This document shows positions 1 to 64,000 of a DNA stretch of 64,000 nucleotides, in pieces. The position numbers were made by a program, and so were the translations under genes. How positions within the stretch are numbered: the first letter of the stretch is position 1; the number at the start of each line of letters is the position of its first letter. The stretch is from Actinomycetota bacterium (GTDB lineage Bacteria; Actinomycetota; Actinomycetes; Nanopelagicales; Nanopelagicaceae): NCBI GenBank assembly GCA_016870365.1, contig VGBW01000003.1, positions 1-64,000 of the forward strand. Reading direction: 5' to 3'. The notes below the pieces were generated by a model. It did not search any database, was not told the origin of the DNA, and saw nothing but the letters and a program-made list of their open reading frames with translations.

Positions 1-111
1 ACGCAACTCTTCAGATATAGCCCCCCACAATCTACTGAAAGGGTCAGGCGCTCGACCATTTCGCTATCTTAAACCCCTTACAAATGGCGCCTGCCCGAGT
101 AGGGTTTTCGG

Positions 112-770
112 GTGGCTCTGATAGAGAGCGGCGTTGGCGTATCTGATAACTACCCAACTGGACCACAAGATTGGGGAGTCGCAATCGCCCAGATGTATGC
201 AACTACCGATCTCAATTGGTTTATTGGTAACAATCGCAAGATGTCTTTTGAGCCTGATCTAAATGCCGAGTGTCGAAGCGTTGATACTCAGACGCTCGGA
301 ATGATCATAAAGAAAGTAACGGGAATGCGAGTGGCTGATTACTTCAGCGAGAATGTCTGGCAGAAAGTCGGGGCCGAGTTTCTAGCCACTTGGAATGTAG
401 ATCGCGTTGATGGAACTGAGAAGACATTCTGTTGCTTCAACGCTGCTGCTCGAGATTATGCGCGGGTTGGAATGGCAATTCTTAACGGCGGGTTTGCCGG
501 CCCTACTCGAATAATCAGCCGCGACTGGCTTGATTGAATGAAGTCCCCTGTAGTCACTTTGGACTATGGCTGGGGATATTCGGCACAGGCTTTGCACCCA
601 TTCCCCGGTACTTCGATGGCTCTTGGTCTATATGGTCAAATGGTAAATTCATCTTTATCGATCCCGGATCTAGAACCGTAATCCTCAAGTTAGGTGACAA
701 CCCACCAGGTAGCGATACTGAAGAGCCGACTGCTGAAGTTCTCTACGCCTTAGCTAAGGCGAAATGGTAA
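112..770 (+). pseudogene. Frameshifted remnant of a beta-lactamase-fold serine hydrolase (NylB-like)
   Basis: The conceptual protein resembles the C-terminal two thirds of the class C beta-lactamase / 6-aminohexanoate-dimer hydrolase family. Seen from the GTG at 112: VDTQTLGMIIKKVTG, then WNVDRVDGTEKTFCCFN and RDYARVGMAILNGG, all typical of that family, until a stop at 537. Homology resumes in a second frame (YGWGYSAQ, about 567-590, through GLYGQ near 635) and shifts again near 640 to GKFIFIDPGSRTVILKLGD, ending at 770. No N-terminal SxxK nucleophile region is readable upstream in bases 1-111. At least two frameshifts plus the missing catalytic end make an active enzyme unlikely. The true 5' boundary may lie outside the window. 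Confidence 0.75.
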
Positions 771-1394
771 ATCAGGTCTATCGGTAATTACTGCCGATAC
801 CTTCCATTCCTTTAACTTTGGAATGTATCTCTTCTCATTCACTGTCCATACCAAGATCTCGTGCTTTGCTAAATGTTTTCTTACCCAGCGAGATCTTTCA
901 AAGAGTTCCACATCAATCGTGACTTTCTTAGTAGGTAGATAGAGAAGCCGCCAGCGATGTGCGATCACATAGGCGACATCATTGAGTTTGCGCTTGAACC
1001 TTAAAACAGCAAGAAGTGAGAATGACATTGCGGTGAACTTGTAGCGCTTTCCTAGTTCTATTACGACTTTCTCGACTTTGCCACCACTTAGGACTGGGTG
1101 TTTAGTGTCAATCAGAACCTCTTTGTTGTTTAGATTGGCTAACTCAAGTAAGTCTTCTAGCGTCATGACTTCCGTGATTCCTCGAAGTTGTTCCAAAGTG
1201 AGCGACGCGATTCGCTTCTTTACCCCAGCAATTCTCTTTGTACCCCGATCATGAAAGCAGACCGCTATGCCATCTTTGGTAAGCCGCACATCACACTCAA
1301 AGCCGTCGGCAGCCACTTCAATCGCTCCCTGGTAGGCAGCACGAGTTGCTTCTGGATACTTATGGCTAAAGCCGCGATGAGCAAAGATCTTCAT
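750..1394 (-). CDS. Glycerophosphodiester phosphodiesterase family protein
   Basis: 214 aa. The GDPD fold hydrolyses glycerophosphodiesters to sn-glycerol 3-phosphate and an alcohol. Seen: N-terminal FAHRGF (catalytic His), FECDVRLTKDG (metal-binding E-x-D), FHDRGTKRI (second catalytic His) and LIDTKH, where the family usually has an E-x-K and here has D-x-K. I chose the ATG at 1394 because it overlaps the stop of the upstream glycosyltransferase as ATGA and places the HRG motif at the usual distance; a longer reading to 1436 would run into the neighbour. It is the last gene of a minus-strand run with a glycosyltransferase and two CDP-alcohol phosphatidyltransferases, which suggests turnover or remodelling of glycerophospho-lipids or polymers. 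No signal peptide, so probably cytoplasmic. It overlaps the 3' end of the hydrolase relic. Confidence 0.85.
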   Translation of the reverse strand: MKIFAHRGFSHKYPEATRAAYQGAIEVAADGFECDVRLTKDGIAVCFHDRGTKRIAGVKKRIASLTLEQLRGITEVMTLEDLLELANLNNKEVLIDTKHPVLSGGKVEKVVIELGKRYKFTAMSFSLLAVLRFKRKLNDVAYVIAHRWRLLYLPTKKVTIDVELFERSRWVRKHLAKHEILVWTVNEKRYIPKLKEWKVSAVITDRPDLPFRLS

Positions 1395-2155
1395 TTTGCA
1401 AAGATAAAACGGAGAGCTTTGCCGAGCCCTGGCCAAGGGTTATTGGTCCGTATTAGGAAAGTAGCTCGATAAATGGGGGCTTTCCAGCCAAATACTCGAC
1501 TGAATACTTTTGCCCGAGCTGATAAATCCGCTTCACTTCCCCATCTAGATCCGGAACTATCTTTTGGATGCATCGCCAGTTTTACCGGCAAATGAACGCC
1601 CTTTAGCCCGGCTCTAAGCGCATCGGCAATCAGGATGTACTCATCGCCAAGATAGTTCGTTGCACCAGCCCCAAATTCTTCATCGAACCTGATCTTCTTC
1701 CCTCGCAGTGCATCGACTCGAACCAACATCTCATAGGTGGCAGCTCGGGCTGAGTTCGTTAACTTAATTGGGGTCACTTGACTTAGATAATTCTTTCTTA
1801 AGGCACCACTCTCATCAACTGCTCGGGCGAGAATGATCGCACAATCTGGATTTGCTTTGAAGTAAGCGAGTGCATCATCGATCCCAGATTCGATAAATTT
1901 CATATCATCATCGCCGAAGAGTAAGAATTCACCGCTAGCTCGATCCAGCGCCGCATTTCTGCTCTTTGCCACGCCTCTGTTTTTCAACTCAACTAGTTTT
2001 GCGCTTCGTTCTGCAAAGATGTAAGAGCTATCATCCGTGTTCTGTACTAAGACAAGAATCTCTCGATCCTCACGTCGCTCCGGATAGGTGATCCCATTAA
2101 GGCGCCCAGGAAGCGTTGAGTAAGCGATAGTTAGTCTAAGGCGATCACTCATCAT
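1391..2155 (-). CDS. Glycosyltransferase, GT-A (family 2-like)
   Basis: About 254 aa. It likely transfers a sugar from a nucleotide-sugar to a surface glycan or lipid. Seen: an N-terminal nucleotide-binding half with KNRGVAKSRNAALDRASGEF followed by LLFGDDDM, the Asp-rich metal/donor site of GT2 enzymes, and a C-terminal acceptor half with GDEYILIADALRAG. The start is one of two adjacent ATGs (2155 or 2152); both overlap the end of the upstream membrane-protein gene. No membrane segment is evident. Translationally coupled neighbours (a six-span membrane protein upstream, GDPD downstream) suggest one transcript. Donor and acceptor cannot be told from sequence. Confidence 0.8.
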   Translation of the reverse strand: MMSDRLRLTIAYSTLPGRLNGITYPERREDREILVLVQNTDDSSYIFAERSAKLVELKNRGVAKSRNAALDRASGEFLLFGDDDMKFIESGIDDALAYFKANPDCAIILARAVDESGALRKNYLSQVTPIKLTNSARAATYEMLVRVDALRGKKIRFDEEFGAGATNYLGDEYILIADALRAGLKGVHLPVKLAMHPKDSSGSRWGSEADLSARAKVFSRVFGWKAPIYRATFLIRTNNPWPGLGKALRFIFAK

Positions 2156-2933
2156 CTTCTGCGGGGCTCCTTGCTCCAGCCTTCGCCTTCGCATAGCGCA
2201 TCAAGGAGCGGGAAGCTGATGTGAGAGAACCATTCTGCAACCGGGTTCCAAAGAAGATAATCAGAGTATTGACAAGGCTAATGTCGCCGTTGTAACTCAT
2301 AAAGAGAAGAACCGCAAGAAGAAGGGCGATACCTAAACCAGTAAGAAGTGAGCCCAACTCCGCTGCTTTGATTCGCGTTCCATAACGTTTTTGGGGGCGG
2401 GCGCGTTTTCCATCGCGTTCAACCTGGAGTTCTTGTTGGACTTGTAGTTGCTTCGTAAAAATCCTTCCGATTACCGCAAGGACCACTAGAACTACGAGAA
2501 GGTTCAAGGCGGCGAAAATAGGCTCAAGAATTAAGGTAAATGCCAGAACTGCAACTAGTTGGGTTGCTTGGGCGAGGATATTTGAGATTTCGAAAGCCAT
2601 CGCCCACTCAGGATTCTTAGCGCCACGATTCCTCAATTTACGGAGCGATTTAAAGGATCTAGCAAAAGCTTTGACTCGATAGATCTTTTGGTAATACTGG
2701 CTTACCCGGGTCAAGATAAAGAAAACGGCGAGCCCAACTCCAAGGAGGATAAAGTGATTCCGTTCAATTTCGCCCTCTTGAACAACAATATTCACAAAGA
2801 ACTTCATTACTAGGAGCTCAGAGACTGAGATGACCGCGGAAAGCATCGAAAGGACTACCAAGACATACCTAAATCTTCCACCTGGAAATAGTTGGGTGAA
2901 ACCTAGCTTGATTTCGCGGATGATTGAAATCAT
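2145..2933 (-). CDS. Polytopic membrane protein, ABC-exporter TMD-like, no ATPase
   Basis: 262 aa. Hydrophobic stretches near residues 22-48, 60-80, 120-155 and 195-225 resemble the membrane domain of type I ABC exporters, but no Walker A/B or LSGGQ follows and the protein ends in a charged tail, so the nucleotide-binding domain is absent. A basic cytoplasmic segment (VERDGKRARPQKRYG) lies between the second and third hydrophobic blocks. It abuts the CDP-alcohol phosphatidyltransferase gene upstream (stop and start adjacent) and overlaps the glycosyltransferase gene downstream. It could be a transporter half, or a degenerate TMD acting as scaffold or flippase. Function not recognised. Confidence 0.7.
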   Translation of the reverse strand: MISIIREIKLGFTQLFPGGRFRYVLVVLSMLSAVISVSELLVMKFFVNIVVQEGEIERNHFILLGVGLAVFFILTRVSQYYQKIYRVKAFARSFKSLRKLRNRGAKNPEWAMAFEISNILAQATQLVAVLAFTLILEPIFAALNLLVVLVVLAVIGRIFTKQLQVQQELQVERDGKRARPQKRYGTRIKAAELGSLLTGLGIALLLAVLLFMSYNGDISLVNTLIIFFGTRLQNGSLTSASRSLMRYAKAKAGARSPAEDDE

Positions 2934-3686
2934 CTACTTATCCAACTTTCTAGAGCTAAGAATCGAGACAAGATGCCCAGCGGTCACAAATGCCGCTAAA
3001 GGGAGTCCGATTCGAATTAAGTTCTCATCGCCGGCAAAAAACAATATTAAGATTGACATTTCTACCGAGTGAAAGAGGCGTTGCACAGCAAAGATTCGAA
3101 ATGGAGCACGCGCGACTCGGATGACTAGTGACTTTGGTTCGCCTACCATTTTGCTATCTGCAAGCTTTGGAAGGCTCGCATATGACCGGGCTACATGCAC
3201 CGCGTCGTTGAATCCCTTATTGAGAAGAATTAGTACTGAGATTAGAGCGCCTAGGAAGAGCAATTCATGATCGCCTTCTCCAATCCGCCAGGCAAGAGCG
3301 ATTGGGATCAAGCTCTCGGTTAAGTAATGCCCGACGCGGTCTAGGAAGACGCCCTTAGGTGATTGGGTGTCTTGCCAACGAGCTATCTCGCCATCGCAAC
3401 AATCCCAGAGCATCTGTAGTTGCGATAGAAGAAAAGCCAGGAAAAGCCCGAGAAATCCGGGGATTTGAAGGGCAGCGCTCATAGAGACTCCGGTAGCAAT
3501 CATTAAGTAAGTAACGCCATTTGCTGTTATCGGCGTCTTTAGCAACAGGCGTGTTAGATATGGCGAGAGTTTTCGAAGATATAGATCTGCTACCCAATGC
3601 TCGGCACTGGAGCGACCGGTGACTGAGGGAGGCTGACAGACCGCGCGCAACTCAGCGATAGCCGGCTTTGCGGGGCGCTGACTCAC
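2934..3686 (-). CDS. CDP-alcohol phosphatidyltransferase family protein (last motif Asp is His)
   Basis: 250 aa integral membrane enzyme of the family that displaces CMP from a CDP-alcohol to form a phosphodiester lipid or polyol phosphate. The family motif D-x2-DG-x2-AR-x8-G-x3-D-x3-D is present as D95, D98-G99, A102-R103, G112 and D116, but the final position is His120 (sequence LDRVGHYL). That Asp is the usual catalytic base. Several hydrophobic spans surround the motif. It overlaps the next CDP-alcohol transferase gene upstream by 4 bp. The His may mark a divergent subfamily with another acceptor, or an inactive partner of the 546-aa enzyme; I cannot decide. Confidence 0.85.
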   Translation of the reverse strand: MSQRPAKPAIAELRAVCQPPSVTGRSSAEHWVADLYLRKLSPYLTRLLLKTPITANGVTYLMIATGVSMSAALQIPGFLGLFLAFLLSQLQMLWDCCDGEIARWQDTQSPKGVFLDRVGHYLTESLIPIALAWRIGEGDHELLFLGALISVLILLNKGFNDAVHVARSYASLPKLADSKMVGEPKSLVIRVARAPFRIFAVQRLFHSVEMSILILFFAGDENLIRIGLPLAAFVTAGHLVSILSSRKLDK

Positions 3687-5323
3687 TCGCTAATTCTATT
3701 CTGCTTATGTCCGATAACCCATTGAAAAGATGAGAGCGCGAGGAAGATGACCGCAAAGTACCAGGCAATGAGGGTGATATCCACGCCCGTTAAGAGAGCA
3801 GCACCAATAAGCAAGATTCGCCCACCAAGATAGAAACCCAACGCGTTCAACCAAGTTGGTTTCTTCTCGTCCTGAAGGGCGCGATAGAGATTGTCATAGT
3901 GATGGAAGATGATGCTAAAAAGAATGATAAAGCTTGGGACTCCTAATACATCTTGGTGGACGAAGATGGCGATAAGAATAAGCGCTTCGATTAAGCGGAG
4001 TATGGATGGTTCAATCCAGCTAATTCTCCTTGTGAAGCTCGCCTTGATTCCTAACAAATCTGATTGATTCACAATCAAGGAGCTATTAAGAGGGTTCCTC
4101 TCCATCTCCTTGGTGCGAATTGCTCTTCCTCGGAAAACCACAACAGCCGATATGAAAGCAAGTGTCGGCATAATGGTAAATGTGAGAGCAGCGCCACCAA
4201 CAACTGCGCTCGCGCTAATCACTAGCCAACGCTCACCGATAGGGAATTGGATTATCTTTCCTAACCAATAACGGAGCCTTCCCCTTGGGCCACGCTCAGT
4301 TGGGATGATCCCATCGAATTCGGCCATGAAATCAACTGGAGTCGCGAACTTCTCTTCTGTTCGAACCTTCATGCTCTGGGCAAAGTTGTAATCCGATAGA
4401 TGCCTACAGGCCTGGATAGCCATCATCGCCATCGCGGGAATCCATAAGTCTCTACCTTCGAGCGATGCGCCATAAGCAAGACCTAAGAAGACAAGATACT
4501 CCTTAACTCGATCAGTTACCGCATCTAACCAAGCACCCAGCTTGGAGAACTTCCGGGTATATCGCGCTAACTCGCCATCCACACAATCAACGATGATGCT
4601 TAATTGCAACAAGAAGGCTCCGAGAAGTACCGATAAGAATGTGCCGCGTGAGAATGAATATGCAGAATAGAGACCAATTGCAAAAGAGAGAAGCGTGACT
4701 TGGTTCGGAGTTGCACCGACCTTTACAGCCGCCCAAGTCAGAATCTTGGAGAATTTGCGGAGAAAGAAGACTGAGAAGAAACCATCATTGGCTCGATTCG
4801 CAATCTTTAATCGCAGGGTTGCGATATTTAGCCCATTTATCTCGCTCTTAACTCGCTCACGCTCACGCGGATCATCGCTTCGTGACCATGGTGCACTTAA
4901 TACATCTACAGCATCTACTTTGATTGTTCCGCGAACTAGCGCAACTAATAGAAGATCTAGCGCATTTCCTTTTGCTCTAAAAGCGATTGCGTTCTCAAGG
5001 GCCGGGATGATTGTTTCTCTCTGTTTCTGGGAAAGTCGAAGTCCGCCAACAAAGTCCCGATTTCCAATAGTCACTTTATGTGAGGCTGAACTTGCACTTG
5101 CGATGCGACTTTGACGAACTAAGGTGTTTCCATTCTTGACAATCGCAACAAGCGCTGCAGAACTACTTCGCGGGTAATCTGTAAGTAACTCTAGATGTGG
5201 ATCCGTGATTACCGTCCGCTCATCGAACAATAGAAGATCTCTTGTTGAGTTTTGAAAGATATCAAGTATTTCTGAAAGAGAGGTCCTTGCGGTGACAGAC
5301 AAAGAATCAAGTGCGACGCTCAT
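3683..5323 (-). CDS. CDP-alcohol phosphatidyltransferase with N- and C-terminal extensions (DUF5941-like tail)
   Basis: 546 aa, three parts. Residues 1-180 are soluble and unassigned, with the look of a degenerate nucleotidyltransferase-like domain. Residues about 185-360 hold the full CDP-alcohol transferase motif (D246, D249-G250, A253-R254, D267, D271) in a polytopic domain. Residues about 430-540 are a second membrane domain with HHYDNLYRAL, as in the actinobacterial DUF5941 tail. It probably makes a phosphodiester-linked lipid or polyol, using the CDP-substrate that the divergent nucleotidyltransferase would make. The ATG at 5323 is preceded by TATACT with 7 nt between, so translation is probably leaderless. 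Only 18 bp separate it from the divergent neighbour. Confidence 0.85.
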   Translation of the reverse strand: MSVALDSLSVTARTSLSEILDIFQNSTRDLLLFDERTVITDPHLELLTDYPRSSSAALVAIVKNGNTLVRQSRIASASSASHKVTIGNRDFVGGLRLSQKQRETIIPALENAIAFRAKGNALDLLLVALVRGTIKVDAVDVLSAPWSRSDDPRERERVKSEINGLNIATLRLKIANRANDGFFSVFFLRKFSKILTWAAVKVGATPNQVTLLSFAIGLYSAYSFSRGTFLSVLLGAFLLQLSIIVDCVDGELARYTRKFSKLGAWLDAVTDRVKEYLVFLGLAYGASLEGRDLWIPAMAMMAIQACRHLSDYNFAQSMKVRTEEKFATPVDFMAEFDGIIPTERGPRGRLRYWLGKIIQFPIGERWLVISASAVVGGAALTFTIMPTLAFISAVVVFRGRAIRTKEMERNPLNSSLIVNQSDLLGIKASFTRRISWIEPSILRLIEALILIAIFVHQDVLGVPSFIILFSIIFHHYDNLYRALQDEKKPTWLNALGFYLGGRILLIGAALLTGVDITLIAWYFAVIFLALSSFQWVIGHKQNRISE

Positions 5324-5341
5324 TTAGAGTAGTATAAATCT
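5324..5341. promoter_or_regulatory. Overlapping divergent leaderless promoters
   Basis: The 18 bp between two divergent start codons contain both -10 hexamers. Plus strand: TAGTAT at 5330-5335, then 6 nt, then ATG at 5342. Minus strand: TATACT (5336 down to 5331), then 7 nt, then ATG at 5323. The hexamers share 5 bp, so the two polymerases cannot be bound at once, and neither transcript has room for a Shine-Dalgarno. The spacing is what is known for actinobacterial leaderless mRNAs; activity is inferred. Confidence 0.65.
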
Positions 5342-6037
5342 ATGGCCCTCCAAGTTGTGATTCTTGCTGCTGGAATAGGCACCCGTCTTGGAAAACCTTG
5401 GCCAAAACCACTCACTCCACTTGCAGATGGCCGTTCGATCATACAGCAACAATTGGATAATGTTGAGAAGGTCTTTAGGAATGAAGCTCGCGTGACAATC
5501 GTGGTCGGGTTCAAGATGGAGATGATCATGGAGGCTCATCCGAATGCTTGCTTCATCTATAACGAGGTTTATGACCAGACGAACACCTCAAAGAGTCTTC
5601 TTAAGGCTCTTCGCGCATCACATGAAAGCGGAGTTCTATGGTTAAACGGTGATGTGGTATTTGATTCAAGAGTGCTAGATCGTGTGCAATCTCTCATGCG
5701 TGAGGAAAAGTCCTTTATTTGTGTAAATACCTCAGCAACGTCCGAGGAAGAAATCAAGTACACAGTAGATGCCGATGGAAATATTAATTCCTTGTCAAAA
5801 CAAGTTAAGAATGCTTTAGGTGAGGCGGTGGGGATTAATTTCATTAGTAAGTATGACAAAACTGCGGCAATAACCTACCTAGAAGAGTGCGCAGATAATG
5901 ACTACTTTGAACGCGGCCTTGAATTGGCTATAGAAAAAGCTGGCATGAAACTGGAGCCAGTCGATATTTCTGATCTGTTCGCCATCGAAGTTGATTTTCA
6001 GGCTGATCTAAAGAGAGCAAATGAGGGACTAGCTTAA
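5342..6037 (+). CDS. Sugar/polyol-phosphate nucleotidyltransferase (MobA-like NTP transferase)
   Basis: 231 aa. It carries the nucleotidyltransferase signature at residues 5-27: VILAAGIGTRLGKPWPKPLT, with the conserved G-x-G-T-R and the PKPL lysine, and WLNGDVVF as the metal-binding Asp. The family joins an NTP to a sugar- or polyol-phosphate. Because it sits back to back with a CDP-alcohol phosphatidyltransferase, a cytidylyltransferase role (for example CTP:inositol- or glycerol-phosphate) is an attractive inference, but the sequence alone does not show the nucleotide. Its end overlaps the convergent sulfotransferase-like gene by 4 bp. The start at 5342 has no SD but an ideal leaderless -10. 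Confidence 0.8.
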   Translation: MALQVVILAAGIGTRLGKPWPKPLTPLADGRSIIQQQLDNVEKVFRNEARVTIVVGFKMEMIMEAHPNACFIYNEVYDQTNTSKSLLKALRASHESGVLWLNGDVVFDSRVLDRVQSLMREEKSFICVNTSATSEEEIKYTVDADGNINSLSKQVKNALGEAVGINFISKYDKTAAITYLEECADNDYFERGLELAIEKAGMKLEPVDISDLFAIEVDFQADLKRANEGLA

Positions 6038-7155
6038 ATCTGCTTACGGATTCGCAGAGCTTGCGTACCCAATTTTCTCCTGTAGCGCTTAATTAGGTTT
6101 TTCCTAATCCAACTTAATGGCAGCCTCTTGACCAGATTCTTGTCAAAACCAAGCATCCCTTGAGCAATATGGCTTATCGAGATCTCGGTGGGATAAACAG
6201 GCTCTCCCTCTGGCACTGATGCCGATCCTAGGCTCTCGATATCGCCAATGATGATTGCCCCGGTAGCTATGAGTTCCCTCTTGTTTTGGGAGCCAATCTC
6301 ATTCCCCTTATCTATTGCCCATTTCGGGGTTAGCAACTTTCTAGAATCACTTGGAGCCTTAACATTGTCTGTTAGATGCCCTATATACCCGTTTCTTATG
6401 AATACTTCATACTCATTCCAATTTCTATCTTTAGGAAATTCTCTATTTAACTCCAGAAGTAAGGCTATTTCCTCAAGATTTAATGAGCGATTACTACCTG
6501 ATTCTTGAGGTCTTATGAAACCTTGGGGTAGCCCTAAGTATTGATTAACCGAGTCATAGAGGAACTCTGGCTTTGATTCATCAACAATAAGTACCGTCAC
6601 ATTGCCAGCTCCCAAGACTTCTACCCACTTGGCAACGACCTTTCCAGAAAAGTGTCTATTCCAGAATGTTGGGTTGATCTTTGATTCACCTGGTTTATCA
6701 AGAACCGAGTGAAGCCAGGTTACATAGTCTGCGGTTATCCCATATTTCAAATATTGTTGATAAGAGGAGCCGAGTAGCTTGACTAAAGGCCTCAAAGTAA
6801 AGAGGGCCTCAATCTTTCTTCCTTTAATTACGTCAAAAATAGTGAGGATCTGTTCTCTATCTAGTTCGGAGAAGAACTCGCTGCTAAGCAAGATGTTCTC
6901 TGCTTTATTTGAATTGATTGCCTTTGCTAGGCGAGTCCACTCCTTTCGTGAAGTCTTCTCACCCCCTTTCTTATCCCACCCCCAAGTTCCTCCAGAGAGC
7001 GCCCAGGCGATGCGGTGATGTGCTTTTCTTCCTATATTCGGATAGATGATCCCGCTTTGCCTTAATTCATCGTGTTGCGAATCAAATGACTCCTGTAGAG
7101 CGCTAGTCCCAGACTTATGGAATCCAGCATGAATGAACAAACGAGGCTGACTCAT
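6034..7155 (-). CDS. Sulfotransferase-like P-loop protein
   Basis: 373 aa. The N-terminus FIHAGFHKSGTSALQ is the 5'-phosphosulfate P-loop of sulfotransferases (G-x-x-K-S/T-G-T/S). Downstream, LLSSEFFSEL and FTLRPLVKLLGSSYQQYLK match the region that binds the 3'-phosphate of PAPS (R...S). The C-terminal 100 residues are basic (KRYRRKLGTQALRIRKQ). It may modify a surface sugar or lipid made by the neighbouring cluster; the acceptor is unknown and some family members have no proven activity. It is a single gene on the minus strand, with a 57-bp gap to the next gene. Visibly AT-rich. Confidence 0.7.
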   Translation of the reverse strand: MSQPRLFIHAGFHKSGTSALQESFDSQHDELRQSGIIYPNIGRKAHHRIAWALSGGTWGWDKKGGEKTSRKEWTRLAKAINSNKAENILLSSEFFSELDREQILTIFDVIKGRKIEALFTLRPLVKLLGSSYQQYLKYGITADYVTWLHSVLDKPGESKINPTFWNRHFSGKVVAKWVEVLGAGNVTVLIVDESKPEFLYDSVNQYLGLPQGFIRPQESGSNRSLNLEEIALLLELNREFPKDRNWNEYEVFIRNGYIGHLTDNVKAPSDSRKLLTPKWAIDKGNEIGSQNKRELIATGAIIIGDIESLGSASVPEGEPVYPTEISISHIAQGMLGFDKNLVKRLPLSWIRKNLIKRYRRKLGTQALRIRKQI

Positions 7156-7212
7156 TAGGTAATTATTCTATGAGTTTTCTCGCAAGGTGTGGCCTTAGGC
7201 ATAGATTGCCCA

Positions 7213-7821
7213 TCAGAGAACGCTGAGAATCAATGCTCTAACGCCTTGGGTCAGATCTGCTAAAGCCCAGCTAGGTTGATTTGGAAATTGGGATGACTGT
7301 TCATTAACTAAAGGGAGGTGGACAAAGCCTGATTCTTTCCCCTGCCCAATGAGTTGATGTTGGAGATGGTAGAAAATGTGATTACAAAGAAACGCTCCGG
7401 CCGATAAGGAAATCTCGCTCTCTAGCCCAGATGCTCTTACTGCCTCAACCATTCTTTCTATAGGTAGAGTACTGAAATAACCATCAGCCCCACCTTCAAT
7501 AATTATCTTATCTACCCTTGAGTCCCCGGCATTGTCGGTAATTCGAGTCGAATCCAGATTTATCGCAATCTTCTCTGGGGTTATCGACTTCCTTCCCTCG
7601 GCTTGCCCAAAACAGATAATTATCTCTGGATTGGCTTCTTTGACTTTAGAGAGCAAAACTTTTGCTGCCTTATCAAACTCCACTGGAAGTATTACTGTAA
7701 ATAGCTCTACCCCGAATAGATCTTCTTTGGCAATGGCGTCTACTACAAGCTGTGAGGAGTTTGAGTTAGCTCCACCAAATGGCTCAAAGCCGCTTATCAG
7801 TATCTTCTTGCTTGAGGACAA
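7213..7821 (-). CDS. pcp: Pyroglutamyl-peptidase I (pyrrolidone-carboxylate peptidase)
   Basis: 202 aa, close to the usual size of about 210. It removes N-terminal pyroglutamate from peptides in the cytoplasm. The C15 family is clear: ISGFEPFGGANSN at the N-terminus, FGQAEGR with the catalytic Glu, SAGAFLCNHIFY with the catalytic Cys, and FVHLPLV with the catalytic His. It lies 18 bp downstream of the VKOR-like gene on the same strand, so the two may be cotranscribed. No signal peptide. Confidence 0.93.
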   Translation of the reverse strand: MSSSKKILISGFEPFGGANSNSSQLVVDAIAKEDLFGVELFTVILPVEFDKAAKVLLSKVKEANPEIIICFGQAEGRKSITPEKIAINLDSTRITDNAGDSRVDKIIIEGGADGYFSTLPIERMVEAVRASGLESEISLSAGAFLCNHIFYHLQHQLIGQGKESGFVHLPLVNEQSSQFPNQPSWALADLTQGVRALILSVL

Positions 7822-7839
7822 TTCAACTCCTCAAATTAG

Positions 7840-8409
7840 CTAGAGGCCAAGAAATGCTGCGCCCACAAGGATTGTCGCCCAGAGGATGTGAATGGGCAAC
7901 ATCCATCTAGCAATAGTCTCAACTGCCTCGCTCCCGCCCTCATCTTTTACTGATTCTTTCTTTATCTCCAATAACTCACGAAGGCCAACGGATAAGACCA
8001 ATAGCGTTGCCACCCAAGAAACCATGCAATATGGGCAGAGAGCACCGATTTCAAATATGGTTTGGAAGGCTAGCCAGTGGCAGAAGACAACTGCTAACGC
8101 TGTCCCAGAAACTAGGAGTTGCCAGAAGAGTTTTGGAAAGCTTACTTTCATAAATAGAGCGACAGAAATTGCAATCATAATCGCAAAAGTCGCAATACCA
8201 ATTAGTGAATTTGAAAAGCCAAAGACCTCTGCTTGGTCGGAGAGCATAACGCTCTTACAATTGACGCTGGCATTAATGTTGCATGAAGGGGTGAACTCAG
8301 AGTCTTTTAGGACTTTGAACTCATCGATTGTTAGAATAAATGAGGCTAAGAAACCACTAACTCCAGCAACAAGCAATACCCAGGCAGAAATTCGATTATC
8401 CGACTCCAT
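7840..8409 (-). CDS. Vitamin K epoxide reductase family (VKOR) membrane protein
   Basis: 189 aa with four to five membrane spans. Bacterial VKOR homologues re-oxidise periplasmic/extracytoplasmic DsbA-like proteins and pass electrons to quinone. Seen: the loop cysteines in SCNINASVNCKSV (after the first span) and the active CPYC near residue 125 (GALCPYCMVSW). It lacks the fused thioredoxin domain found in some homologues, so a separate DsbA-like partner outside the window is expected. The start at 8409 follows TATACT by 6 nt and looks leaderless; its promoter overlaps that of the divergent gene at 8432. Confidence 0.88.
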   Translation of the reverse strand: MESDNRISAWVLLVAGVSGFLASFILTIDEFKVLKDSEFTPSCNINASVNCKSVMLSDQAEVFGFSNSLIGIATFAIMIAISVALFMKVSFPKLFWQLLVSGTALAVVFCHWLAFQTIFEIGALCPYCMVSWVATLLVLSVGLRELLEIKKESVKDEGGSEAVETIARWMLPIHILWATILVGAAFLGL

Positions 8410-8431
8410 GGTATGAGTATAAAGTTATCTC
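8410..8431. promoter_or_regulatory. Second pair of overlapping divergent leaderless promoters
   Basis: Only 22 bp separate the ATG at 8409 (minus) from the GTG at 8432 (plus). Minus: TATACT (8421 down to 8416) with 6 nt to the ATG. Plus: TAAAGT at 8420-8425 with 6 nt to the GTG. As at 5324-5341, the core is AGTATAAA and the two hexamers overlap, here by 2 bp. Confidence 0.6.
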
Positions 8432-9547
8432 GTGATATCCGCACGCTTGTGCTCAGTTCTAGTTTCTATGCTGCTTTTCTCGCAGGCTTTAGCTATGCCT
8501 GTAGCACTTGGTGAAGAGTTGGAATTATCGATTCAAAGTAAGGATATCGATGAAACTCTAGTTGAGTCTTCAAGAGGTGCGGCCCTTGGAGTATTGAAGG
8601 ATGGATCGTTACTTTTAGGCGGCGGTAATGGTGGAAACCTTCTCTACCATTACCAAGATTCAAAATTATTCTTGATTGGAGAGATTTCCAATCAATCTGA
8701 ACGAATTAGAGATTCTCGCTTTGGCCCCACGGATATCGCAGTATTGAAACAAGGCTCAAAGAGCCTTGACCTTCTAATCTCCTATCCGCAATTGAGCAAA
8801 GTAAGGAAATGTGTCAGGTTAGTGGCCTATCGTTATAACGCTGATCTAGAGAAGAAGACGGTTGTAAAACGGGAGAGCTGGTTTAAAGGAAAACCTTGTG
8901 TCCCGATTGGGGCTGTCCAACATGCTGCCGGCAGAATCGAGATCATAGATTCCGAGAGCGCTTATCTGACTACAGGTGATCTAGGTTTTCGTCGCATTAA
9001 TCAAGTTCCAGCCCGAGGCTACTTGGGTGGGGTATTTAAGATAACAAAGCGTGAGATTACTCAGATTTCGACTGGGCATAGAAATCCGCAAGGAATTCTT
9101 ACGATAGGAAAGAATCTTTATGTTTCAGAGCATGGACCGCGCGGTGGTGATGAATTGAATCTTATTGAAGCAAATAAGGATTATGGATGGCCCTTTGTCA
9201 CCTATGGAAAGCCCTATACCTCTGGTGACTATGTTATTCCCTCAAAAACCGGAACTCATGTTGGTTATCAAGAACCGCTATATCAATGGAGCCCGTCTGT
9301 GGCTCCCACAGAGCTAGTTCAACTGCCTAAGAATAGTATTTGGGGCGACTTATCCACTCAGATAGTGATGGGGACTTTGGCAGCAAAGTCTTTGATCTTT
9401 ATCAAATTGCAAAGCCCAAATATCGTGGGTCAAGTTCGTAGCTATTCAGTTAATGAGCGAATCAGAGACCTTGATCTCCTGCCAACTGGTGAAATGGTGG
9501 CAACAACTGATGGAGGAAAGCTTTTATTCATTACCCCTACTAGATAG
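8432..9547 (+). CDS. Secreted PQQ sugar dehydrogenase-like beta-propeller protein
   Basis: 371 aa. An N-terminal signal peptide is visible (hydrophobic SVLVSMLLFSQALA, cleavage after ALA or near it). The mature part has hallmarks of the glucose/sorbosone dehydrogenase family: GHRNPQGI, LYVSEHGPRGGDELN and YGWPFVTYG. Classic members oxidise aldoses with PQQ. It is somewhat divergent, with few Cys and no PQQ genes nearby, so the enzyme activity and cofactor are uncertain. The GTG start is preceded by TAAAGT at the leaderless distance. It probably acts outside the membrane, as might the divergent VKOR-like protein. Confidence 0.75.
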   Translation: MISARLCSVLVSMLLFSQALAMPVALGEELELSIQSKDIDETLVESSRGAALGVLKDGSLLLGGGNGGNLLYHYQDSKLFLIGEISNQSERIRDSRFGPTDIAVLKQGSKSLDLLISYPQLSKVRKCVRLVAYRYNADLEKKTVVKRESWFKGKPCVPIGAVQHAAGRIEIIDSESAYLTTGDLGFRRINQVPARGYLGGVFKITKREITQISTGHRNPQGILTIGKNLYVSEHGPRGGDELNLIEANKDYGWPFVTYGKPYTSGDYVIPSKTGTHVGYQEPLYQWSPSVAPTELVQLPKNSIWGDLSTQIVMGTLAAKSLIFIKLQSPNIVGQVRSYSVNERIRDLDLLPTGEMVATTDGGKLLFITPTR

Positions 9548-9578
9548 TAGGGTCAAGTTTCTTGTATTCTCCCGAACT

Positions 9579-9725
9579 ATGTATAACGACGAGGATTGGA
9601 AAGATGACCTTAGAGAGAAGAAGCGTCTAAGCGATGAAGAGATTCACAAGAACAAAAGGTCTTGGAAGAGACTCTCTTCCGTAGCACTTTTGATAATTGC
9701 AGTTATTTGGGTCTTCAAAGGCTAA
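9579..9725 (+). CDS. Small single-span membrane protein
   Basis: 48 aa. The first 30 residues are highly charged (DEDWKDDLREKKRLSDEEIHKNK) and the last 17 form one hydrophobic span (LSSVALLIIAVIWVF) ending in KG. The ATG at 9579 follows TATTCT by 8 nt, compatible with leaderless translation; an upstream in-frame reading would overlap the preceding gene. Function unknown. The charge pattern predicts a cytoplasmic N-terminus and a C-terminal anchor. Confidence 0.55.
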   Translation: MYNDEDWKDDLREKKRLSDEEIHKNKRSWKRLSSVALLIIAVIWVFKG

Positions 9726-9730
9726 TATCT

Positions 9731-9907
9731 CTAGTTATCCGGCCAATTAGAAATCAAGTCATAAACAAGTAGAAGCGCCGCAGAAAGAATTCCCCCGACC
9801 CAAATCCCTACTCCAACACCCCACTGCAGTTCAATAGAGGCCCAAGTCGAGGCAATAAAAATAACTACCATCGCAAGATCAAAGATTGTCCGTTCCTTCG
9901 AATTCAT
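9731..9907 (-). CDS. Small two-span membrane protein
   Basis: 58 aa, read from ATG at 9907 to TAG at 9731. It begins MNSKERTIFDLAMVVIFIAS and has two hydrophobic spans (DLAMVVIFIASTWASIE and GVGIWVGGILSAALLLVYDL) joined by a short turn, ending WPDN. The -10 TATGCT (9919 down to 9914) sits 6 nt before the ATG. It converges on the 48-aa gene with 5 bp between stops. Function unknown; the hairpin topology and the leaderless promoter make it a credible gene despite its size. Confidence 0.6.
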   Translation of the reverse strand: MNSKERTIFDLAMVVIFIASTWASIELQWGVGVGIWVGGILSAALLLVYDLISNWPDN

Positions 9908-10009
9908 GGCTAAAGCATAGGACAGAGCGATTTAAATACGGGGTAGGCCTGGGCCTTGCTATACATTGAGCTTGTTACATATTGTGGATCTGAAAGGATA
10001 TTTAAGGTA

Positions 10010-10147
10010 ATGCGCTTTCTAATCAATGTAATTGAAAGCATAGAAAGGCATCATCATTCTCAGCAGGAACTTGCCGCGATAAATACCTTTAATGAGGAAC
10101 TCATGGCCTGTGTCATAACAGAACCTTTATCGGGCAAAGAGTTTTAG
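10010..10147 (+). pseudogene. Possible truncated YCII-related protein
   Basis: 45 aa from ATG 10010 (preceded by AAGGTA). MRFLINVIES and QELAAINTFNEELMA resemble the first half of YCII/DGPF-domain proteins (MKFLL-VIxS ... PEEMAAIDAFNERL), but the reading ends with a stop where the family normally continues for another 50-70 residues. A remnant is the best reading; a genuine micro-protein is possible. Confidence 0.4.
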
Positions 10148-10368
10148 CCCAGTCATCAATAATCACAATCGCCCCTTTCATCAGGGACATACTGATTCGG
10201 CATCAGAAGGCTCCAAGCCTTACTGATAGTTGGGATGGGTCTCTACTTACGTTAAGGGGTTCTGGCAGGCAGTAGACCGCTCTTAGGCCAATTAATATCT
10301 TGCTAAATCCGTTATTGATAACCCCCCCAAGATAAATACCTGCAGATAATAGGAGTAAATCCTGTAAA
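10148..10368. other. Non-coding gap with a strong hairpin
   Basis: No credible ORF. The main feature is an 11-bp stem at 10202-10227: ATCAG plus AAGGCT, loop CCA, AGCCTT, a bulged A at 10222, then CTGAT. No T-run follows, so it is not a standard terminator. A short CCCT/AGGG hairpin lies just upstream (about 10173-10186). Confidence 0.4.
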
Positions 10369-11607
10369 TTACTTCAAAGATTTCTGATCGTTGCCTATAT
10401 CTTCAAAACTCATAATCCTCACCTGTTCATTCAAGAAAGGGAGGGTGATGGCAACCACAGTGACCCCAACCAAAATATACAGAAAGTTTTCAATTCCAAA
10501 CAGCCCAGATAATGGGGCAGCAATGGCTAAGCCAATTGGCCTAAACATCATTGAACCCATGGCATCAAATGATGCCACTCGAGAGAGTGCCTCCTGTGGC
10601 ACCTTTTTTTGCATAGCGGTATTCCAAAATGTTCCCCACAGATCAAGTGTTATGCCAAACAAGAATGCAGCAGATGCAATCACAATAAGTGATTGTGGCT
10701 TTGCCATAGTGAAGATATAGAAGGTGAGGGTAAAGGAGGCAAGTTGTAAAAAGCGCAGTGGATACCTCAGCTTAATCCTTAGAGCAATGACCGAGCCAAC
10801 TATTAATCCAACTGATTCTGAGGTTATTACCAATGACCAAGACTTTGCCCCGTTAAAGTGCTCTAAAGCTATTAATGGCCCTAAGACATTTTCTGCTGCT
10901 GCCCAGCACATAACTAAGAACGACCAAGACAAGACTGAGACCACAATCCATCTAAAGGAGACGAAGACCTGCCATCCATGGCGAAGATCAGCAAGTACTG
11001 TGCTTTCACTGTGTAATGCTCTAGGTGTTAAATGCCTAAAGCTATAGATCATTACCCCTGAGATCATGAATGAGGCTGCATCAATTGCTAAGGTAACCGC
11101 TGCCCCATATTGATCAATCAAAATCCCTGCACAAGCTGCGCCAATTATGAAGCCACTATTTGTCAGTAGTTGATTGAGAGCATTTCCTTTTTGTAATCCC
11201 TCGCTTGGCACCACCGCTGGAATAATCCCAGAAAATGCCGGCCAAAATATCCCCCAAAAAACACCGTATAAGCCATTAACAATTAACAGCAACGTCACCG
11301 GTACATCCCCAGTTGCAAAAGACCAAGCCTGCACCAGTAATACTAAGCCGGCTAGAAAGTCGGTTATCCCCACCATTCTGGCCCGACCATACTTATCAGC
11401 AATAACACCGCCAAAAGGTGCCATCAATAGAAAAAACACTGTGGTGGTGCCAAGCACTAAACCGAGTAAATTAGCAGAGCCATTTGGAAGCCCCAATATG
11501 CCAAAAGCCAAGGCGATCGGCCCCATGCCATTGCCAAGATTTGAGATAAAACGAGCAGCAAACAACCTTTTTACATATGGTTGGGATAAAACCTGCCTGG
11601 TATCCAA
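10369..11607 (-). CDS. MFS drug/exporter-type permease (DHA3-like)
   Basis: 412 aa with about 12 membrane spans. The N-half holds FISNLGNGMGPIALAFG in span 1 and APFGGVIADKYGRARM, the family G-x3-D-x2-G-R loop between spans 2 and 3. It resembles the DHA3 (EntS/macrolide exporter) branch, which uses the proton gradient for efflux. Only a TTG codon fits the long N-terminus (11607), one base after the stop of the upstream racemase-like gene, so coupling is likely. An exporter or importer of an amino-acid derivative is possible from context, but substrate cannot be read from sequence. Confidence 0.8.
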   Translation of the reverse strand: MDTRQVLSQPYVKRLFAARFISNLGNGMGPIALAFGILGLPNGSANLLGLVLGTTTVFFLLMAPFGGVIADKYGRARMVGITDFLAGLVLLVQAWSFATGDVPVTLLLIVNGLYGVFWGIFWPAFSGIIPAVVPSEGLQKGNALNQLLTNSGFIIGAACAGILIDQYGAAVTLAIDAASFMISGVMIYSFRHLTPRALHSESTVLADLRHGWQVFVSFRWIVVSVLSWSFLVMCWAAAENVLGPLIALEHFNGAKSWSLVITSESVGLIVGSVIALRIKLRYPLRFLQLASFTLTFYIFTMAKPQSLIVIASAAFLFGITLDLWGTFWNTAMQKKVPQEALSRVASFDAMGSMMFRPIGLAIAAPLSGLFGIENFLYILVGVTVVAITLPFLNEQVRIMSFEDIGNDQKSLK

Positions 11608-11608
11608 C

Positions 11609-12712
11609 TTACTTTATTATCTCACTTGATGTAGTGATTGAATCAAGAAATTCCATATCGGGGGTTTTGCCAATTCCATCCCCGGTTGGTACAGCTAAAT
11701 ACCCATCATCCATAACAAATGGTGTTGTTATATCTTGCTTAAAGTATCGGGCAGAGGCTGATGTGTCACCAGGTAAGGTAAATCCAGGAAGGGCAGCCAG
11801 AGCTAGATTAGCAGCTCTACCAATACCAGTCTCTAACATTCCGCCACACCAAACTGGAATATTATTTTTGACACACAAATCATGAATCTTTACCGACTCT
11901 AAATACCCACCAACTCTGCCTGGTTTGATGTTGATAACAGTTGTAGCTTTAAGTGCTAGCGCATCCTGCGCAGATTGCAAGGAGATAATTGATTCATCAA
12001 GACAGATTGGCGTCTTTACCTCTTTAGCAAGGAGTGCGTGCCCCAATATGTCATGTTCGTCAAGTGGTTGCTCAATTAGTAATAAATTAAACTCGTCAAG
12101 AAGGGCTAGGTGCTTACCATCATCTCTTGAATAAGCTTGATTTGCATCTACTTGCAGTGGGATCTCTGGGTAGATATCTCTAATAGTTTTAACCGCCTGG
12201 GTATCCCAACCTGGTTCAATCTTTAACTTAATTCTTCTATAACCGGCATCCACATAGGATTCAACCTCTTCAACTAGAGCATCAAGGCTATTTGCTATCC
12301 CAACCGAGACCCCACATTCAACTCTACTTTTAGTACCACCAAGATAGGCAGTAAGTGATCTTTTTTCATCCCTTAATTGCGCATCTAGAATGGCGGTTTC
12401 AAGAGATGCTTTTGCCATCTGCCCACCTAAGAAGGGTCTTAATATTGTGGCAACCTCTTCTGCTTTGAAATCCCCGGCTTTTTTCAAGGCTGGAATTAAG
12501 AATCTCTTAATAAGATCAATACATGCGTAGGTGTACTCTGGTGAGTAAAGGGGCTCAGACATCGCCACGCACTCGGCCCAACCAGTTGTGCCATTCTCAT
12601 TTACCACCTTTACCATTAAGACTTGACGAGAGGTTTGACTCCCAAATGAGGTTCTAAATGGCCTCACTAGAGGTAGTTGTATGACTCTTAGTTCAATCTC
12701 TCTTAATCTCAT
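11609..12712 (-). CDS. Enolase-superfamily o-succinylbenzoate synthase / N-succinylamino acid racemase
   Basis: 367 aa, usual family length. Seen: RIKLKIEPG (K-x-K acid/base pair), LQVDANQAY (first metal Asp), LIEQPLDE (Glu), ICLDESI (Asp-Glu) and INIKPGRVGGY (the catalytic Lys). Within this subgroup the same protein can make o-succinylbenzoate for menaquinone (MenC) or racemise N-succinylamino acids. The 4-bp overlap with a COG3375-type GNAT gene favours the racemase role: that pairing is known from a D- to L-amino-acid conversion pathway in Geobacillus. No other men gene is here, so I leave the symbol empty. A dual role is possible, since nitrate respiration would need quinol. Confidence 0.85.
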   Translation of the reverse strand: MRLREIELRVIQLPLVRPFRTSFGSQTSRQVLMVKVVNENGTTGWAECVAMSEPLYSPEYTYACIDLIKRFLIPALKKAGDFKAEEVATILRPFLGGQMAKASLETAILDAQLRDEKRSLTAYLGGTKSRVECGVSVGIANSLDALVEEVESYVDAGYRRIKLKIEPGWDTQAVKTIRDIYPEIPLQVDANQAYSRDDGKHLALLDEFNLLLIEQPLDEHDILGHALLAKEVKTPICLDESIISLQSAQDALALKATTVINIKPGRVGGYLESVKIHDLCVKNNIPVWCGGMLETGIGRAANLALAALPGFTLPGDTSASARYFKQDITTPFVMDDGYLAVPTGDGIGKTPDMEFLDSITTSSEIIK

Positions 12713-13419
12713 ATCCGCACAACATATTCATTATTTGTTGAAAAACCAATTACCTTGCCATCTTTCTCAAATGCTGCCATGAACTGCTCACGAACCTGCC
12801 TGCGCCACCTCATACTTTCACGTTGATTCTTACTGCGAATCGCAACAATATCCTCTGGAATCGCAATCAAAATATCATTAGGCTTTGGATTAGCGATCAA
12901 ATCTCTGGCTTTTGGCGCATCTAGACTGGTTTTCCAAGAAACCATTAATCGATCTGATTCATCTCCAGCATTCAGCGCATCTGACATTTCACCATAGAAA
13001 TTCGGATAGTAACCCAAGATTTCAACTCCTAATTTAACAATATTTAACTTGGCATTTCTTCTTACCAATGGGTCAAAGGTCCAGGACAGGTGAGAGTAAT
13101 TATTTTGCTTAGCCCAATTCCATTGATCGACTTTCAATGCATAGCCAACACCTTTATCTCGATACTCATCTAAGACCGCTGTCATATGAGAGTGAAGATG
13201 TAGCCCTTGATTGGTAGCCGGAAATGCAAAAGCTGCACCAACCAATTTATTTTCAATAAATGCTCCGGATAAGTATGAACCACTATGAATCATTGCTTGC
13301 AAAAGGTTGGGTGTAATCTCTGTCCCAGCGTCCAGAGCCCAAGTTTGGTCAAAAACCATACGGGCATTATTTTGATCCTGGAAGGTATCTAACCTTCGAA
13401 CTTGAATTAATTTATTCAC
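12709..13419 (-). CDS. GNAT family acyltransferase (COG3375 type, likely N-succinyltransferase)
   Basis: 236 aa. It belongs to the predicted acetyltransferase group seen beside N-succinylamino acid racemases; motifs include AVLDEYRDKGVGYALK (acyl-CoA pyrophosphate loop) and WTFDPLVRRNAKLNIVKLG. By that precedent it would succinylate a D-amino acid from succinyl-CoA, giving the substrate of the racemase encoded by the overlapping next gene. GTG start at 13419 lies 6 nt after TAAGAT (13431 down to 13426), so it may be leaderless; this -10 begins 2 nt past the CCA of tRNA-Arg, so read-through from the tRNA is another route. Substrate not proven. Confidence 0.78.
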   Translation of the reverse strand: MNKLIQVRRLDTFQDQNNARMVFDQTWALDAGTEITPNLLQAMIHSGSYLSGAFIENKLVGAAFAFPATNQGLHLHSHMTAVLDEYRDKGVGYALKVDQWNWAKQNNYSHLSWTFDPLVRRNAKLNIVKLGVEILGYYPNFYGEMSDALNAGDESDRLMVSWKTSLDAPKARDLIANPKPNDILIAIPEDIVAIRSKNQRESMRWRRQVREQFMAAFEKDGKVIGFSTNNEYVVRI

Positions 13420-13432
13420 TTGGCAATCTTAT

Positions 13433-13508
13433 TGGCGCGCCCGAAGGGATTCGAACCCCTAACCTTCTGATCCGTAGTCAGATGCTCTATCCGTTGAGCT
13501 ACGGGCGC
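13433..13508 (-). tRNA. tRNA-Arg (anticodon ACG)
   Basis: 76 nt with an encoded CCA. Acceptor GCGCCCG pairs with CGGGCGC; the anticodon arm reads CTGACTACGGATCAG with ACG in the loop; the T arm is GGGGTTCGAATCCC. The first A would be read as inosine, decoding CGU, CGC and CGA. Confidence 0.95.
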
Positions 13509-13510
13509 AA

Positions 13511-14821
13511 TTAGCCTGCGAAGCCTAGCATTTCTTGCTTGTCAGTAATTTTCACACGAGGTTTTCCTAGAACTTCGCCTGCTGCCACTTCAGCGTTATT
13601 TATCTGCTCCCAGCCCTTCTGTGAAACGAAGGTGATCTTTCTCGAATTTAGAATCTTACGAAGATCTAGACCTTTTTTCGGCGACTTCAAATTAGATATG
13701 AGTAACTTAATAACCTCTGATGAATCACTCTTGTTTGTTCCGATAACTCCAGTTGGACCTCGTTTAGCCCAGCCGACTACGTAGCTATTGCTCTGATCGA
13801 TACGACCATCGGTATTCTTCACCTTCCCACTTTCATAGACAAGCCCTGGTAGTTCTAAGCATTGATAGCTAATCGCGCTGATTACTAGATCGCACTTGAT
13901 TGATTTGGTCTTCCCAGTCGCAACCACTTTCCCACCTTTAACTTCATTTATACCGAATACTATTTCTTCAACCCTGCCCTGGCCTCTTATCTCTAAGGGA
14001 GTGGAGAGGAAGTGCAGAGATAGTCTGCGATCTACGCCCTTCTTGTCAGCCTTAGATATTGCTGCCATGGCCTCGAGGTTTGTCTTCAAATCTCTAGGCA
14101 GTTCACCTGTGCTACTAGCCCTTTGTTGCGCTGCGCTGATTTCTCCTTCATCAAAAAAGACATCGGTGAATTCAAGCTTTGGAAGCTCTCTAAGTTCTGG
14201 GGAGGTAAAAGCCGCATGTTCAGCACCGCGCCTACCAAATAAGTGAACTTGCCTGATCGCTGATTTGTGCAATTGCTCTAGGGCGTATTGGGCGGTATCG
14301 GTTGGGTCTAATTCTTTTGGATCAAGAGCTAGCATCCTCGCCACATCGATAGCAACGTTGCCCGCGCCAATCACCACCGCTACCCGACCACTTAAGTCGA
14401 CTTCTAAATCTTTGAAATCAGGGTGGGCGTTATACCAAGGAACAAATTGAGCAGCAGAGATCGAGTTGGCTAAATCCTCCCCTGGAATTCCAAGCTTCCT
14501 GCCAACACTAGAACCAGTTGCGATGACGACAGCATCGTAAATCTCTTCAAGTTCTGATAGAGAAATGTCTTTGCCTAACTCAACATTGCCAAATAATCTA
14601 AAGCCTTCGGTGGTCGCAATCTTTTCAAATACTTTGGAAACGCTCTTTATTTTCGGATGATCTGGGGCAACACCGCTTCGAACCAAGCCCCAAGGGGTAG
14701 GAAGTCTTTCGATCATGTCGATTTTGAATTTGAGTTGCTCGGTCTGGAGGGTTTGAAGCGCTTGAGCTGCGAAATACCCTGCAGGGCCAGCACCAATAAT
14801 CGCTATCGAATGAGTCCTCAT
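13511..14821 (-). CDS. fprA: Ferredoxin/adrenodoxin-type NADP+ reductase
   Basis: 436 aa FAD enzyme that moves electrons between NADPH and ferredoxin; close to mycobacterial FprA (about 456 aa). Seen: N-terminal FAD site AIIGAGPAGYFAAQAL, the adrenodoxin-reductase pattern PTPWGLVRSGVAPDHP, the NADP site VVIGAGNVAIDVARML, LFGRRGAEHAAFT, and the C-terminal GWAKRGPTGVIGTN that closes over FAD. It may supply ferredoxin for FeS and biosynthetic enzymes. It overlaps hutG upstream by 4 bp, so is likely transcribed with it although not a histidine-pathway gene. It ends 2 bp before tRNA-Arg. Confidence 0.93.
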   Translation of the reverse strand: MRTHSIAIIGAGPAGYFAAQALQTLQTEQLKFKIDMIERLPTPWGLVRSGVAPDHPKIKSVSKVFEKIATTEGFRLFGNVELGKDISLSELEEIYDAVVIATGSSVGRKLGIPGEDLANSISAAQFVPWYNAHPDFKDLEVDLSGRVAVVIGAGNVAIDVARMLALDPKELDPTDTAQYALEQLHKSAIRQVHLFGRRGAEHAAFTSPELRELPKLEFTDVFFDEGEISAAQQRASSTGELPRDLKTNLEAMAAISKADKKGVDRRLSLHFLSTPLEIRGQGRVEEIVFGINEVKGGKVVATGKTKSIKCDLVISAISYQCLELPGLVYESGKVKNTDGRIDQSNSYVVGWAKRGPTGVIGTNKSDSSEVIKLLISNLKSPKKGLDLRKILNSRKITFVSQKGWEQINNAEVAAGEVLGKPRVKITDKQEMLGFAG

Positions 14822-15705
14822 AACCTTCCAGCTTTAGCGGCAGCAATTTCCAGAATTAGTAGAGCTGCAAGACGCGTACTTCGCTGATCTGAGGAATCAA
14901 TAGTGGCATCTAATTCAGTTATGTCGAAGAGTTTGGTGCGACGATCTCGAGCCAAAGTAGAAATGAGTTTTCGAATCTGGTCAGCTGAGATACCGCCCGG
15001 CATTGCTGCTGGGGCGGCTGGGACAACGGAACGGTCGCAGACATCCATATCTATGTCTATGTAGATGATGGCGCATTTGTTGAGAGCGGAAAGCGCTCGT
15101 TTAGCGATTTGTTCTGGGCGAGATTTATTGAATTCATTTCTATGAATGACCTTTATGCCGGCTTTCTTGGCCCGATCCGCATAGAACTTAGAGTTAGCGA
15201 AGTCGTTGATACCTATTTGGACGATATTTTTTCCAGGTAAACCCTGATCCAGCAACTGTCTGATGGGTGAACCATTTGAGTAACCATCGCGAAGATCATG
15301 ATGGGCATCTAATGTTATCAATCCAGTCTTTGCCGGTTCATAACTATCGAAGAGCGCAGCGAGCCCACTATAAGTAATCGAGTTATCGCCGCCAAGCAGA
15401 ATTACTGTTTCGGCGCGTTGATAGAGATTAGATAGTTGTTTGATTGCAGAATCTTGGTTATCCGGATTCTTAACATCACCTAAGTCACCAGCGCTGATTG
15501 CAACGGAAAGATCGGTATCTGTAGATGCGCTATATGTACTGTACTTAAGAAGCGCTTCTCTAATTGCAGCTGGAGTCTTGTGGACGCGATTTGGCGTTAA
15601 AGAGGTCTTTGATGCTCCAACCCCAACAATTGCAAGATCTGCGTAATCGACTTCCTGGAACCAATTTCCAGCGCGGAGCCAATTCGGGTCGTGAGATAAG
15701 ACCAT
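14818..15705 (-). CDS. hutG: Formimidoylglutamase (arginase-family ureohydrolase)
   Basis: 295 aa. The arginase fold is clear: LLGGDNSIT, LDAHHDLRDG and IDIDMDVCDRS carry the di-manganese ligands. Divergent placement next to hutH-hutU-hutI supports formimidoylglutamase (N-formimidoyl-L-glutamate to L-glutamate plus formamide), the last step of histidine breakdown; agmatinase or arginase cannot be excluded from sequence. An SD-like AAGGAG sits about 11 nt before the ATG. The 71-bp gap to hutH holds a 12-bp palindrome. Confidence 0.85.
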   Translation of the reverse strand: MVLSHDPNWLRAGNWFQEVDYADLAIVGVGASKTSLTPNRVHKTPAAIREALLKYSTYSASTDTDLSVAISAGDLGDVKNPDNQDSAIKQLSNLYQRAETVILLGGDNSITYSGLAALFDSYEPAKTGLITLDAHHDLRDGYSNGSPIRQLLDQGLPGKNIVQIGINDFANSKFYADRAKKAGIKVIHRNEFNKSRPEQIAKRALSALNKCAIIYIDIDMDVCDRSVVPAAPAAMPGGISADQIRKLISTLARDRRTKLFDITELDATIDSSDQRSTRLAALLILEIAAAKAGRL

Positions 15706-15742
15706 TTTCGCTGGTGCTCCTTACGGTATTGCCGCTGATAGT

Positions 15743-15754
15743 CTTGCGCGCAAG
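15743..15754. promoter_or_regulatory. Palindrome in the hutG-hutH gap, candidate operator
   Basis: CTTGCGCGCAAG is a perfect 12-bp palindrome, 22 bp before the hutH ATG and 37 bp from the hutG start, central in the divergent gap. Its CTTG-N4-CAAG shape recalls the outer half-sites of the GntR-type HutC operator known in proteobacteria; the centre differs. No regulator gene is adjacent. Role inferred from position only. Confidence 0.45.
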
Positions 15755-15776
15755 GTCAATCTTAGCGGGGTGGGTA

Positions 15777-17315
15777 ATGCCGGCAGAAATTCTGCTTGGA
15801 AATTCAGGTCTTCGAGCAAGTGATGTGATTGCTATAGCTCGAGAAGGTGCAACCATAAGAATCGGTGATTCTGCAATTTCTGCGATCGAACGTGCCCGCA
15901 AGATTATTGATCAGTTAGATGCATCCAAAGAACCCGTTTACGGGGTCTCGACTGGATTTGGAGCTCTTGCTCGTAAATACATCGATGCTGATATGCGTGC
16001 GCAGTTGCAAAAATCATTGATTCGATCTCATGCTGCTGGCTCTGGCACACCAGTCGAAATTGAAGTCGTACGCGCGATGATGGCGCTTCGCCTCGCCACA
16101 ATATGTCGAGGTTTTTCTGGAGTACAAGCTCAAACCGCGAAGGTTTATGCAGCAATACTTAATGCTGGGCTAACACCGGTAGTGCGCGAATATGGCTCGC
16201 TTGGCTGCTCTGGAGATCTTGCGCCACTTTCTGTATGCGCACTAGTAGCGATGGGTGAAGGTGAAGTCTTCAATCAAACTGGCGCGATTGTTCAAACAAA
16301 GTCAGCGCTGGGAAAAGCTGGTATCAAGCACATCGAGTTGAGCACTAAGGAAGGCCTAGCGCTAATTAACGGAACCGATGGAATGTTAGGTCAATTAGTG
16401 ATGGCTATTTTTGATATCGAAAAGTCCCTAAAGATACTAGATATCTCAGTTGCGATGAGCGTTGAAGCGTCACTCGGCACGGATCGAGTGTTCCAGGAGG
16501 AACTTCATTCGATTCGCCCCCAATTAGGTCAACAAGATTCAGCAAGGAATGTTGCTTTACTCCTTAAAGAGTCTCCAATGGTCAAATCCCATGCGGTTGA
16601 TGATCATCGCGTACAAGATGCCTATTCGATGAGATGCGCACCGCAAGTTGCGGGAGCAGCTCGCGATACTTTGGCACATGCTCGCGCGATTGCCGAGCGC
16701 GAGTTAACTTCCATAATTGATAATCCGATAGTTCTAGAAAATGGCGAAATAAGAAGTAACGGCAATTTTCATGGGGCACCGGTTGCACACGTCCTAGATT
16801 TTCTCGCAATTTCAATCGCAGATGCTGCCTCGATGTCAGAACGGCGGACCGATAGCCTTCTAGATGAACATCGCTCAGCTGGATTAAATGCTTTTCTGGC
16901 AGAAGATCCGGGGGTTGATAGTGGCATGATGATTGCGCAATACACCCAAGCTGGATTAGTTAGCGAGATGAGGAGATTGGCCATTCCTGCATCTGTTGAT
17001 TCGATTCCAACTTCAGCGATGCAAGAAGATCATGTCTCTATGGGTTGGCATGCAGCTCGCAAACTGCGTCGCGCCATTGACGCTTTCCATCGCGTAATCG
17101 CTATCGAGATTATGGCGGCAGCTCGCGCTGCTGAGATGCGTAAGCCACTATCAACCGGTCCGGCAACTGGCGCTGCAATAACAACAGTACGTACCAAGGT
17201 TGCAGGTGTCGGTCCAGACCGTTGGTTGACGCCAGAAATTGAAGATTGCGTGGAGCTAGTAAGGAGTGGGAAGATTCTTGAATCGGTAGAGAAAGTTGCA
17301 GGTAAATTGTCGTGA
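15777..17315 (+). CDS. hutH: Histidine ammonia-lyase
   Basis: 512 aa, normal length. It deaminates L-histidine to urocanate, the first step of the pathway. The MIO-cofactor loop is [14 protein letters not shown], i.e. Cys-Ser-Gly rather than the Ala-Ser-Gly of the Pseudomonas enzyme; Cys variants are known in this family. Other seen landmarks: [11 protein letters not shown] near residue 50, [14 protein letters not shown] and [20 protein letters not shown] chose ATG 15777 (MPAEILLG) because longer readings run into the divergent hutG gene. Its stop overlaps the hutU GTG as GTGA. Confidence 0.96.
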
Positions 17316-18967
17316 CGGTGACTCGGACAATTCGCGCCGCACGCGGCACTGAGCTATCCGCGCGGGGTTGGCAACAAGAAGCCGCACTTCGGATGTTACA
17401 AAACAACTTAGATCCGGAAGTTGCCGAACGCCCCGAAGATCTCGTGGTTTATGGTGGGACTGGTAAAGCCGCTCGGGATTGGAAATCTTTTGATGCGCTA
17501 GTTCGTACTTTAACTACGCTAAAAAATGACGAAACGATGTTGGTGCAATCTGGTCGGCCAGTCGGTGTGTTCCAAACCCACGAATGGGCACCACGAGTCT
17601 TGCTAGCTAACTCGAATCTAGTTGGCGATTGGGCAAATTGGCCCGAGTTTCGCCGCCTAGAATCGCTCGGGCTGACGATGTACGGCCAGATGACTGCTGG
17701 TTCTTGGATTTACATCGGGACTCAAGGGATTTTGCAGGGTACCTACGAAACCTTCGCCGCAGTCGCTAACCAGAGTTTTTCTGGGACTCTTGCCGGCACG
17801 CTTACGTTAACAGCGGGAGTTGGTGGAATGGGTGGTGCGCAACCACTAGCGATTACGATGAATGATGGCGCTGCAATCTGTATCGATGTTGATCCCACCA
17901 AGCTACAACGCCGAGTAGATCATCGCTACCTAGATACTTGGACTGATAATGTTGAAGAAGCGATTCGGCTAGCCACAAAAGCGAAAACGGAGCAACGTGG
18001 CTACAGCGTCGGCCTATTGGGAAATGCCGCAACCCTCTTTACAGATTTCTTGAAGCGCGGCGTACCTATCGATGTCGTTACCGATCAAACATCCGCGCAC
18101 GATCCACTTTCTTATCTGCCAGAAGGGGTGAGTGTTGAGGAGTGGAGTGTTTTAGCAAAGCGCGATCCAGAAACTTTCACAAAGCGTTCCCGAGAATCGA
18201 TGGCAAAACATGTCGCAGCAATGGTCGGTTTTATGGACGTTGGCGCAGTTGTATTTGATTATGGTAATTCCATCCGAGGTGAGGCAATGCTTGCTGGATA
18301 TGAGCGCGCCTTCGATTTTCCAGGTTTCGTTCCGGCTTATATTCGTCCGCTTTTCTGTGAAGGGAAAGGTCCATTTAGATGGGTAGCGTTAAGCGGAGAT
18401 CCGAGAGATATCGCCGCAACCGATAAGGCAGTCTTAGAACTCTTCCCAGATAACGATCCGCTGCATCGCTGGATTCGAAAGGCAAGTGAAAGGGTTGCCT
18501 TCCAGGGACTCCCAGCACGAATTTGCTGGCTGGGCTATGGCGAGCGACATCTAGCTGGTGAGAGATTCAATGAAATGGTCGCCAAGGGTGGAGTAAGCGC
18601 ACCAATCGTTATTGGTCGTGACCATCTTGATTGCGGTTCGGTAGCTTCGCCATATCGCGAGACTGAAGCGATGTTAGATGGTTCAGATGCAATTGCAGAT
18701 TGGCCCCTATTAAATGCGTTAGTTAATACTGCGTCTGGAGCATCCTGGGTCTCCATCCACCACGGTGGTGGAGTCGGAATTGGCAGATCCATTCATGCTG
18801 GTCAAGTTTCGGTTGCGGACGGCACTAAATTAGCTGGCGAGAAATTACGTCGAGTATTAGCAAATGACCCAGGCATGGGAGTTATCCGCCACGTCGATGC
18901 TGGATATGAGCGTGCCGAACAGGTTGCAAGTGAGCGCCATGTTCGAATTCCGATGCAGGAATTATGA
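17312..18967 (+). CDS. hutU: Urocanate hydratase
   Basis: 551 aa, expected size about 555. It adds water to urocanate to give imidazolonepropionate, using tightly bound NAD+ as electrophile. Seen: [27 protein letters not shown] (NAD-binding), [13 protein letters not shown] and the active-site [19 protein letters not shown] start at 17312 overlaps the hutH stop by 4 bp; the stop overlaps hutI by 4 bp, so hutHUI is one translationally coupled unit. Cytoplasmic. Confidence 0.97.
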
Positions 18968-20118
18968 CCGCAACTCTTATCTCCAATATTGGGGAGCTAG
19001 TAACTAATTCAGATAAAGATCTTGGAATCGTTAATGATGCTGCGCTCGTCATTGAAAATGGCAAAGTTATCTGGGCAGGGAGTGCAAGATCTGCACCCAG
19101 CGCTGACGCCAAGATCGACGCTGATGGCGGTTGCGTCACTCCAGGCTTTGTAGATTCTCACACCCACTTGATCTTTGCGGGAGATCGCTCAAAAGATTAT
19201 GAAGCTCGGATGTCGGGTGGCAGCTATGCTTCAGGGGGAATCAACACGACCGTTGCTGCGGTACGAAATTCTAGCGATGATGAATTGAGAGCTAACGCAA
19301 AACAATTAGTGGAACAAGCCAGCAGCGCTGGCACCACAACTTTAGAAATCAAGAGCGGCTACGGCCTAAATGTTGAAACAGAAGCACGGGTCCTTCGCAT
19401 TGCCCGAGAATTTACCGATGAAACCACATTCCTAGGCGCCCATCTTGTCCCAAAGGAATCGGCAGACAACAGAAATGAATACATCGAATTGGTTAAAGGC
19501 AAAATGCTCGATGCGTGTGCGCCACATTCAAGATGGATCGATGTCTTCTGTGACAAAGGCGCATTTACTGTCGATGAAGCTCGAGAGGTTCTTCAAGCTG
19601 GTATTGCCAAAGGCCTAAAGGGGCGTATCCACGGAAATCAACTCGGTGATACTGGTGGCGCTGACTTAGCCGCAGAATTAGGACTAGCCTCAGTGGATCA
19701 CTGCACTCATGTCTCGGACAAAGCATTAGAGGCGCTAGCTGCGAAGAAGGTGGTTGCAACACTATTGCCTGGCGCTGAATTCTTCACTCGATCGCCATAT
19801 CCAGACGCAAGGCGATTCCTCCAATTTGGCGTAACTGTTGCACTTGCCAGCGATTGCAATCCAGGATCATCTTTCTTGACTTCAATGCCATTAGTCATGG
19901 CGCTAGCAATACGTGAGATGCATATGAACCCAAAGGAGGCGCTCTATGCCGCCACGAAAGGTGGCGCGATGGCTTTACAACGAGACGATATTGGCCATCT
20001 AATCGTTGGATCTACTGCCGATTTAGTAATCTGGGATGCGCCAAGTTACCTACACATTCCATATCGTATGGGTGAAATCAAATCACGAGTATTTATTGGC
20101 GGAGACGAGAGGATTTGA
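18964..20118 (+). CDS. hutI: Imidazolonepropionase
   Basis: 384 aa amidohydrolase that opens imidazolonepropionate to N-formimidoyl-glutamate. Seen: [21 protein letters not shown] with the metal H-x-[24 protein letters not shown] and [11 protein letters not shown] with the metal Asp. The last 22 bp, including the stop, lie inside the 3' end of the opposite-strand tRNA-Ser gene, so the C-terminal residues are encoded by complement of the tRNA acceptor and T arms. Length is otherwise normal, so the overlap is not a truncation. Confidence 0.96.
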
Positions 20119-20188
20119 ACCTCCGATTCCCTTTCGGGAAAACCTCATTAGCAGTGAGGCGCACTCGACCGGGCTATGCGACGTCTCC
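20097..20188 (-). tRNA. tRNA-Ser (anticodon GCU)
   Basis: 92 nt including encoded CCA, with the long variable arm of class II tRNAs. Acceptor GGAGACG pairs with CGTCTCC; the anticodon arm CTCACTGCTAATGAG carries GCT. A -10 hexamer TAAACT (20207 down to 20202) lies 13 nt before the 5' end. The last 22 bp overlap the 3' end of hutI on the other strand. Confidence 0.95.
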
Positions 20189-20262
20189 TTGTTACAAGCG
20201 TAGTTTACAGGTTAATAAGTGCTCATGGTTACCCCTAATTTCCCCTTATTCTGAACTCTTCA

Positions 20263-21459
20263 TTAGTAAACCGGTAGCGAAGTATCGATCTGCTTTGCCC
20301 AAGCAATTACTCCGCCAGAGACGTGTGAGGCATCGGCAAAACCGGCACCTTTAAGTATCGCTAGACATTCGGCTGAGCGAACTCCGCTCTTGCAATGCAA
20401 AATGATCGGCTTATCTTGTGGAAGATTTGCTAATACAGTTCCATCCAGGAAGCCTTGCTTTGGCATTAGATGTGAGCCTGGGATGCGAACGATTTCAAAT
20501 TCGCTAGGTTCGCGAACATCAATCAGATAGAACTCTTCCTGGTTATCAATCTTTGATTTTAAATCTGCGACAGAAATAGTTGAGTCTTTCACTGCAACTT
20601 CAGCCGCATCAGAAAGAACGCCACAGAAGGCTTCGTAATCTGGGAGAAGCTCAGTTTGAGTTGGATTCTCGCTACAGAGCGGGCAATTTGGATCTTTGCG
20701 AACTTTGATTTTTCTAAAGGTCATATCAAGTGCGTCATAAATCATGAGCGAACCAATTAACGGTTCGCCAACTCCGGTAATGACTTTTATCGCCTCGGTT
20801 GTCTGGATTGAACCAATAGTTGCGCAGAGAACTCCGAGTACGCCACCTTCGGCGCAGCTTGGAACCATTCCTGGAGGTGGTGGTTCTGGATATAGGCAGC
20901 GATAGCAAGGTCCGTACTCTGCCCAGAAAACACTAGCCTGGCCATCAAAGCGATAGATCGAACCCCAGACATATGGCTTCTTAAGCAATACGCAGGCATC
21001 GTTTACTAGATACCGTGTTGCAAAATTATCTGTGCCGTCAACGATAATGTCGTATTGCGAAAAAATCTCTTTTACATTTGTGATATCTAAGAGAACTTCA
21101 TGGGTAATGACTTTCACATATGGATTGATCTCAGAAATCTTCTCTTTTGCTGACTGCGCCTTGCTTTTTCCAATATCCGACTGACCGTGAATAATTTGGC
21201 GTTGTAAATTCGATTCATCAACGATGTCGAATTCGACAATTCCGAGCGTGCCAATTCCCGCTGCCGCAAGATACATAAGCGCTGGAGACCCAAGTCCGCC
21301 CGCACCAACACATAGAACTTTCGCATTCATTAAGCGTTGCTGACCTGTCATGGCGACATCTGGAATTATGAGATGTCGGCTATAGCGGCGAACTTCATCA
21401 ACTGTTAATGCAGGTCCTGGCGAAACTAATGCAGGGACTGGGTCGCGCTCATTTTTCAT
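20263..21459 (-). CDS. moeZ: Adenylyltransferase/sulfurtransferase MoeZ (E1-like plus rhodanese)
   Basis: 398 aa. Residues 1-270 are a ThiF/MoeB fold: ATP site CVGAGGLGSPALMYLAAAG, substrate Cys region, and zinc pairs in YRCLYPEP/PCYRC and CPLC. Residues about 290-398 are a rhodanese domain with active loop HCKSGVRS. Such proteins adenylate and thiolate the C-terminal Gly-Gly of MoaD, ThiS or CysO-type carriers. Here it could load the MoaD encoded at 33793. Divergent from a TetR gene, as in mycobacteria (moeB1/moeZ beside Rv3208). Confidence 0.93.
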   Translation of the reverse strand: MKNERDPVPALVSPGPALTVDEVRRYSRHLIIPDVAMTGQQRLMNAKVLCVGAGGLGSPALMYLAAAGIGTLGIVEFDIVDESNLQRQIIHGQSDIGKSKAQSAKEKISEINPYVKVITHEVLLDITNVKEIFSQYDIIVDGTDNFATRYLVNDACVLLKKPYVWGSIYRFDGQASVFWAEYGPCYRCLYPEPPPPGMVPSCAEGGVLGVLCATIGSIQTTEAIKVITGVGEPLIGSLMIYDALDMTFRKIKVRKDPNCPLCSENPTQTELLPDYEAFCGVLSDAAEVAVKDSTISVADLKSKIDNQEEFYLIDVREPSEFEIVRIPGSHLMPKQGFLDGTVLANLPQDKPIILHCKSGVRSAECLAILKGAGFADASHVSGGVIAWAKQIDTSLPVY

Positions 21460-21577
21460 AGTTGTTATTCTGCCGTAGCCGCAGGCTGAGTGCCAATTAC
21501 ATAACTTTTTTGCTGCAAATCATTCTCATCTGCAGATCTCTTTCACAATTACCGTCCTTGCCTCTACGTTATGCGCA

Positions 21578-22207
21578 ATGACTACTGCGGATTTAAACTC
21601 AAAAGGCGATAAGGCGCGTTTGCCTCGCGACGAGCGCCGTGCAATTTTGCTTACGGCAGCTCTCGAAGTTTTTACAGCTGCGGGTTACCACTCAGCGGCA
21701 ATGGATGAGATTGCAGATCGTGCAAATGTCAGCAAGCCAGTGCTCTACCAACACTTTCCCTCTAAATTAGATTTGTATCTTGCAGTACTTGATTTACATA
21801 TTGATTCTCTTGTTTATGAGATTCAAAAGGCAATCTCTTCAACTCCAGATAACTCAAAGCGCGTCCACGCTACTGTGGTTGCGTACTTTGAATTTATCGA
21901 AAATGAGGGTGAAGCTTTCCGCTTGCTCTTTGAAAGCGATATGAGCGTTGAACCTCAGGTTCGAGAACGTCTAAATCGAATGACGTACGACTGTGCAGCT
22001 GCAGTGAGTGCCATTATCTCAAATGACACTGGACTTCCTAAAGATGTCTCGATGCTCCTCGGAGTCGGATTAATTGGTTACACACAAGTAACCGCCCGAC
22101 ATTGGCTATAGCGAGATGGAAAGTTAACTCGCCAGCAGGCCGTTGAACTTGTCGAGAATTTGATGTGGCGTGGCATATCCGGATTCCCACTCTCGGATAG
22201 CAATTAA
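21578..22207 (+). pseudogene. TetR-family regulator with premature amber codon
   Basis: Translation from ATG 21578 gives 177 aa with a normal TetR HTH (MDEIADRANVSKPVLYQHFPSKLDLYLAVL) and ends at TAG 22109-22111 after ARHWL. The same frame continues cleanly as RDGKLTRQQAVELVENLMWRG to TAA at 22205-22207, and this tail matches the usual C-terminal helix of the family. One base change therefore truncates a 209-residue protein by 32 residues. The DNA-binding domain is intact, so a shortened but active repressor is possible. ATG is 7 nt after TACGTT. It faces moeZ across 118 bp. A sequencing error is the alternative. Confidence 0.8.
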
Positions 22208-22210
22208 CTC

Positions 22211-22528
22211 TTAATCTCCAGATCGTGTCGCCATCTGATTATCTAGTACCCATCGAAGCAGTTCTTCTTCTAAATCTTGTGGCCATCCAAGCCACTCTGA
22301 TTGAGTTCTGACTGCGAAGAGATATCCAATTCCCTGAACAATCTCAACGGACTTACCGCGCGCTAGTTCGGAAACGAGTAATCGGGCTCAAGAACGTACC
22401 TGCTGTGCCTGATCTAGAACTCTTCGATGCGAGAGATACTGATCTATGACTAGCCTAAAAGCTCTGTGCGCATCTCCATCAAGACTATTTGGAATTGCAA
22501 GGTGACGTGAAACCTGATTCGAATAGAA
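22211..22528 (-). pseudogene. Decayed ORF, family unknown
   Basis: On the minus strand, one frame reads HLAIPNSLDGDAHRAFRLV, then DQYLSHRRVLDQAQQVRS, hits an internal TGA, and goes on as ARLLVSELARGKSVEIVQGI and LEEELLRWVLDNQMATRSGD to TAA at 22211-22213. Amino-acid composition on both sides of the TGA is protein-like and no ATG-led intact ORF spans it. I do not recognise the family. It lies between the amber-truncated TetR gene and the CDGSH gene, at the left edge of the nitrate island. Confidence 0.4.
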
Positions 22529-22582
22529 GTGACTCTTGCGACAAACTATCCATTCAATGCCAACCCGCGTACTATCAGTTTC

Positions 22583-22795
22583 ATGTCTGAAAAACCAAAC
22601 CCGCGAGTTAGATTTAATATGAAAACTGGTTCTGTAAAAATCGTCGGAACAGTTGATATCGTCGATGAAGAAGGAAAGATAATTAAAACCACTGATAACG
22701 TTAAATTCTGTGGATGTAAGTTGTCAAAGGACTACCCATATTGCGATGGATCCCATCGAGCAATAACTGGTGATCCCAAACCTACGATTTCTTAG
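22583..22795 (+). CDS. CDGSH iron-sulfur domain protein
   Basis: 70 aa. The C-terminal half contains the [2Fe-2S] signature CGCKLSKDYPYCDGSH (three Cys and one His ligand). Such small proteins are electron or FeS-cluster carriers, with functions rarely proven. ATG 22583 lies 7 nt after TACTAT (22570-22575), a leaderless arrangement, and starts with MSEKPNPRVRF; a longer reading from 22529 would remove that promoter. The last 14 bp overlap the convergent narK gene. It may belong to the flank rather than to the nitrate genes. Confidence 0.88.
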   Translation: MSEKPNPRVRFNMKTGSVKIVGTVDIVDEEGKIIKTTDNVKFCGCKLSKDYPYCDGSHRAITGDPKPTIS

Positions 22796-24179
22796 CGGCA
22801 TTAGGTTTTGCATACCTAAACCATGTGATTAGGAAACAGAGAACCACATAACCAGCAAGCCCACTCAAGAATATTTGTGGCGAGAACGCTACAAGCCCGA
22901 TACCAAATAGAAATGGCCCGAAAGCGGCAATCGCTGATACCCATCCAATAACCCCACCTGCCTGGCGAGGTTCAAAGATCATCGGCATTTGTTTAAAGGT
23001 TGAAGCATTCCCGATTCCGGCAAAGAAGAAAATTAACAACATTCCATATAGGAATAGGTGGAATTCACTTTGGAGATAATCTGCTCCTTTTGAATACGTA
23101 GGGTTCACGTGTTGCATCGTAAAGACAATCGATCCAAATAGACCCGCAGCTGAGACAAGAGTCCAAGGCGCACCACCAAATTTATCCGTCAATGGGGCGA
23201 AAACAATTCGAGCCCCCGCTCCAATCAATGGTCCGAGGAAGGCATACTTCGCAACGTCAGGAATCATGTACCCCTCAATAAGCAAGCGATTGGCACCATT
23301 GACGACTCCTACGATGTTGGAATTTGCAGCGCCGAATATGTTTTTAATTAGGAGTCCAAATTGGGCTGACAATCCAGAAAAGATTCCGAATGTCATTATA
23401 TAAAGGAGTGTCATCCAAAGAGTATCGATGTTTCCAAATATGTCGATTTGCTTTCTGAAGTTGGCTGTAACGGGAACACTCTTCAAAATTAACCAAGCCA
23501 AAATCGAACCAATGATTACAAAAGGCACATAGACATATGCTGCATTCTGATACCAAGCGTCGACTACTACACCATTTGTTGGATTAGTGAATTTTCTCGC
23601 AGGACCCATGAAACCAACAAGCGAAAAACCAACAATCCAAGGAGTTAAAAATTGCACAAAACTTACACCAAAATTACCAAGACCAGCCTGTAAACCTAAA
23701 GTAGTACCTTGTAACCGTTTTGGAAAAAAGTAAGACGTGCTTGGCATGAATCCTGAAAAAGCTCCACCGCCGATTCCTGATAGAAAGGCGAGTACCAAAA
23801 AATGTTTATAACTAGTATGTGGGTTCTGAACTGCCATACCCCAACCAATTAGAGGTATGAGTAGAAGTAACGAAGTGAATGTCACTAGTTTTCTAGTTCC
23901 CACTATGGGAGGGAGAAACATCCAAATAATTCGGAGTAATCCTCCAGCTAAACCAGGAACTGCAGTTATCCAATATAATTCACTCTTACTTAAAGTAAAT
24001 CCTAGTCCTTGTAGCTTAGGAGCCAGTGCGCTAGCTAAGAACCATGTTGCAAATGCAAGACCTAAATTGAACGTTGTAATCATTCCTGTCTTATGGGCTA
24101 ACTTAGGATCCCACTTACCCTCTTCAGGTGACCAACCTTCAAGCCACGCACTCTTAACATTTGATGGCTTTTCTCTCAT
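22782..24179 (-). CDS. narK: Nitrate/nitrite transporter, NarK2-like MFS
   Basis: 465 aa with about 12 spans and a longer N-terminus (WLEGWSPEEGKWDP) than its partner. The nitrate-porter signature is visible as GLQAGLGNFGVSFVQFL in the N-half and GGVIGWVSAIAAFG in the C-half. NarK2-type proteins exchange nitrite for nitrate during respiration. It follows the second narK gene by 9 bp and would be expressed from the same promoter, divergent from narGHJI. Exact ion coupling is inferred. Confidence 0.88.
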   Translation of the reverse strand: MREKPSNVKSAWLEGWSPEEGKWDPKLAHKTGMITTFNLGLAFATWFLASALAPKLQGLGFTLSKSELYWITAVPGLAGGLLRIIWMFLPPIVGTRKLVTFTSLLLLIPLIGWGMAVQNPHTSYKHFLVLAFLSGIGGGAFSGFMPSTSYFFPKRLQGTTLGLQAGLGNFGVSFVQFLTPWIVGFSLVGFMGPARKFTNPTNGVVVDAWYQNAAYVYVPFVIIGSILAWLILKSVPVTANFRKQIDIFGNIDTLWMTLLYIMTFGIFSGLSAQFGLLIKNIFGAANSNIVGVVNGANRLLIEGYMIPDVAKYAFLGPLIGAGARIVFAPLTDKFGGAPWTLVSAAGLFGSIVFTMQHVNPTYSKGADYLQSEFHLFLYGMLLIFFFAGIGNASTFKQMPMIFEPRQAGGVIGWVSAIAAFGPFLFGIGLVAFSPQIFLSGLAGYVVLCFLITWFRYAKPNAAKKS

Positions 24180-24188
24180 GTCTTGTTC

Positions 24189-25499
24189 CTAGCCCTTTCG
24201 CTCGAAAATGTGCAGAAGATTTGGTGAATTCTTTTGAAGAATGCGCATAACAACCGAATGCATCCATACTAAACAAATCAACGTAAGCATAAAGAGAGCT
24301 GCAAAAGGTGAAGATTTTATTCCGGTGAGAGCTTGCATATACCCAAAGGTGGGTAATAAGAAGAACCCGCCTAAAGCACCCACCGCACCGACCACCCCAC
24401 CGACAGCACCCACTCGATTAGGAAAATATTCTGGAATATGTTTGTAAACCGCGGCTTTACCGATTCCCATCGCAGAACCCAAGGCAATGGTCAACAGAAC
24501 AAAGAAGAATAGGTTCACATGCCAAGGCAAAATTTCTAAAGTTCCATCTAAAGCTTTCTCCTTAGATACTTGAATAGTAATGAATCCTTGCGGCATCATT
24601 AATATTCCGCTAGCTATCAACATCATGCCGAGAGTCCAATACATAATTCTTCTGGCTCCAAAGCGATCTGATAGTAATCCGCCTAAAGGTCGAAGAAGTG
24701 AGGCTGGAAAGATAAACAAAGCAGTCAGCAGAGCTGCTTCCCAAAGCTGAACACCAAATTGTTCTTCATAGTATTTTGGAAGCATCGAAGCCAAAGCCAC
24801 ATATGCTCCAAAAACAACCGTGTAATAGAGAGAAAATCTCCAAACCCTCACTTCTTTCAATGGTTCTAATTGTTTTGCTAGCGGAATACTTGAACCTGGC
24901 TTCCGATCTACCTTCGGTGTGAATAGTAAGAGCGAGATAACCATGATTAAAATTAATACTGTGTAAATTGCAGGCACTAGACGCCAACCCCCGAGGGCTA
25001 ATCCACCCAAATAACTTGCGCCGGCAGTTGATGTAATTATTGCTGGCCCTATCAATTTTGTGACTGAAGCTCCTACATTCCCAGCCCCATAAACTCCCAA
25101 TGCAAAACCTTGCTGCTCTCTTGGAAACCAAGCGCTATTCCAGGATATCCCAGCACTAAAGGAGTTGCCCGCGATTCCTATTAGAAAAGCCAGTATGAAA
25201 AGTGTTGTCACGTTATGAGTTCGAGTTAGTAGCGCAGTTGGAATTGCTGAGAGCAATAGCAGAGAAACCATAACTTTCCGTCCGCCATATTTATCTGCCC
25301 AAATACCAGTAAAGAGTCGCCAAATTGCGCCATTTAAAACTGGTAAAGCTGTGAGCCAATAAAACTGCGTATCACTTAGTCCAAATTCTTTTTGAATGGG
25401 AATTGCAAGAATTCCAAACTGCAACCAAACCGCAAACATAAGAGTAAACGCAATTGAACTTAGTGTGAGAACTGAAAGCCTGTTCTTTCGTTCACTCAT
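24189..25499 (-). CDS. narK: Nitrate transporter, NarK1-like MFS
   Basis: 436 aa, about 12 spans. Two nitrate-porter signatures: GVYGAGNVGASVTKL in the N-half and GGVVGAVGALGGFFL in the C-half, plus the MFS loop GIWADKYGGRKVM. NarK1-type members take up nitrate with protons and start respiration before nitrite builds up. A good SD (GGAGAGAG) precedes ATG 25499. It is the first gene of a two-gene narK unit that shares a 148-bp control region with narG. Tandem NarK1/NarK2 arrangements are known in denitrifiers. Confidence 0.88.
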   Translation of the reverse strand: MSERKNRLSVLTLSSIAFTLMFAVWLQFGILAIPIQKEFGLSDTQFYWLTALPVLNGAIWRLFTGIWADKYGGRKVMVSLLLLSAIPTALLTRTHNVTTLFILAFLIGIAGNSFSAGISWNSAWFPREQQGFALGVYGAGNVGASVTKLIGPAIITSTAGASYLGGLALGGWRLVPAIYTVLILIMVISLLLFTPKVDRKPGSSIPLAKQLEPLKEVRVWRFSLYYTVVFGAYVALASMLPKYYEEQFGVQLWEAALLTALFIFPASLLRPLGGLLSDRFGARRIMYWTLGMMLIASGILMMPQGFITIQVSKEKALDGTLEILPWHVNLFFFVLLTIALGSAMGIGKAAVYKHIPEYFPNRVGAVGGVVGAVGALGGFFLLPTFGYMQALTGIKSSPFAALFMLTLICLVWMHSVVMRILQKNSPNLLHIFERKG

Positions 25500-25568
25500 G
25501 CTCTCTCCAACCGATGATAATTTTTATTAATTAATTATGTTGGAGTTTGTTCTATAAACGGTCAAATT

Positions 25569-25592
25569 AAATAGGGGCTAAAGACCCTATTT
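25569..25592. promoter_or_regulatory. Inverted repeat resembling a DosR/DevR box, between narK and narG
   Basis: AAATAGGG and CCCTATTT flank an 8-nt centre. The core GGGGCTAAAGACCC (25574-25587) matches 12 of 14 positions of the mycobacterial DosR box core GGGACTWWAGTCCC. Its centre is about 43 bp before a plausible narG start site near 25624 (weak -10 GATGAT at 25612-25617), a usual activator position. A DevR-like regulator is encoded at 33048-33725. Binding is inferred. Confidence 0.6.
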
Positions 25593-25647
25593 ACTTTTTT
25601 GCGCGATAGTGGATGATAGATGCAGGGACGAATGAGGGGTAGCACTC

Positions 25648-28600
25648 ATGAGAAGTAAGCGCAATATTGATGATCCATTCATAGATTTTTTGATTTCTTC
25701 AAGATCTTTGTTGACGAGATCGGAAACCTCTGAGGACAACCGCGCAGTCTTCTATGAAGGCGGAAGAGAGAGCGATAATTTTTATAGAGAGCGCTGGTCT
25801 CATGACAAAATTGTGCGTTCTACCCATGGAGTTAACTGCACGGGTTCCTGTTCGTGGAAAGTTTATGTAAAAGATGGAGTTATCACATGGGAAACGCAGC
25901 AAACTGATTATCCTTCAGTTGGAGCTGATTCTCCCGAATACGAGCCACGTGGTTGTCCTCGCGGTGCCGCGTTCTCGTGGTACACCTACTCACCCACACG
26001 TATTCGATATCCATACATTCGTGGTTTTCTACTTGACGCGTATAGAAAAGCAAAAGTTTCGGTCGGTGGTGACCCAGTTGATGCTTGGGCAAGCATTGTT
26101 GAAAATGAAGAAATAAGTCAAAAATACAAATCTCTTAGGGGCAAAGGTGGGTTGGTACGGGCTACTTGGGATGAAGCTCTGGAACTAGTTGCCGCAGCTC
26201 AAGTTTATACAATTAAGAAATATGGACCTGATCGTGTAGCGGGATTTTCTCCAATTCCTGCCATGTCCATGGCTTCTCATGCAGCTGGTGCGCGTTACAC
26301 CTCATTAATAGGTGGGACTATGTTGAGTTTTTATGACTGGTACTGCGATTTACCAATTGCCTCTCCACAAATTTGGGGGGATCAAACAGATGTGCCGGAA
26401 TCCGCAGATTGGTGGAATGCAAGTTATTTGATTATGTGGGGTTCAAACATCCCAACTACCAGAACTCCAGATGCTCACTTTTTGACCGAAGCGAGATATA
26501 AGGGTCAGAAAGTTGTAAGCGTAAGTCCAGATTATGCAGATAACACAAAATTTGCAGATGAATGGATGCCTGCTCAACCAGGCACCGATGGCGCTCTAGC
26601 GATGGCAATGGGCCACGTCATTCTCAAGGAATTTTATGTAGATCGAGAAACCCCAGAATTTCTGGATTACGTTAAGAAATATACGGATTTACCATTCCTA
26701 GTTTCTCTAACTGAAATAAATGGAAAATTAACTCCCGATAGATTCATCACTGCTAGTGATTTGGGGCTTGAGACAGAATCCGGTGAATGGAAGCCAGTTT
26801 TATTGGAACAGGAAAGTGATGAAATATTTGTTCCTAACGGGACTATCGGTGATCGCCATACAGAGGCTGGTATGGGAAAGTGGAACCTAGATCTAGAAGG
26901 CAAAGACCCTCGAATCACTTTCTACGACGAAGGTCAATTTACCGAGATTGCGCTTCCTCGATTTGATGAAGACGGCGAAATTATTAGTCGAGGGGTCCCA
27001 ACGAGGAAAATTGGAAAATTTCTTGTTACAACAGTTTTTGACTTGATTCTTGCTCAGTATGGAGTGGCTCGTGGTGGATTGCCGGGCGTCTGGCCCACAG
27101 ATTATGAGGATGTAAATTCTCCCTACACCCCAGCCTGGCAAGAAGAGATTACTTCAGTAAGCGCTGCAACAGTAATCAGAATCGCACGAGAATTTGCGCA
27201 GAATGCTAAGGACTCGGGTGGACGTTCAATGATCACTCTAGGTGCAGGAACTAACCACTGGTATCACTCAGACACTATCTACCGCGCAATAATCTCTTTA
27301 GTATTACTAACAGGTTGCCAAGGAAAAAATGGTGGTGGTTGGGCGCACTACGTTGGTCAAGAGAAGGCCAGACCATTCACAGGTTGGGCGCAACTAGCAT
27401 TTGGCGCGGATTGGTCACGACCCCCGAGGCAAATGGCAGGAACTTCATTTTGGTATCTAGCGACAGATCAATGGCGCTATGACTCATGGGGTGCTGAAGG
27501 CATAACTTCACCACTTTCTAGAGGTCTCATTGGAAAAACAGCAATGGCAGATACTTTAGTTAAAGCCGTTCGAATGGGCTGGACGCCTGCTTATCCAACG
27601 TTTAACCAGAATCCATTAATACTTGCTGAAGACGCAAAATTACTTGGCAAGGATCCGAAAGAACACGTTGTGGATTCACTCAAATCTGGTGAGCTTGATT
27701 TTGCGGTTTCAGATCCAGATAACCCCGTTAATTTCCCACGAGTTTTAACTGTTTGGCGAGCTAATCTTCTTGGATCCTCAGGTAAAGGAAATGAATATTT
27801 CTTGCACCATTTACTTGGAGCAGATGGTGCACATAGTGGAGCAATGACTTCTCCAGACAAACGACCAAAGGAAGTGATTTGGCGCGACGATGCTCCAAAT
27901 GGAAAATTAGATCTCCTAGTTTCACTGGATTTTCGAATGACTAGCACCGGTTTATTTTCAGATGTGCTTCTTCCTGCCGCTACCTGGTACGAAAAATTCG
28001 ATCTCTCATCAACTGACATGCATCCTTTCATTCACGCATTTAACGCGGCAATTAACCCACCTTGGCAAACACGCTCTGATTACGATGCCTTCCAAAGGTT
28101 AGCTCAAGTATTTAGCCATATGGCTGAAAAACATCTAGGTACTCAAACGGACATTGTTGCCTTGCCTCTTCAACACGATACTCCAACAGAAACTGCTCAA
28201 CCTTTTGGAATTGTCAAAGATTGGAAGCTCGGAGAATGCGAACCTATTCCAGGAAAAACAATGCCAAATCTAGTCGTTGTGGAACGGGACTACAGTGCCA
28301 TAGCTCAAAAGATGCAAGCTCTTGGACCAAATGTAGAGAACCTTGGAACTGTTGTTAAAGGCATCACCTTAAAACAAAGTCAAGCAGTTGAATATCTAAA
28401 GAAAGTGAATGGAGTTTATCAAGATGGCATAAGTGCCGGCCGGCCACTTCTTCAAACTGCGGAGCAAGCTTGCGAGGCAATCCTTGCACTTTCTGGAGTT
28501 TCCAATGGAAAAGTTGCTGTAGCCGGTTTCAAGGAGCTTGAAAAACGTACCGGACAAAAGTTGAGTGATCTTGCAGAGGATAATGAAGGTAAACAAATAA

Positions 28601-29319
28601 CTTTTGCAGATACGCAATCACGTCCACAAGGCGTTATTACTTCTTGGGAATGGTCCGGCAGTGAACACGGGGGTCGTAGATACTCTCCATTTACGATTAA
28701 CGTTGAGCGATTGAAGCCATGGCATACATTGACTGGGCGACAACACTTCTACCTAGATCATCAGTGGATGTCGGAATTGGGAGAACAAATGCCCATTTTT
28801 CGACCTCCATTGAATCTGACCACACTTGCGAATTACCCAAGCATCGGTGCGCAAGATGAAGTTGGAATAGCAGTTCGATACCTGACCCCACATTCCAAGT
28901 GGTCAATCCACTCTGAATATCAAGATAACTTCTTCATGTTGGCATTATCTCGAGGCGGACCAGATCTTTGGATGAGCGTTGAAGACGCAGCCAAGATTGA
29001 TGTCAAAGATAACGATTGGATTGAAGCCGTGAACCGTAATGGCGTAATCGTTGCAAGAGCAGTGGTTTCACATCGAATGCCGGAAGGTTTGGTATATATG
29101 TACCACGCCAAAGATCGGACTATCGATGTCCCTAGAGTTGAAGCGACTGGCAAGCGCGGAGGAATTCACAACTCTTTAACTCGCCTTCTCTTGAAACCTT
29201 CGCACTTAATTGGAGGCTACGCACAGCTCTCCTATGGTTTTAACTACTACGGACCTACTGGGAACCAGCGGGATGAAGTAACAGTTATTCGTCGTCGATC
29301 ACAGGAGGTCGCATACTAA
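25648..29319 (+). CDS. narG: Respiratory nitrate reductase alpha subunit
   Basis: 1223 aa, normal for membrane-bound NarG (about 1230-1250). It reduces nitrate to nitrite at a Mo-bis-MGD centre on the cytoplasmic side. Seen: the FS0 cluster motif HGVNCTGSCSW followed by CPRGA, and the Mo-ligand Asp region YCDLPIASPQIWGDQTDVPE. No twin-arginine leader (it starts MRSKRNIDDPF), so it faces the cytoplasm. The start is an ATG with GAGGGG upstream. Stop and narH start overlap as TAATG. The four nar genes form one tight operon downstream of the DosR-like box. Confidence 0.97.
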   Translation: MRSKRNIDDPFIDFLISSRSLLTRSETSEDNRAVFYEGGRESDNFYRERWSHDKIVRSTHGVNCTGSCSWKVYVKDGVITWETQQTDYPSVGADSPEYEPRGCPRGAAFSWYTYSPTRIRYPYIRGFLLDAYRKAKVSVGGDPVDAWASIVENEEISQKYKSLRGKGGLVRATWDEALELVAAAQVYTIKKYGPDRVAGFSPIPAMSMASHAAGARYTSLIGGTMLSFYDWYCDLPIASPQIWGDQTDVPESADWWNASYLIMWGSNIPTTRTPDAHFLTEARYKGQKVVSVSPDYADNTKFADEWMPAQPGTDGALAMAMGHVILKEFYVDRETPEFLDYVKKYTDLPFLVSLTEINGKLTPDRFITASDLGLETESGEWKPVLLEQESDEIFVPNGTIGDRHTEAGMGKWNLDLEGKDPRITFYDEGQFTEIALPRFDEDGEIISRGVPTRKIGKFLVTTVFDLILAQYGVARGGLPGVWPTDYEDVNSPYTPAWQEEITSVSAATVIRIAREFAQNAKDSGGRSMITLGAGTNHWYHSDTIYRAIISLVLLTGCQGKNGGGWAHYVGQEKARPFTGWAQLAFGADWSRPPRQMAGTSFWYLATDQWRYDSWGAEGITSPLSRGLIGKTAMADTLVKAVRMGWTPAYPTFNQNPLILAEDAKLLGKDPKEHVVDSLKSGELDFAVSDPDNPVNFPRVLTVWRANLLGSSGKGNEYFLHHLLGADGAHSGAMTSPDKRPKEVIWRDDAPNGKLDLLVSLDFRMTSTGLFSDVLLPAATWYEKFDLSSTDMHPFIHAFNAAINPPWQTRSDYDAFQRLAQVFSHMAEKHLGTQTDIVALPLQHDTPTETAQPFGIVKDWKLGECEPIPGKTMPNLVVVERDYSAIAQKMQALGPNVENLGTVVKGITLKQSQAVEYLKKVNGVYQDGISAGRPLLQTAEQACEAILALSGVSNGKVAVAGFKELEKRTGQKLSDLAEDNEGKQITFADTQSRPQGVITSWEWSGSEHGGRRYSPFTINVERLKPWHTLTGRQHFYLDHQWMSELGEQMPIFRPPLNLTTLANYPSIGAQDEVGIAVRYLTPHSKWSIHSEYQDNFFMLALSRGGPDLWMSVEDAAKIDVKDNDWIEAVNRNGVIVARAVVSHRMPEGLVYMYHAKDRTIDVPRVEATGKRGGIHNSLTRLLLKPSHLIGGYAQLSYGFNYYGPTGNQRDEVTVIRRRSQEVAY

Positions 29320-30890
29320 TGAGAGTCATGGCTCAAATCGGAATGGTGATGAACCTTGATAAGTGCATTGGTTGCCATACCTGCTCAGTCACTTGCAAAC
29401 AGACCTGGACCAATCGTCAGGGCGTTGAATATGTTTGGTTCAACAATGTTGAAACTCGACCGGGAGTGGGATATCCAAGGCAATATGAGAACCAAGAACA
29501 ATGGCAAGGTGGTTGGGTCCGCAAAAGGAATGGAAAGATTAAATTAAAATCTGGTGGGCGTATAAGCCGTTTAACCAAAATATTCAGTAATCCGAAATTA
29601 CCAGGTCTAGATGATTACTACGAACCTTGGACTTACGATTATGACAATCTCATAAGTTCTCCAACCACAGACACAACTCCGGTAGCTCGCCCTAAATCTC
29701 TAATTACTGGTAAAGATATAAAAATTTCCTGGAGCGCTAACTGGGATGATGATCTAGGTGGAACTTATGAAACTGGGCATAAAGATCCAATGCTCAAAGG
29801 AATCGAAGATTCTGTTAAGTTTGAGTTTGAAAAATCATTTATGTTCTATCTCCCACGTATCTGTGAACATTGTTTAAATCCATCGTGCGTCGGCTCTTGT
29901 CCTTCCGGGGCAATGTATAAGCGAAGTGAAGATGGAATCGTGCTTGTAGATGGTGACAAATGTCGTGGTTGGAGAATGTGTGTTACCGGTTGTCCCTATA
30001 AGAAGGTCTATTTCAACCATCGGAGTGGAAAGGCTGAAAAATGCACGCTCTGTTTTCCTAGATTAGAGGTCGGTCAGCCCACAGTTTGCGCAGAAACTTG
30101 CGTAGGCAGACTTCGCTATATCGGACTCTTTTTATACGATGCCGACCGGGTTCTGGAAGCCGCCTCAACTGAAAATGAACAAGATCTGTATGCCGCCCAA
30201 TTAGATATTCTCCTTGACCCAAATGACCCTGCGGTTTTTGCACAAGCAAGACGCGATGGGATTCCTGAGGATTGGCTTGAAGCAGCCAAGAAATCACCGG
30301 TATATAAATTGGCCAAGGAATACAAAGTTGCGCTTCCATTACACCCTGAATATCGAACAATGCCAATGGTTTGGTACATACCGCCATTATCTCCGGTTGT
30401 AGATGCACTAAAAAACACTGGAAATGACGCCGAAGACGCAAAGAATCTCTTTGCAGCAATTGATACGTTGCGAATCCCGGCACAATATTTAGCTAACCTC
30501 ATGACCGCAGGAGACGTATCTGTCATTAATAAAGTGCTAAAGAAGCTCGCAGCAATGCGTTCTTACATGAGAGATTTCAATCTGGGGAATGACTTTAACG
30601 AAGACATTCCAAACTCAGTAGGAATGACTGGCGAAAATATCTATGACATGTACAAACTTTTAGCAATCGCTAAATATGTAGATAGATATGTAATTCCTGC
30701 TGCACATCAGGAAACCGCCGATAAGTTGGAAGAAGCGATGGCAGCCGGGTGCTCAGTGGATTTCACTGAAATTCCTGGTGGCCCTAATGCAGAGCGAAAG
30801 CCCGTTCCAATAGCGCTTGAGACTTTCCACCTAACTAAGAAGCGTGCTTCTGCAGAATCCTTTGACGAAACTCTAGAAGGTGGTGAGTAA
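29319..30890 (+). CDS. narH: Respiratory nitrate reductase beta subunit
   Basis: 523 aa. It wires electrons from NarI haems to NarG through four FeS clusters. All cysteine groups are visible: CIGCHTCSVTCKQTW, CEHCLNPSCVGSCPSGAMYK, CRGWRMCVTGCPYKK (Trp replaces one Cys, as in the [3Fe-4S] cluster of the family) and KCTLCFPRLEVGQPTVCAETC. ATG 29319 overlaps the narG stop by 1 nt, and the stop overlaps narJ the same way. Confidence 0.97.
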   Translation: MRVMAQIGMVMNLDKCIGCHTCSVTCKQTWTNRQGVEYVWFNNVETRPGVGYPRQYENQEQWQGGWVRKRNGKIKLKSGGRISRLTKIFSNPKLPGLDDYYEPWTYDYDNLISSPTTDTTPVARPKSLITGKDIKISWSANWDDDLGGTYETGHKDPMLKGIEDSVKFEFEKSFMFYLPRICEHCLNPSCVGSCPSGAMYKRSEDGIVLVDGDKCRGWRMCVTGCPYKKVYFNHRSGKAEKCTLCFPRLEVGQPTVCAETCVGRLRYIGLFLYDADRVLEAASTENEQDLYAAQLDILLDPNDPAVFAQARRDGIPEDWLEAAKKSPVYKLAKEYKVALPLHPEYRTMPMVWYIPPLSPVVDALKNTGNDAEDAKNLFAAIDTLRIPAQYLANLMTAGDVSVINKVLKKLAAMRSYMRDFNLGNDFNEDIPNSVGMTGENIYDMYKLLAIAKYVDRYVIPAAHQETADKLEEAMAAGCSVDFTEIPGGPNAERKPVPIALETFHLTKKRASAESFDETLEGGE

Positions 30891-31516
30891 TGCTTGATTT
30901 AGAAACTAGGAGATTATTTGCAGCCGGAGCTATTGCCCTGCGATATCCAGAGCGCTCTTGGCTGAAATCATTTGAAGATATTGAAAATGAATTGAGTCAA
31001 TTTAGTGATGAAACTAAAGAGGTTTTATGGCAATTACTCTCATACTTTGGAAGTCGATCCCTTTTGGACTTACAAATGGACTACGTCAGTCTATTTGACC
31101 GTAAACGTCGAGCATGTCTGTATCTCTCATACTACTTGAATGGTGACACGCGCCGCAGAGGAATGGCTTTACTCAACTTCAAGGAAACTTTTGCCGCAGA
31201 AGGTTGGCGAAGTACAAATGAGGAGTTGGATGATTATTTACCTACTTTATTGGAGTTCATCTCAGTAACTGACTCCCCACTTGGTTTCTCCTTACTGCAA
31301 CAACATAAGGCCGGTGTTTCACTTTTAGCCATTGCGCTTAGAGATATGGGCTCACCATATGCTCTGCTGGTAAATGAAATTCTTCTCCGCATACCAGGCG
31401 ATGAGAACCCAGTTACATTGAAATTGATTGAGACAGGTCCACCGATGGAGATGGTTGGACTCTCGCCATACGGAACTGAAGATAACTCAGCAATAACGGT
31501 AGGTGCGAAATGCTAA
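30890..31516 (+). CDS. narJ: Nitrate reductase assembly chaperone
   Basis: 208 aa. NarJ-type chaperones hold NarG until its molybdenum cofactor is inserted and NarGH docks on NarI; they are not part of the final enzyme. Seen: alpha-helical, acidic sequence with MDYVSLFDRKRRACLYLSYY, the family landmark, and DYLPTLLEFIS. Position between narH and narI and overlaps on both sides (1 nt with narH, 7 nt with narI) fit. Sequence is divergent from enterobacterial NarJ, as usual for this family. Confidence 0.92.
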   Translation: MLDLETRRLFAAGAIALRYPERSWLKSFEDIENELSQFSDETKEVLWQLLSYFGSRSLLDLQMDYVSLFDRKRRACLYLSYYLNGDTRRRGMALLNFKETFAAEGWRSTNEELDDYLPTLLEFISVTDSPLGFSLLQQHKAGVSLLAIALRDMGSPYALLVNEILLRIPGDENPVTLKLIETGPPMEMVGLSPYGTEDNSAITVGAKC

Positions 31517-32241
31517 ATGTTTTCTGGAACTCCGGACCATATATCGTCACAATGATTTTCATCGTGGGGATGTTCTGGCGCTACAAATTCGATAGATATG
31601 GTTGGACCTCGAGATCATCACAAATTTATGAATCTCGCTTACTACGAATCGGTTCTCCCCTTTTTCATATTGGCTTATTAATGGCGCTCGGAGGGCATGT
31701 GATGGGATTAATGATTCCTGCCTCCTTCACCGAATCGCTAGGAATCAGCGAACATCTATATCATTTAGTAGCTGTTGCCCTTGGAACAATTGCAGGAGTT
31801 ATGGTGGTGTTTGGAATGACCATCTTAATTTACCGACGTAGAACCGTTTTGCGAGTTTTCCAAGTAACAACCAAGATGGATAAATTGATGTACTTAGTTT
31901 TAGGATCTTTAGTATTACTAGGCGTCTATAACACCATTGGTATCAATCTACTTGATTTGCCTGGAAAGTATCCCGATGGATATAACTACCGCGAAACTGT
32001 TTCGGTATGGTTTAGATCTATCGCTACTTTTAACCCGAAGGCAGAATTAATGAAAGATGCTCCTCTTACCTTTCAATTACATGCACTTGTCGCTATGGCA
32101 CTCATTGCAATCATACCTATCACACGTTTAGTTCACATATTCTCCGCCCCTGTCGGGTATCTCTCTAGGCCATACCTTGTATATAGAAAACGCACCACCA
32201 AGAAAGCTAGGCGCGGCTGGGAGCCAACACAAGTAGGCTAG
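31510..32241 (+). CDS. narI: Respiratory nitrate reductase gamma subunit (cytochrome b)
   Basis: 243 aa with five spans. It oxidises menaquinol and binds two b haems. His ligands are visible in SPLFHIGLLMALGGHVMG and in FQLHALVAMALIAIIPITRLVH; the C-terminus YLSRPYLVYRKR fits the family. Only 5 nt separate its stop from the GTG of the sensor kinase gene, which suggests the kinase is carried on the nar transcript. Confidence 0.96.
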   Translation: MLNVFWNSGPYIVTMIFIVGMFWRYKFDRYGWTSRSSQIYESRLLRIGSPLFHIGLLMALGGHVMGLMIPASFTESLGISEHLYHLVAVALGTIAGVMVVFGMTILIYRRRTVLRVFQVTTKMDKLMYLVLGSLVLLGVYNTIGINLLDLPGKYPDGYNYRETVSVWFRSIATFNPKAELMKDAPLTFQLHALVAMALIAIIPITRLVHIFSAPVGYLSRPYLVYRKRTTKKARRGWEPTQVG

Positions 32242-32246
32242 GAAAT

Positions 32247-33089
32247 GTGGAAGCATCATTATTGCGAGAGATTGTTGAAATAGCAGGGGAAAATACTCTT
32301 CATCGCATTTTGCTGAAAACTCAAGCAGCAGCTCGGCGATTGGTTCCTAATAAGAAAGTCGAATTTACCTCTGACAATTACGCGGTAGTGATTGAAACAA
32401 ATTTAGATGGTTTCAATGAAAATGAGAGAATGTTTATTGAGATAATCGCTCAAGCTGCAACTCTCTCATTAGATAATTCTTTGAACAATGATTTAGCAAA
32501 TAGACTTCAAATTAACGAAGAGCGTTTACGCATTGCAAGAGACTTACACGATCGAGTTCTCCAACGAATTTTTGCCACCGGGATAACGCTTGAGGGAGCG
32601 CTCAGAAAGGCTATCGTGACTGATGTAATTGAAGCACTCAAGCAAGCAATAGTTGATTTAGATGAGACGGTAGGGGAGATCCGCACTACTGTGAATTCGC
32701 TAAAAGGACCGCAAGGCTCTCTACGACAACAAATCTTGCGGGAGATTGAAAGAGCAAGATTAGCTTGGGAGATGGTTATTGATTTTCAAGTAGGTGGTCC
32801 GATAGACACAATGGTAAATCGAGATAAGTTTGATGATATTTTATCGGTGACGACAGAACTATTGAACAACTGCGGCAAACATGGGAAGGGTGAGGGTGTT
32901 AAGTACAGTCTTGTCGTAGACGGAAGTGAATTAGAAATTTCTGTTACTAATTCAGGGATGAGTACACGAGAATTTAGATTCGGCAGTGGATTAGAAAATT
33001 GTAGCTACAGGGCAACCAAATACGGAGGAAAATTCGTTGTTAATAATCTAGAACCTGGTCTGCAAACCATTTGGAAGATTCCTTTGTGA
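32247..33089 (+). CDS. DevS/DosS-like sensor histidine kinase with short sensor region
   Basis: 280 aa. The kinase core is the HisKA_3/NarX-DevS type: IARDLHDRVLQRIFATG puts the phospho-His at residue 101, followed by DLDETVGEIRTTVNSL, an N-box TELLNNCGKHGKG and a G-box GSGLENCSYRATKYGGK. DevS of Mycobacterium has two GAF domains with haem in the first; here only about 85 residues precede the core, room for at most part of one GAF, and no membrane span is present. So the signal is unlikely to be read by a DevS-type haem. GTG start 5 nt after narI. Its last 42 bp overlap the convergent regulator gene. Confidence 0.85.
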   Translation: MEASLLREIVEIAGENTLHRILLKTQAAARRLVPNKKVEFTSDNYAVVIETNLDGFNENERMFIEIIAQAATLSLDNSLNNDLANRLQINEERLRIARDLHDRVLQRIFATGITLEGALRKAIVTDVIEALKQAIVDLDETVGEIRTTVNSLKGPQGSLRQQILREIERARLAWEMVIDFQVGGPIDTMVNRDKFDDILSVTTELLNNCGKHGKGEGVKYSLVVDGSELEISVTNSGMSTREFRFGSGLENCSYRATKYGGKFVVNNLEPGLQTIWKIPL

Positions 33090-33725
33090 ATCAGGGCGCA
33101 TACCCACTCGCGTTACTAGAGATGCCGCTTGCGTCCGTCGCTCTAACCCTAACTTTGCCAGCAATGAGCTGACATAATTCTTAACAGTTTTTTCTGCGAT
33201 AAACATACTTTCAGCGATTTGTTTATTCGTTAATCCGTCTCCAATAAGCGTAAGAATTCTTCGTTCTTGATCGCTCAAATCTGCAATTTCAGCAGCTGGC
33301 GAGCCTGCAGCCCTCAGTCTCTCTCTGACGCGTTCGGCAGCATTTTGATCGAAGATATTCTCCCCAGCTGCTACCTTATGGATAGATCTTAAAAACATTT
33401 CGCCTTTTATATCTTTAAGAAGATAGCCACTTGCACCTGCCAAAATCGCCCCAAGTAAAGCTTCATCATCTGCATAAGCAGTCAACATGATTACTTTGAC
33501 ACCAGTAATTTGAGATTGAATTTCGCGGCAAAGTTCTATGCCATTCCCATCAGGCAACCTCACATCCAGAATCACTAGGTCAGGTTTATATTCTTTAACT
33601 GCGTTAAAACCATCAAAAACATTTCCTTGCTCGGCAACAACTTCAATGCTTTCGTCCGATTCCAGGAGATCGCGCAGGCCACGTCTGACGAGTTCATGAT
33701 CATCGACTATCAATACGCGCAACAC
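33048..33725 (-). CDS. DevR/DosR-like LuxR-family response regulator
   Basis: 225 aa. Receiver domain: VLIVDDHELVRRGL, phospho-acceptor D54 in VILDVRLPDGNGIELC (same number as in DevR), and LLKDIKG. The C-terminal HTH reads EGLTNKQIA-like, with IAEKTVKNYVSSLLAKLGLE followed by RRTQAA, nearly the same as the mycobacterial DevR recognition helix. I chose GTG 33725 because TAGACT (33738 down to 33733) lies 7 nt before it and it gives the DevR-length N-terminus; a TTG at 33746 would add 7 residues. It is the likely partner of the convergent kinase and the likely ligand of the nar box. Confidence 0.88.
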   Translation of the reverse strand: MLRVLIVDDHELVRRGLRDLLESDESIEVVAEQGNVFDGFNAVKEYKPDLVILDVRLPDGNGIELCREIQSQITGVKVIMLTAYADDEALLGAILAGASGYLLKDIKGEMFLRSIHKVAAGENIFDQNAAERVRERLRAAGSPAAEIADLSDQERRILTLIGDGLTNKQIAESMFIAEKTVKNYVSSLLAKLGLERRTQAASLVTRVGMRPDSQRNLPNGLQTRF

Positions 33726-33792
33726 GTTAGGCAGTCTACGTTGCAACTGCCATGAAATGAAATATCGATGTCTGGTGAGGTATTGTCATGAC

Positions 33793-34029
33793 ATGCAAGA
33801 AGTAGCTCTCTATGCGGCAGCCCGGCACGCTTTTGGTGCGTCCTATGCTCAGTATGACGCTGCGAATCTTGGGGAATTGATTGAACTTATTTCATCCAAA
33901 AATGAAGCAATTGCAAAACTTCTACCTACCTGTTCATTTCTCGTCAATAGCGTTGCACAAACAGAGAGAAAAGTTTTATTGCACCCAGGGGATCAGATTG
34001 ATGTTTTGCCGCAATTCGCTGGCGGTTAG
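33793..34029 (+). CDS. moaD: Molybdopterin synthase small subunit
   Basis: 78 aa ubiquitin-like sulfur carrier. It ends in FAGG, the Gly-Gly tail that is adenylated and thiocarboxylated, and contains PGDQIDVLPQFAGG typical of MoaD. It gives sulfur to precursor Z together with MoaE. ATG 33793 lies 6 nt after TATTGT (33781-33786), fitting leaderless translation; the longer upstream reading from 33757 lacks support. Convergent with moaA, sharing the 4 bp TTAG of both stops. MoeZ (20263) could be its activator. Confidence 0.88.
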   Translation: MQEVALYAAARHAFGASYAQYDAANLGELIELISSKNEAIAKLLPTCSFLVNSVAQTERKVLLHPGDQIDVLPQFAGG

Positions 34030-35024
34030 CCACCTATTGCGGACATTGGCCGATCTGGTTTTTTGAAATCAATCTGGTTAATAGAGTGCCCTTTTAATTT
34101 GCCTCTCACCGAATCTTGAAAAGCAGCTTGTAATTTACTCGTGCGATCGAGCTCGGATAGCTTCGTGTCACGAAGAACCTTTCGTAGATCAGTCTCTTCG
34201 GTTGCGAATAGACACGATCGCAACTGTCCAACTGAGGTTAAGCGAAGTCGATCACATGAGCCACAGAAAGGTTTACTCACACTTGCAATGATGCCGACGG
34301 TGTGTGGCCCACCATTAATAAGGAACTCTTCAGCAGGGGCAGAACCACGAGTTCCAACGGGGGTTAACTCGAAGCTCTGAGATAGATCCTTCATAATTTG
34401 ATCGGCTGTAATCATCTCTGATTGCTGCCAGGTATTGCCTGCATCGAGTGGCATCTGTTCTATAAACCGCAATTGTAGATTCTTATTCATGGCCCATTCA
34501 ACAAGCGCCACAGACTCATCATCATTTATCCCACGCATTAAAACCGTATTTATTTTTATGGGATTTAGCCCAGCTTGTTGTGCAGAAGCAATGCCTTCGA
34601 TGACATCTTCAAATCTGTCTCGGAAAGTTAACTTACGAAACCGAGTCCAGTCCAAAGTATCCAAACTTATATTTATACGAGTGAGGCCGGCGCTAGCGAG
34701 TGCGACGGCATATTTAGAAAGACCGACGCCATTAGTTGTAAGTGAAATTTCAGGGGAGGGATTGAGATTCTTTATCCTTTCAATAATTTCGACAATATCT
34801 GGCCGTAAAAGAGGTTCACCCCCAGTAAGACGAACTTCCTCAATTCCGAGATTTACACCTACTTCAATGACTCTGATCATTTCATCAGCGCTTAAAAGTT
34901 CTTCCGTAGGCATCCAAGATTTAAAATCAGATGGCATGCAGTAAGTACAGCGAAGCGAACAGCGGTCTGTAAGCGAAACTCGGAGATCTCGATGAACCCG
35001 GCCAAATGTATCTATCAGTGTCAT
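34026..35024 (-). CDS. moaA: GTP 3',8-cyclase (molybdenum cofactor biosynthesis A)
   Basis: 332 aa radical-SAM enzyme starting cofactor synthesis from GTP. Seen: RVSLTDRCSLRCTYCMP (CxxxCxxC cluster), LTGGEPLLRPD, the second cluster in PFCGSCDRLRLTSVGQLRSC, and a C-terminal Gly-Gly (SAIGG) needed for activity. ATG 35024 overlaps the moaE stop as ATGA. It is the last gene of the eight-gene minus-strand molybdenum operon. Confidence 0.96.
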   Translation of the reverse strand: MTLIDTFGRVHRDLRVSLTDRCSLRCTYCMPSDFKSWMPTEELLSADEMIRVIEVGVNLGIEEVRLTGGEPLLRPDIVEIIERIKNLNPSPEISLTTNGVGLSKYAVALASAGLTRINISLDTLDWTRFRKLTFRDRFEDVIEGIASAQQAGLNPIKINTVLMRGINDDESVALVEWAMNKNLQLRFIEQMPLDAGNTWQQSEMITADQIMKDLSQSFELTPVGTRGSAPAEEFLINGGPHTVGIIASVSKPFCGSCDRLRLTSVGQLRSCLFATEETDLRKVLRDTKLSELDRTSKLQAAFQDSVRGKLKGHSINQIDFKKPDRPMSAIGG

Positions 35025-35434
35025 GCTGAATTCACCCATTCAGAGTTTCCATCGCTAAATTCCTGGTACTTCCAAATTGGAAGCTCAGCCTTTACGCGCT
35101 CAACAATTTCTTCGCAACATCGAAGCGCTGGGTCTCGGTGCGCGGCTGAAACTGCTACAAAGAAGGCGCTCTCTCCGATTGGAATATACCCAAAACGATG
35201 GACAGCAACAGTATTGATAACCTCGTACTTCGCGGCAATTTCGTGGATTAATTTCTTAAGAACCTGCGGGGCGCTTGGGTGAATTTCATACTGGAGCTTC
35301 TCGACTTTCTTCTCCTTGTCATGATTACGTACACGCCCATCGAAAGTCACAACAGCGCCAGAAGCTAAGTCCTGAACTGTAAGGGTCAGGGCATTGGTAT
35401 CTATGACTTGCTCTGTAATTTTAGCTGTGATCAT
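35021..35434 (-). CDS. moaE: Molybdopterin synthase catalytic subunit
   Basis: 137 aa. It joins with MoaD to convert precursor Z to molybdopterin. Seen: VVTFDGRVRNHDKEK, LQYEIHPSAPQVLKK and VAVHRFGYIPIGESAFFVAV, then AHRDPALRCCEEIVERVKAELPIWK, the conserved MoaE tail with the catalytic Lys. ATG 35434 (MITAKITEQ) overlaps the mog stop by 14 bp; a longer reading upstream would lie mostly inside mog. Confidence 0.94.
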   Translation of the reverse strand: MITAKITEQVIDTNALTLTVQDLASGAVVTFDGRVRNHDKEKKVEKLQYEIHPSAPQVLKKLIHEIAAKYEVINTVAVHRFGYIPIGESAFFVAVSAAHRDPALRCCEEIVERVKAELPIWKYQEFSDGNSEWVNSA

Positions 35435-35906
35435 GGCCAGAAAGTTGGTCGTGAATATGTGGGGCGAGCCTTTCAATAATGAGAAGTCCATCCCTTGCCG
35501 CATTCGGTGATCCCGGGAGATTGATGATGAGTGATTTTCCATTGATACCGGCAACGCCACGGCTCAAGTCCGCTGTTGGAACTTTCTCTCTCGAATGCGC
35601 TCTCAGCGCTTCTGGTATTCCAGGCATCGATTTTTCTATCAGTGCAGCCGTTGCATCGGGAGTTACATCTCTGGGAGAAATTCCGGTACCACCTGTTGTC
35701 ACAATCAAATCCACATGTTGATTGATACCCAGGGTTAAAGCGGATGTAATCTCTTGAAAATCATCAGGGATAACGAGATGGTTAAGTACTTGATATCCAA
35801 ATTCGGTGAGTCCATTACTTATAATTTCTCCGCTTAAATCTTGGTACTCGCCAGCTGATGCTCGATCGCTAGTAGTTATTACAAAAGCGGTCCTTATCTT
35901 GCTCAT
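35421..35906 (-). CDS. mog: Molybdopterin adenylyltransferase (Mog/MoaB type)
   Basis: 161 aa. It adenylates molybdopterin before metal insertion by MoeA. Seen: FVITTSDRASAGEYQDLSG, VTTGGTGISPRDVTPDAT (the MPT-binding GGTG and DVTP loop) and NLPGSPNAARDGL. ATG 35906 overlaps the moaC stop as ATGA, which is why I prefer it over an upstream TTG. Confidence 0.93.
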   Translation of the reverse strand: MSKIRTAFVITTSDRASAGEYQDLSGEIISNGLTEFGYQVLNHLVIPDDFQEITSALTLGINQHVDLIVTTGGTGISPRDVTPDATAALIEKSMPGIPEALRAHSREKVPTADLSRGVAGINGKSLIINLPGSPNAARDGLLIIERLAPHIHDQLSGHDHS

Positions 35907-36367
35907 CGGGTCCAATCCCCATTTTTGCCACCACTCTTCGATACCAGCTGGATCTCAGTGATAGATGCACGGGGGTCCAAAGATTTAATCATGTCTATGA
36001 GAGTCAATCCCGCAACCGCTACTGCTGTGAGTGCCTCCATTTCCACACCTGTTCGGTCAACAGTAGTTACTTGGGCTTCAATCACAACGACATCATTGCG
36101 AATTTCAAAATCAATTTCGACCTTATTGATTTGAATTGGATGGCAGAGAGGAATGAGTTCACTAGTTTTCTTAGCAGCCATAATTCCAGCAATTCGCGAA
36201 GTTGCGATTACATCGCCTTTGGGAGTGGCCTGATTCCTAATTTCTTCGATGACGAGGGGGGAGATGAGTACCTTTGCCGAAGTTCGTGCGGTTCGTAGGG
36301 TTACATCACGGTTTGATGTATCAACCATGTGGGCATTTCCACCCTCATTCAGGTGAGTGAACTTCAT
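35903..36367 (-). CDS. moaC: Cyclic pyranopterin monophosphate synthase
   Basis: 154 aa. It completes precursor Z from the MoaA product. Seen: MVDTSNRDVTLRTARTSA, IPLCHPIQINKVEIDF (the LCHP active-site stretch) and VDRTGVEMEALTAVAVAGL with DMIKSLD. ATG 36367 overlaps the moeA stop as ATGA. The position of a fused partner seen in some actinobacteria is empty; this is a free-standing MoaC. Confidence 0.96.
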   Translation of the reverse strand: MKFTHLNEGGNAHMVDTSNRDVTLRTARTSAKVLISPLVIEEIRNQATPKGDVIATSRIAGIMAAKKTSELIPLCHPIQINKVEIDFEIRNDVVVIEAQVTTVDRTGVEMEALTAVAVAGLTLIDMIKSLDPRASITEIQLVSKSGGKNGDWTR

Positions 36368-37512
36368 ACCGGTAATTCTAGCCAACGGAGTGAGGTCGGG
36401 GGATCTGTGCAGATAGCGAATCCAGAAGCGCTTGCGAGACTTCGCAACATGGCACTTCCTAGAAATTCGCCGGGTGTAAATAGACCAGATTCGAGGGTTC
36501 CCGGGAGGAGGCGAGTGAATCCAGGTTGTGCTTGAAAGTCGCTATGGCTCTGGATTACCGGCAATTCCAACAGTGGTCTTCCAAGCATTGATTCAACGAT
36601 GGGTAGCGCTAGTGTCATCAAACTTACGACGGCGGAGAGAGGATTACCCGGCAGCCCCACAAGCGGTTTCCCAAGGATGGTTGCAAGAAGCTGTGGATGA
36701 CCTGGCCGAACTGCAACCTCATCGATAATGATTGAACCGTTGAGATTTTCGATTGCAGCATGAAGAAAATCTCGAGGACCAGCTGCAGTTCCGCCGGTGG
36801 TAATTATTAAGTCAGCACTCTCCGTTGCGCTCTGAATAACTTTGATTGTTCCCACTAAATTGTCAGCGGCAAAGTTCTGGGAAATAACTTCACATCCCAT
36901 TCTTTCAAGCCAACCCGGAATCTGAGGTCCTAGCGAATCTCGGACCAATCCGTTTGCAGGAATGCCTTCATGTTGAATTTCATCACCGAGGAGCACCATT
37001 GCAATCTTCGGTCTTCGAATTACTGAAACATTGTCATGTCCGGCAGCAGCCAGAAGTCCAATCATTCCAGGATTCAAGTACGTGCCAGCGGTTACGAGCA
37101 GATCGCCCTTGAGCGCTTCAGCTCCTGCCGGACGGATATCTTTGCCGAGAGTCGTTTCACCCATCAAAATCTCATCATGAATCTTCGCATTTTCCCAACG
37201 GATAACTCCAAATGCACCAACAGGGATTACCGCACCTGTCGCAATACCAACTGCTTCTCCAGATTTTAATGGTTCTAATCGCGGCTCTCCGGCTTTGATT
37301 TCACCCACCAAGCGCCAAGGTCCATTTCCAGAAACAACATAGCCATCCATTGCACTTGTCTCATAGGTGGGTAACTGGACGAGTGCAGTGAGGTTAGATG
37401 CCGAGACACGATTCGTCGCCCTATTGAGAGGCAAAAATTCACTGTTTAGTGGTGTTGAAATTTCTGAGGCTATTTTCCTAGCCAGATCCCAAGAGATCTC
37501 ATGAAAGGTCAT
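36364..37512 (-). CDS. moeA: Molybdopterin molybdotransferase
   Basis: 382 aa, a little shorter than the usual 400-410. It inserts molybdate into adenylylated MPT. Seen: TYETSAMDGYVV near residue 50, GTAVIPVG-type stretch GIATGAVIPVGAFGVI, TTGGTAAGPRDFLH (MPT-binding) and GLPGNPLSAVVS. 4-bp overlaps with mobA upstream and moaC downstream. Confidence 0.95.
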   Translation of the reverse strand: MTFHEISWDLARKIASEISTPLNSEFLPLNRATNRVSASNLTALVQLPTYETSAMDGYVVSGNGPWRLVGEIKAGEPRLEPLKSGEAVGIATGAVIPVGAFGVIRWENAKIHDEILMGETTLGKDIRPAGAEALKGDLLVTAGTYLNPGMIGLLAAAGHDNVSVIRRPKIAMVLLGDEIQHEGIPANGLVRDSLGPQIPGWLERMGCEVISQNFAADNLVGTIKVIQSATESADLIITTGGTAAGPRDFLHAAIENLNGSIIIDEVAVRPGHPQLLATILGKPLVGLPGNPLSAVVSLMTLALPIVESMLGRPLLELPVIQSHSDFQAQPGFTRLLPGTLESGLFTPGEFLGSAMLRSLASASGFAICTDPPTSLRWLELPV

Positions 37513-38060
37513 AAAGGAATTCTATAACGTAGTAACTGAGCCACTTCCAGCTCTTGAGGGGTATCGATATCGAGCAGGTATTCCTGATTTATTATCTCAA
37601 CTGGGTTTATTACCAGATGTGCAATTAAACTTTTCATAGATCGATTGTCATGCGTATCAAATTGGCTGAGCGCTGAGATTAACGCTTTTGTTCGATAGTA
37701 GCCCGCTAATGGTTGTATAAATCCTTCCCTATCAACAGGAAGTGCAGCATCATCCTTTAACTCATTCCTCAGTTGTGGCAAGAGGATTGGGGAAAATGGC
37801 ATATCTGTCGCAAAGATTGATACGTAATCATTGTCAACAAAATCAATTGCTGCATGTATTCCTGCGACCGGTCCAGAATGTATTGGTTTCTCACGCACAT
37901 AACGCGCTTTCATTCCAGTCTCAGGTCCCACAATGATGAGATCTGTATCGCGAAGATTGGCGATAAGAAATTCCAGCAATGTAATATTCCCTATCATCGC
38001 CGCTGATTTATCGCTCCCGAAACGTCTGCTCGTCCCACCAGTAAGAATAATTGATGTCAT
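37509..38060 (-). CDS. mobA: Molybdenum cofactor guanylyltransferase
   Basis: 183 aa. It adds GMP to Mo-MPT, making the bis-MGD form used by NarG. Seen: IILTGGTSRRFGSDKS (nucleotide loop with G-x4-R-F/M-G-x-D-K), GPVAGIHAAIDFV and FATDMPF (metal Asp). 4-bp overlaps on both sides place it firmly in the operon. Confidence 0.92.
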   Translation of the reverse strand: MTSIILTGGTSRRFGSDKSAAMIGNITLLEFLIANLRDTDLIIVGPETGMKARYVREKPIHSGPVAGIHAAIDFVDNDYVSIFATDMPFSPILLPQLRNELKDDAALPVDREGFIQPLAGYYRTKALISALSQFDTHDNRSMKSLIAHLVINPVEIINQEYLLDIDTPQELEVAQLLRYRIPL

Positions 38061-38833
38061 CTCAGAGAATTCCGTAAAGGTTTACGTGCAATAAAGACTA
38101 CAAATATTGAGAGAACTAACATCAAAGCAGATAGCGAATAGGCTGCACTTTGATCTATATCCAGCTCTTGATAGATGAGCATGGTCCATGTCTGGGTAGA
38201 GCCTGGAAGAGAACCAGCAAACATCAGCGTTGCACCAAATTCACCTATTGCTCTCGCCCATGCAAGAATTCCAGCGGTTGCTATTGCGCTCCGGGATTGC
38301 GGCAATGCGATAAGACGAAATAAGTGGGTTGGCATGGCGCGGTCAATAAGCGCCGCATCCTCTACGTCTTTGGGAAGTTGCCTAAAATTGGATTCGCAGA
38401 TCAATACTACAAATGGAAGTCCAACAAAGATAAGAGCAATAATTACTGCAAGCGGGGTGAAGGGTATTGAGAAAGAAGTACTCTTATAAATAAAATGGCC
38501 CAACAGCCCGTTCCTTCCTAAGAGTGCGATGAGCGCCATTCCTGCAACGGTCGGGGGAAGAACAATAGGAGCCAGAATCAAAGGTCTGATGATATGTAAA
38601 AATCTACTTTTACTCTTTGCTAGCACCCATGCAAGCGGAGTTCCAAGTGCAAGCGCAATAACCACAGCAAGAAATGAAGTCCACATCGAAAGCCATACAG
38701 CTCGGAGATCTCCCAAGTTGCTAAAGTAATTTAGCCAAGAGACCTTCATTAAAAGCGCGAGCATAGGTGCTATAACAATAAATCCAGCAATAGCTGCAAG
38801 AGTTTTAGTGAGACCGCTAAATTTTATGGTCAT
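38057..38833 (-). CDS. modB: Molybdate ABC transporter permease
   Basis: 258 aa with about five to six spans. ModB family landmarks: LAPIVLPPTVAGMALIALLG, the EAA-loop EDAALIDRAMPTHLFRLIALPQ that contacts the ATPase, and ILAWARAIGEFGATLMFAG. It overlaps modA and mobA by 4 bp. No modC ATPase gene follows, contrary to the usual modABC order, so it must use an ATPase encoded elsewhere. Confidence 0.93.
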   Translation of the reverse strand: MTIKFSGLTKTLAAIAGFIVIAPMLALLMKVSWLNYFSNLGDLRAVWLSMWTSFLAVVIALALGTPLAWVLAKSKSRFLHIIRPLILAPIVLPPTVAGMALIALLGRNGLLGHFIYKSTSFSIPFTPLAVIIALIFVGLPFVVLICESNFRQLPKDVEDAALIDRAMPTHLFRLIALPQSRSAIATAGILAWARAIGEFGATLMFAGSLPGSTQTWTMLIYQELDIDQSAAYSLSALMLVLSIFVVFIARKPLRNSLR

Positions 38834-39555
38834 CCAAATCCCTTTGCATGAAGCAATGCAAGTGTGGAGCGTGAAGTTAAGTAGTGAAAGTATTGTGTGA
38901 CGTAACGATTCTTGTTCAATTGGGCTATTTGATACTGTGTAGTTGCTGCCGATTTATCTCTTGGATTTATGGCTCTCAACTGTGTGGGATTTGCTCGTAC
39001 ATCGGTTTTATAGATAAATGCAGCATCTACCTCATGTGATTTCACCTTCTGTACTGCACTAGAAACACGAAGTTCGAGAGAGACTGGCTTGCTAGTAACT
39101 CCTTCACCAACGAGTGCAGCATCTGTTGCAATTCCGCAAGGCACTTCATGGGCACATTGGATCCACGATACGGATCGGTTGAGATCCAGGAACGTCTTAA
39201 TTTTTGAATGAATCGGAACCCCAAGCACAATCTGGTTAGTCACATAATTTCTGCCAGCAGCGATACCTTTCATATCTTCAGGTGAGGCCGATACGAATAT
39301 ATCCGCCGGTGCACCAGATTTAATTTGTGTAGCAAGAGTCGGCGATCCCAAGAATGAGTAAACAATCTTTACCCCAGGGTGTTTAGTTTCGTAACTCTTT
39401 CCTAATGCGGTATATGCCTCTGAGAGACTCGAAGCGGCAAATACTCGGATTTGAACGCCGGCAGCGGAGGGCATTACAGCAAATGCTGTCATAAAGAGAA
39501 TGAGAGCAGTTGAAGAAACGAACTTACGCGTACTCATTGCTTCTTTAGCTCTCAT
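38830..39555 (-). CDS. modA: Molybdate-binding protein
   Basis: 241 aa if read from ATG 39555. A signal peptide is visible (KFVSSTALILFMTAFAVMPSAAG). Mature protein has IRVFAASSLSEAYTALGKSYE, the oxyanion-binding Ser, PADIFVSASPEDM and DAAFIYKTDV. The alternative ATG at 39537 gives a neater signal peptide (MSTRKF) and cannot be excluded. ATG 39555 lies 2 nt after the purU stop, so the molybdenum operon may be read through from purU. No lipobox is evident, so it would be anchored otherwise or be secreted. Confidence 0.93.
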   Translation of the reverse strand: MRAKEAMSTRKFVSSTALILFMTAFAVMPSAAGVQIRVFAASSLSEAYTALGKSYETKHPGVKIVYSFLGSPTLATQIKSGAPADIFVSASPEDMKGIAAGRNYVTNQIVLGVPIHSKIKTFLDLNRSVSWIQCAHEVPCGIATDAALVGEGVTSKPVSLELRVSSAVQKVKSHEVDAAFIYKTDVRANPTQLRAINPRDKSAATTQYQIAQLNKNRYVTQYFHYLTSRSTLALLHAKGFG

Positions 39556-39557
39556 TC

Positions 39558-40397
39558 TTAAGAGAAGACAACTGTGCGGTGGCCGACGATAAAGATTCGG
39601 TCTTCGGCGAATAGTTGAACTGCGCGAGATAGCACGCGACGTTCGATATCACGACCGATGGAGATCAACTGTTCCGGTGTAGCTGTATGGCCAACGTGCG
39701 CGACATCTTGCTCGATGATTGGCCCTTCATCGAGATCAGCTGTGACAAAGTGCGCCGTAGCGCCAATTATTTTTACGCCACGATCATGTGCTTGGTGATA
39801 GGGCTTTGCACCTTTAAATCCAGGTAAGAACGAGTGATGAATGTTGATGATCTTGCCGGGAAGTGCAGCGCAGAAACCGGATGACAGAATCTGCATATAG
39901 CGGGCAAGCACAACGAAATCGATTTGGAGTTCTTCGATCTTCTTGAGCATCACTGCTTCTTGAGCGAGCTTATTGGTGGCGTCAATGGGCAGATACAAAA
40001 ATGGAATTCCGTGAGACTCAACTAAATTCTTGAGATCTTCGCGATTGGAAATTACGAGAGGAATTTCGATTGGCATCTCATTGAGTTCTAGAAGATAGAG
40101 AAGATCGCGCAGGCAGTGGCTCTCTTTGGTGACGAGAACAAGTGCACGCGGCTTCTCTTGTGTTGGGCGAATATGAAGTGATGGGTTGAACTGTGCCAAC
40201 CCCGACTGCAAAGTTGCCACAGCCCTATCAAGAGAATGCGCGGACTCAAAGCGAGTGGGCATGACAAATGTATTTGTGGCATGGTCGGTAAATTGTTGGT
40301 TCTCGATGATATTGCCTTCAGCCGCCAGAACAGCGCTGGTCATCGCGTGAACGATGCCAGGTTGATCAGCACATTGCAAAGAGGCGATGAGATCCAT
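39558..40397 (-). CDS. purU: Formyltetrahydrofolate deformylase
   Basis: 279 aa: N-terminal ACT domain (residues 1-80, LQCADQPGIVHAMTSAVL) and a formyltransferase-fold domain with NIHHSFLPGFKGAKPYHQAH, the catalytic Asn-His, and TADLDEGPIIEQD with the catalytic Asp. It releases formate from 10-formyl-THF for the one-carbon balance. ATG 40397 lies 6 nt after TAGAAT (40409 down to 40404), so it is probably leaderless. Likely native flank of the island. Confidence 0.95.
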   Translation of the reverse strand: MDLIASLQCADQPGIVHAMTSAVLAAEGNIIENQQFTDHATNTFVMPTRFESAHSLDRAVATLQSGLAQFNPSLHIRPTQEKPRALVLVTKESHCLRDLLYLLELNEMPIEIPLVISNREDLKNLVESHGIPFLYLPIDATNKLAQEAVMLKKIEELQIDFVVLARYMQILSSGFCAALPGKIINIHHSFLPGFKGAKPYHQAHDRGVKIIGATAHFVTADLDEGPIIEQDVAHVGHTATPEQLISIGRDIERRVLSRAVQLFAEDRIFIVGHRTVVFS

Positions 40398-40414
40398 GCG
40401 CGAATTCTACGGAT

Positions 40415-40697
40415 TTAATGCTTAATGGTAAATCGCTGCAAGCTCTTAGGCGCCCACCAGTTGCGCTCTCCGAAGAGTCGCATCAACGCTGGAACCAAGA
40501 GACCGCGCACGATAGTTGCATCAAGCATCACGGCAAGAGCAACTCCAAAGCCCATCGACTTAATAGATGTGACACCACTGAGTACAAATGACGCAAAGAC
40601 CACTGCAAGTAATACGGCAGCAGCCGTGATGATGCGCGCAGATCTTTGCAGACCAATCGCAACGGCATCTTCATTGGACTTTCCTGCATCGTGTTCA
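40415..40697 (-). pseudogene. 3' remnant of an MMPL-type transporter
   Basis: About 90 residues match the C-terminal end of MMPL/RND-like lipid transporters: HDAGKSNEDAVAIGLQRSA, VFASFVLSGVTSIKSMGFG, then LAVMLDATIVRGLLVPALM and RNWWAPKSLQRF. The rest of the roughly 700-residue protein is missing. Upstream of about 40697 the same frame turns into low-similarity sequence antisense to a plus-strand ORF, so this is a sharp junction that beheads the gene. It is 18 bp from purU. Confidence 0.8.
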
Positions 40698-41261
40698 AAA
40701 TACCTCGAAGTTAATTCTGCTTGGAATGATGAAGAAGCGAAACACGAATCGTACATAGTTTGGGGCCTTTCACAAGATGCACAACGTTTCTTACTTTTCT
40801 TAGGAAGAAGTGCATGTTCTGGCAAAGTCCCAGCAAGTCTTCTGAAGTCAGCCACAGAACACTGGATGCAAATAGAGGAATTAAACTCAAAATTTACCAA
40901 GCAAAAGCTAAATGTGAGCGAAGAGCTTGCAAAACTCATCCAAAGCACAGAGTCTCTTGGTCTGAAGTCTCATGAATTAGGTGTTTGGTCATTTGGCCTG
41001 CTTCAAATAGGAGAAGACGAATGGGTATCTGAGATACCTACAAAAGAACGACTCGTTGCAATTCATTGGATTGAATCAAAGGGTTCTTTGCAACAGATTT
41101 CTGTATGGAGTGACTTTCACGATGAAACTTTAGTAACGATACTTACGAAATTGACTTCGCCTATAGATGGGAAACTGGCTATCAGCACATCCCATGGCCT
41201 GCTCTTGTTGAGCCAAAGGGGCGAAAGTGACCTCAAGGAATTGCTTGAGCTTTCATTTTGA
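40698..41261 (+). pseudogene. Uncharacterised ORF, 5' end missing
   Basis: About 187 readable residues to a stop at 41261, e.g. WGLSQDAQRFLLFLGRSACSG, LGVWSFGLLQIGEDEWVSEI, ISTSHGLLLLSQRGESDLKE. No ATG, GTG or TTG occurs in frame near the junction with the MMPL remnant; the first in-frame Met is deep inside, so the gene seems to have lost its start. I do not recognise the family. Alternating hydrophobic beta-strand pattern near the end is similar in style to that in the next ORF. Confidence 0.45.
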
Positions 41262-41306
41262 GTACTTTAGTTACTATCAACCAATTTTTTGAGGAAATTA
41301 TCCTTT

Positions 41307-41702
41307 ATGCCAATTGAGCCAGGCTTAGAGAAAACTCTATACAAATTAATCAAAAAGCATGCCAAAAAGCGTGTTGACCTTTTTGCCGCGTTCACCGCAG
41401 CAATTGAAGCAAACTTTGGATTATTTCCTGAAGTTTCAATCTTGGCCATGTGCGCCTTATCTGAGAAGGAAATTTGGCTTCTGCGCGAAGATTCTGTACA
41501 AGAAATCCCTTTAGTTCACTTGAAGCCAGAATTCGAAAAGCCGAACCACCTGTCAGTTCCAAACACCTTTAGCTTTCAATTTCTTCCTAACCGAGGAAAT
41601 CTCTCAATAAGACCTGTCGAGTCAACGAAGCAAATAAATGAGTTTTCGTTCTGGCTATCCAATTTAGCTGAACGAGAAAATCTGAACTGGTGGCCTGAGT
41701 AG
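41307..41702 (+). CDS. Hypothetical protein (possible PH-like beta-rich domain)
   Basis: 131 aa from ATG 41307 (MPIEPGLEKTLYKLIKKHAK), with a GAGGAAAT stretch about 15 nt upstream. The N-terminal 45 residues are helical and basic; the rest is strand-rich (LAMCALSEKEIWLLRED, SVQEIPLVHL, FSFQFLPNRGNLSIRP) in a layout like bacterial PH domains. No signal peptide or span. It follows the start-less ORF by 45 bp and precedes the second tRNA-Ser. Function unknown; accessory cargo by context. Confidence 0.5.
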   Translation: MPIEPGLEKTLYKLIKKHAKKRVDLFAAFTAAIEANFGLFPEVSILAMCALSEKEIWLLREDSVQEIPLVHLKPEFEKPNHLSVPNTFSFQFLPNRGNLSIRPVESTKQINEFSFWLSNLAERENLNWWPE

Positions 41703-41812
41703 ATTCCAAATAGTTTTGTTGAATTTTGGTGGGCTAAAAGTGGGCTTAAAAGTTTGGCCTGAATACAAACACTTCTAAATCTCAAAAGAAACAGATGTCT
41801 CACGCTTAAATA

Positions 41813-41904
41813 TGGCGGAGACGAGGAGATTCGAACTCCTGAAGGGTTTTACCCCTCACCTCGTTAGCAGTGAGGCGCACTAGACCGGGCTATGCGACGT
41901 CTCC
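41813..41904 (-). tRNA. tRNA-Ser (anticodon GCU), second copy
   Basis: 92 nt with CCA. Same acceptor and D arm as the copy at 20097-20188 and the same anticodon (CTCACTGCTAACGAG), but a different variable arm and T arm. -10 TAAACT (41922 down to 41917) lies 12 nt before the 5' end. A third, truncated copy of its 5' end sits at 43697-43714. Confidence 0.94.
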
Positions 41905-41930
41905 AATTACCGAGGAAGTTTACCCCGCCC

Positions 41931-42180
41931 TTAGTCGAGCGCGAGCACCTTGATAAGAGGCGTAGTCTCAGTAGCAACAACTTCTCGGGCGTTTGTGAAG
42001 TATTTTCGTGGGTCAGCCGTCTTTACGTCAGTGGCAAGACTCTCCCTAACTGCATCAGTAAATGGATGATTAAGGTGCGTTGCGATATTCATCTTCTTCA
42101 TTCCCGCCCTCATTACCGCTTGGGTCTCTGAGTCATATGCCCCAGAAGATCCATGAAGAACCAGTGGAATGGTGACGGAA
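41931..42180 (-). pseudogene. 3' fragment of a class II aldolase (fructose-bisphosphate/tagatose-type)
   Basis: On the minus strand the frame reads VTIPLVLHGSSGAYDSETQ, then AVMRAGMKKMNIATHLNHPF and DPRKYFTNAREVVATET to a stop at 41931. LHGSSG and K-x-NIATHLN are the metal/substrate and phosphate sites of class II aldolases. The N-terminal two thirds are missing: upstream of about 42200 the frame is broken. Not expected to be functional. Confidence 0.75.
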
Positions 42181-42562
42181 GGTTTTGACTGCTGAACCAG
42201 CTTCTATCTCGCCAACAGCTTGGCGGTGGCAGTACCCTCGGCGCACGACCTTCGATAAGTCAAACGAGAATATTGAAATGAAGAAGAATCTTCACATCCC
42301 CTGGCTTCATACCAGTAATCGCAAGCGCTGCGATCTGTGAATCCATACATGTAACGATTGCCAAAACCCCCGTACCGCCCTGCCACTTAAGACCCACTGG
42401 GACGGAGTTTGCGGCAAACTCTCGGTTTGCCGCTGCAAGATCCGAGAAGTCCGATGCGATATATAGAGCCTAGTAACGGCAGGGTCTAGCACCAGATAAC
42501 CCTTTTCACCTGCGGCTGACGGGCGTAGTCTTCTCGCTGGTCCTGGACGCGCTGGAGTAGAT
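42181..42562. other. Decayed coding debris
   Basis: No intact ORF. Minus-strand frames contain protein-like pieces such as LAAANREFAANSVPVGLKWQ and DSQIAALAITGMKPGDVKIL that shift frame and stop. They might be a sugar kinase or another gene of the aldolase operon, but I cannot assign them. The last 40 bp before 42563 are the leader of cfa. Confidence 0.4.
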
Positions 42563-43675
42563 ATGAACCAAGCAAAGCGAGCAATCCACGAGCTCCTAGA
42601 GGTAGCTGGTGTTCGGTTAAACGCCGATGAACCGTGGAGTCTGCATGTTAAGGATGAGCGGCTCTGGCAACGAGTGATGAGCCAGAAGCAACTTGGCCTG
42701 GGTGAGGCTTACATGGATGGTTGGTGGGAATGCGCGGCCATAGATGAGATGCTCACCAGATTATTGGCTGTCGACCTCAAAACTGTGCTCAAGCCAAATC
42801 CTGCACTCGTGCTCTCCTTATTGCGCTCCACGCTAGTTAATCGACAACGTTTTGGGCAAGCAGCGCGCAATGCCAAGTTTCATTACAACATCGGAAATGA
42901 CCTTTATCAGCGGATGCTTGGCAGGGAGATGGTCTACAGCTGCGCTTATTGGCAGAACGCTCGAACTCTTGATGAAGCACAAACGAATAAATTGGATCTC
43001 ATCTGCAGGAAATTGAAGCTCGAACCTGGCATGAAAGTTTTGGATATCGGTAGTGGTTGGGGTGGTTTCTTACGCCATGCAGTGCGAAATTATGGAGTTC
43101 ATGGAGTTGGGATCTCCCCGGCAGATCAACAGAACCTACTTGCCCGAGAACTCTCTGCCGGCCTCGGCATAGATTTCCAACAGAAGGACTATCGAGAGAT
43201 AACGGGTAGATTCGACCGAGTGGTGTCGGTGGGCATGATGGAACATGTCGGGCCGAAGAACCTCAAGGCTTTCTTCATCAAGTGCAGCGACTTGCTGACA
43301 TCAGATGGAGTGATGCTGCATCACACGATTGGTTCTACCTTCTCAAAGAATGTTACAGACCCCTTCTTTGACAAGTACATATTCCCCGGAGGCGTCCTGC
43401 CCTCGTTAGGACAGATATCACGCGCCGTCGAGAAAGAGTTGATCATCGAGGACGTTCACAATTTCGGCCCGAATTACGACCCGACATTGATGGCATGGAA
43501 ATCCAATATCTCCGCTCGTTGGGAAGAGATTCCTCATTATGACCGGAGGTTTCGGCGGATGTGGGAGTACTACTTGCTCGCCAGCGCGGCCGGCTTCCGG
43601 GCGCGAAGGCTTCAACTCTTCCAAGTCGTCCTTCGGAAGGAGAGCCGCTTAGGCGAGTACCGATCGGTTCGATAG
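42563..43675 (+). CDS. cfa: Cyclopropane-fatty-acyl-phospholipid synthase
   Basis: 370 aa, close to E. coli Cfa (382). It adds a methylene from SAM across the double bond of membrane lipid acyl chains. Seen: GEAYMDGWWEC near residue 47, FHYNIGNDLYQRML, the SAM site VLDIGSGWGGFLRHA, VGMMEHVGPKN and FDKYIFPGGVLPSL. Base composition is visibly richer in G+C than the genes around it, and it lies between tRNA-Ser and a tRNA-Ser 5' scar, so acquisition by transfer is likely. It appears intact. No clear promoter recognised. Confidence 0.93.
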   Translation: MNQAKRAIHELLEVAGVRLNADEPWSLHVKDERLWQRVMSQKQLGLGEAYMDGWWECAAIDEMLTRLLAVDLKTVLKPNPALVLSLLRSTLVNRQRFGQAARNAKFHYNIGNDLYQRMLGREMVYSCAYWQNARTLDEAQTNKLDLICRKLKLEPGMKVLDIGSGWGGFLRHAVRNYGVHGVGISPADQQNLLARELSAGLGIDFQQKDYREITGRFDRVVSVGMMEHVGPKNLKAFFIKCSDLLTSDGVMLHHTIGSTFSKNVTDPFFDKYIFPGGVLPSLGQISRAVEKELIIEDVHNFGPNYDPTLMAWKSNISARWEEIPHYDRRFRRMWEYYLLASAAGFRARRLQLFQVVLRKESRLGEYRSVR

Positions 43676-43696
43676 TAGGGATTTCCATAGGAGATA

Positions 43697-43714
43697 GGGC
43701 TATGCCACGTCTCC
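43697..43714 (-). repeat. 5' scar of a tRNA-Ser(GCU) gene
   Basis: GGGCTATGCCACGTCTCC (plus strand) matches 17 of 18 bases of 41887-41904, the 5' end of tRNA-Ser. Upstream of it the tRNA-type -10 TAAACT is also kept (43731 down to 43726, 11 nt away). The rest of the tRNA is gone. It marks the right edge of the cfa-bearing patch. Confidence 0.75.
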
Positions 43715-43778
43715 AGTTTCAGACAAGTTTACCCACTCCTAATGAAAGCTTGGAATTCAGCCTGTACGCTCTTGCTTT

Positions 43779-45236
43779 ATGAGCACATTCGATAAAGAGG
43801 CGAGAAGAAAGCTTCCCTCACGCCCTCACGATATTCCAACTCCTGAGCCATTGATGAAGTTCATGGAGCAAGGTTGGGCTGCCTCGCCTCTAAAAGACCT
43901 AAAACGGATTAGCGCTGCAGGTTTTGCTGCCAAACGCAGAGATCTCTTATCGAAAGCGTTCCCAGGAAAGAGGCTAGTTATTCCTGCTGGAACATTTAAG
44001 GTCCGTAGCAACGATACCGACTATCGCTTCAGACCTCACACCGCTTTTTCTTGGCTCACCGGAATTGGTGGAAGTGATGCGGTCCCTGATTCAATCCTGG
44101 CTCTAGAACCTAATGGCTCCAGCCATGAGAGTCTGTTATTTATTCATCCTAGATCTGACAGAGAAAAGAATGATGAGTTCTATAGAAACCCAAGGCATGG
44201 AGAATTCTGGATTGGTAGAAGAATGACTTTAGAGGAAAATGGGTTTGCCTATGGCATTACCGTGCGCCATATCGATTCACTAGATGACTTTCTGTCGATT
44301 GAAAAGGAAACTCTCATTATCCGTGACGAGGATAGTTATATTGATTCCAGAGTCAAAGAAAATGGCGGCGATGCAGAACTCTCTTCATGGGTTTCTGAGG
44401 CGCGATTAGTTAAGGATGAATATGAAATAGCCGAAATGCGCAAGGCGATTGATTCAACCCATCGTGGTTTCGAAGATATGATTAGGGCAATTCCTAGCGC
44501 GATTGGCAAGAAGCGTGGAGAGAGATTGATTGAGGGCGCCTTTTTCACTAGAGCCAGATTTGAAGGAAATGATCTGGGCTATGACAGCATCGTGGCGGCA
44601 GGCTCTCACGCTTGCATCCTGCATTGGATTCGAAATGATGGGCAACTGCGAGATGGGGAGCTGCTTCTAATTGATGCTGGCGTTGAAAGGGATTCTCTAT
44701 TCACGGCTGATATCACTAGAACTTTCCCTATAAACGGCAGGTTTAGCCCAGCACAACGCAGGATCTATATGTTGGTTTATGAAGCACAGAAAGCTGGGAT
44801 GAAGGCAGTAAAACCCGGGGCGAAGTTTCGTGACTTTCACATAGCGGCGAGCGGAGTTCTCGCCAGAGGCCTTGAGGAAATGGGAGTGCTGCCAATTTCA
44901 GCTGAGGAATCTCTAAAGCCTGATGTGGGGCTACACCGTCGCTGGACTGTGCATGGAACGGGGCATATGTTGGGCATGGATGTTCATGATTGCGCAAAGG
45001 CTCGAAAAGAAGCTCATACTGAAGGTGTCTTGAAAGAAGGGATGATCCTAACTGTTGAGCCAGGCCTATATATCCAACCTGATGACACTTTATTCCCCGC
45101 AGAATACCAAGGAATTGGAGTGAGAATCGAAGATGACGTTTTGGTCACTAAAGATGGTTGCGAGAATCTAAGTAGCGCTATGCCAACTCACCCTGACGAG
45201 ATCGAGGCGTGGATGGCAGAATTAACCTCTAAGTAG
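43779..45236 (+). CDS. pepP: Xaa-Pro aminopeptidase (M24B family)
   Basis: 485 aa. It removes an N-terminal residue before proline. N-terminal creatinase-like domain to about residue 215, then the pita-bread metallopeptidase with di-metal ligands in LLIDAGVE, TADITRTFPING, HGTGHMLGMDVHD, TVEPGLYIQ and GVRIEDDVLVT. ATG 43779 follows TACGCT by 8 nt. Its last 15 bp overlap the convergent lipoprotein gene. Together with Pcp it would serve peptide use. Confidence 0.92.
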   Translation: MSTFDKEARRKLPSRPHDIPTPEPLMKFMEQGWAASPLKDLKRISAAGFAAKRRDLLSKAFPGKRLVIPAGTFKVRSNDTDYRFRPHTAFSWLTGIGGSDAVPDSILALEPNGSSHESLLFIHPRSDREKNDEFYRNPRHGEFWIGRRMTLEENGFAYGITVRHIDSLDDFLSIEKETLIIRDEDSYIDSRVKENGGDAELSSWVSEARLVKDEYEIAEMRKAIDSTHRGFEDMIRAIPSAIGKKRGERLIEGAFFTRARFEGNDLGYDSIVAAGSHACILHWIRNDGQLRDGELLLIDAGVERDSLFTADITRTFPINGRFSPAQRRIYMLVYEAQKAGMKAVKPGAKFRDFHIAASGVLARGLEEMGVLPISAEESLKPDVGLHRRWTVHGTGHMLGMDVHDCAKARKEAHTEGVLKEGMILTVEPGLYIQPDDTLFPAEYQGIGVRIEDDVLVTKDGCENLSSAMPTHPDEIEAWMAELTSK

Positions 45237-46145
45237 AGGTTCGCAATCTCGCGCTGGGATAAATCTATATTCCTGATTCCAGGTTATCCCCAAAGGTCTG
45301 ACGTATCTTTCAACATTGCCAACTTCTTCTAGCTTAGCGATAGCAGTTACAAAACCACTCTTATCGCCTCTTAAGAAGAGTTCCCGCTCTTTTGTTCCAT
45401 TTTCTGATGGCAGGCTATAAAAACCACGGGCTACGCCATTGGTGTAGCTGCCAAGAAATAGACCTTTTGATGGTTCGCCATTGACATTCTTCGAATAAAA
45501 GTCAGCCGAGATAGTGTTGTTATCATGATAATGAACATTAAATACATAGAGATCTTCAGGTAGCTCTGCCATATAACAACCAGTGATCTTCTCGCTATTT
45601 GCCTGCTCTGGTGTTCGAAGCGAGTCGATAGCCGCTTTTATGACTGGGATTGCATCCTCTAGTGAATCAAAGAAGGTCGCTCCAACCTGAATCCATGAGC
45701 CATTGATCAATAAATTGACCGACCGGATGTGATACTCGCCTTGACCTTGAGCACCTTCGCTTAGGTAATAGGCCGCTTCCTCCCCTATCTCAGGTAAATC
45801 GATTTCTTTCTGCCCAGCACTATTCCAGCCTTGAGATAGCTCGGTGAAGAGAGTCTTATTATCTGGTGCCCATAGAATCGTCGCCCCTGCCTCAGCTTCT
45901 TGCAGTCCATAAGTGCAAGCAATCCCCCCGGCGTTATAGGCGGCATATAACTCCGTTCCCTCTGCTGGCTCCCATTCGGTCTCAATGTATTTAGCCCCAA
46001 CAATTCTTGGCAAGACAGATTCTAAGACTTTAGTCTCTGCGCAATTACTAGGAACCGAGGGAAGTTTTGGAGCAGCTATTTCTTCTCGGCCACCACAAGA
46101 TGTTAGTAATATGGCAGAAATTAGAAGTGTCGCACCCTTCTTCAT
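45222..46145 (-). CDS. Predicted lipoprotein of unknown function
   Basis: 307 aa. Signal peptide with lipobox: KKGATLLISAILLTSCGG, modified Cys at about residue 17. The mature part has two halves joined by a Cys-containing linker (ITGCYMAELPEDLYVFNVHY) and four or more further Cys (SNCAET, IACTYG, ARDCEP), which could form disulfides outside the membrane. I do not recognise the family. ATG 46145 starts one base after the crcB stop; an ATG at 46163 would overlap crcB. Same transcript as the two crcB genes is likely. Confidence 0.7.
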   Translation of the reverse strand: MKKGATLLISAILLTSCGGREEIAAPKLPSVPSNCAETKVLESVLPRIVGAKYIETEWEPAEGTELYAAYNAGGIACTYGLQEAEAGATILWAPDNKTLFTELSQGWNSAGQKEIDLPEIGEEAAYYLSEGAQGQGEYHIRSVNLLINGSWIQVGATFFDSLEDAIPVIKAAIDSLRTPEQANSEKITGCYMAELPEDLYVFNVHYHDNNTISADFYSKNVNGEPSKGLFLGSYTNGVARGFYSLPSENGTKERELFLRGDKSGFVTAIAKLEEVGNVERYVRPLGITWNQEYRFIPARDCEPLLRG

Positions 46146-46146
46146 A

Positions 46147-46488
46147 TCAATATTGTTGCGCAATCTGGATGCCTAGACCTGCAGCAAGTAGAGCTAAGGT
46201 GTAGTTCCCAAAGAGATTTAATAGAAGGACCAACTGCTCACGCCTTCTTGCCTCTTCAAATAGATCCATAGCAAAGGCTGACCAGGTAGTAAGCGCTCCT
46301 GAGAAGCCCATCAAGGCAAAGGCGGTGTTGGTCTCTGACTCAAGGATTAATCCAAGAAGAAAAGAGCCTGACACGTTTACTAACAATATCCCTAGAGGAA
46401 ACTTGAGATAGCTTCTTAGATACTCCACAATCACATACCTGACTGGAGCTCCAATGAACGCTCCAAATAGAAAGTAGCTCAGCCTCAT
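46147..46488 (-). CDS. crcB: Fluoride channel CrcB/Fluc, copy A
   Basis: 113 aa, four spans. Fluc channels export fluoride passively as dual-topology dimers. Seen: GAPVRYVIVEYL (Arg of the N-terminal motif), LLVNVSGSFLLGL (the Asn and G-S-F motif) and GFSGALTTWSAFAMDLFEE. It overlaps the next crcB gene by 4 bp. A pair of adjacent genes usually makes a heterodimer with fixed opposite orientation. Confidence 0.9.
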   Translation of the reverse strand: MRLSYFLFGAFIGAPVRYVIVEYLRSYLKFPLGILLVNVSGSFLLGLILESETNTAFALMGFSGALTTWSAFAMDLFEEARRREQLVLLLNLFGNYTLALLAAGLGIQIAQQY

Positions 46489-46811
46489 GATTTCACCTTT
46501 GGCTTTATGGCAAAGAGAATCATCAGGCTCACCAAGACGCTACTGAAGAAATACGCTACATCTCTTACTGTATTTTCTTGCACGTGGATAACCGCAACTG
46601 ATGAAAAGGTGGTTAGACCCGCAGCAAAACCCGGGATTAAAGTTAGGCGAATTAGCTCTGATGTTGTTAGACGAAGTGCAATAAAGCCTGCTACTGCCAC
46701 GCCAAACATATTGACTAAGAACAAAGCTTTTTCATCGCCTTCTGAGACAGTAAGATAGCGAAGCAGTGAACCGAGAGTTCCCCCGATGGCAACTGCCAAT
46801 AAGCGTCTCAA
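46485..46811 (-). CDS. crcB: Fluoride channel CrcB/Fluc, copy B
   Basis: 108 aa, four spans. Seen: AIGGTLGSLLRYLTV (Arg), ALFLVNMFGVAVAGFIALRL (Asn region) and GFAAGLTTFSSVAVIHV. It lacks the GSF of copy A, in keeping with specialised heterodimer halves. No fluoride riboswitch could be recognised in the 11 bp upstream, as the holin-like gene lies there. Confidence 0.88.
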   Translation of the reverse strand: MRRLLAVAIGGTLGSLLRYLTVSEGDEKALFLVNMFGVAVAGFIALRLTTSELIRLTLIPGFAAGLTTFSSVAVIHVQENTVRDVAYFFSSVLVSLMILFAIKPKVKS

Positions 46812-46822
46812 CTTGGCTTTGG

Positions 46823-47167
46823 TTAGGCTTTATTGACTAATTTGTTGGTAAGACCTGAAATTAGACTGATAATCAGAGCACCTATTAGGGCCGAGGTGAA
46901 TCTGTCTATCGTCAGTACATCACTCCAGCGATCAACTAAGGTCAACATCGCAGCATTAATCACAAAGATAAATAGCCCGAAAGTCAGTATGACAGCAGGT
47001 AGGGTAAATAGCTTTAAGGCCCCTCCAAGAAAAGTGTTGATGACTCCGAATAAAGCTGCCACCCAGAAGTAGTTCCATGCACCATCTCGGATCTGTATAC
47101 CTGAAACTATGAAAGTTGTTAGCCAGAAGGCAAGCGCCAAAATTGCCCAGCGCTTAACTATGCTCAT
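46823..47167 (-). CDS. Phage holin family 4 superfamily membrane protein (PF04020-like)
   Basis: 114 aa with four spans: LAFWLTTFIVSGIQI, FWVAALFGVINTFLGG, LKLFTLPAVILTFGLFIFVINAAML and LIGALIISLISGL. The pattern K-x-F-T-L-P-A-V-I-L-T-x-G matches the Mycobacterium-type 4-TM family. Despite its name the family is not tied to phage; function unknown. It overlaps the sdhB stop by 1 nt and sits between sdhB and crcB. Confidence 0.8.
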   Translation of the reverse strand: MSIVKRWAILALAFWLTTFIVSGIQIRDGAWNYFWVAALFGVINTFLGGALKLFTLPAVILTFGLFIFVINAAMLTLVDRWSDVLTIDRFTSALIGALIISLISGLTNKLVNKA

Positions 47168-47928
47168 TAACTTATCCCTTCCCGCTTTCTAATCCTTGAG
47201 CCAAGCCACTGAATAGGATCGTATTTTACATCAACTACTCGCTCTTTCATTGGAATAATGGCGTTATCAGTGATCTGGATATGTTCTGGGCAGACTTCAG
47301 TGCAGCACTTAGTGATGTTGCACATCCCAAGGCCGTGCTCTTCTTGGGCCTTCTGTTTGCGATTACGTAATCGATCTAGCGGATGCATATCTAGCTCTGC
47401 GATACGGATAAAGAAGCGAGGGCCAGCAAAAGACCTCTTGTTTTCTTCATGATCGCGAATGACATGGCAGGTGTCCTGGCAGAGGAAGCATTCAATGCAT
47501 TTGCGAAACTCTTGGCTTCTTTCGACATCGACTTGAGCCATGCGGTATTCCCCAGGCTTCAAATCCTCAGGGGGAGCAAAAGAGGGAACTTCCATAGCCT
47601 TTCTGTAATTAAAGGAGACATCAGCGACTAAGTCTCGAATCACCGGAAATGCCCGCAGTGGAGTGACAGTTATCGTCTCATCATCTGCAAAAGTATTCAT
47701 ACGTGTCATGCAGGCAAGACGAGGCTTGCCGTTAATTTCCACAGAGCAGGAACCGCATTTTCCAGCCTTACAGTTCCATCTAACCGCTAGATCTGGCATC
47801 TGAGTGCCCTGCACGCGATGGATCACATCCAGAACCACTTCGCCTTCATTGGCCTCAACGCTGACGTCTTCTAGCTTGCCCTCTTTGGCATCGCCGCGCC
47901 AGATACGTAAGTTCACTTTGCGAGACAT
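47167..47928 (-). CDS. sdhB: Succinate dehydrogenase iron-sulfur subunit
   Basis: 253 aa. Three clusters visible: [2Fe-2S] in WNCKAGKCGSCSVEINGKPR with a distal CMTR; [4Fe-4S] in CIECFLCQDTCHV; [3Fe-4S] in GMCNITKCCTEVCPEHI. It passes electrons from SdhA to quinone. GTG/ATG start overlaps the sdhA stop by 1 nt. Part of the minus-strand sdhC-sdhA-sdhB unit. Confidence 0.95.
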   Translation of the reverse strand: MSRKVNLRIWRGDAKEGKLEDVSVEANEGEVVLDVIHRVQGTQMPDLAVRWNCKAGKCGSCSVEINGKPRLACMTRMNTFADDETITVTPLRAFPVIRDLVADVSFNYRKAMEVPSFAPPEDLKPGEYRMAQVDVERSQEFRKCIECFLCQDTCHVIRDHEENKRSFAGPRFFIRIAELDMHPLDRLRNRKQKAQEEHGLGMCNITKCCTEVCPEHIQITDNAIIPMKERVVDVKYDPIQWLGSRIRKREGIS

Positions 47929-49823
47929 TAATTGCCATCCTTCGCAAGTTCTGCTTCAGTGTAATACTTCTTTAGCTCATCCATCTCAAATACTTCAATC
48001 AACTCACTCGGAAGCATCTCTGATTTGTCAGCCTCAACTTCTATCTGACTACCGCTCCACTTACTTAGATGATTGGTGTGGCGCCAATTAGGATCCATCT
48101 TAGGGAAATCATCGCGGGTATGACCACCTCTAGATTCTTTTCGAGCAAGGGCTGAGCGGGCAATCGATTCCGAGACCAATAACATATTTTCTAAGTCCAA
48201 AGCTAGGTGAAAACCTGGATTAAATGCCCTGCCACCAGATGCCTTGACTTGGGCAGCTCTATTGCGAATTGAATCTAGTCTTACTAAAGCAGTAGATAGC
48301 TCTCTTTCGTTTCGAATGATCCCCACTAGATCCTGAGTCACATTCTGAAGTTCGTCATGGAGGGCATAAGGGTTCTCACTACCATTGCGAGTGAAAGGTT
48401 CATTCAAGTGATTGTGTGCTCTTGCAATTTCTTTATCGCTTACAGATGGCCTGATACTTGAATGCTTCCTTACATACTCCGCAGCTCCTACCCCAGCACG
48501 TCTTCCAAAGACCAAAAGATCTGAAAGTGAATTACCGCCAAGACGATTGGAGCCATGCATCCCACCTGCTACTTCACCTGCGGCAAATAACCCTGGAACT
48601 TCATAAGCCGCAGCAGTATCAGGGTCTACCTTCACTCCACCCATTACATAGTGACAGGTTGGGCCAACTTCCATTGGTTGCTCGGTAATGTCAACATCAG
48701 CTAGCTCCTTAAATTGATGCCACATCGAAGGCAAGCGGCGTTTGATCTCATCAGCGGGTAGGCGCTTTGAGACATCAAGATAAACCCCACCGCGTGGTGA
48801 ACCACGTCCTGCTTTGACTTCAGAGTTAATGGCGCGGGCTACCTCATCTCGAGGCAATAACTCTGGTGGGCGACGATTGTTGTTCTGGTCTTCATACCAA
48901 CGATCGGCCTCTGCTTCATTCTCTGCATACTTATCCTTAAATACCTCAGGAATGTAATTGAACATGAAACGCTTGCCTTCGCTATTGGTAAGAACCCCGC
49001 CATCGCCACGGACAGATTCGGTGACTAAGATTCCTCTAACAGATGGCGGCCAGACCATGCCGGTCGGATGAAATTGCACAAACTCCATATCAACTAGAGC
49101 AGATCCTGCCCTTAGCGCTAGAGCGTGACCATCGCCAGTTCCTTCCCAGGAATTGGAAGTGATCTTAAATGACTTACCGATGCCGCCTGTTGCTAGAACT
49201 ACAGCAGGTGCTTCAAATAGAACTTCATCTCCACTCTCTCTCCAATATCCATAGCAACCAGAGACTTTCTCCCCATCTTTTAATATCTCAGTAACGGTGA
49301 GCTCTGCAAAAACCTTTAGATATTTCTCAGCATCACCATGTTCTTTAGCATCGGCTTGTTGCATAGCAACAATCTTTTGTTGCATAGTTCTAATCAACTC
49401 AAGACCAGTTCTATCACCAACGTGGGCTAGGCGGGGATATTCATGCCCACCAAAATTCCTCTGCGAAATACGCCCGTCTTTTGTCCTATCAAAGAGGGCG
49501 CCCCAAGTCTCTAGCTCCCAAATGCGATCTGGGGATTCTTTGGCGTGCAGCTCGGCCATTCTCCAGTTATTTAGGAACTTTCCACCACGCATGGTGTCTC
49601 TAAAGTGAACTTCCCAGCCATCGTTATCGTTGACATTGCCCATGGCAGCAGCAGCCCCACCCTCAGCCATAACGGTGTGGGCCTTGCCAAATAGTGATTT
49701 ACAGATGATTGCTACACGAAGGCCTGCTTGGCGCGCTTCAACTGCAGCGCGAAGCCCTGCCCCTCCTGCGCCAATAACAACTACATCAAAGTTATAGCGA
49801 CTGAATTTAATATCGTTATTCAT
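47928..49823 (-). CDS. sdhA: Succinate dehydrogenase flavoprotein subunit
   Basis: 631 aa. FAD site VVVIGAGGAGLRAAVEARQAG and the flavinylated His in KAHTVMAEGGAAAAMG; substrate-site Arg/His in FHPTGMVWPP and GSNRLGGNSL(S)DLLVFG. It oxidises succinate to fumarate (or the reverse). Belongs to the actinobacterial SdhABC type with a single large anchor. 7 bp after sdhC. Confidence 0.96.
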   Translation of the reverse strand: MNNDIKFSRYNFDVVVIGAGGAGLRAAVEARQAGLRVAIICKSLFGKAHTVMAEGGAAAAMGNVNDNDGWEVHFRDTMRGGKFLNNWRMAELHAKESPDRIWELETWGALFDRTKDGRISQRNFGGHEYPRLAHVGDRTGLELIRTMQQKIVAMQQADAKEHGDAEKYLKVFAELTVTEILKDGEKVSGCYGYWRESGDEVLFEAPAVVLATGGIGKSFKITSNSWEGTGDGHALALRAGSALVDMEFVQFHPTGMVWPPSVRGILVTESVRGDGGVLTNSEGKRFMFNYIPEVFKDKYAENEAEADRWYEDQNNNRRPPELLPRDEVARAINSEVKAGRGSPRGGVYLDVSKRLPADEIKRRLPSMWHQFKELADVDITEQPMEVGPTCHYVMGGVKVDPDTAAAYEVPGLFAAGEVAGGMHGSNRLGGNSLSDLLVFGRRAGVGAAEYVRKHSSIRPSVSDKEIARAHNHLNEPFTRNGSENPYALHDELQNVTQDLVGIIRNERELSTALVRLDSIRNRAAQVKASGGRAFNPGFHLALDLENMLLVSESIARSALARKESRGGHTRDDFPKMDPNWRHTNHLSKWSGSQIEVEADKSEMLPSELIEVFEMDELKKYYTEAELAKDGN

Positions 49824-49830
49824 CGCCGGC

Positions 49831-50634
49831 CTAGAAGAAGTATAAATTGTTTATGGAGCCAGAGGCCACCAGGCGGACATAAAAGTCGGTAAAGGCCACG
49901 ACAAATAGCGAGATCCAAGCAAACGTTGGATGGCGGTGATTTAGTACTGAGACCCAACTCCACATTTTGTATCGAATGGGATGTTTGGAGAAATTACGTA
50001 GCCTGCCACCAATGGTGTGCCGACAGGTATGGCACGATGCCGAATATAGCCAGAGCATGGTGGCATTTAGCCATAGAACTAATGTGCCAACGCTCATATG
50101 CCCCCATTCGCCCTCTGGGTTCTTAAAGGCAATAATGGCGTCATAGGTCAGAATCACATTAAGGACTAGACCGGCATAAAAGAACCATCGGTGCCCATTC
50201 TGCAAGATAAGCGGAGCTCTGGTTTCGCCAGTGTATTTAGAGTGAGGCTCAGCAACTGCGCATGCCGGTGGTGACATCCAGAATGAACGGTAATAAGCCT
50301 TGCGGTAGTAATAGCAAGTTAAGCGAAAACCCAGTGGAAAAAGCAAAATGAATAGCGCTGGCGAAATCAGTAATCCAAATATTGTTACTGAACCGATAGG
50401 TGCCCCGAAATGAGCTGCCCCCTCAATGCATATCGTTGAAAGACATGGGGAGTAGAAGGGTGATAGTAATGGCCCTGCAAAGTAATACTCATTTTCCAAA
50501 GCACGAAATGTTGCATAGATAATAAATAGAACCAAAACAGCGACAGTAATTAAGGGTTGCAGCCACCAACGATCAGTTCTAAGAGTCCGTTGCTCTATTG
50601 TGGCCCGAGTTGCAGAAAAAACGCCTATCGCCAC
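49831..50634 (-). CDS. sdhC: Succinate dehydrogenase cytochrome b/membrane anchor
   Basis: 267 aa with five spans. Haem- and quinone-site candidates: NGHRWFFYAGLVLN, SASCHTCRHTIGG and VSVLNHRHPTFAW. The sequence matches the single-subunit anchor of actinobacteria such as Rv0249c, which couples to menaquinone. GTG 50634 has a textbook SD (AAGGAGGT, 6 nt spacing), unlike the many leaderless genes here. First gene of the sdh unit. Confidence 0.9.
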   Translation of the reverse strand: MAIGVFSATRATIEQRTLRTDRWWLQPLITVAVLVLFIIYATFRALENEYYFAGPLLSPFYSPCLSTICIEGAAHFGAPIGSVTIFGLLISPALFILLFPLGFRLTCYYYRKAYYRSFWMSPPACAVAEPHSKYTGETRAPLILQNGHRWFFYAGLVLNVILTYDAIIAFKNPEGEWGHMSVGTLVLWLNATMLWLYSASCHTCRHTIGGRLRNFSKHPIRYKMWSWVSVLNHRHPTFAWISLFVVAFTDFYVRLVASGSINNLYFF

Positions 50635-50755
50635 TCGATACCTCCTTGCAAAACTGGTAGGGGAATACCTCCTTATTTTCCTAGTGATAGCTAGATCCCG
50701 CCAGAGAAAGCCTTATGAATTCGCCCACAAGAAGTTAAGGACTGGGCCAAGGAGC

Positions 50756-50841
50756 TGGCGGAGGGCGTGGGATTTGAACCCACGAAGGTTTCCCTTGCCG
50801 GTTTTCAAGACCGGTGCACTAGGCCACTATGCGAGCCCTCC
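50756..50841 (-). tRNA. tRNA-Ser (anticodon UGA)
   Basis: 86 nt with CCA. Acceptor GGAGGGC pairs with GCCCTCC; anticodon arm CCGGTCTTGAAAACCGG with TGA; long variable arm; T arm GTGGGTTCAAATCCCAC. Confidence 0.95.
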
Positions 50842-50857
50842 GTGGGGAAACTTACCT

Positions 50858-51496
50858 TTACCTGGAGGGGTCTTCAAAATCCAAAGAATCCAGAACGGGT
50901 TTTAGATGAATTCGAAAGCGCAGTGATGCCATCTGAATTGCCACAATGGATACTGCTGAAACTCCGAGAGCGATATTCAAATCAAGTGCGCTCTTCTCAA
51001 GTAATACAAATAGCGCAGCTCCAACCCCAGATGCTGTCGCATAGAGTGGGCCACCGGTAAATATCTGTGGAGTTATTCTGCAAACCACATCACGTAGAAC
51101 CCCACCACCAACAGCAGTTAATACTCCAAGCAAGATTGCAACCAACTCTGAAGTTCCATGAACAATTGCCTTGTAGGTCCCAGCAATTGCAAATAGTGAC
51201 ATTGCCGCGGAATCTAGGAAAACTACAGCGCCACTTGCCTTCTTATACCAACGCCCGATAAGAATTGCTACCAGACAAGAGGCAACAGCGGTGAGAATAT
51301 ATCTATCTTGCATCGCCGCAGGTCTGCCGACTGCAAGTAATAGGTCTCGCAAAATACCACCACCAAGCCCAGTTAGTATTGCAACCGAAATCACTCCAAC
51401 TAGATCAAAGCGCTTATAGAAAATAGCAAAGAGCGCTCCTTGAAGAGCGCCTATGAATACCGTCGATAAATCTAGCCAGATGGGAATATTGATCAT
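50858..51496 (-). CDS. Trimeric intracellular cation channel family protein (UPF0126)
   Basis: 212 aa, seven spans in a 3+3+1 repeat. Each repeat has the family motif: LTGLGGGILRDLLL and LTAVGGGVLRDVVC. Bacterial TRIC homologues form cation channels; the physiological role here is unknown. It overlaps the HAD phosphatase gene upstream by 4 bp and ends 17 bp before tRNA-Ser. Confidence 0.9.
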   Translation of the reverse strand: MINIPIWLDLSTVFIGALQGALFAIFYKRFDLVGVISVAILTGLGGGILRDLLLAVGRPAAMQDRYILTAVASCLVAILIGRWYKKASGAVVFLDSAAMSLFAIAGTYKAIVHGTSELVAILLGVLTAVGGGVLRDVVCRITPQIFTGGPLYATASGVGAALFVLLEKSALDLNIALGVSAVSIVAIQMASLRFRIHLKPVLDSLDFEDPSR

Positions 51497-52314
51497 TCTG
51501 GCAGCTCCAAAAGTTTCTCTATCTCCTTTGCTACGCCATCTTCTTCATGAGGCTCTGCGACAAACTTCGCATGATTAATAGCATCAGGATGCCCGTCTGC
51601 CATAGCCCAAGAACGTGAAGCCCAGGCCAGCATAGTAAAGTCATTAGGATTGTCGCCAAATGCCACAGTTTCATCTGCGCTTATGCCATATCTGGCAGCG
51701 ATCCTTGCAAGTGTTTCTCCCTTTGAAATTCCATGGGCGTTAATCTCAAGAAGCGAATCATGAGGGTTTGAATGAGTAACTGTGGCAATCCCCTCTAGTT
51801 CTATTTTAGCAATTCTCAACATCTGATCTGAGGTGAGCGCTTGGTCTGAGCATCGGGCCATTATTTTTATTGCAGGGCTATCGATAATCTCTCTGATGTC
51901 ATCAACTCCAACATTGTCCTGACCAACATCCCAGCGAGGCAGATATTTCTTCTCACGGAGGAAATAGTCATGCCATTCAACGGCAAATGAGATCTCAGGG
52001 ATTTTGCGACGCAGGCGATTTACTGTCTCTATCTGATTTTGCACAGGCATCGCCCACTCCTCCAATACTCGCTCATTATGTATGTCATAGAGCAGCGCGC
52101 CATTAGCACAAATGCTATGGCCAAAAGTAAGAGCTTTGGCAATCTCTGGCATCCATCTCGGCGGCCGTCCTGTGGCATAAAAGATCTCGATACCTAATTG
52201 ATGGGCTGCATTAAGGGCGGCCTTGGTGCGCTCCGAAATCATTCCGTAATGAGCAACTATGGTGCCATCAAGATCTGTTGCAATCAATTTAGGGCGGCGA
52301 GTAAGTGCGCTCAA
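51493..52314 (-). CDS. Cof-type HAD hydrolase
   Basis: 273 aa. HAD motifs: [15 protein letters not shown] (nucleophile Asp and acid Asp), [11 protein letters not shown] (motif II Thr), a Lys in [17 protein letters not shown] and [16 protein letters not shown]. The large C2 cap places it in the Cof family, which dephosphorylates sugar phosphates or flavin/PLP-type compounds. Specificity unknown. 4-bp overlap with serS upstream. Confidence 0.9.
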
Positions 52315-53576
52315 TTAGCCACCGGCGTCAAACGTTCCATACCAAGAAGGCCTTGAAGAGCCTTGGGGAGTACTACCGAACCATCGCTTTGTTGGTGGTT
52401 CTCCAGTATTGCAACGATCATTCTTGAGATGGCAACCAATGTTCCATTGAGAGTTGCTACTGGCGTGGTTGCCGACTCTCCCTTGGTGCGGATATTGAGC
52501 CTTCTTGCTTGGAAGTCACTGCAATTAGAGGTGCTAGTTACTTCTCTATAAGCGCTCTGGGTAGGAATCCATGCTTCACAATCGAATTTGCGATTAGCGC
52601 TAGAGCCAAGATCCCTAGTTGCGACGTCAATGACTCGGTAGGGGATCTCCATGGCATTTAGGAAATCCTTCTCCCAATTCAATAGTCTCTCATGTTCTGC
52701 TGCTGCATCCTGCATGGCGCAGAATGAGAACATTTCGACTTTATCAAATTGATGAACACGAATAATCCCCCTAGTGTCTTTCCCGTAAGACCCTGCCTCT
52801 TTGCGAAAACATGGGGAGTATCCGGCATAACGAATTGGAAGTGACTTGGCATCTAATATCTCATCCATATGGAAAGCTGCTAGAGCAACTTCGCTGGTTC
52901 CAACCAAATAGAAGTCCTCATCCTTTAGATGAAATACGTTTTCGGCAGCCTGGCCAAGAAAGCCCGTGCCCTCCATCGCTGCAGGTTTCACTAGAACTGG
53001 AGGAATCACTGGGATGAAGCCTGCTTTACTCGCGCTAGTCATGGCGTAATTAACTAGAGCTAGCTCCAAAAGTGCCCCGACTCCAGTCAGATAGTAGAAG
53101 CGAGTCCCAGAAACTTTGGCGGCTCGCTCCACATCAATCGCTCCCAATGCTTTACCCAGCTCAACATGATCCTTTGGCGTGAAATCAAAATCCCTTGGCC
53201 TACCAACTTCTTCCAATACCTTGAAGTCTTCCTCCCCGCCAACAGGTGCTGCTTTGTCAACAATGTTTGATAGTGACATCGCAATCCTTTTGAACTCTGC
53301 CTCGGTCGCACTCTTCTTAATATCAGCAGCCTTTACGGCATCTGATAAGACCCTGGCTTTCTCTAAGAGAGCTGCCTTTTCCTCACCTTCTGACGCTCCC
53401 ACACTCCTTGAAAGCGCGTTCTGCTCAGCCCTGAGTGATTCAAATTCCACAATCGCACTTCGGCGAAGTTCATCTGCGGCAATTACCCGCTCAACAAGCG
53501 CTGGATCCTCTCCGCGGGCGACTTGAGATTCCTTAACTAACTGCGGATTCTCACGCAATACCTTTATATCAATCAT
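52311..53576 (-). CDS. serS: Seryl-tRNA synthetase
   Basis: 421 aa. N-terminal coiled coil (residues about 30-105) that grips the long arm of tRNA-Ser; class II motifs in the rest: motif 2 [27 protein letters not shown] and motif 3 in [17 protein letters not shown], with [11 protein letters not shown] in between. It ends one base from pheA's stop region and is read with pheA. Confidence 0.97.
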
Positions 53577-54497
53577 CTATATCTTCTCTCCGGCGCGCAC
53601 TGCCGCTAGCCAAGCATTTGCCCGCTTGAAAGAGTTATCGGCAGTAGTTGCAGTGGTGGTAGGAGTAACTTTATCTGCTCTTGGGTAGGAACCTAGATAT
53701 CGTAGGTCTTCACATATTCTTCTAAGCCCGGTTAGCGCATCGCCTACGCGCTCTTCATTTATATGGCCTTCCACATCAATAATGAAGTGATAGCTGCCCA
53801 GCTCTTTGCCTGTTGGGCGAGATTGAATGAAGGTGAGATTAACCCCTCGCATTGAGAACTCGGTTAGAACCTCAAGAAGTGCTCCAGCGTGATCTGCTCC
53901 AATAAATGCCACAAGCGATGTTCGATCATGGCCGGATAGAGCGGGGACTAAACCGGGTTTTCCTACCAACACAAAACGGGTAACTGCTCCATTGTTATCA
54001 CCAATATCGTTGGCAACAGCGCTAAGTCCATACTCTTTTGCCGCCGCAGGGCTTGCGATTGCAGCATCAAAACCGCTATTTGCTAAATCTGCCGCTGCAG
54101 CCGCTGTTGATGAGGCGGGAACAATCTCGGAATCTGGATAATTGTCAGCGATGAAATTGCGGCACTGCGCCTCGGCATGGGGATGGGTGGCGATTTTATG
54201 AATGGGGGAACTCTCTTTCCCTTTAACCACAAGAAGTGAGAATGAAACCGGAAGAGTGATTTCTTTATAGATAACCAGAGGCTCGCCTATCGCCAACTCA
54301 TCGAGAGTCCTGGCGACAACTCCCTCTACCGAATTTTCAATAGGGACCAGGGCGCGATCTGCTTGAGAATTTCTAACAGCATTTAGGGCGGCGGTGACAT
54401 TGGCATAAGGGTGCAACTCATCGCTTGCTTGTGCGATAGTGCGTAGCGCCTCTTCTGTGAAAGTTCCAGTTGGCCCTAAATATGCGTATCTTGTCAC
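53577..54497 (-). CDS. pheA: Prephenate dehydratase
   Basis: 306 aa. It makes phenylpyruvate from prephenate. Catalytic domain: YAYLGPTGTFTEEAL at the N-terminus, VPIENSVEGVV, and NNGAVTRFVLVG with the Thr-Arg-Phe motif. ACT domain: GALLEVLTEFSMRGVNLTFI then QSRPTG, where the feedback motif is usually ESRP. I chose GTG 54497 because TATCCT (54509 down to 54504) lies 6 nt upstream; the ATG at 54533 would be inside that promoter's upstream part. Confidence 0.94.
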   Translation of the reverse strand: MTRYAYLGPTGTFTEEALRTIAQASDELHPYANVTAALNAVRNSQADRALVPIENSVEGVVARTLDELAIGEPLVIYKEITLPVSFSLLVVKGKESSPIHKIATHPHAEAQCRNFIADNYPDSEIVPASSTAAAAADLANSGFDAAIASPAAAKEYGLSAVANDIGDNNGAVTRFVLVGKPGLVPALSGHDRTSLVAFIGADHAGALLEVLTEFSMRGVNLTFIQSRPTGKELGSYHFIIDVEGHINEERVGDALTGLRRICEDLRYLGSYPRADKVTPTTTATTADNSFKRANAWLAAVRAGEKI

Positions 54498-54577
54498 TGC
54501 GTAAGGATACTCGTAGGGCCATCTTGCCCGCATACTCTTTTATCAATAGCGATTTGCGCGTTAGGCTTCGCATTATT

Positions 54578-55357
54578 ATGGCGGCAAAACTGAACTTCTC
54601 TGATATCGCCTGGCGATCTGAAGTTGGCCTGCGACGCCAAGGCAATGAAGATTCAGCTCTGGTCTCTGCCTCACTTCTTGCAGTAGCAGATGGCATGGGT
54701 GGATATGTTGGCGGAGAGATCGCATCAAGAACTGTAATTGAAAAGTTAATCCGACTCCTGCCAACTCTTGAAAGCCCAGAGTTAGACAATGAATCCAGAG
54801 AAGATCTTTTGCGTTCATCGGTTGAGAGTATGGATGCGGCCATTGCTGAAATTGGAGCCGCGCGCCCTGAGCTAATTGGCATGGGAACCACGCTTACATC
54901 CCTAGCGCTCTTTGATAGCCACTTACTTTTGCTCCACTTAGGAGATTCGCGGGCTTATCGCCTACGCGGCAAGAAAATAGAGCAGTTAAGCCATGACCAC
55001 ACCGTGGTTCAGGAGCTAGTAGACCAAGGAAGGCTTAGCCCTGATGAGATTGCTGATCATCCGCAAAGATCTTTTCTAACTCAAGGGCTTATGGGTAAGG
55101 AGAATCTCTCTCCCGTTCTTCTTGCTTATCCAGTATTAAAGGGTGATAGATACCTGCTTTGTACTGACGGGTTAACTGCAGTTCTTGATGAGGCCAAAAT
55201 TGCCAAAACGCTCCAGCAAGACTTAGCAAGTGCTGTAAATTCTCTAATTGAGCTCACCTATAAAGCTGGAGCCCCAGATAACGTCACGGTGATAGCAGCA
55301 GAGGTTGGCGAAGGTAAGGCAAACGTTAGAACTCAAGGCTTTGGAGCGGCCTCATGA
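54578..55357 (+). CDS. pstP: PP2C-family Ser/Thr protein phosphatase
   Basis: 259 aa. Metal-binding motifs: RQGNEDSAL, VADGMGGYVGGE, LGDSRAYRLR, CTDGLT and GAPDNVTVI. It reverses phosphorylation by PASTA kinases in cell-wall control. ATG 54578 (MAAKLNFSD) fits the family; longer readings overlap pheA. ATGA overlap with pknB. No membrane span follows the catalytic domain, unlike mycobacterial PstP, so it is cytoplasmic. Confidence 0.93.
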   Translation: MAAKLNFSDIAWRSEVGLRRQGNEDSALVSASLLAVADGMGGYVGGEIASRTVIEKLIRLLPTLESPELDNESREDLLRSSVESMDAAIAEIGAARPELIGMGTTLTSLALFDSHLLLLHLGDSRAYRLRGKKIEQLSHDHTVVQELVDQGRLSPDEIADHPQRSFLTQGLMGKENLSPVLLAYPVLKGDRYLLCTDGLTAVLDEAKIAKTLQQDLASAVNSLIELTYKAGAPDNVTVIAAEVGEGKANVRTQGFGAAS

Positions 55358-56919
55358 AAAAGATACTAGGGGGTCGCTATGAACTAGGGGCGATGATTGG
55401 CACCGGTGGAATGGCTGATGTTTACTTAGCGCAAGACAAAAGACTTAATCGCCAAGTTGCTATCAAGATATTAAGAAGTGATTTGGCCAGAGATCCTTCA
55501 TTTGTCACAAGATTTAACAAAGAGGCGCTATCTGTTGCCGCTCTAAATCACCCAGGAATCGTCTCTGTCTATGACTCGGGTAAGCAAGATAGCCCTAGCG
55601 GGGCTATGCCATACATAGTTATGGAGTATGTAGAGGGCAAGACGCTGCGCCAGATTGTCAATGAAGGTGAGGATCTTGGGTTGAATCGCGCTGTTGAACT
55701 AGTTGAGGGAATCTTAGTTGCGCTGCAATACTCGCACAAGAATGGAATCATTCATCGCGATATAAAGCCAGGGAACATCATGATTACTGATAGCGGTGAT
55801 GTGAAGGTGATGGATTTTGGCATTGCAAGGGCTCTTACTGATGCCGGAGCTACCATGACTAGCGCTTGGAACATCTTTGGAACTGCACAATATCTCTCAC
55901 CGGAGCAAGCAACTGGGGCTCAAGCAGATGCTAGAAGTGACCTCTACTCTGTTGGTTGCCTACTCTATGAGCTATTAGCTGGAAGACCTCCCTTTACTGG
56001 TGAGACCCCAGTTGCTATTGCCTATCAACATGTCTCGGCGCCGCTTACACCAATTACTGAAATTCAAAAGGGTCTTAATCCTGTCTTAGATGCTTTCTTT
56101 AGCATTGCCCTTGCTAAAGACGCTGATGAGCGATATCAGAGTGCTAACGCGATGCTTAAGGATTTGAAGAAGTTGATTAAGGGTGAAGAAATTACTACAC
56201 AGATCCCAAAGCAAGTAAGAAAAGAGAGGGCGCGTAGCCGGATCGCCGCGCTATCTATAGCCCTAGTGCTTCTTGTTGGCGGTGTTAGTTATTTCATCTT
56301 TACCCCAAATCAGAGCGCAGTTACTAGGGTTCTACCGAATGTTGTTGGCTTGACAGAGGCGCAAGCGCGCCAAGAGTTATCAGGGTTAACAATCACTATT
56401 CAAAGAGCGCCAGATCCCAGAATTCCAAGAGATCGCATTTCAGGACAATTGCCTCTTGCCACCACTCTAGTTTCAGATGGGTCAGCTGTGACTTTAACGA
56501 TCTCTGATGGGCCAGGGGATGCGATTGTGCCAACCGGCTTACTAGGCAAACCATTAGAGGAAGTTAGAGCTGCCCTTGCTGCTGCAGGCTTAAGAGTTGG
56601 TAGGACCATCGCTATCGACTCAGAGCAAGAGCCGGGGATTGTTCTAAAAGTAACCCCTGAGCCAGGAAGCACTGTCGAGGCCGGAACCGGAGTGGTTCTA
56701 GAGATTGCTAGCGGAAATATCTCGGTGCCATCCCTAGTCGGACTTAATGAAATTGAGGCTAGAACAATTCTTATTCAAGCTGGCTTCTTGGTAAAGATCG
56801 TTGAGGCATATGATGCTAATCAAGTGATTGGTAGCGTTTTAGCACAGGCGCCAAGTGCCGGAGAAGTAAAATTGATCGGCTCCTCAGTGACAATAACTAT
56901 CAATAAAACTCAAGGCTAG
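55354..56919 (+). CDS. pknB: PASTA-domain Ser/Thr protein kinase
   Basis: 521 aa. Kinase domain residues 1-275: P-loop GTGGMADVYLA, VAIKIL Lys, catalytic HRDIKPGNIM, DFGIARAL and GTAQYLSPEQA. One span near 298-315 (ALSIALVLLVGGVSYFIF). Three extracellular PASTA repeats follow: PNVVGLTEAQARQEL, TGLLGKPLEEVRAAL and VPSLVGLNEIEARTIL. It senses peptidoglycan fragments or lipid II and phosphorylates division and wall proteins. Mycobacterial PknB has four PASTA repeats. Only 4 bp overlap with trpG at the 3' end. Confidence 0.96.
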   Translation: MKKILGGRYELGAMIGTGGMADVYLAQDKRLNRQVAIKILRSDLARDPSFVTRFNKEALSVAALNHPGIVSVYDSGKQDSPSGAMPYIVMEYVEGKTLRQIVNEGEDLGLNRAVELVEGILVALQYSHKNGIIHRDIKPGNIMITDSGDVKVMDFGIARALTDAGATMTSAWNIFGTAQYLSPEQATGAQADARSDLYSVGCLLYELLAGRPPFTGETPVAIAYQHVSAPLTPITEIQKGLNPVLDAFFSIALAKDADERYQSANAMLKDLKKLIKGEEITTQIPKQVRKERARSRIAALSIALVLLVGGVSYFIFTPNQSAVTRVLPNVVGLTEAQARQELSGLTITIQRAPDPRIPRDRISGQLPLATTLVSDGSAVTLTISDGPGDAIVPTGLLGKPLEEVRAALAAAGLRVGRTIAIDSEQEPGIVLKVTPEPGSTVEAGTGVVLEIASGNISVPSLVGLNEIEARTILIQAGFLVKIVEAYDANQVIGSVLAQAPSAGEVKLIGSSVTITINKTQG

Positions 56920-57542
56920 CGCGCGACTATCGGAGAAAGTCCTTCAGATCTCGCTCTAGCACCAATATCTCCACATTCGACCAACCAATTACCTAACATT
57001 TGATAGCCATGTTCGGTTAGAACTGATTCTGGATGAAACTGCACTCCATGAATCGGAAGTGACTTATGTCGAATAGCCATTACTAAACCGCTCTCGCTTC
57101 GCGCAGTTATTTCGATTTCATCAGGCAAGCTCTCTTCACTGATTGCAAGTGAGTGATAGCGAGTTGCAGTGAAGCTATTTGGAATATCTTTAAGTACCCC
57201 AGAGTTGTTATGAGTTATTACTGATGTCTTTCCATGAAGAAGTTCTGGAGCGCGATTTACTGTCGCCCCATAAGCCACACCAATACCTTGATGCCCCAAA
57301 CAAACGCCAAGAAGTGGTTTCTCGATCTGAGCTGCGTGTTTGATCATCTCAATTGAGACCCCCGCTTCTTCTGGCGCTCCTGGCCCTGGGGAGATTAAGA
57401 CCCCGTCATATCGCTCGGCGATCTCTGCGCCAACTTCATCATTTCTTACCACCGTGCACTGCGCACCTAGATGCTGGAGGTATTGAACGAGGTTAAAGAC
57501 AAAGGAGTCATAGTTGTCAACTACCAAGATCCTCGTCCCCAT
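56916..57542 (-). CDS. trpG: Glutamine amidotransferase (anthranilate/ADC synthase component II)
   Basis: 208 aa class I glutaminase: LVVDNYDSFVFNL, GVLISPGPGAPEEAG, active Cys in LLGVCLGHQGIG, and HGVQFHPESVLT with His and Glu. It supplies ammonia to TrpE or PabB, neither of which is near; in actinobacteria the copy between pknB and crgA often serves folate (pabA). A purine-like SD stretch (GGAGAGGA) precedes the ATG. Confidence 0.9.
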   Translation of the reverse strand: MGTRILVVDNYDSFVFNLVQYLQHLGAQCTVVRNDEVGAEIAERYDGVLISPGPGAPEEAGVSIEMIKHAAQIEKPLLGVCLGHQGIGVAYGATVNRAPELLHGKTSVITHNNSGVLKDIPNSFTATRYHSLAISEESLPDEIEITARSESGLVMAIRHKSLPIHGVQFHPESVLTEHGYQMLGNWLVECGDIGARARSEGLSPIVAR

Positions 57543-57572
57543 GGCCTTATCCTCTCCTGTATCCTGCCCCTT

Positions 57573-57833
57573 ATGCCTAAATCCAGAGTGCGTAAGAAGA
57601 AGAAAGATAACCGCCCAGAGATGCTTATCGCTGAGCGAGACCCTGTTGAAATGGAGAGCCCTAGCTGGCTCGCCCCAATAATGATTGGCACGTTCCTAAT
57701 AGGTCTATTCTGGATAGTAGTTTTCTATGTCTCCCAGACCCGATACCCAATACCTAATATCGGGGCTTGGAACATGGTTGTGGGCTTTGCCTTCATTGGA
57801 GTGGGATTCTCACTAGCTACTCGCTGGCGCTAA
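57573..57833 (+). CDS. crgA: Cell division protein CrgA
   Basis: 86 aa. Basic cytoplasmic N-terminus (MPKSRVRKKKKDNRPE), then two spans (PIMIGTFLIGLFWIVVFYV and NMVVGFAFIGVGFSLATRW) with the family end WR. CrgA is an actinobacterial divisome protein that links FtsZ-ring parts to septal wall enzymes. ATG 57573 lies 7 nt after TATCCT (57560-57565), so it is probably leaderless. Confidence 0.93.
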   Translation: MPKSRVRKKKKDNRPEMLIAERDPVEMESPSWLAPIMIGTFLIGLFWIVVFYVSQTRYPIPNIGAWNMVVGFAFIGVGFSLATRWR

Positions 57834-57843
57834 TACCTCCTTT

Positions 57844-57861
57844 AATTACACAAATGTAATT
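57844..57861. promoter_or_regulatory. Inverted repeat upstream of etfD, candidate operator
   Basis: AATTACA-CAAA-TGTAATT: perfect 7-bp arms around 4 nt, 75 bp before the etfD start. No T-run follows, so it is not a normal terminator for crgA, which ends 11 bp upstream. It could be a regulator site for the lipid-oxidation gene downstream. Inference from symmetry and position. Confidence 0.4.
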
Positions 57862-57935
57862 CTCCACAGGTTATCCACCCCCGTGTATAGGGACCTTACC
57901 TGCGGATTGGCCCCTGCCCACCTACCCTAAGGCGC

Positions 57936-60002
57936 ATGATGCGAACCGTTTCTTGCCTTAGCGCCTACCTGATCACAGTAATTGCGCTCGTGGCTATAAC
58001 TATTCGCTCACTAGAGCTATACCACCGCATCAAGGCTGGTCAGCCAGATCCAACAAGAGGTAATCAAAAAGCTCAACGATTTGCACTCATGGCTAAAGAG
58101 GTTTTAACCCATGCCAAGATGTTGAAGTTCACCGCATCTGGAGTTGCGCATTGGTTTGTGATGCTGGGTTTTTTTGCACTTCTCGGGACTCTGTTAACTG
58201 CCTATGGACAGGTAATCGACCCTGAATTTGCTCTTCCATTAATTGGACGCTGGATTTTCTATAACTTATTCACTGAAGGATTTGCTTGGCTTACCGGAAT
58301 TTCTATTGTTGTATTAATCGCGATTCGTCAAGTGACTCGCTTCACCAACAAAGGTCGCGCTTCCCGTTTCTACGCCTCTGGTTCTTGGAAAGCTTATTAT
58401 GTTGAAGGCACAATTCTTGCAATTGTTTTCTGTGTAATAACACTTCGCGGGCTTGAGGGCGCCTTAATTGGATATAGCGGCAATCCTTGGGATTTTGCGC
58501 TTGCAAAGCCAGCAGTTAATGCCTTTGCAGATCTTGACAAGGAAAGTATTGAGAATTGGATAGTGATTGTTGCGTCCTTAAAGATCATTGTTTCGATGCT
58601 CTGGTTCATCGTTATCGCTGCGAATTTGACTATGGGTGTTGCTTGGCATCGATTCTTAGCGCCATTCAATATTTTCTTTAAGCGCGAAGTCTCAGCAAAA
58701 CCCGCCCTGGGCGCTCTCCCTGAGATGCTCTCAAAAGGAAAAGTAATTGACTTTGAAAACCCTGGAGATGATGACCTCTTTGGAATTAGTGATGCTGCCT
58801 CCATCTCCTGGAAGGGTTTGTTGGATATGGCAAGCTGCACTGAGTGCGGCAGATGCCAATCACAATGCCCGGCTTGGCATACCGATAAACCGCTGTCACC
58901 AAAACTATTGATTATGGCTCTTCGAGATCATGCCCTTGCAAACATTGCTAAAGAAGGAAATGTTGTTGGTGAAACAATTTCCCCAGACGTTCTGTGGTCC
59001 TGCACCACCTGCGGGGCATGCGTGAATGAGTGCCCGGTTGATATCGAACACATTGATCACATAGTCAACATGCGCCGCTTTCAAGTATTGGTTGAATCTG
59101 AGTTTCCAGCAGAACTTGGTGGAACATTTAGAAATCTTGAAAAAGCCGGCAATCCTTGGGGAGCGAATAGAGCTGATAGAAATGCTTGGATCACAGAGTG
59201 CGATTTCCCCGTTGAGGTAATTACCGGCATCCTTCCTGATGAGGTGGAATATCTCTTCTGGGTTGGGTGCGCTGGCGCGTTTGAAGAGCGAGCAAAAAAG
59301 ACCACTAAAGCAGTAGCTGAGCTGCTTCATATCTCAGGGGTTAGGTTTGCTGTCCTTGGGAGTAGGGAGACCTGCACCGGAGATCCTGCGCGTAGGGCTG
59401 GGAATGAATTCCTCTATCAGATTCTCTCCAGGGAAAACATAGAGACTTTTAATGAGGTTTACGCCAATTACAAAGGTAAGAAGAAGGTTGTCGTTACCTG
59501 CCCACATTGCTTCACAACAATTGGTCGAGACTATAGGCAACAAGGTTTTGAATTAGAGATGTTGCACCATACCCAGCTACTAAATACCTTAGTTAAAGCA
59601 GGGAGATTAACGCCGGTAGCCCAAAAAAGTAACTCACTTACTTATCACGATCCTTGTTACTTAGGCAGGCATAACCAAGTTTATGAAGCACCAAGAGAGC
59701 TCTTGGAATCAACTGGTGTCGGTTTGATTGAATTGCCAAGAAATCGAGAAAGATCATTCTGCTGTGGCGCTGGCGGGGGAAGAATGTGGATGGAGGAGAA
59801 ATTAGGCACGCGCATCAACATGAATCGTGTTGAAGAAGCTATCAATGCCGGGACTAAAGAAGTGGCTGTGGCCTGTCCATTCTGTAGAGTCATGGTTAGT
59901 GATGGGGTAGTTGCAAAGGGTTCAGATACTAAGGTTATTGACGTTGCTCAAGTATTACTTCGCTCGGTTAAGAACGAGAGCCATCAAAGCCCCGCCGATT
60001 AG
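57936..60002 (+). CDS. etfD: FeS membrane oxidoreductase, EtfD-like (heterodisulfide-reductase type)
   Basis: 688 aa. N-terminal half has five to six spans with His for haem (VAHWFVMLGF, AYYVEGT); then two 4Fe-4S motifs (CTECGRCQSQCPAWH and CTTCGACVNECPVD); then two CCG domains (VTCPHCFTTIG, YHDPCYLGRH, SFCCGAGGGRMWMEE, ACPFCRVMV). It matches the type of Rv0338c/EtfD, which takes electrons from ETF during fatty-acid oxidation and passes them to menaquinone. TACCCT lies 7 nt before ATG 57936 (leaderless). Its end overlaps the convergent rhomboid gene by 48 bp. Confidence 0.88.
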   Translation: MMRTVSCLSAYLITVIALVAITIRSLELYHRIKAGQPDPTRGNQKAQRFALMAKEVLTHAKMLKFTASGVAHWFVMLGFFALLGTLLTAYGQVIDPEFALPLIGRWIFYNLFTEGFAWLTGISIVVLIAIRQVTRFTNKGRASRFYASGSWKAYYVEGTILAIVFCVITLRGLEGALIGYSGNPWDFALAKPAVNAFADLDKESIENWIVIVASLKIIVSMLWFIVIAANLTMGVAWHRFLAPFNIFFKREVSAKPALGALPEMLSKGKVIDFENPGDDDLFGISDAASISWKGLLDMASCTECGRCQSQCPAWHTDKPLSPKLLIMALRDHALANIAKEGNVVGETISPDVLWSCTTCGACVNECPVDIEHIDHIVNMRRFQVLVESEFPAELGGTFRNLEKAGNPWGANRADRNAWITECDFPVEVITGILPDEVEYLFWVGCAGAFEERAKKTTKAVAELLHISGVRFAVLGSRETCTGDPARRAGNEFLYQILSRENIETFNEVYANYKGKKKVVVTCPHCFTTIGRDYRQQGFELEMLHHTQLLNTLVKAGRLTPVAQKSNSLTYHDPCYLGRHNQVYEAPRELLESTGVGLIELPRNRERSFCCGAGGGRMWMEEKLGTRINMNRVEEAINAGTKEVAVACPFCRVMVSDGVVAKGSDTKVIDVAQVLLRSVKNESHQSPAD

Positions 60003-60488
60003 CCCGCCTAAATGCCCGCGCCAATCAACTCCACCTAAAGCAAAACCGAAGACAAAATTAAGGCCAATAATTATCAATATTGAGCGCCATTGGACACCTG
60101 CTTTTTCGCCAACTAAGGCCAGCGCTCCGAAGAGCCCGAAGATCATTCCAGAAGCTCCTATTGAATAAACATAGGAGGGATTGAGTAATACCGAAAGTGT
60201 TGATCCACAGAATAGGGAAACGGTTAGAATCAATAGATACTTGGTCCTACCAAAGTAATTCTCTAGAGGTGTTCCTAAGGCGTAGAGTGCGATTAGATTG
60301 AAGGCTAGATGCCATAGCCCACCGTGCACTAGGGCAACAGTAAATAGGCGGTGATACTCCCCATTTTCTATATAGAAGCGATTAAGTAGAAATCTATCTT
60401 CATACCCAACAGTGGCTATCTGTAAAAGATAAGAGGTAGCAATTATTAGGAGTAATGAGCCAGTAATTGTGCGGCGCATTAATTTCAT
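59955..60488 (-). CDS. Rhomboid family intramembrane serine protease
   Basis: 177 aa, six spans. Nucleophile Ser in IGASGMIFGLFGAL and His in DWRGHLGGLIGG; HGGLWHLAFNLIALYALG is the conserved H-x3-H-x4-N stretch of span 2. It cleaves membrane proteins within the bilayer; substrate unknown. ATGA-type overlap (4 bp) with the cyclophilin gene. Same neighbour order as in mycobacteria (ppiA, membrane protein, crgA). Confidence 0.92.
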   Translation of the reverse strand: MKLMRRTITGSLLLIIATSYLLQIATVGYEDRFLLNRFYIENGEYHRLFTVALVHGGLWHLAFNLIALYALGTPLENYFGRTKYLLILTVSLFCGSTLSVLLNPSYVYSIGASGMIFGLFGALALVGEKAGVQWRSILIIIGLNFVFGFALGGVDWRGHLGGLIGGALMALVLNRAK

Positions 60489-61018
60489 GCCAGCGATACT
60501 GAAGTTATCTTTACCGCTTGAATTGGGCGATCTGCTCCGCCAACTTTAACCTCTGAGATTGCTTGAACTATCTTCTGACTAGCCTCACTTCTAACTTGGC
60601 CGAAAATACTATGTTTGCGGTTTAGCCAAGTAGTTGGAGCAACGGTAATAAAGAATTGTGAACCATTTGTTCCAGGACCGGCATTAGCCATCGCTAGCAA
60701 ATATGGTCTATCAAAAGATAGCTCTGGATGAAACTCATCAGCAAAGCGATACCCGGGTCCCCCAATCCCAGTTCCGAGTGGATCTCCACCTTGAATCATG
60801 AAGCCTTTTATCACCCGGTGAAATACTGTTCCGTCATAGAGTGGTCGGTTGGTTTTCTCGCCAGTGTTAGGATTGACCCATTCGCGCATTCCAGCAGCTA
60901 GCTCAACAAAGTTTGCAACCGTCTTTGGTGCGTGATTTGGAAGTAACTCAATAACAATATCGCCCATTGAGGTGTGTAGGGTCGCTTGAGTAATTGGCGG
61001 CATTGAATCATCAACCAT
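60485..61018 (-). CDS. ppiA: Peptidyl-prolyl cis-trans isomerase (cyclophilin)
   Basis: 177 aa, single cyclophilin domain: FHRVIKGFMIQGGDP (catalytic Arg), NAGPGTNGSQFFITV (Gln-Phe) and WLNRKHSIFGQV. No signal peptide, so cytoplasmic. ATG 61018 stands 1 nt after the last base of tRNA-Ala, with no SD possible outside the tRNA; the second Met at 61003 is an alternative. It is probably made from the tRNA transcript. Confidence 0.95.
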   Translation of the reverse strand: MVDDSMPPITQATLHTSMGDIVIELLPNHAPKTVANFVELAAGMREWVNPNTGEKTNRPLYDGTVFHRVIKGFMIQGGDPLGTGIGGPGYRFADEFHPELSFDRPYLLAMANAGPGTNGSQFFITVAPTTWLNRKHSIFGQVRSEASQKIVQAISEVKVGGADRPIQAVKITSVSLA

Positions 61019-61019
61019 G

Positions 61020-61092
61020 TGGAGACTAGGGGAATCGAACCCCTAACCCCCTGCTTGCAAAGCAGGTGCTCTACCAATTGAGCTAAGTCCCC
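61020..61092 (-). tRNA. tRNA-Ala (anticodon UGC)
   Basis: 73 nt, no encoded CCA. GGGGACT pairs with AGTCTCC (one G-U); anticodon arm CTGCTTTGCAAAGCAG with TGC; T arm AGGGGTTCGATTCCCCT. Followed by C and then the ATG of the cyclophilin gene. Confidence 0.95.
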
Positions 61093-61119
61093 ATATCGCA
61101 GCGGAAAAGAGCGTTGATA

Positions 61120-61197
61120 TGGTGGGCCTAAGTGGACTTGAACCACTGACCTCTTCCTTATCAGGGAAGCGCTCTAACCAGGCTGAGCTATAGGCCC
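61120..61197 (-). tRNA. tRNA-Ile (anticodon GAU)
   Basis: 78 nt with CCA. GGGCCTA pairs with TAGGCCC; anticodon arm CTTCCCTGATAAGGAAG with GAT. The gyrA - tRNA-Ile - tRNA-Ala order is the standard actinobacterial layout; 27 nt lie between the two tRNAs. Confidence 0.96.
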
Positions 61198-61278
61198 GCA
61201 AAATGGAAAGCGCAAGGCTACCTGACCTGCGGGCGGGCGCAAAAATAGCACTTTTTCTACCGCTTGTTCTTTGATCTT

Positions 61279-63747
61279 CTAATCCTCATCATTGGCTTTA
61301 GCCAATGAGACTACATAGGTGTCTTGCTCAAGAATCACTAGACGAACTCCCAGGGTATCGCGTCCAGTCTGTCGAACTTCTCTAACTGGAGTGCGCATAA
61401 CAACTCCTCCTGAGGTAATCACCAATATCTCATTGCTTTCGTTCACAATAAGAGCTCCGACTAAACCGCCGCGTGCGCCTTCATCGACCTTGGCAGCCTT
61501 TACTCCAATTCCACCACGGGACTGCAAGCGATACTCACCAAGATCTGTCCTCTTGGCAAAGCCACCATCGGTTGCTGTCATAACAAAACTCTTATCATCA
61601 CCGCTTCTAACCGTTGCCATATTCAATAACTCATCACCACTTCTAAATTTCATGCCAATAACTCCGGTTGTGGATCGGCCCATAGGACGCAATGATTCAT
61701 CATCAGCTGTAAAGCGCAGCGACATTCCCTTCTTTGAAATTAGTAATAGCTCATCGCTCGCAGTTATTGCAGATGCTGCCACTACTTCATCTCCCTCTTT
61801 TAACGAGATAGCGATTAAACCGCCGGTTCGCGGAGAGTCGTAATCACTAAGAGGACTCTTTTTAACAATTCCACCTTTTGTAGCAATCACCAAATAAGGA
61901 AGTGACGAGTAATCATTAATTGCAATAACAGATGCGATCACCTCATTTGGTTTAAATGCCAACAAGTTGGCAACGTGTTGACCTCTAGCATCGCGGCCGG
62001 CATCTGGTAGTTCATGGACTCTTGTTCGATACACCCTGCCTTGATTGGTTAGAAATAGAAGCCAATCATGAGTTGAAGCGGTAAAGAAATGTTCAACAAT
62101 GTCATCTTGTTTAAGTGCCGCTCCCTTAACACCTTTCCCGCCACGTCTTTGGGATCTATATAGGTCGGCCTTAGTTCGCTTGGCGTATCCGCCTCTAGTA
62201 ATGGTGACCACTACATCTTGGTTTGGGATAAGGTCCTCTATTGATAAGTCGGTACCCCCAGCCGCAATTTGGGTCCGCCTGTCGTCTCCATACTTATCTG
62301 CGATCTCTTTGAGTTCTTCTTTGATTATTGACCTTTGAGCAGCAGGATCTTTAAGGATTACTTTCAATTCCCTCATTTCAACCATTAAAGTTTCATGTTC
62401 ATCAATAATTCTTTGACGTTCAAGTGCTGCAAGGCGGCGCAACTGCATGTCCAATATCGCATTTGCTTGAAGTTCATCAACTTCGAGAAGTTTCATTAGG
62501 CCTTCACGCGCTTGGTCTGAGGTTGCGCTAGCTCTGATCAATGCGATTACTGCATCTAGGGCATCGAGGGCACTTAAGTAACCGCCTAAAATGTGAGCAC
62601 GTTTTTCCTTCTCACTTAATCTAAATCTCGTGCGATTGATAATAACTTCCACTTGGTGGGTGATGTAATGTCTAACAAATTCATCAAGTCTTAAAGTCCT
62701 TGGAACATTATCAACTAGGGCCAACATGTTTGCTCCGAAAGACTCTTGTAGTTGAGTCTGTTTATAGAGGTTATTTAAGACAATTTTTGGAGTTGCGTCA
62801 TTTCTCAAGACGATGACTAGGCGTTGACCAAGCCTTTCGTTACCCTCATCTCGAACATCAGCGATCCCTTTGATTTTCCCATCTTTTACCAACTCGGCAA
62901 TTTTCAAAGCTAGGTTGTCAGGATTTACTTGATAAGGAAGCTCGGTAACAACTAGGCATGTGCGTTTGTTGATCTCTTCAACTTCAACAACTGCGCGCAT
63001 CTGGATTGATCCGCGCCCGGTGCGATAAGCCTCTTCTACCCCTTGGCGCCCGACGATAATTCCCTTAGTTGGAAAATCAGGGCCTTTAACGATTCCAAGC
63101 AAGGCGTTTAGTGTCTCTTCATTTGATGCATCCGGATTATCGAGAGCCCATTGAACGGCTGCGGCAATCTCGCGCAGATTGTGTGGTGGAATATTTGTCG
63201 CCATCCCGACGGCAATACCAGCAGATCCATTAACCAATAGGTTTGGAAATCTTGAAGGAAGTACTAAGGGCTCTTGGCTTCGACCATCGTAATTGGGAAG
63301 GAAATCTACAGTCTCTTCATCGATATCTCGCATGATTTCCATGGCAAGCGGAGCCATACGTGCCTCGGTATAACGCATTGCAGCTGCTGGATCGTTACCA
63401 GGAGAGCCAAAGTTCCCATTGCCATCAACTAGGGGGTATCTAAGTGACCAATGTTGAGCTAGGCGAACCAAGGTGTCGTAGATAGCGCCATCGCCATGTG
63501 GGTGGTAATTACCCATAACGTCACCGACGATGCGTGATGATTTGTAGTACCCCTTATCTGGGCGATACCCCGCGTCATACATCGCATATAAGACTCTTCG
63601 ATGTACTGGCTTTAACCCATCTCTAATATCAGGTAGTGCTCGTCCCACGATAACTGACATTGCATAATCAAGATATGAACGAGCCATCTCAACTTGAAGA
63701 TCGACAGCTTCAATGCGATCTACTTTATTGTCATCAAGATTCTCCAT
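61279..63747 (-). CDS. gyrA: DNA gyrase subunit A
   Basis: 822 aa. Catalytic Tyr in [11 protein letters not shown], breakage-reunion domain with [19 protein letters not shown], and the C-terminal beta-pinwheel with the GyrA box QRRGGKG. It introduces negative supercoils with GyrB. The position equal to E. coli Ser83 is Gly. The ATG overlaps the gyrB stop as TAATG. Confidence 0.98.
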
Positions 63748-64000
63748 TAGATATCCAAGAACCTTACATCTTTAGCGTTTCGTTGAATAAATTGTCTCCT
63801 CTGCTCAACATCTTCGCCCATAAGAACCGAGAAGAGATCATCGGCTGCAGCTGCATCATCTAAGGTGACTTGCATAAGTATGCGGTGGGTTGGGTCCATT
63901 GTGGTATCCCAAAGTTCTTTAGCCGGCATCTCGCCAAGGCCTTTGAAGCGCTGAATCCCATCTTCTTTTGGTAGGCGTTTCGATGCCTCTAGGCCTAGTT
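63747..64000 (-). CDS. gyrB: DNA gyrase subunit B, 3' end only
   Basis: The last about 83 codons are in the window; the gene continues past base 64000. Seen: [20 protein letters not shown] and [20 protein letters not shown], ending [18 protein letters not shown], the conserved GyrB tail. It places dnaA/dnaN/recF and the origin just beyond the right edge. Confidence 0.97.

Follow-up and report, generated by a model that had tools for sequence, protein, structure and literature searches.

A conserved 18-bp spacer between divergent phosphotransferase and nucleotidyltransferase genes in a Nanopelagicaceae genus: a probable double-leaderless bidirectional promoter

Within the 64,000-nucleotide stretch analysed here (the window; contig VGBW01000003.1, assembly GCA_016870365.1, positions 1 to 64,000), a CDP-alcohol phosphotransferase gene and a nucleotidyltransferase gene point away from each other across only 18 bp. 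We consider it probable (roughly 0.75) that these 18 bp are a bidirectional housekeeping-sigma (sigma-A) promoter cut to its core, giving rise to two leaderless mRNAs and to joint low-level expression. A single pseudo-symmetric -10, TAGTATA, would be read as TAGTAT toward the nucleotidyltransferase and as TATACT toward the phosphotransferase; each transcript would begin at, or within one base of, its start codon, and because both mRNAs would be leaderless, a Shine-Dalgarno site would be unneeded. Polymerase would sit in one orientation at a time, and at ordinary low occupancy both pathway genes would be produced side by side from the one element. The transcription starts, the leaderless translation and the co-expression of the pair are what we infer from sequence, and it is the conservation of the shared element that suggests transcription from it in both directions.

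The first-pass annotation had described an 18-bp gap holding both -10 hexamers, overlapping by 5 bp and lying 6 and 7 nt from the two starts, and this description is exact at 5324-5341 (Table 1). The flanking genes form a divergent ATG/ATG pair starting at 5323 (minus) and 5342 (plus), and the hexamers overlap at 5331-5335. An in-frame TAG at 5330-5332, within the forward -10, makes a longer start for the plus gene impossible. No Shine-Dalgarno core of at least four bases was found upstream of either start, and no convincing -35 element was seen by eye in either direction when spacings of 16-18 bp were considered. For an 18-mer drawn at random with the base composition of the genome's spacers, the chance of carrying TAnnnT in a leaderless register on both sides is ~0.01. 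The reverse -10 lies one base outside the commonest register, and the minus-gene transcript could start at 5324 with a one-base leader; the predicted spacing of the divergent start sites is 18 bp for a minus start at 5324 or 19 bp for one at 5323. Further promoters within the neighbouring genes are possible, given how degenerate TAnnnT is.

Table 1. Coordinates in the window of the candidate promoter elements and the genes around them.
Feature	Position	Strand	Details
Intergenic region, predicted whole promoter core for both genes	5324..5341		18 bp, TTAGAGTAGTATAAATCT
Predicted forward -10 hexamer TAGTAT	5330..5335	+	6 nt to plus-gene ATG; matches genome-wide leaderless matrix T-12 A-11 nnn T-7
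Predicted reverse -10 hexamer TATACT	5331..5336	-	7 nt to minus-gene ATG; register -13, the second genome-wide peak
Pseudo-palindromic shared core TAGTATA (TAnnnTA)	5330..5336		Holds both hexamers, which overlap by 5 bp
Invariant 12-mer TAGTATAAATCT	5330..5341		Alignment of 15 genus spacers
CDP-alcohol phosphotransferase (PF01066); also has DUF5941 and, at the N-terminus, a nucleotidyltransferase-like domain without the catalytic signature	3683..5323	-	PF01066 above cut-off
MobA/IPCT-like nucleotidyltransferase, LAAGxGTR signature intact	5342..6037	+	Family search, motif
Second CDP-alcohol phosphotransferase	2934..3686	-	4-bp overlap with end of first; likely same operon

Both hexamers fall in registers that recur throughout the genome (1.29 Mb, 96% complete). 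In the 1.17 Mb analysed, a mixture model returned the leaderless signal T-12 A-11 nnn T-7 with a weight of ~30% of genes; with gene starts from a home-made caller that chose them without promoter information, TAnnnT begins at -12 in 127 of 1111 genes and at -13 in 67, most other offsets giving ~10-15. Both genes of the pair have TAnnnT 6-7 nt before their start codon, as in actinobacterial leaderless genes. In M. tuberculosis, where ~22-26% of genes are leaderless, -10-only TANNNT promoters occur without a conserved -35 (Cortes et al. 2013, PMC3898074), and the present element resembles them in this and in that its transcripts are predicted to begin at the start codon. The same study calls "closely juxtaposed divergent promoters" common in that species, and prpD and its divergent regulator are both leaderless (PMC3898074); unlike the pair described here, however, prpD/Rv1129c have starts (1254630 and 1254510) ~120 bp apart and -10s that do not overlap. 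In the literature we found no paper joining Nanopelagicales and leaderless.

Comparative evidence supports a functional element. The orthologous pair was compared in 15 genomes of the genus, the window's genome included: the spacer is exactly 18 bp long in all 15, and 14 of its 18 columns are invariant, 12 of them contiguous, the 15 spacers comprising only three distinct sequences. In the same comparison, only 1 of 143 fourfold-degenerate columns of the two flanking genes was invariant, with a mean pairwise identity at such sites of 36-42%; the invariance of the spacer against saturated fourfold sites argues for strong purifying selection on it. The invariant stretch extends past the forward -10 through AAATCT (5336-5341, forward -6 to -1), which is also mostly outside the reverse -10; of these six bases only the first A is needed by the reverse hexamer. 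The other five might serve as a discriminator for the forward promoter, make spacer contacts for the reverse one or belong to a regulator site. One could envision TAGTATAAATCT as the binding site of a transcription factor that covers the shared -10 and in this way represses the two genes together, and the asymmetry of the conservation, with four of the six bases on the side opposite AAATCT varying among the genus spacers, is what such an operator might leave. However, the 12-mer is present as a single copy in the 1.17 Mb examined, there is no clear palindrome outside the TAnnnTA core, and the flanking bases differ in other genera, so we regard co-repression from this site as unlikely.

The annotation had paired a CDP-alcohol transferase with the enzyme that likely makes its substrate, and this, with the substrate understood as an activated one, is supported by PF01066, an intact signature, an IPCT/DIPPS model and Foldseek. 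The motif DxxDGxxARx8GxxxDxxxD of the minus gene is present in 16 of 16 relatives, and the best Foldseek match of its predicted structure (mean pLDDT 81.5) is the bifunctional IPCT-DIPPS enzyme of A. fulgidus. A single Thermococcales model of the bifunctional IPCT/DIPPS enzyme (NF041135) matches the plus protein over positions 2-216 and the minus protein over 223-345, with scores (79 and 32 bits) far below its curated cut-off of 580 bits. The two enzymes thus look like successive pathway steps, nucleotide activation by a cytidylyltransferase followed by a CDP-alcohol phosphotransferase, and are probably linked by a substrate. Inositol phosphate is a possible substrate; the genome encodes an inositol-1-phosphate synthase homologue and also a PEP-mutase-superfamily protein. 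As in IPCT-DIPPS (A. fulgidus 4mnd; NCBIfam NF041135), a cytidylyltransferase and a CDP-alcohol phosphotransferase are linked, but here they are two divergent genes, and the phosphotransferase adds DUF5941 and a signature-less nucleotidyltransferase-like N-terminal fold.

This N-terminal domain (~170 residues; window 4808-5323, minus strand) has a predicted cytidylyltransferase-like fold and is missing in two loci of one genus (L084, L085). Residues 1-170 of the model align with inositol-1-phosphate cytidylyltransferase 4jd0 (Z 11.4, 158 residues, 3.9 A), and the LAAGxGTR signature is absent. No sequence match to the domain was found among solved structures, and profile-profile comparison with the plus nucleotidyltransferase gave an hhalign probability of 6%; it is the predicted fold that suggests its tie to nucleotidyltransferases. 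Downstream of the phosphotransferase, genes on the minus strand between 750 and 3686 have overlapping or abutting ends and likely form an operon, with the second CDP-alcohol transferase, a membrane protein that matches no Pfam family, a family-2 glycosyltransferase and a GDPD-like gene. On the other side, a convergent gene (6034-7155, minus strand), which shares 4 bp with the nucleotidyltransferase gene where their stops overlap, encodes a 373-aa protein without Pfam match, its N-terminus sulfotransferase-like by eye.

The spacer had also been proposed to act as a built-in switch, in which polymerase bound one way would shut out the opposite direction and the cell would express either the phosphotransferase or the nucleotidyltransferase. 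With 5 bp common to the two hexamers, simultaneous binding is sterically impossible, and at some E. coli bidirectional promoters the activators of one direction do repress the other (PMC12825309). Nevertheless, at five of five E. coli bidirectional promoters tested, the basal activity was too weak for the two directions to compete, repression requiring strong activation of the other side (PMC12825309). Neither an input for switching nor bistable feedback can be seen at the present locus, and the core persists in other genera where the forward gene is leadered separately or has given way to another gene. Two enzymes of one pathway should be required at the same time, and the similarly close pairs of this genome include one that we read as glycerol kinase/glycerol-3-phosphate dehydrogenase. 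Enzymes that look consecutive in one pathway, together with so little basal competition at the published promoters, make joint expression likelier than a switch, and we consider the latter improbable.

The element otherwise bears a close resemblance to the bidirectional promoters that Warman, Grainger and colleagues described in prokaryotes, E. coli and Salmonella among them. The criterion there is divergent start sites 7-25 bp apart, and spacings of 18 and 23 bp between opposite-strand starts have been reported, 18 being the commonest (PMC12825309, PMC10268837). Overlapping, pseudo-symmetric -10s on opposite strands are present here as TAGTATA (5330-5336), and opposite-strand starts ~18 bp apart are predicted. 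In contrast to those promoters, the starts here would coincide with start codons and the core would be the entire intergenic region; the evidence is comparative in our case and comes from mapping of transcription start sites in theirs. The 18-bp element would thus be a deeply conserved and apparently double-leaderless case of Warman-type bidirectional promoters, unusual in that its core fills the whole intergenic region.

Outside the genus, the distance of the core from the phosphotransferase start is constant, and that of the forward gene varies. In a second genus (loci L091, L092, L104) the spacer is also 18 bp, with GTG/GTG starts and the core TACTATA. In two further genera (L069-L082) the gap is 61-65 bp; TAATCTA is the core there and stays beside the phosphotransferase start, the nucleotidyltransferase beginning ~44-47 nt further off behind a purine-rich, Shine-Dalgarno-like stretch (e.g., GAAGGTAGAG). 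In two more (L084-L088) a gene of ~412 aa intervenes, and the phosphotransferase start is followed by N6-TACTCTA. Overall, start codon-N6-TAnnnTA is found at the phosphotransferase start in 32 of 32 loci and in five more with a different divergent gene, that is, in 37 of 37 loci spanning several genera, although related lineages among them are not independent samples. Genome-wide, the A that completes TAnnnTA follows only about one quarter of leaderless -10s, and by this comparison the symmetry looks maintained. Among the Micrococcales relatives examined, we did not find the two genes directly next to each other. We infer that the bidirectional core is old and tied to the phosphotransferase start, and that the forward gene is probably leaderless or leadered according to lineage. 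The constancy of N6-TAnnnTA at the phosphotransferase start in every lineage, as compared to a forward distance that varies (18 bp, 61-65 bp or another gene), might instead mean that the reverse promoter alone is used, that the forward gene is served from inside the phosphotransferase gene and that a single strong -10 produced the symmetry incidentally, but this is very improbable, since both lineages with an 18-bp gap have the forward -10 in the genome's commonest leaderless register with no Shine-Dalgarno evident, and no bases are better conserved in the genus than the forward core half and discriminator.

The bidirectional arrangement we favor for this pair appears to have counterparts elsewhere in the genome. 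Of 139 divergent pairs counted, 19 have a gap of 10-30 bp, and 10 of these 19 carry TAnnnT in a leaderless register on both sides, as compared to 0 of 19 in four control registers. When register -14 is included, twelve pairs result and fall into three overlap classes, with a 5-bp overlap (gaps of 17, 18, 18 and 19 bp), a 2-bp overlap (22, 23, 23 and 24 bp) and an overlap of 0/-1 bp (25-27 bp). These classes are the arrangements that TA...T symmetry allows, and if transcripts begin at start codons, the first two would match the reported 18- and 23-bp spacings. No special genome-wide peak at exactly 18 bp is claimed: three to four pairs, by start caller, have this gap, and 38 bp, for example, has four. 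The earlier view of the spacer as a back-to-back leaderless promoter survives as probable, given its geometry, its conservation in 15 genomes and the genome-wide register. The spacer is not unique, with about a dozen such pairs in the genome.

Several of the other close pairs lie outside the window. An 18-bp divergent spacer, CTCTGCTTGGATACGCGC (C12:2604-2621, L286), recurs in 18 genomes of the genus, each copy with three mismatches or fewer, between genes that, from their sequence, we take to be trmB and pepN. Additional back-to-back pairs with gaps of 17-19 bp and shared TAnnnTA cores are located at C7:54577-54595, C1:135181-135197 and C11:850-867; their genes, again as read from sequence, are presumably glpK/glpD (which we take to encode glycerol kinase and glycerol-3-phosphate dehydrogenase), leucyl aminopeptidase/gcvT and a SIMPL-like protein/tsaC-like gene, respectively. 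One could tentatively envision that streamlining in this Nanopelagicaceae genus brought some dozen divergent pairs each under a double-leaderless bidirectional promoter, that promoter geometry sets the spacing (~17-19, 22-24 and 25-27 bp) and that the partners in each pair are kept under obligatory common control; we regard this as possible rather than likely. In another genus of the family (G024), the leaderless register at -12 is equally strong and close pairs (10-30 bp) are rare (3 of 94 divergent pairs); very close divergent pairs are not a family-wide class.

If the 18-bp spacer is indeed such a promoter, it would represent a minimal limit of gene regulation, in which one promoter core is all the space between two genes and has long been kept in evolution. 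Where the transcription start is tied to the start codon, gene spacing itself would become a fingerprint of bidirectional promoters, and these could then be predicted by genome sequence alone in the abundant, mostly uncultured actinobacteria of fresh water.
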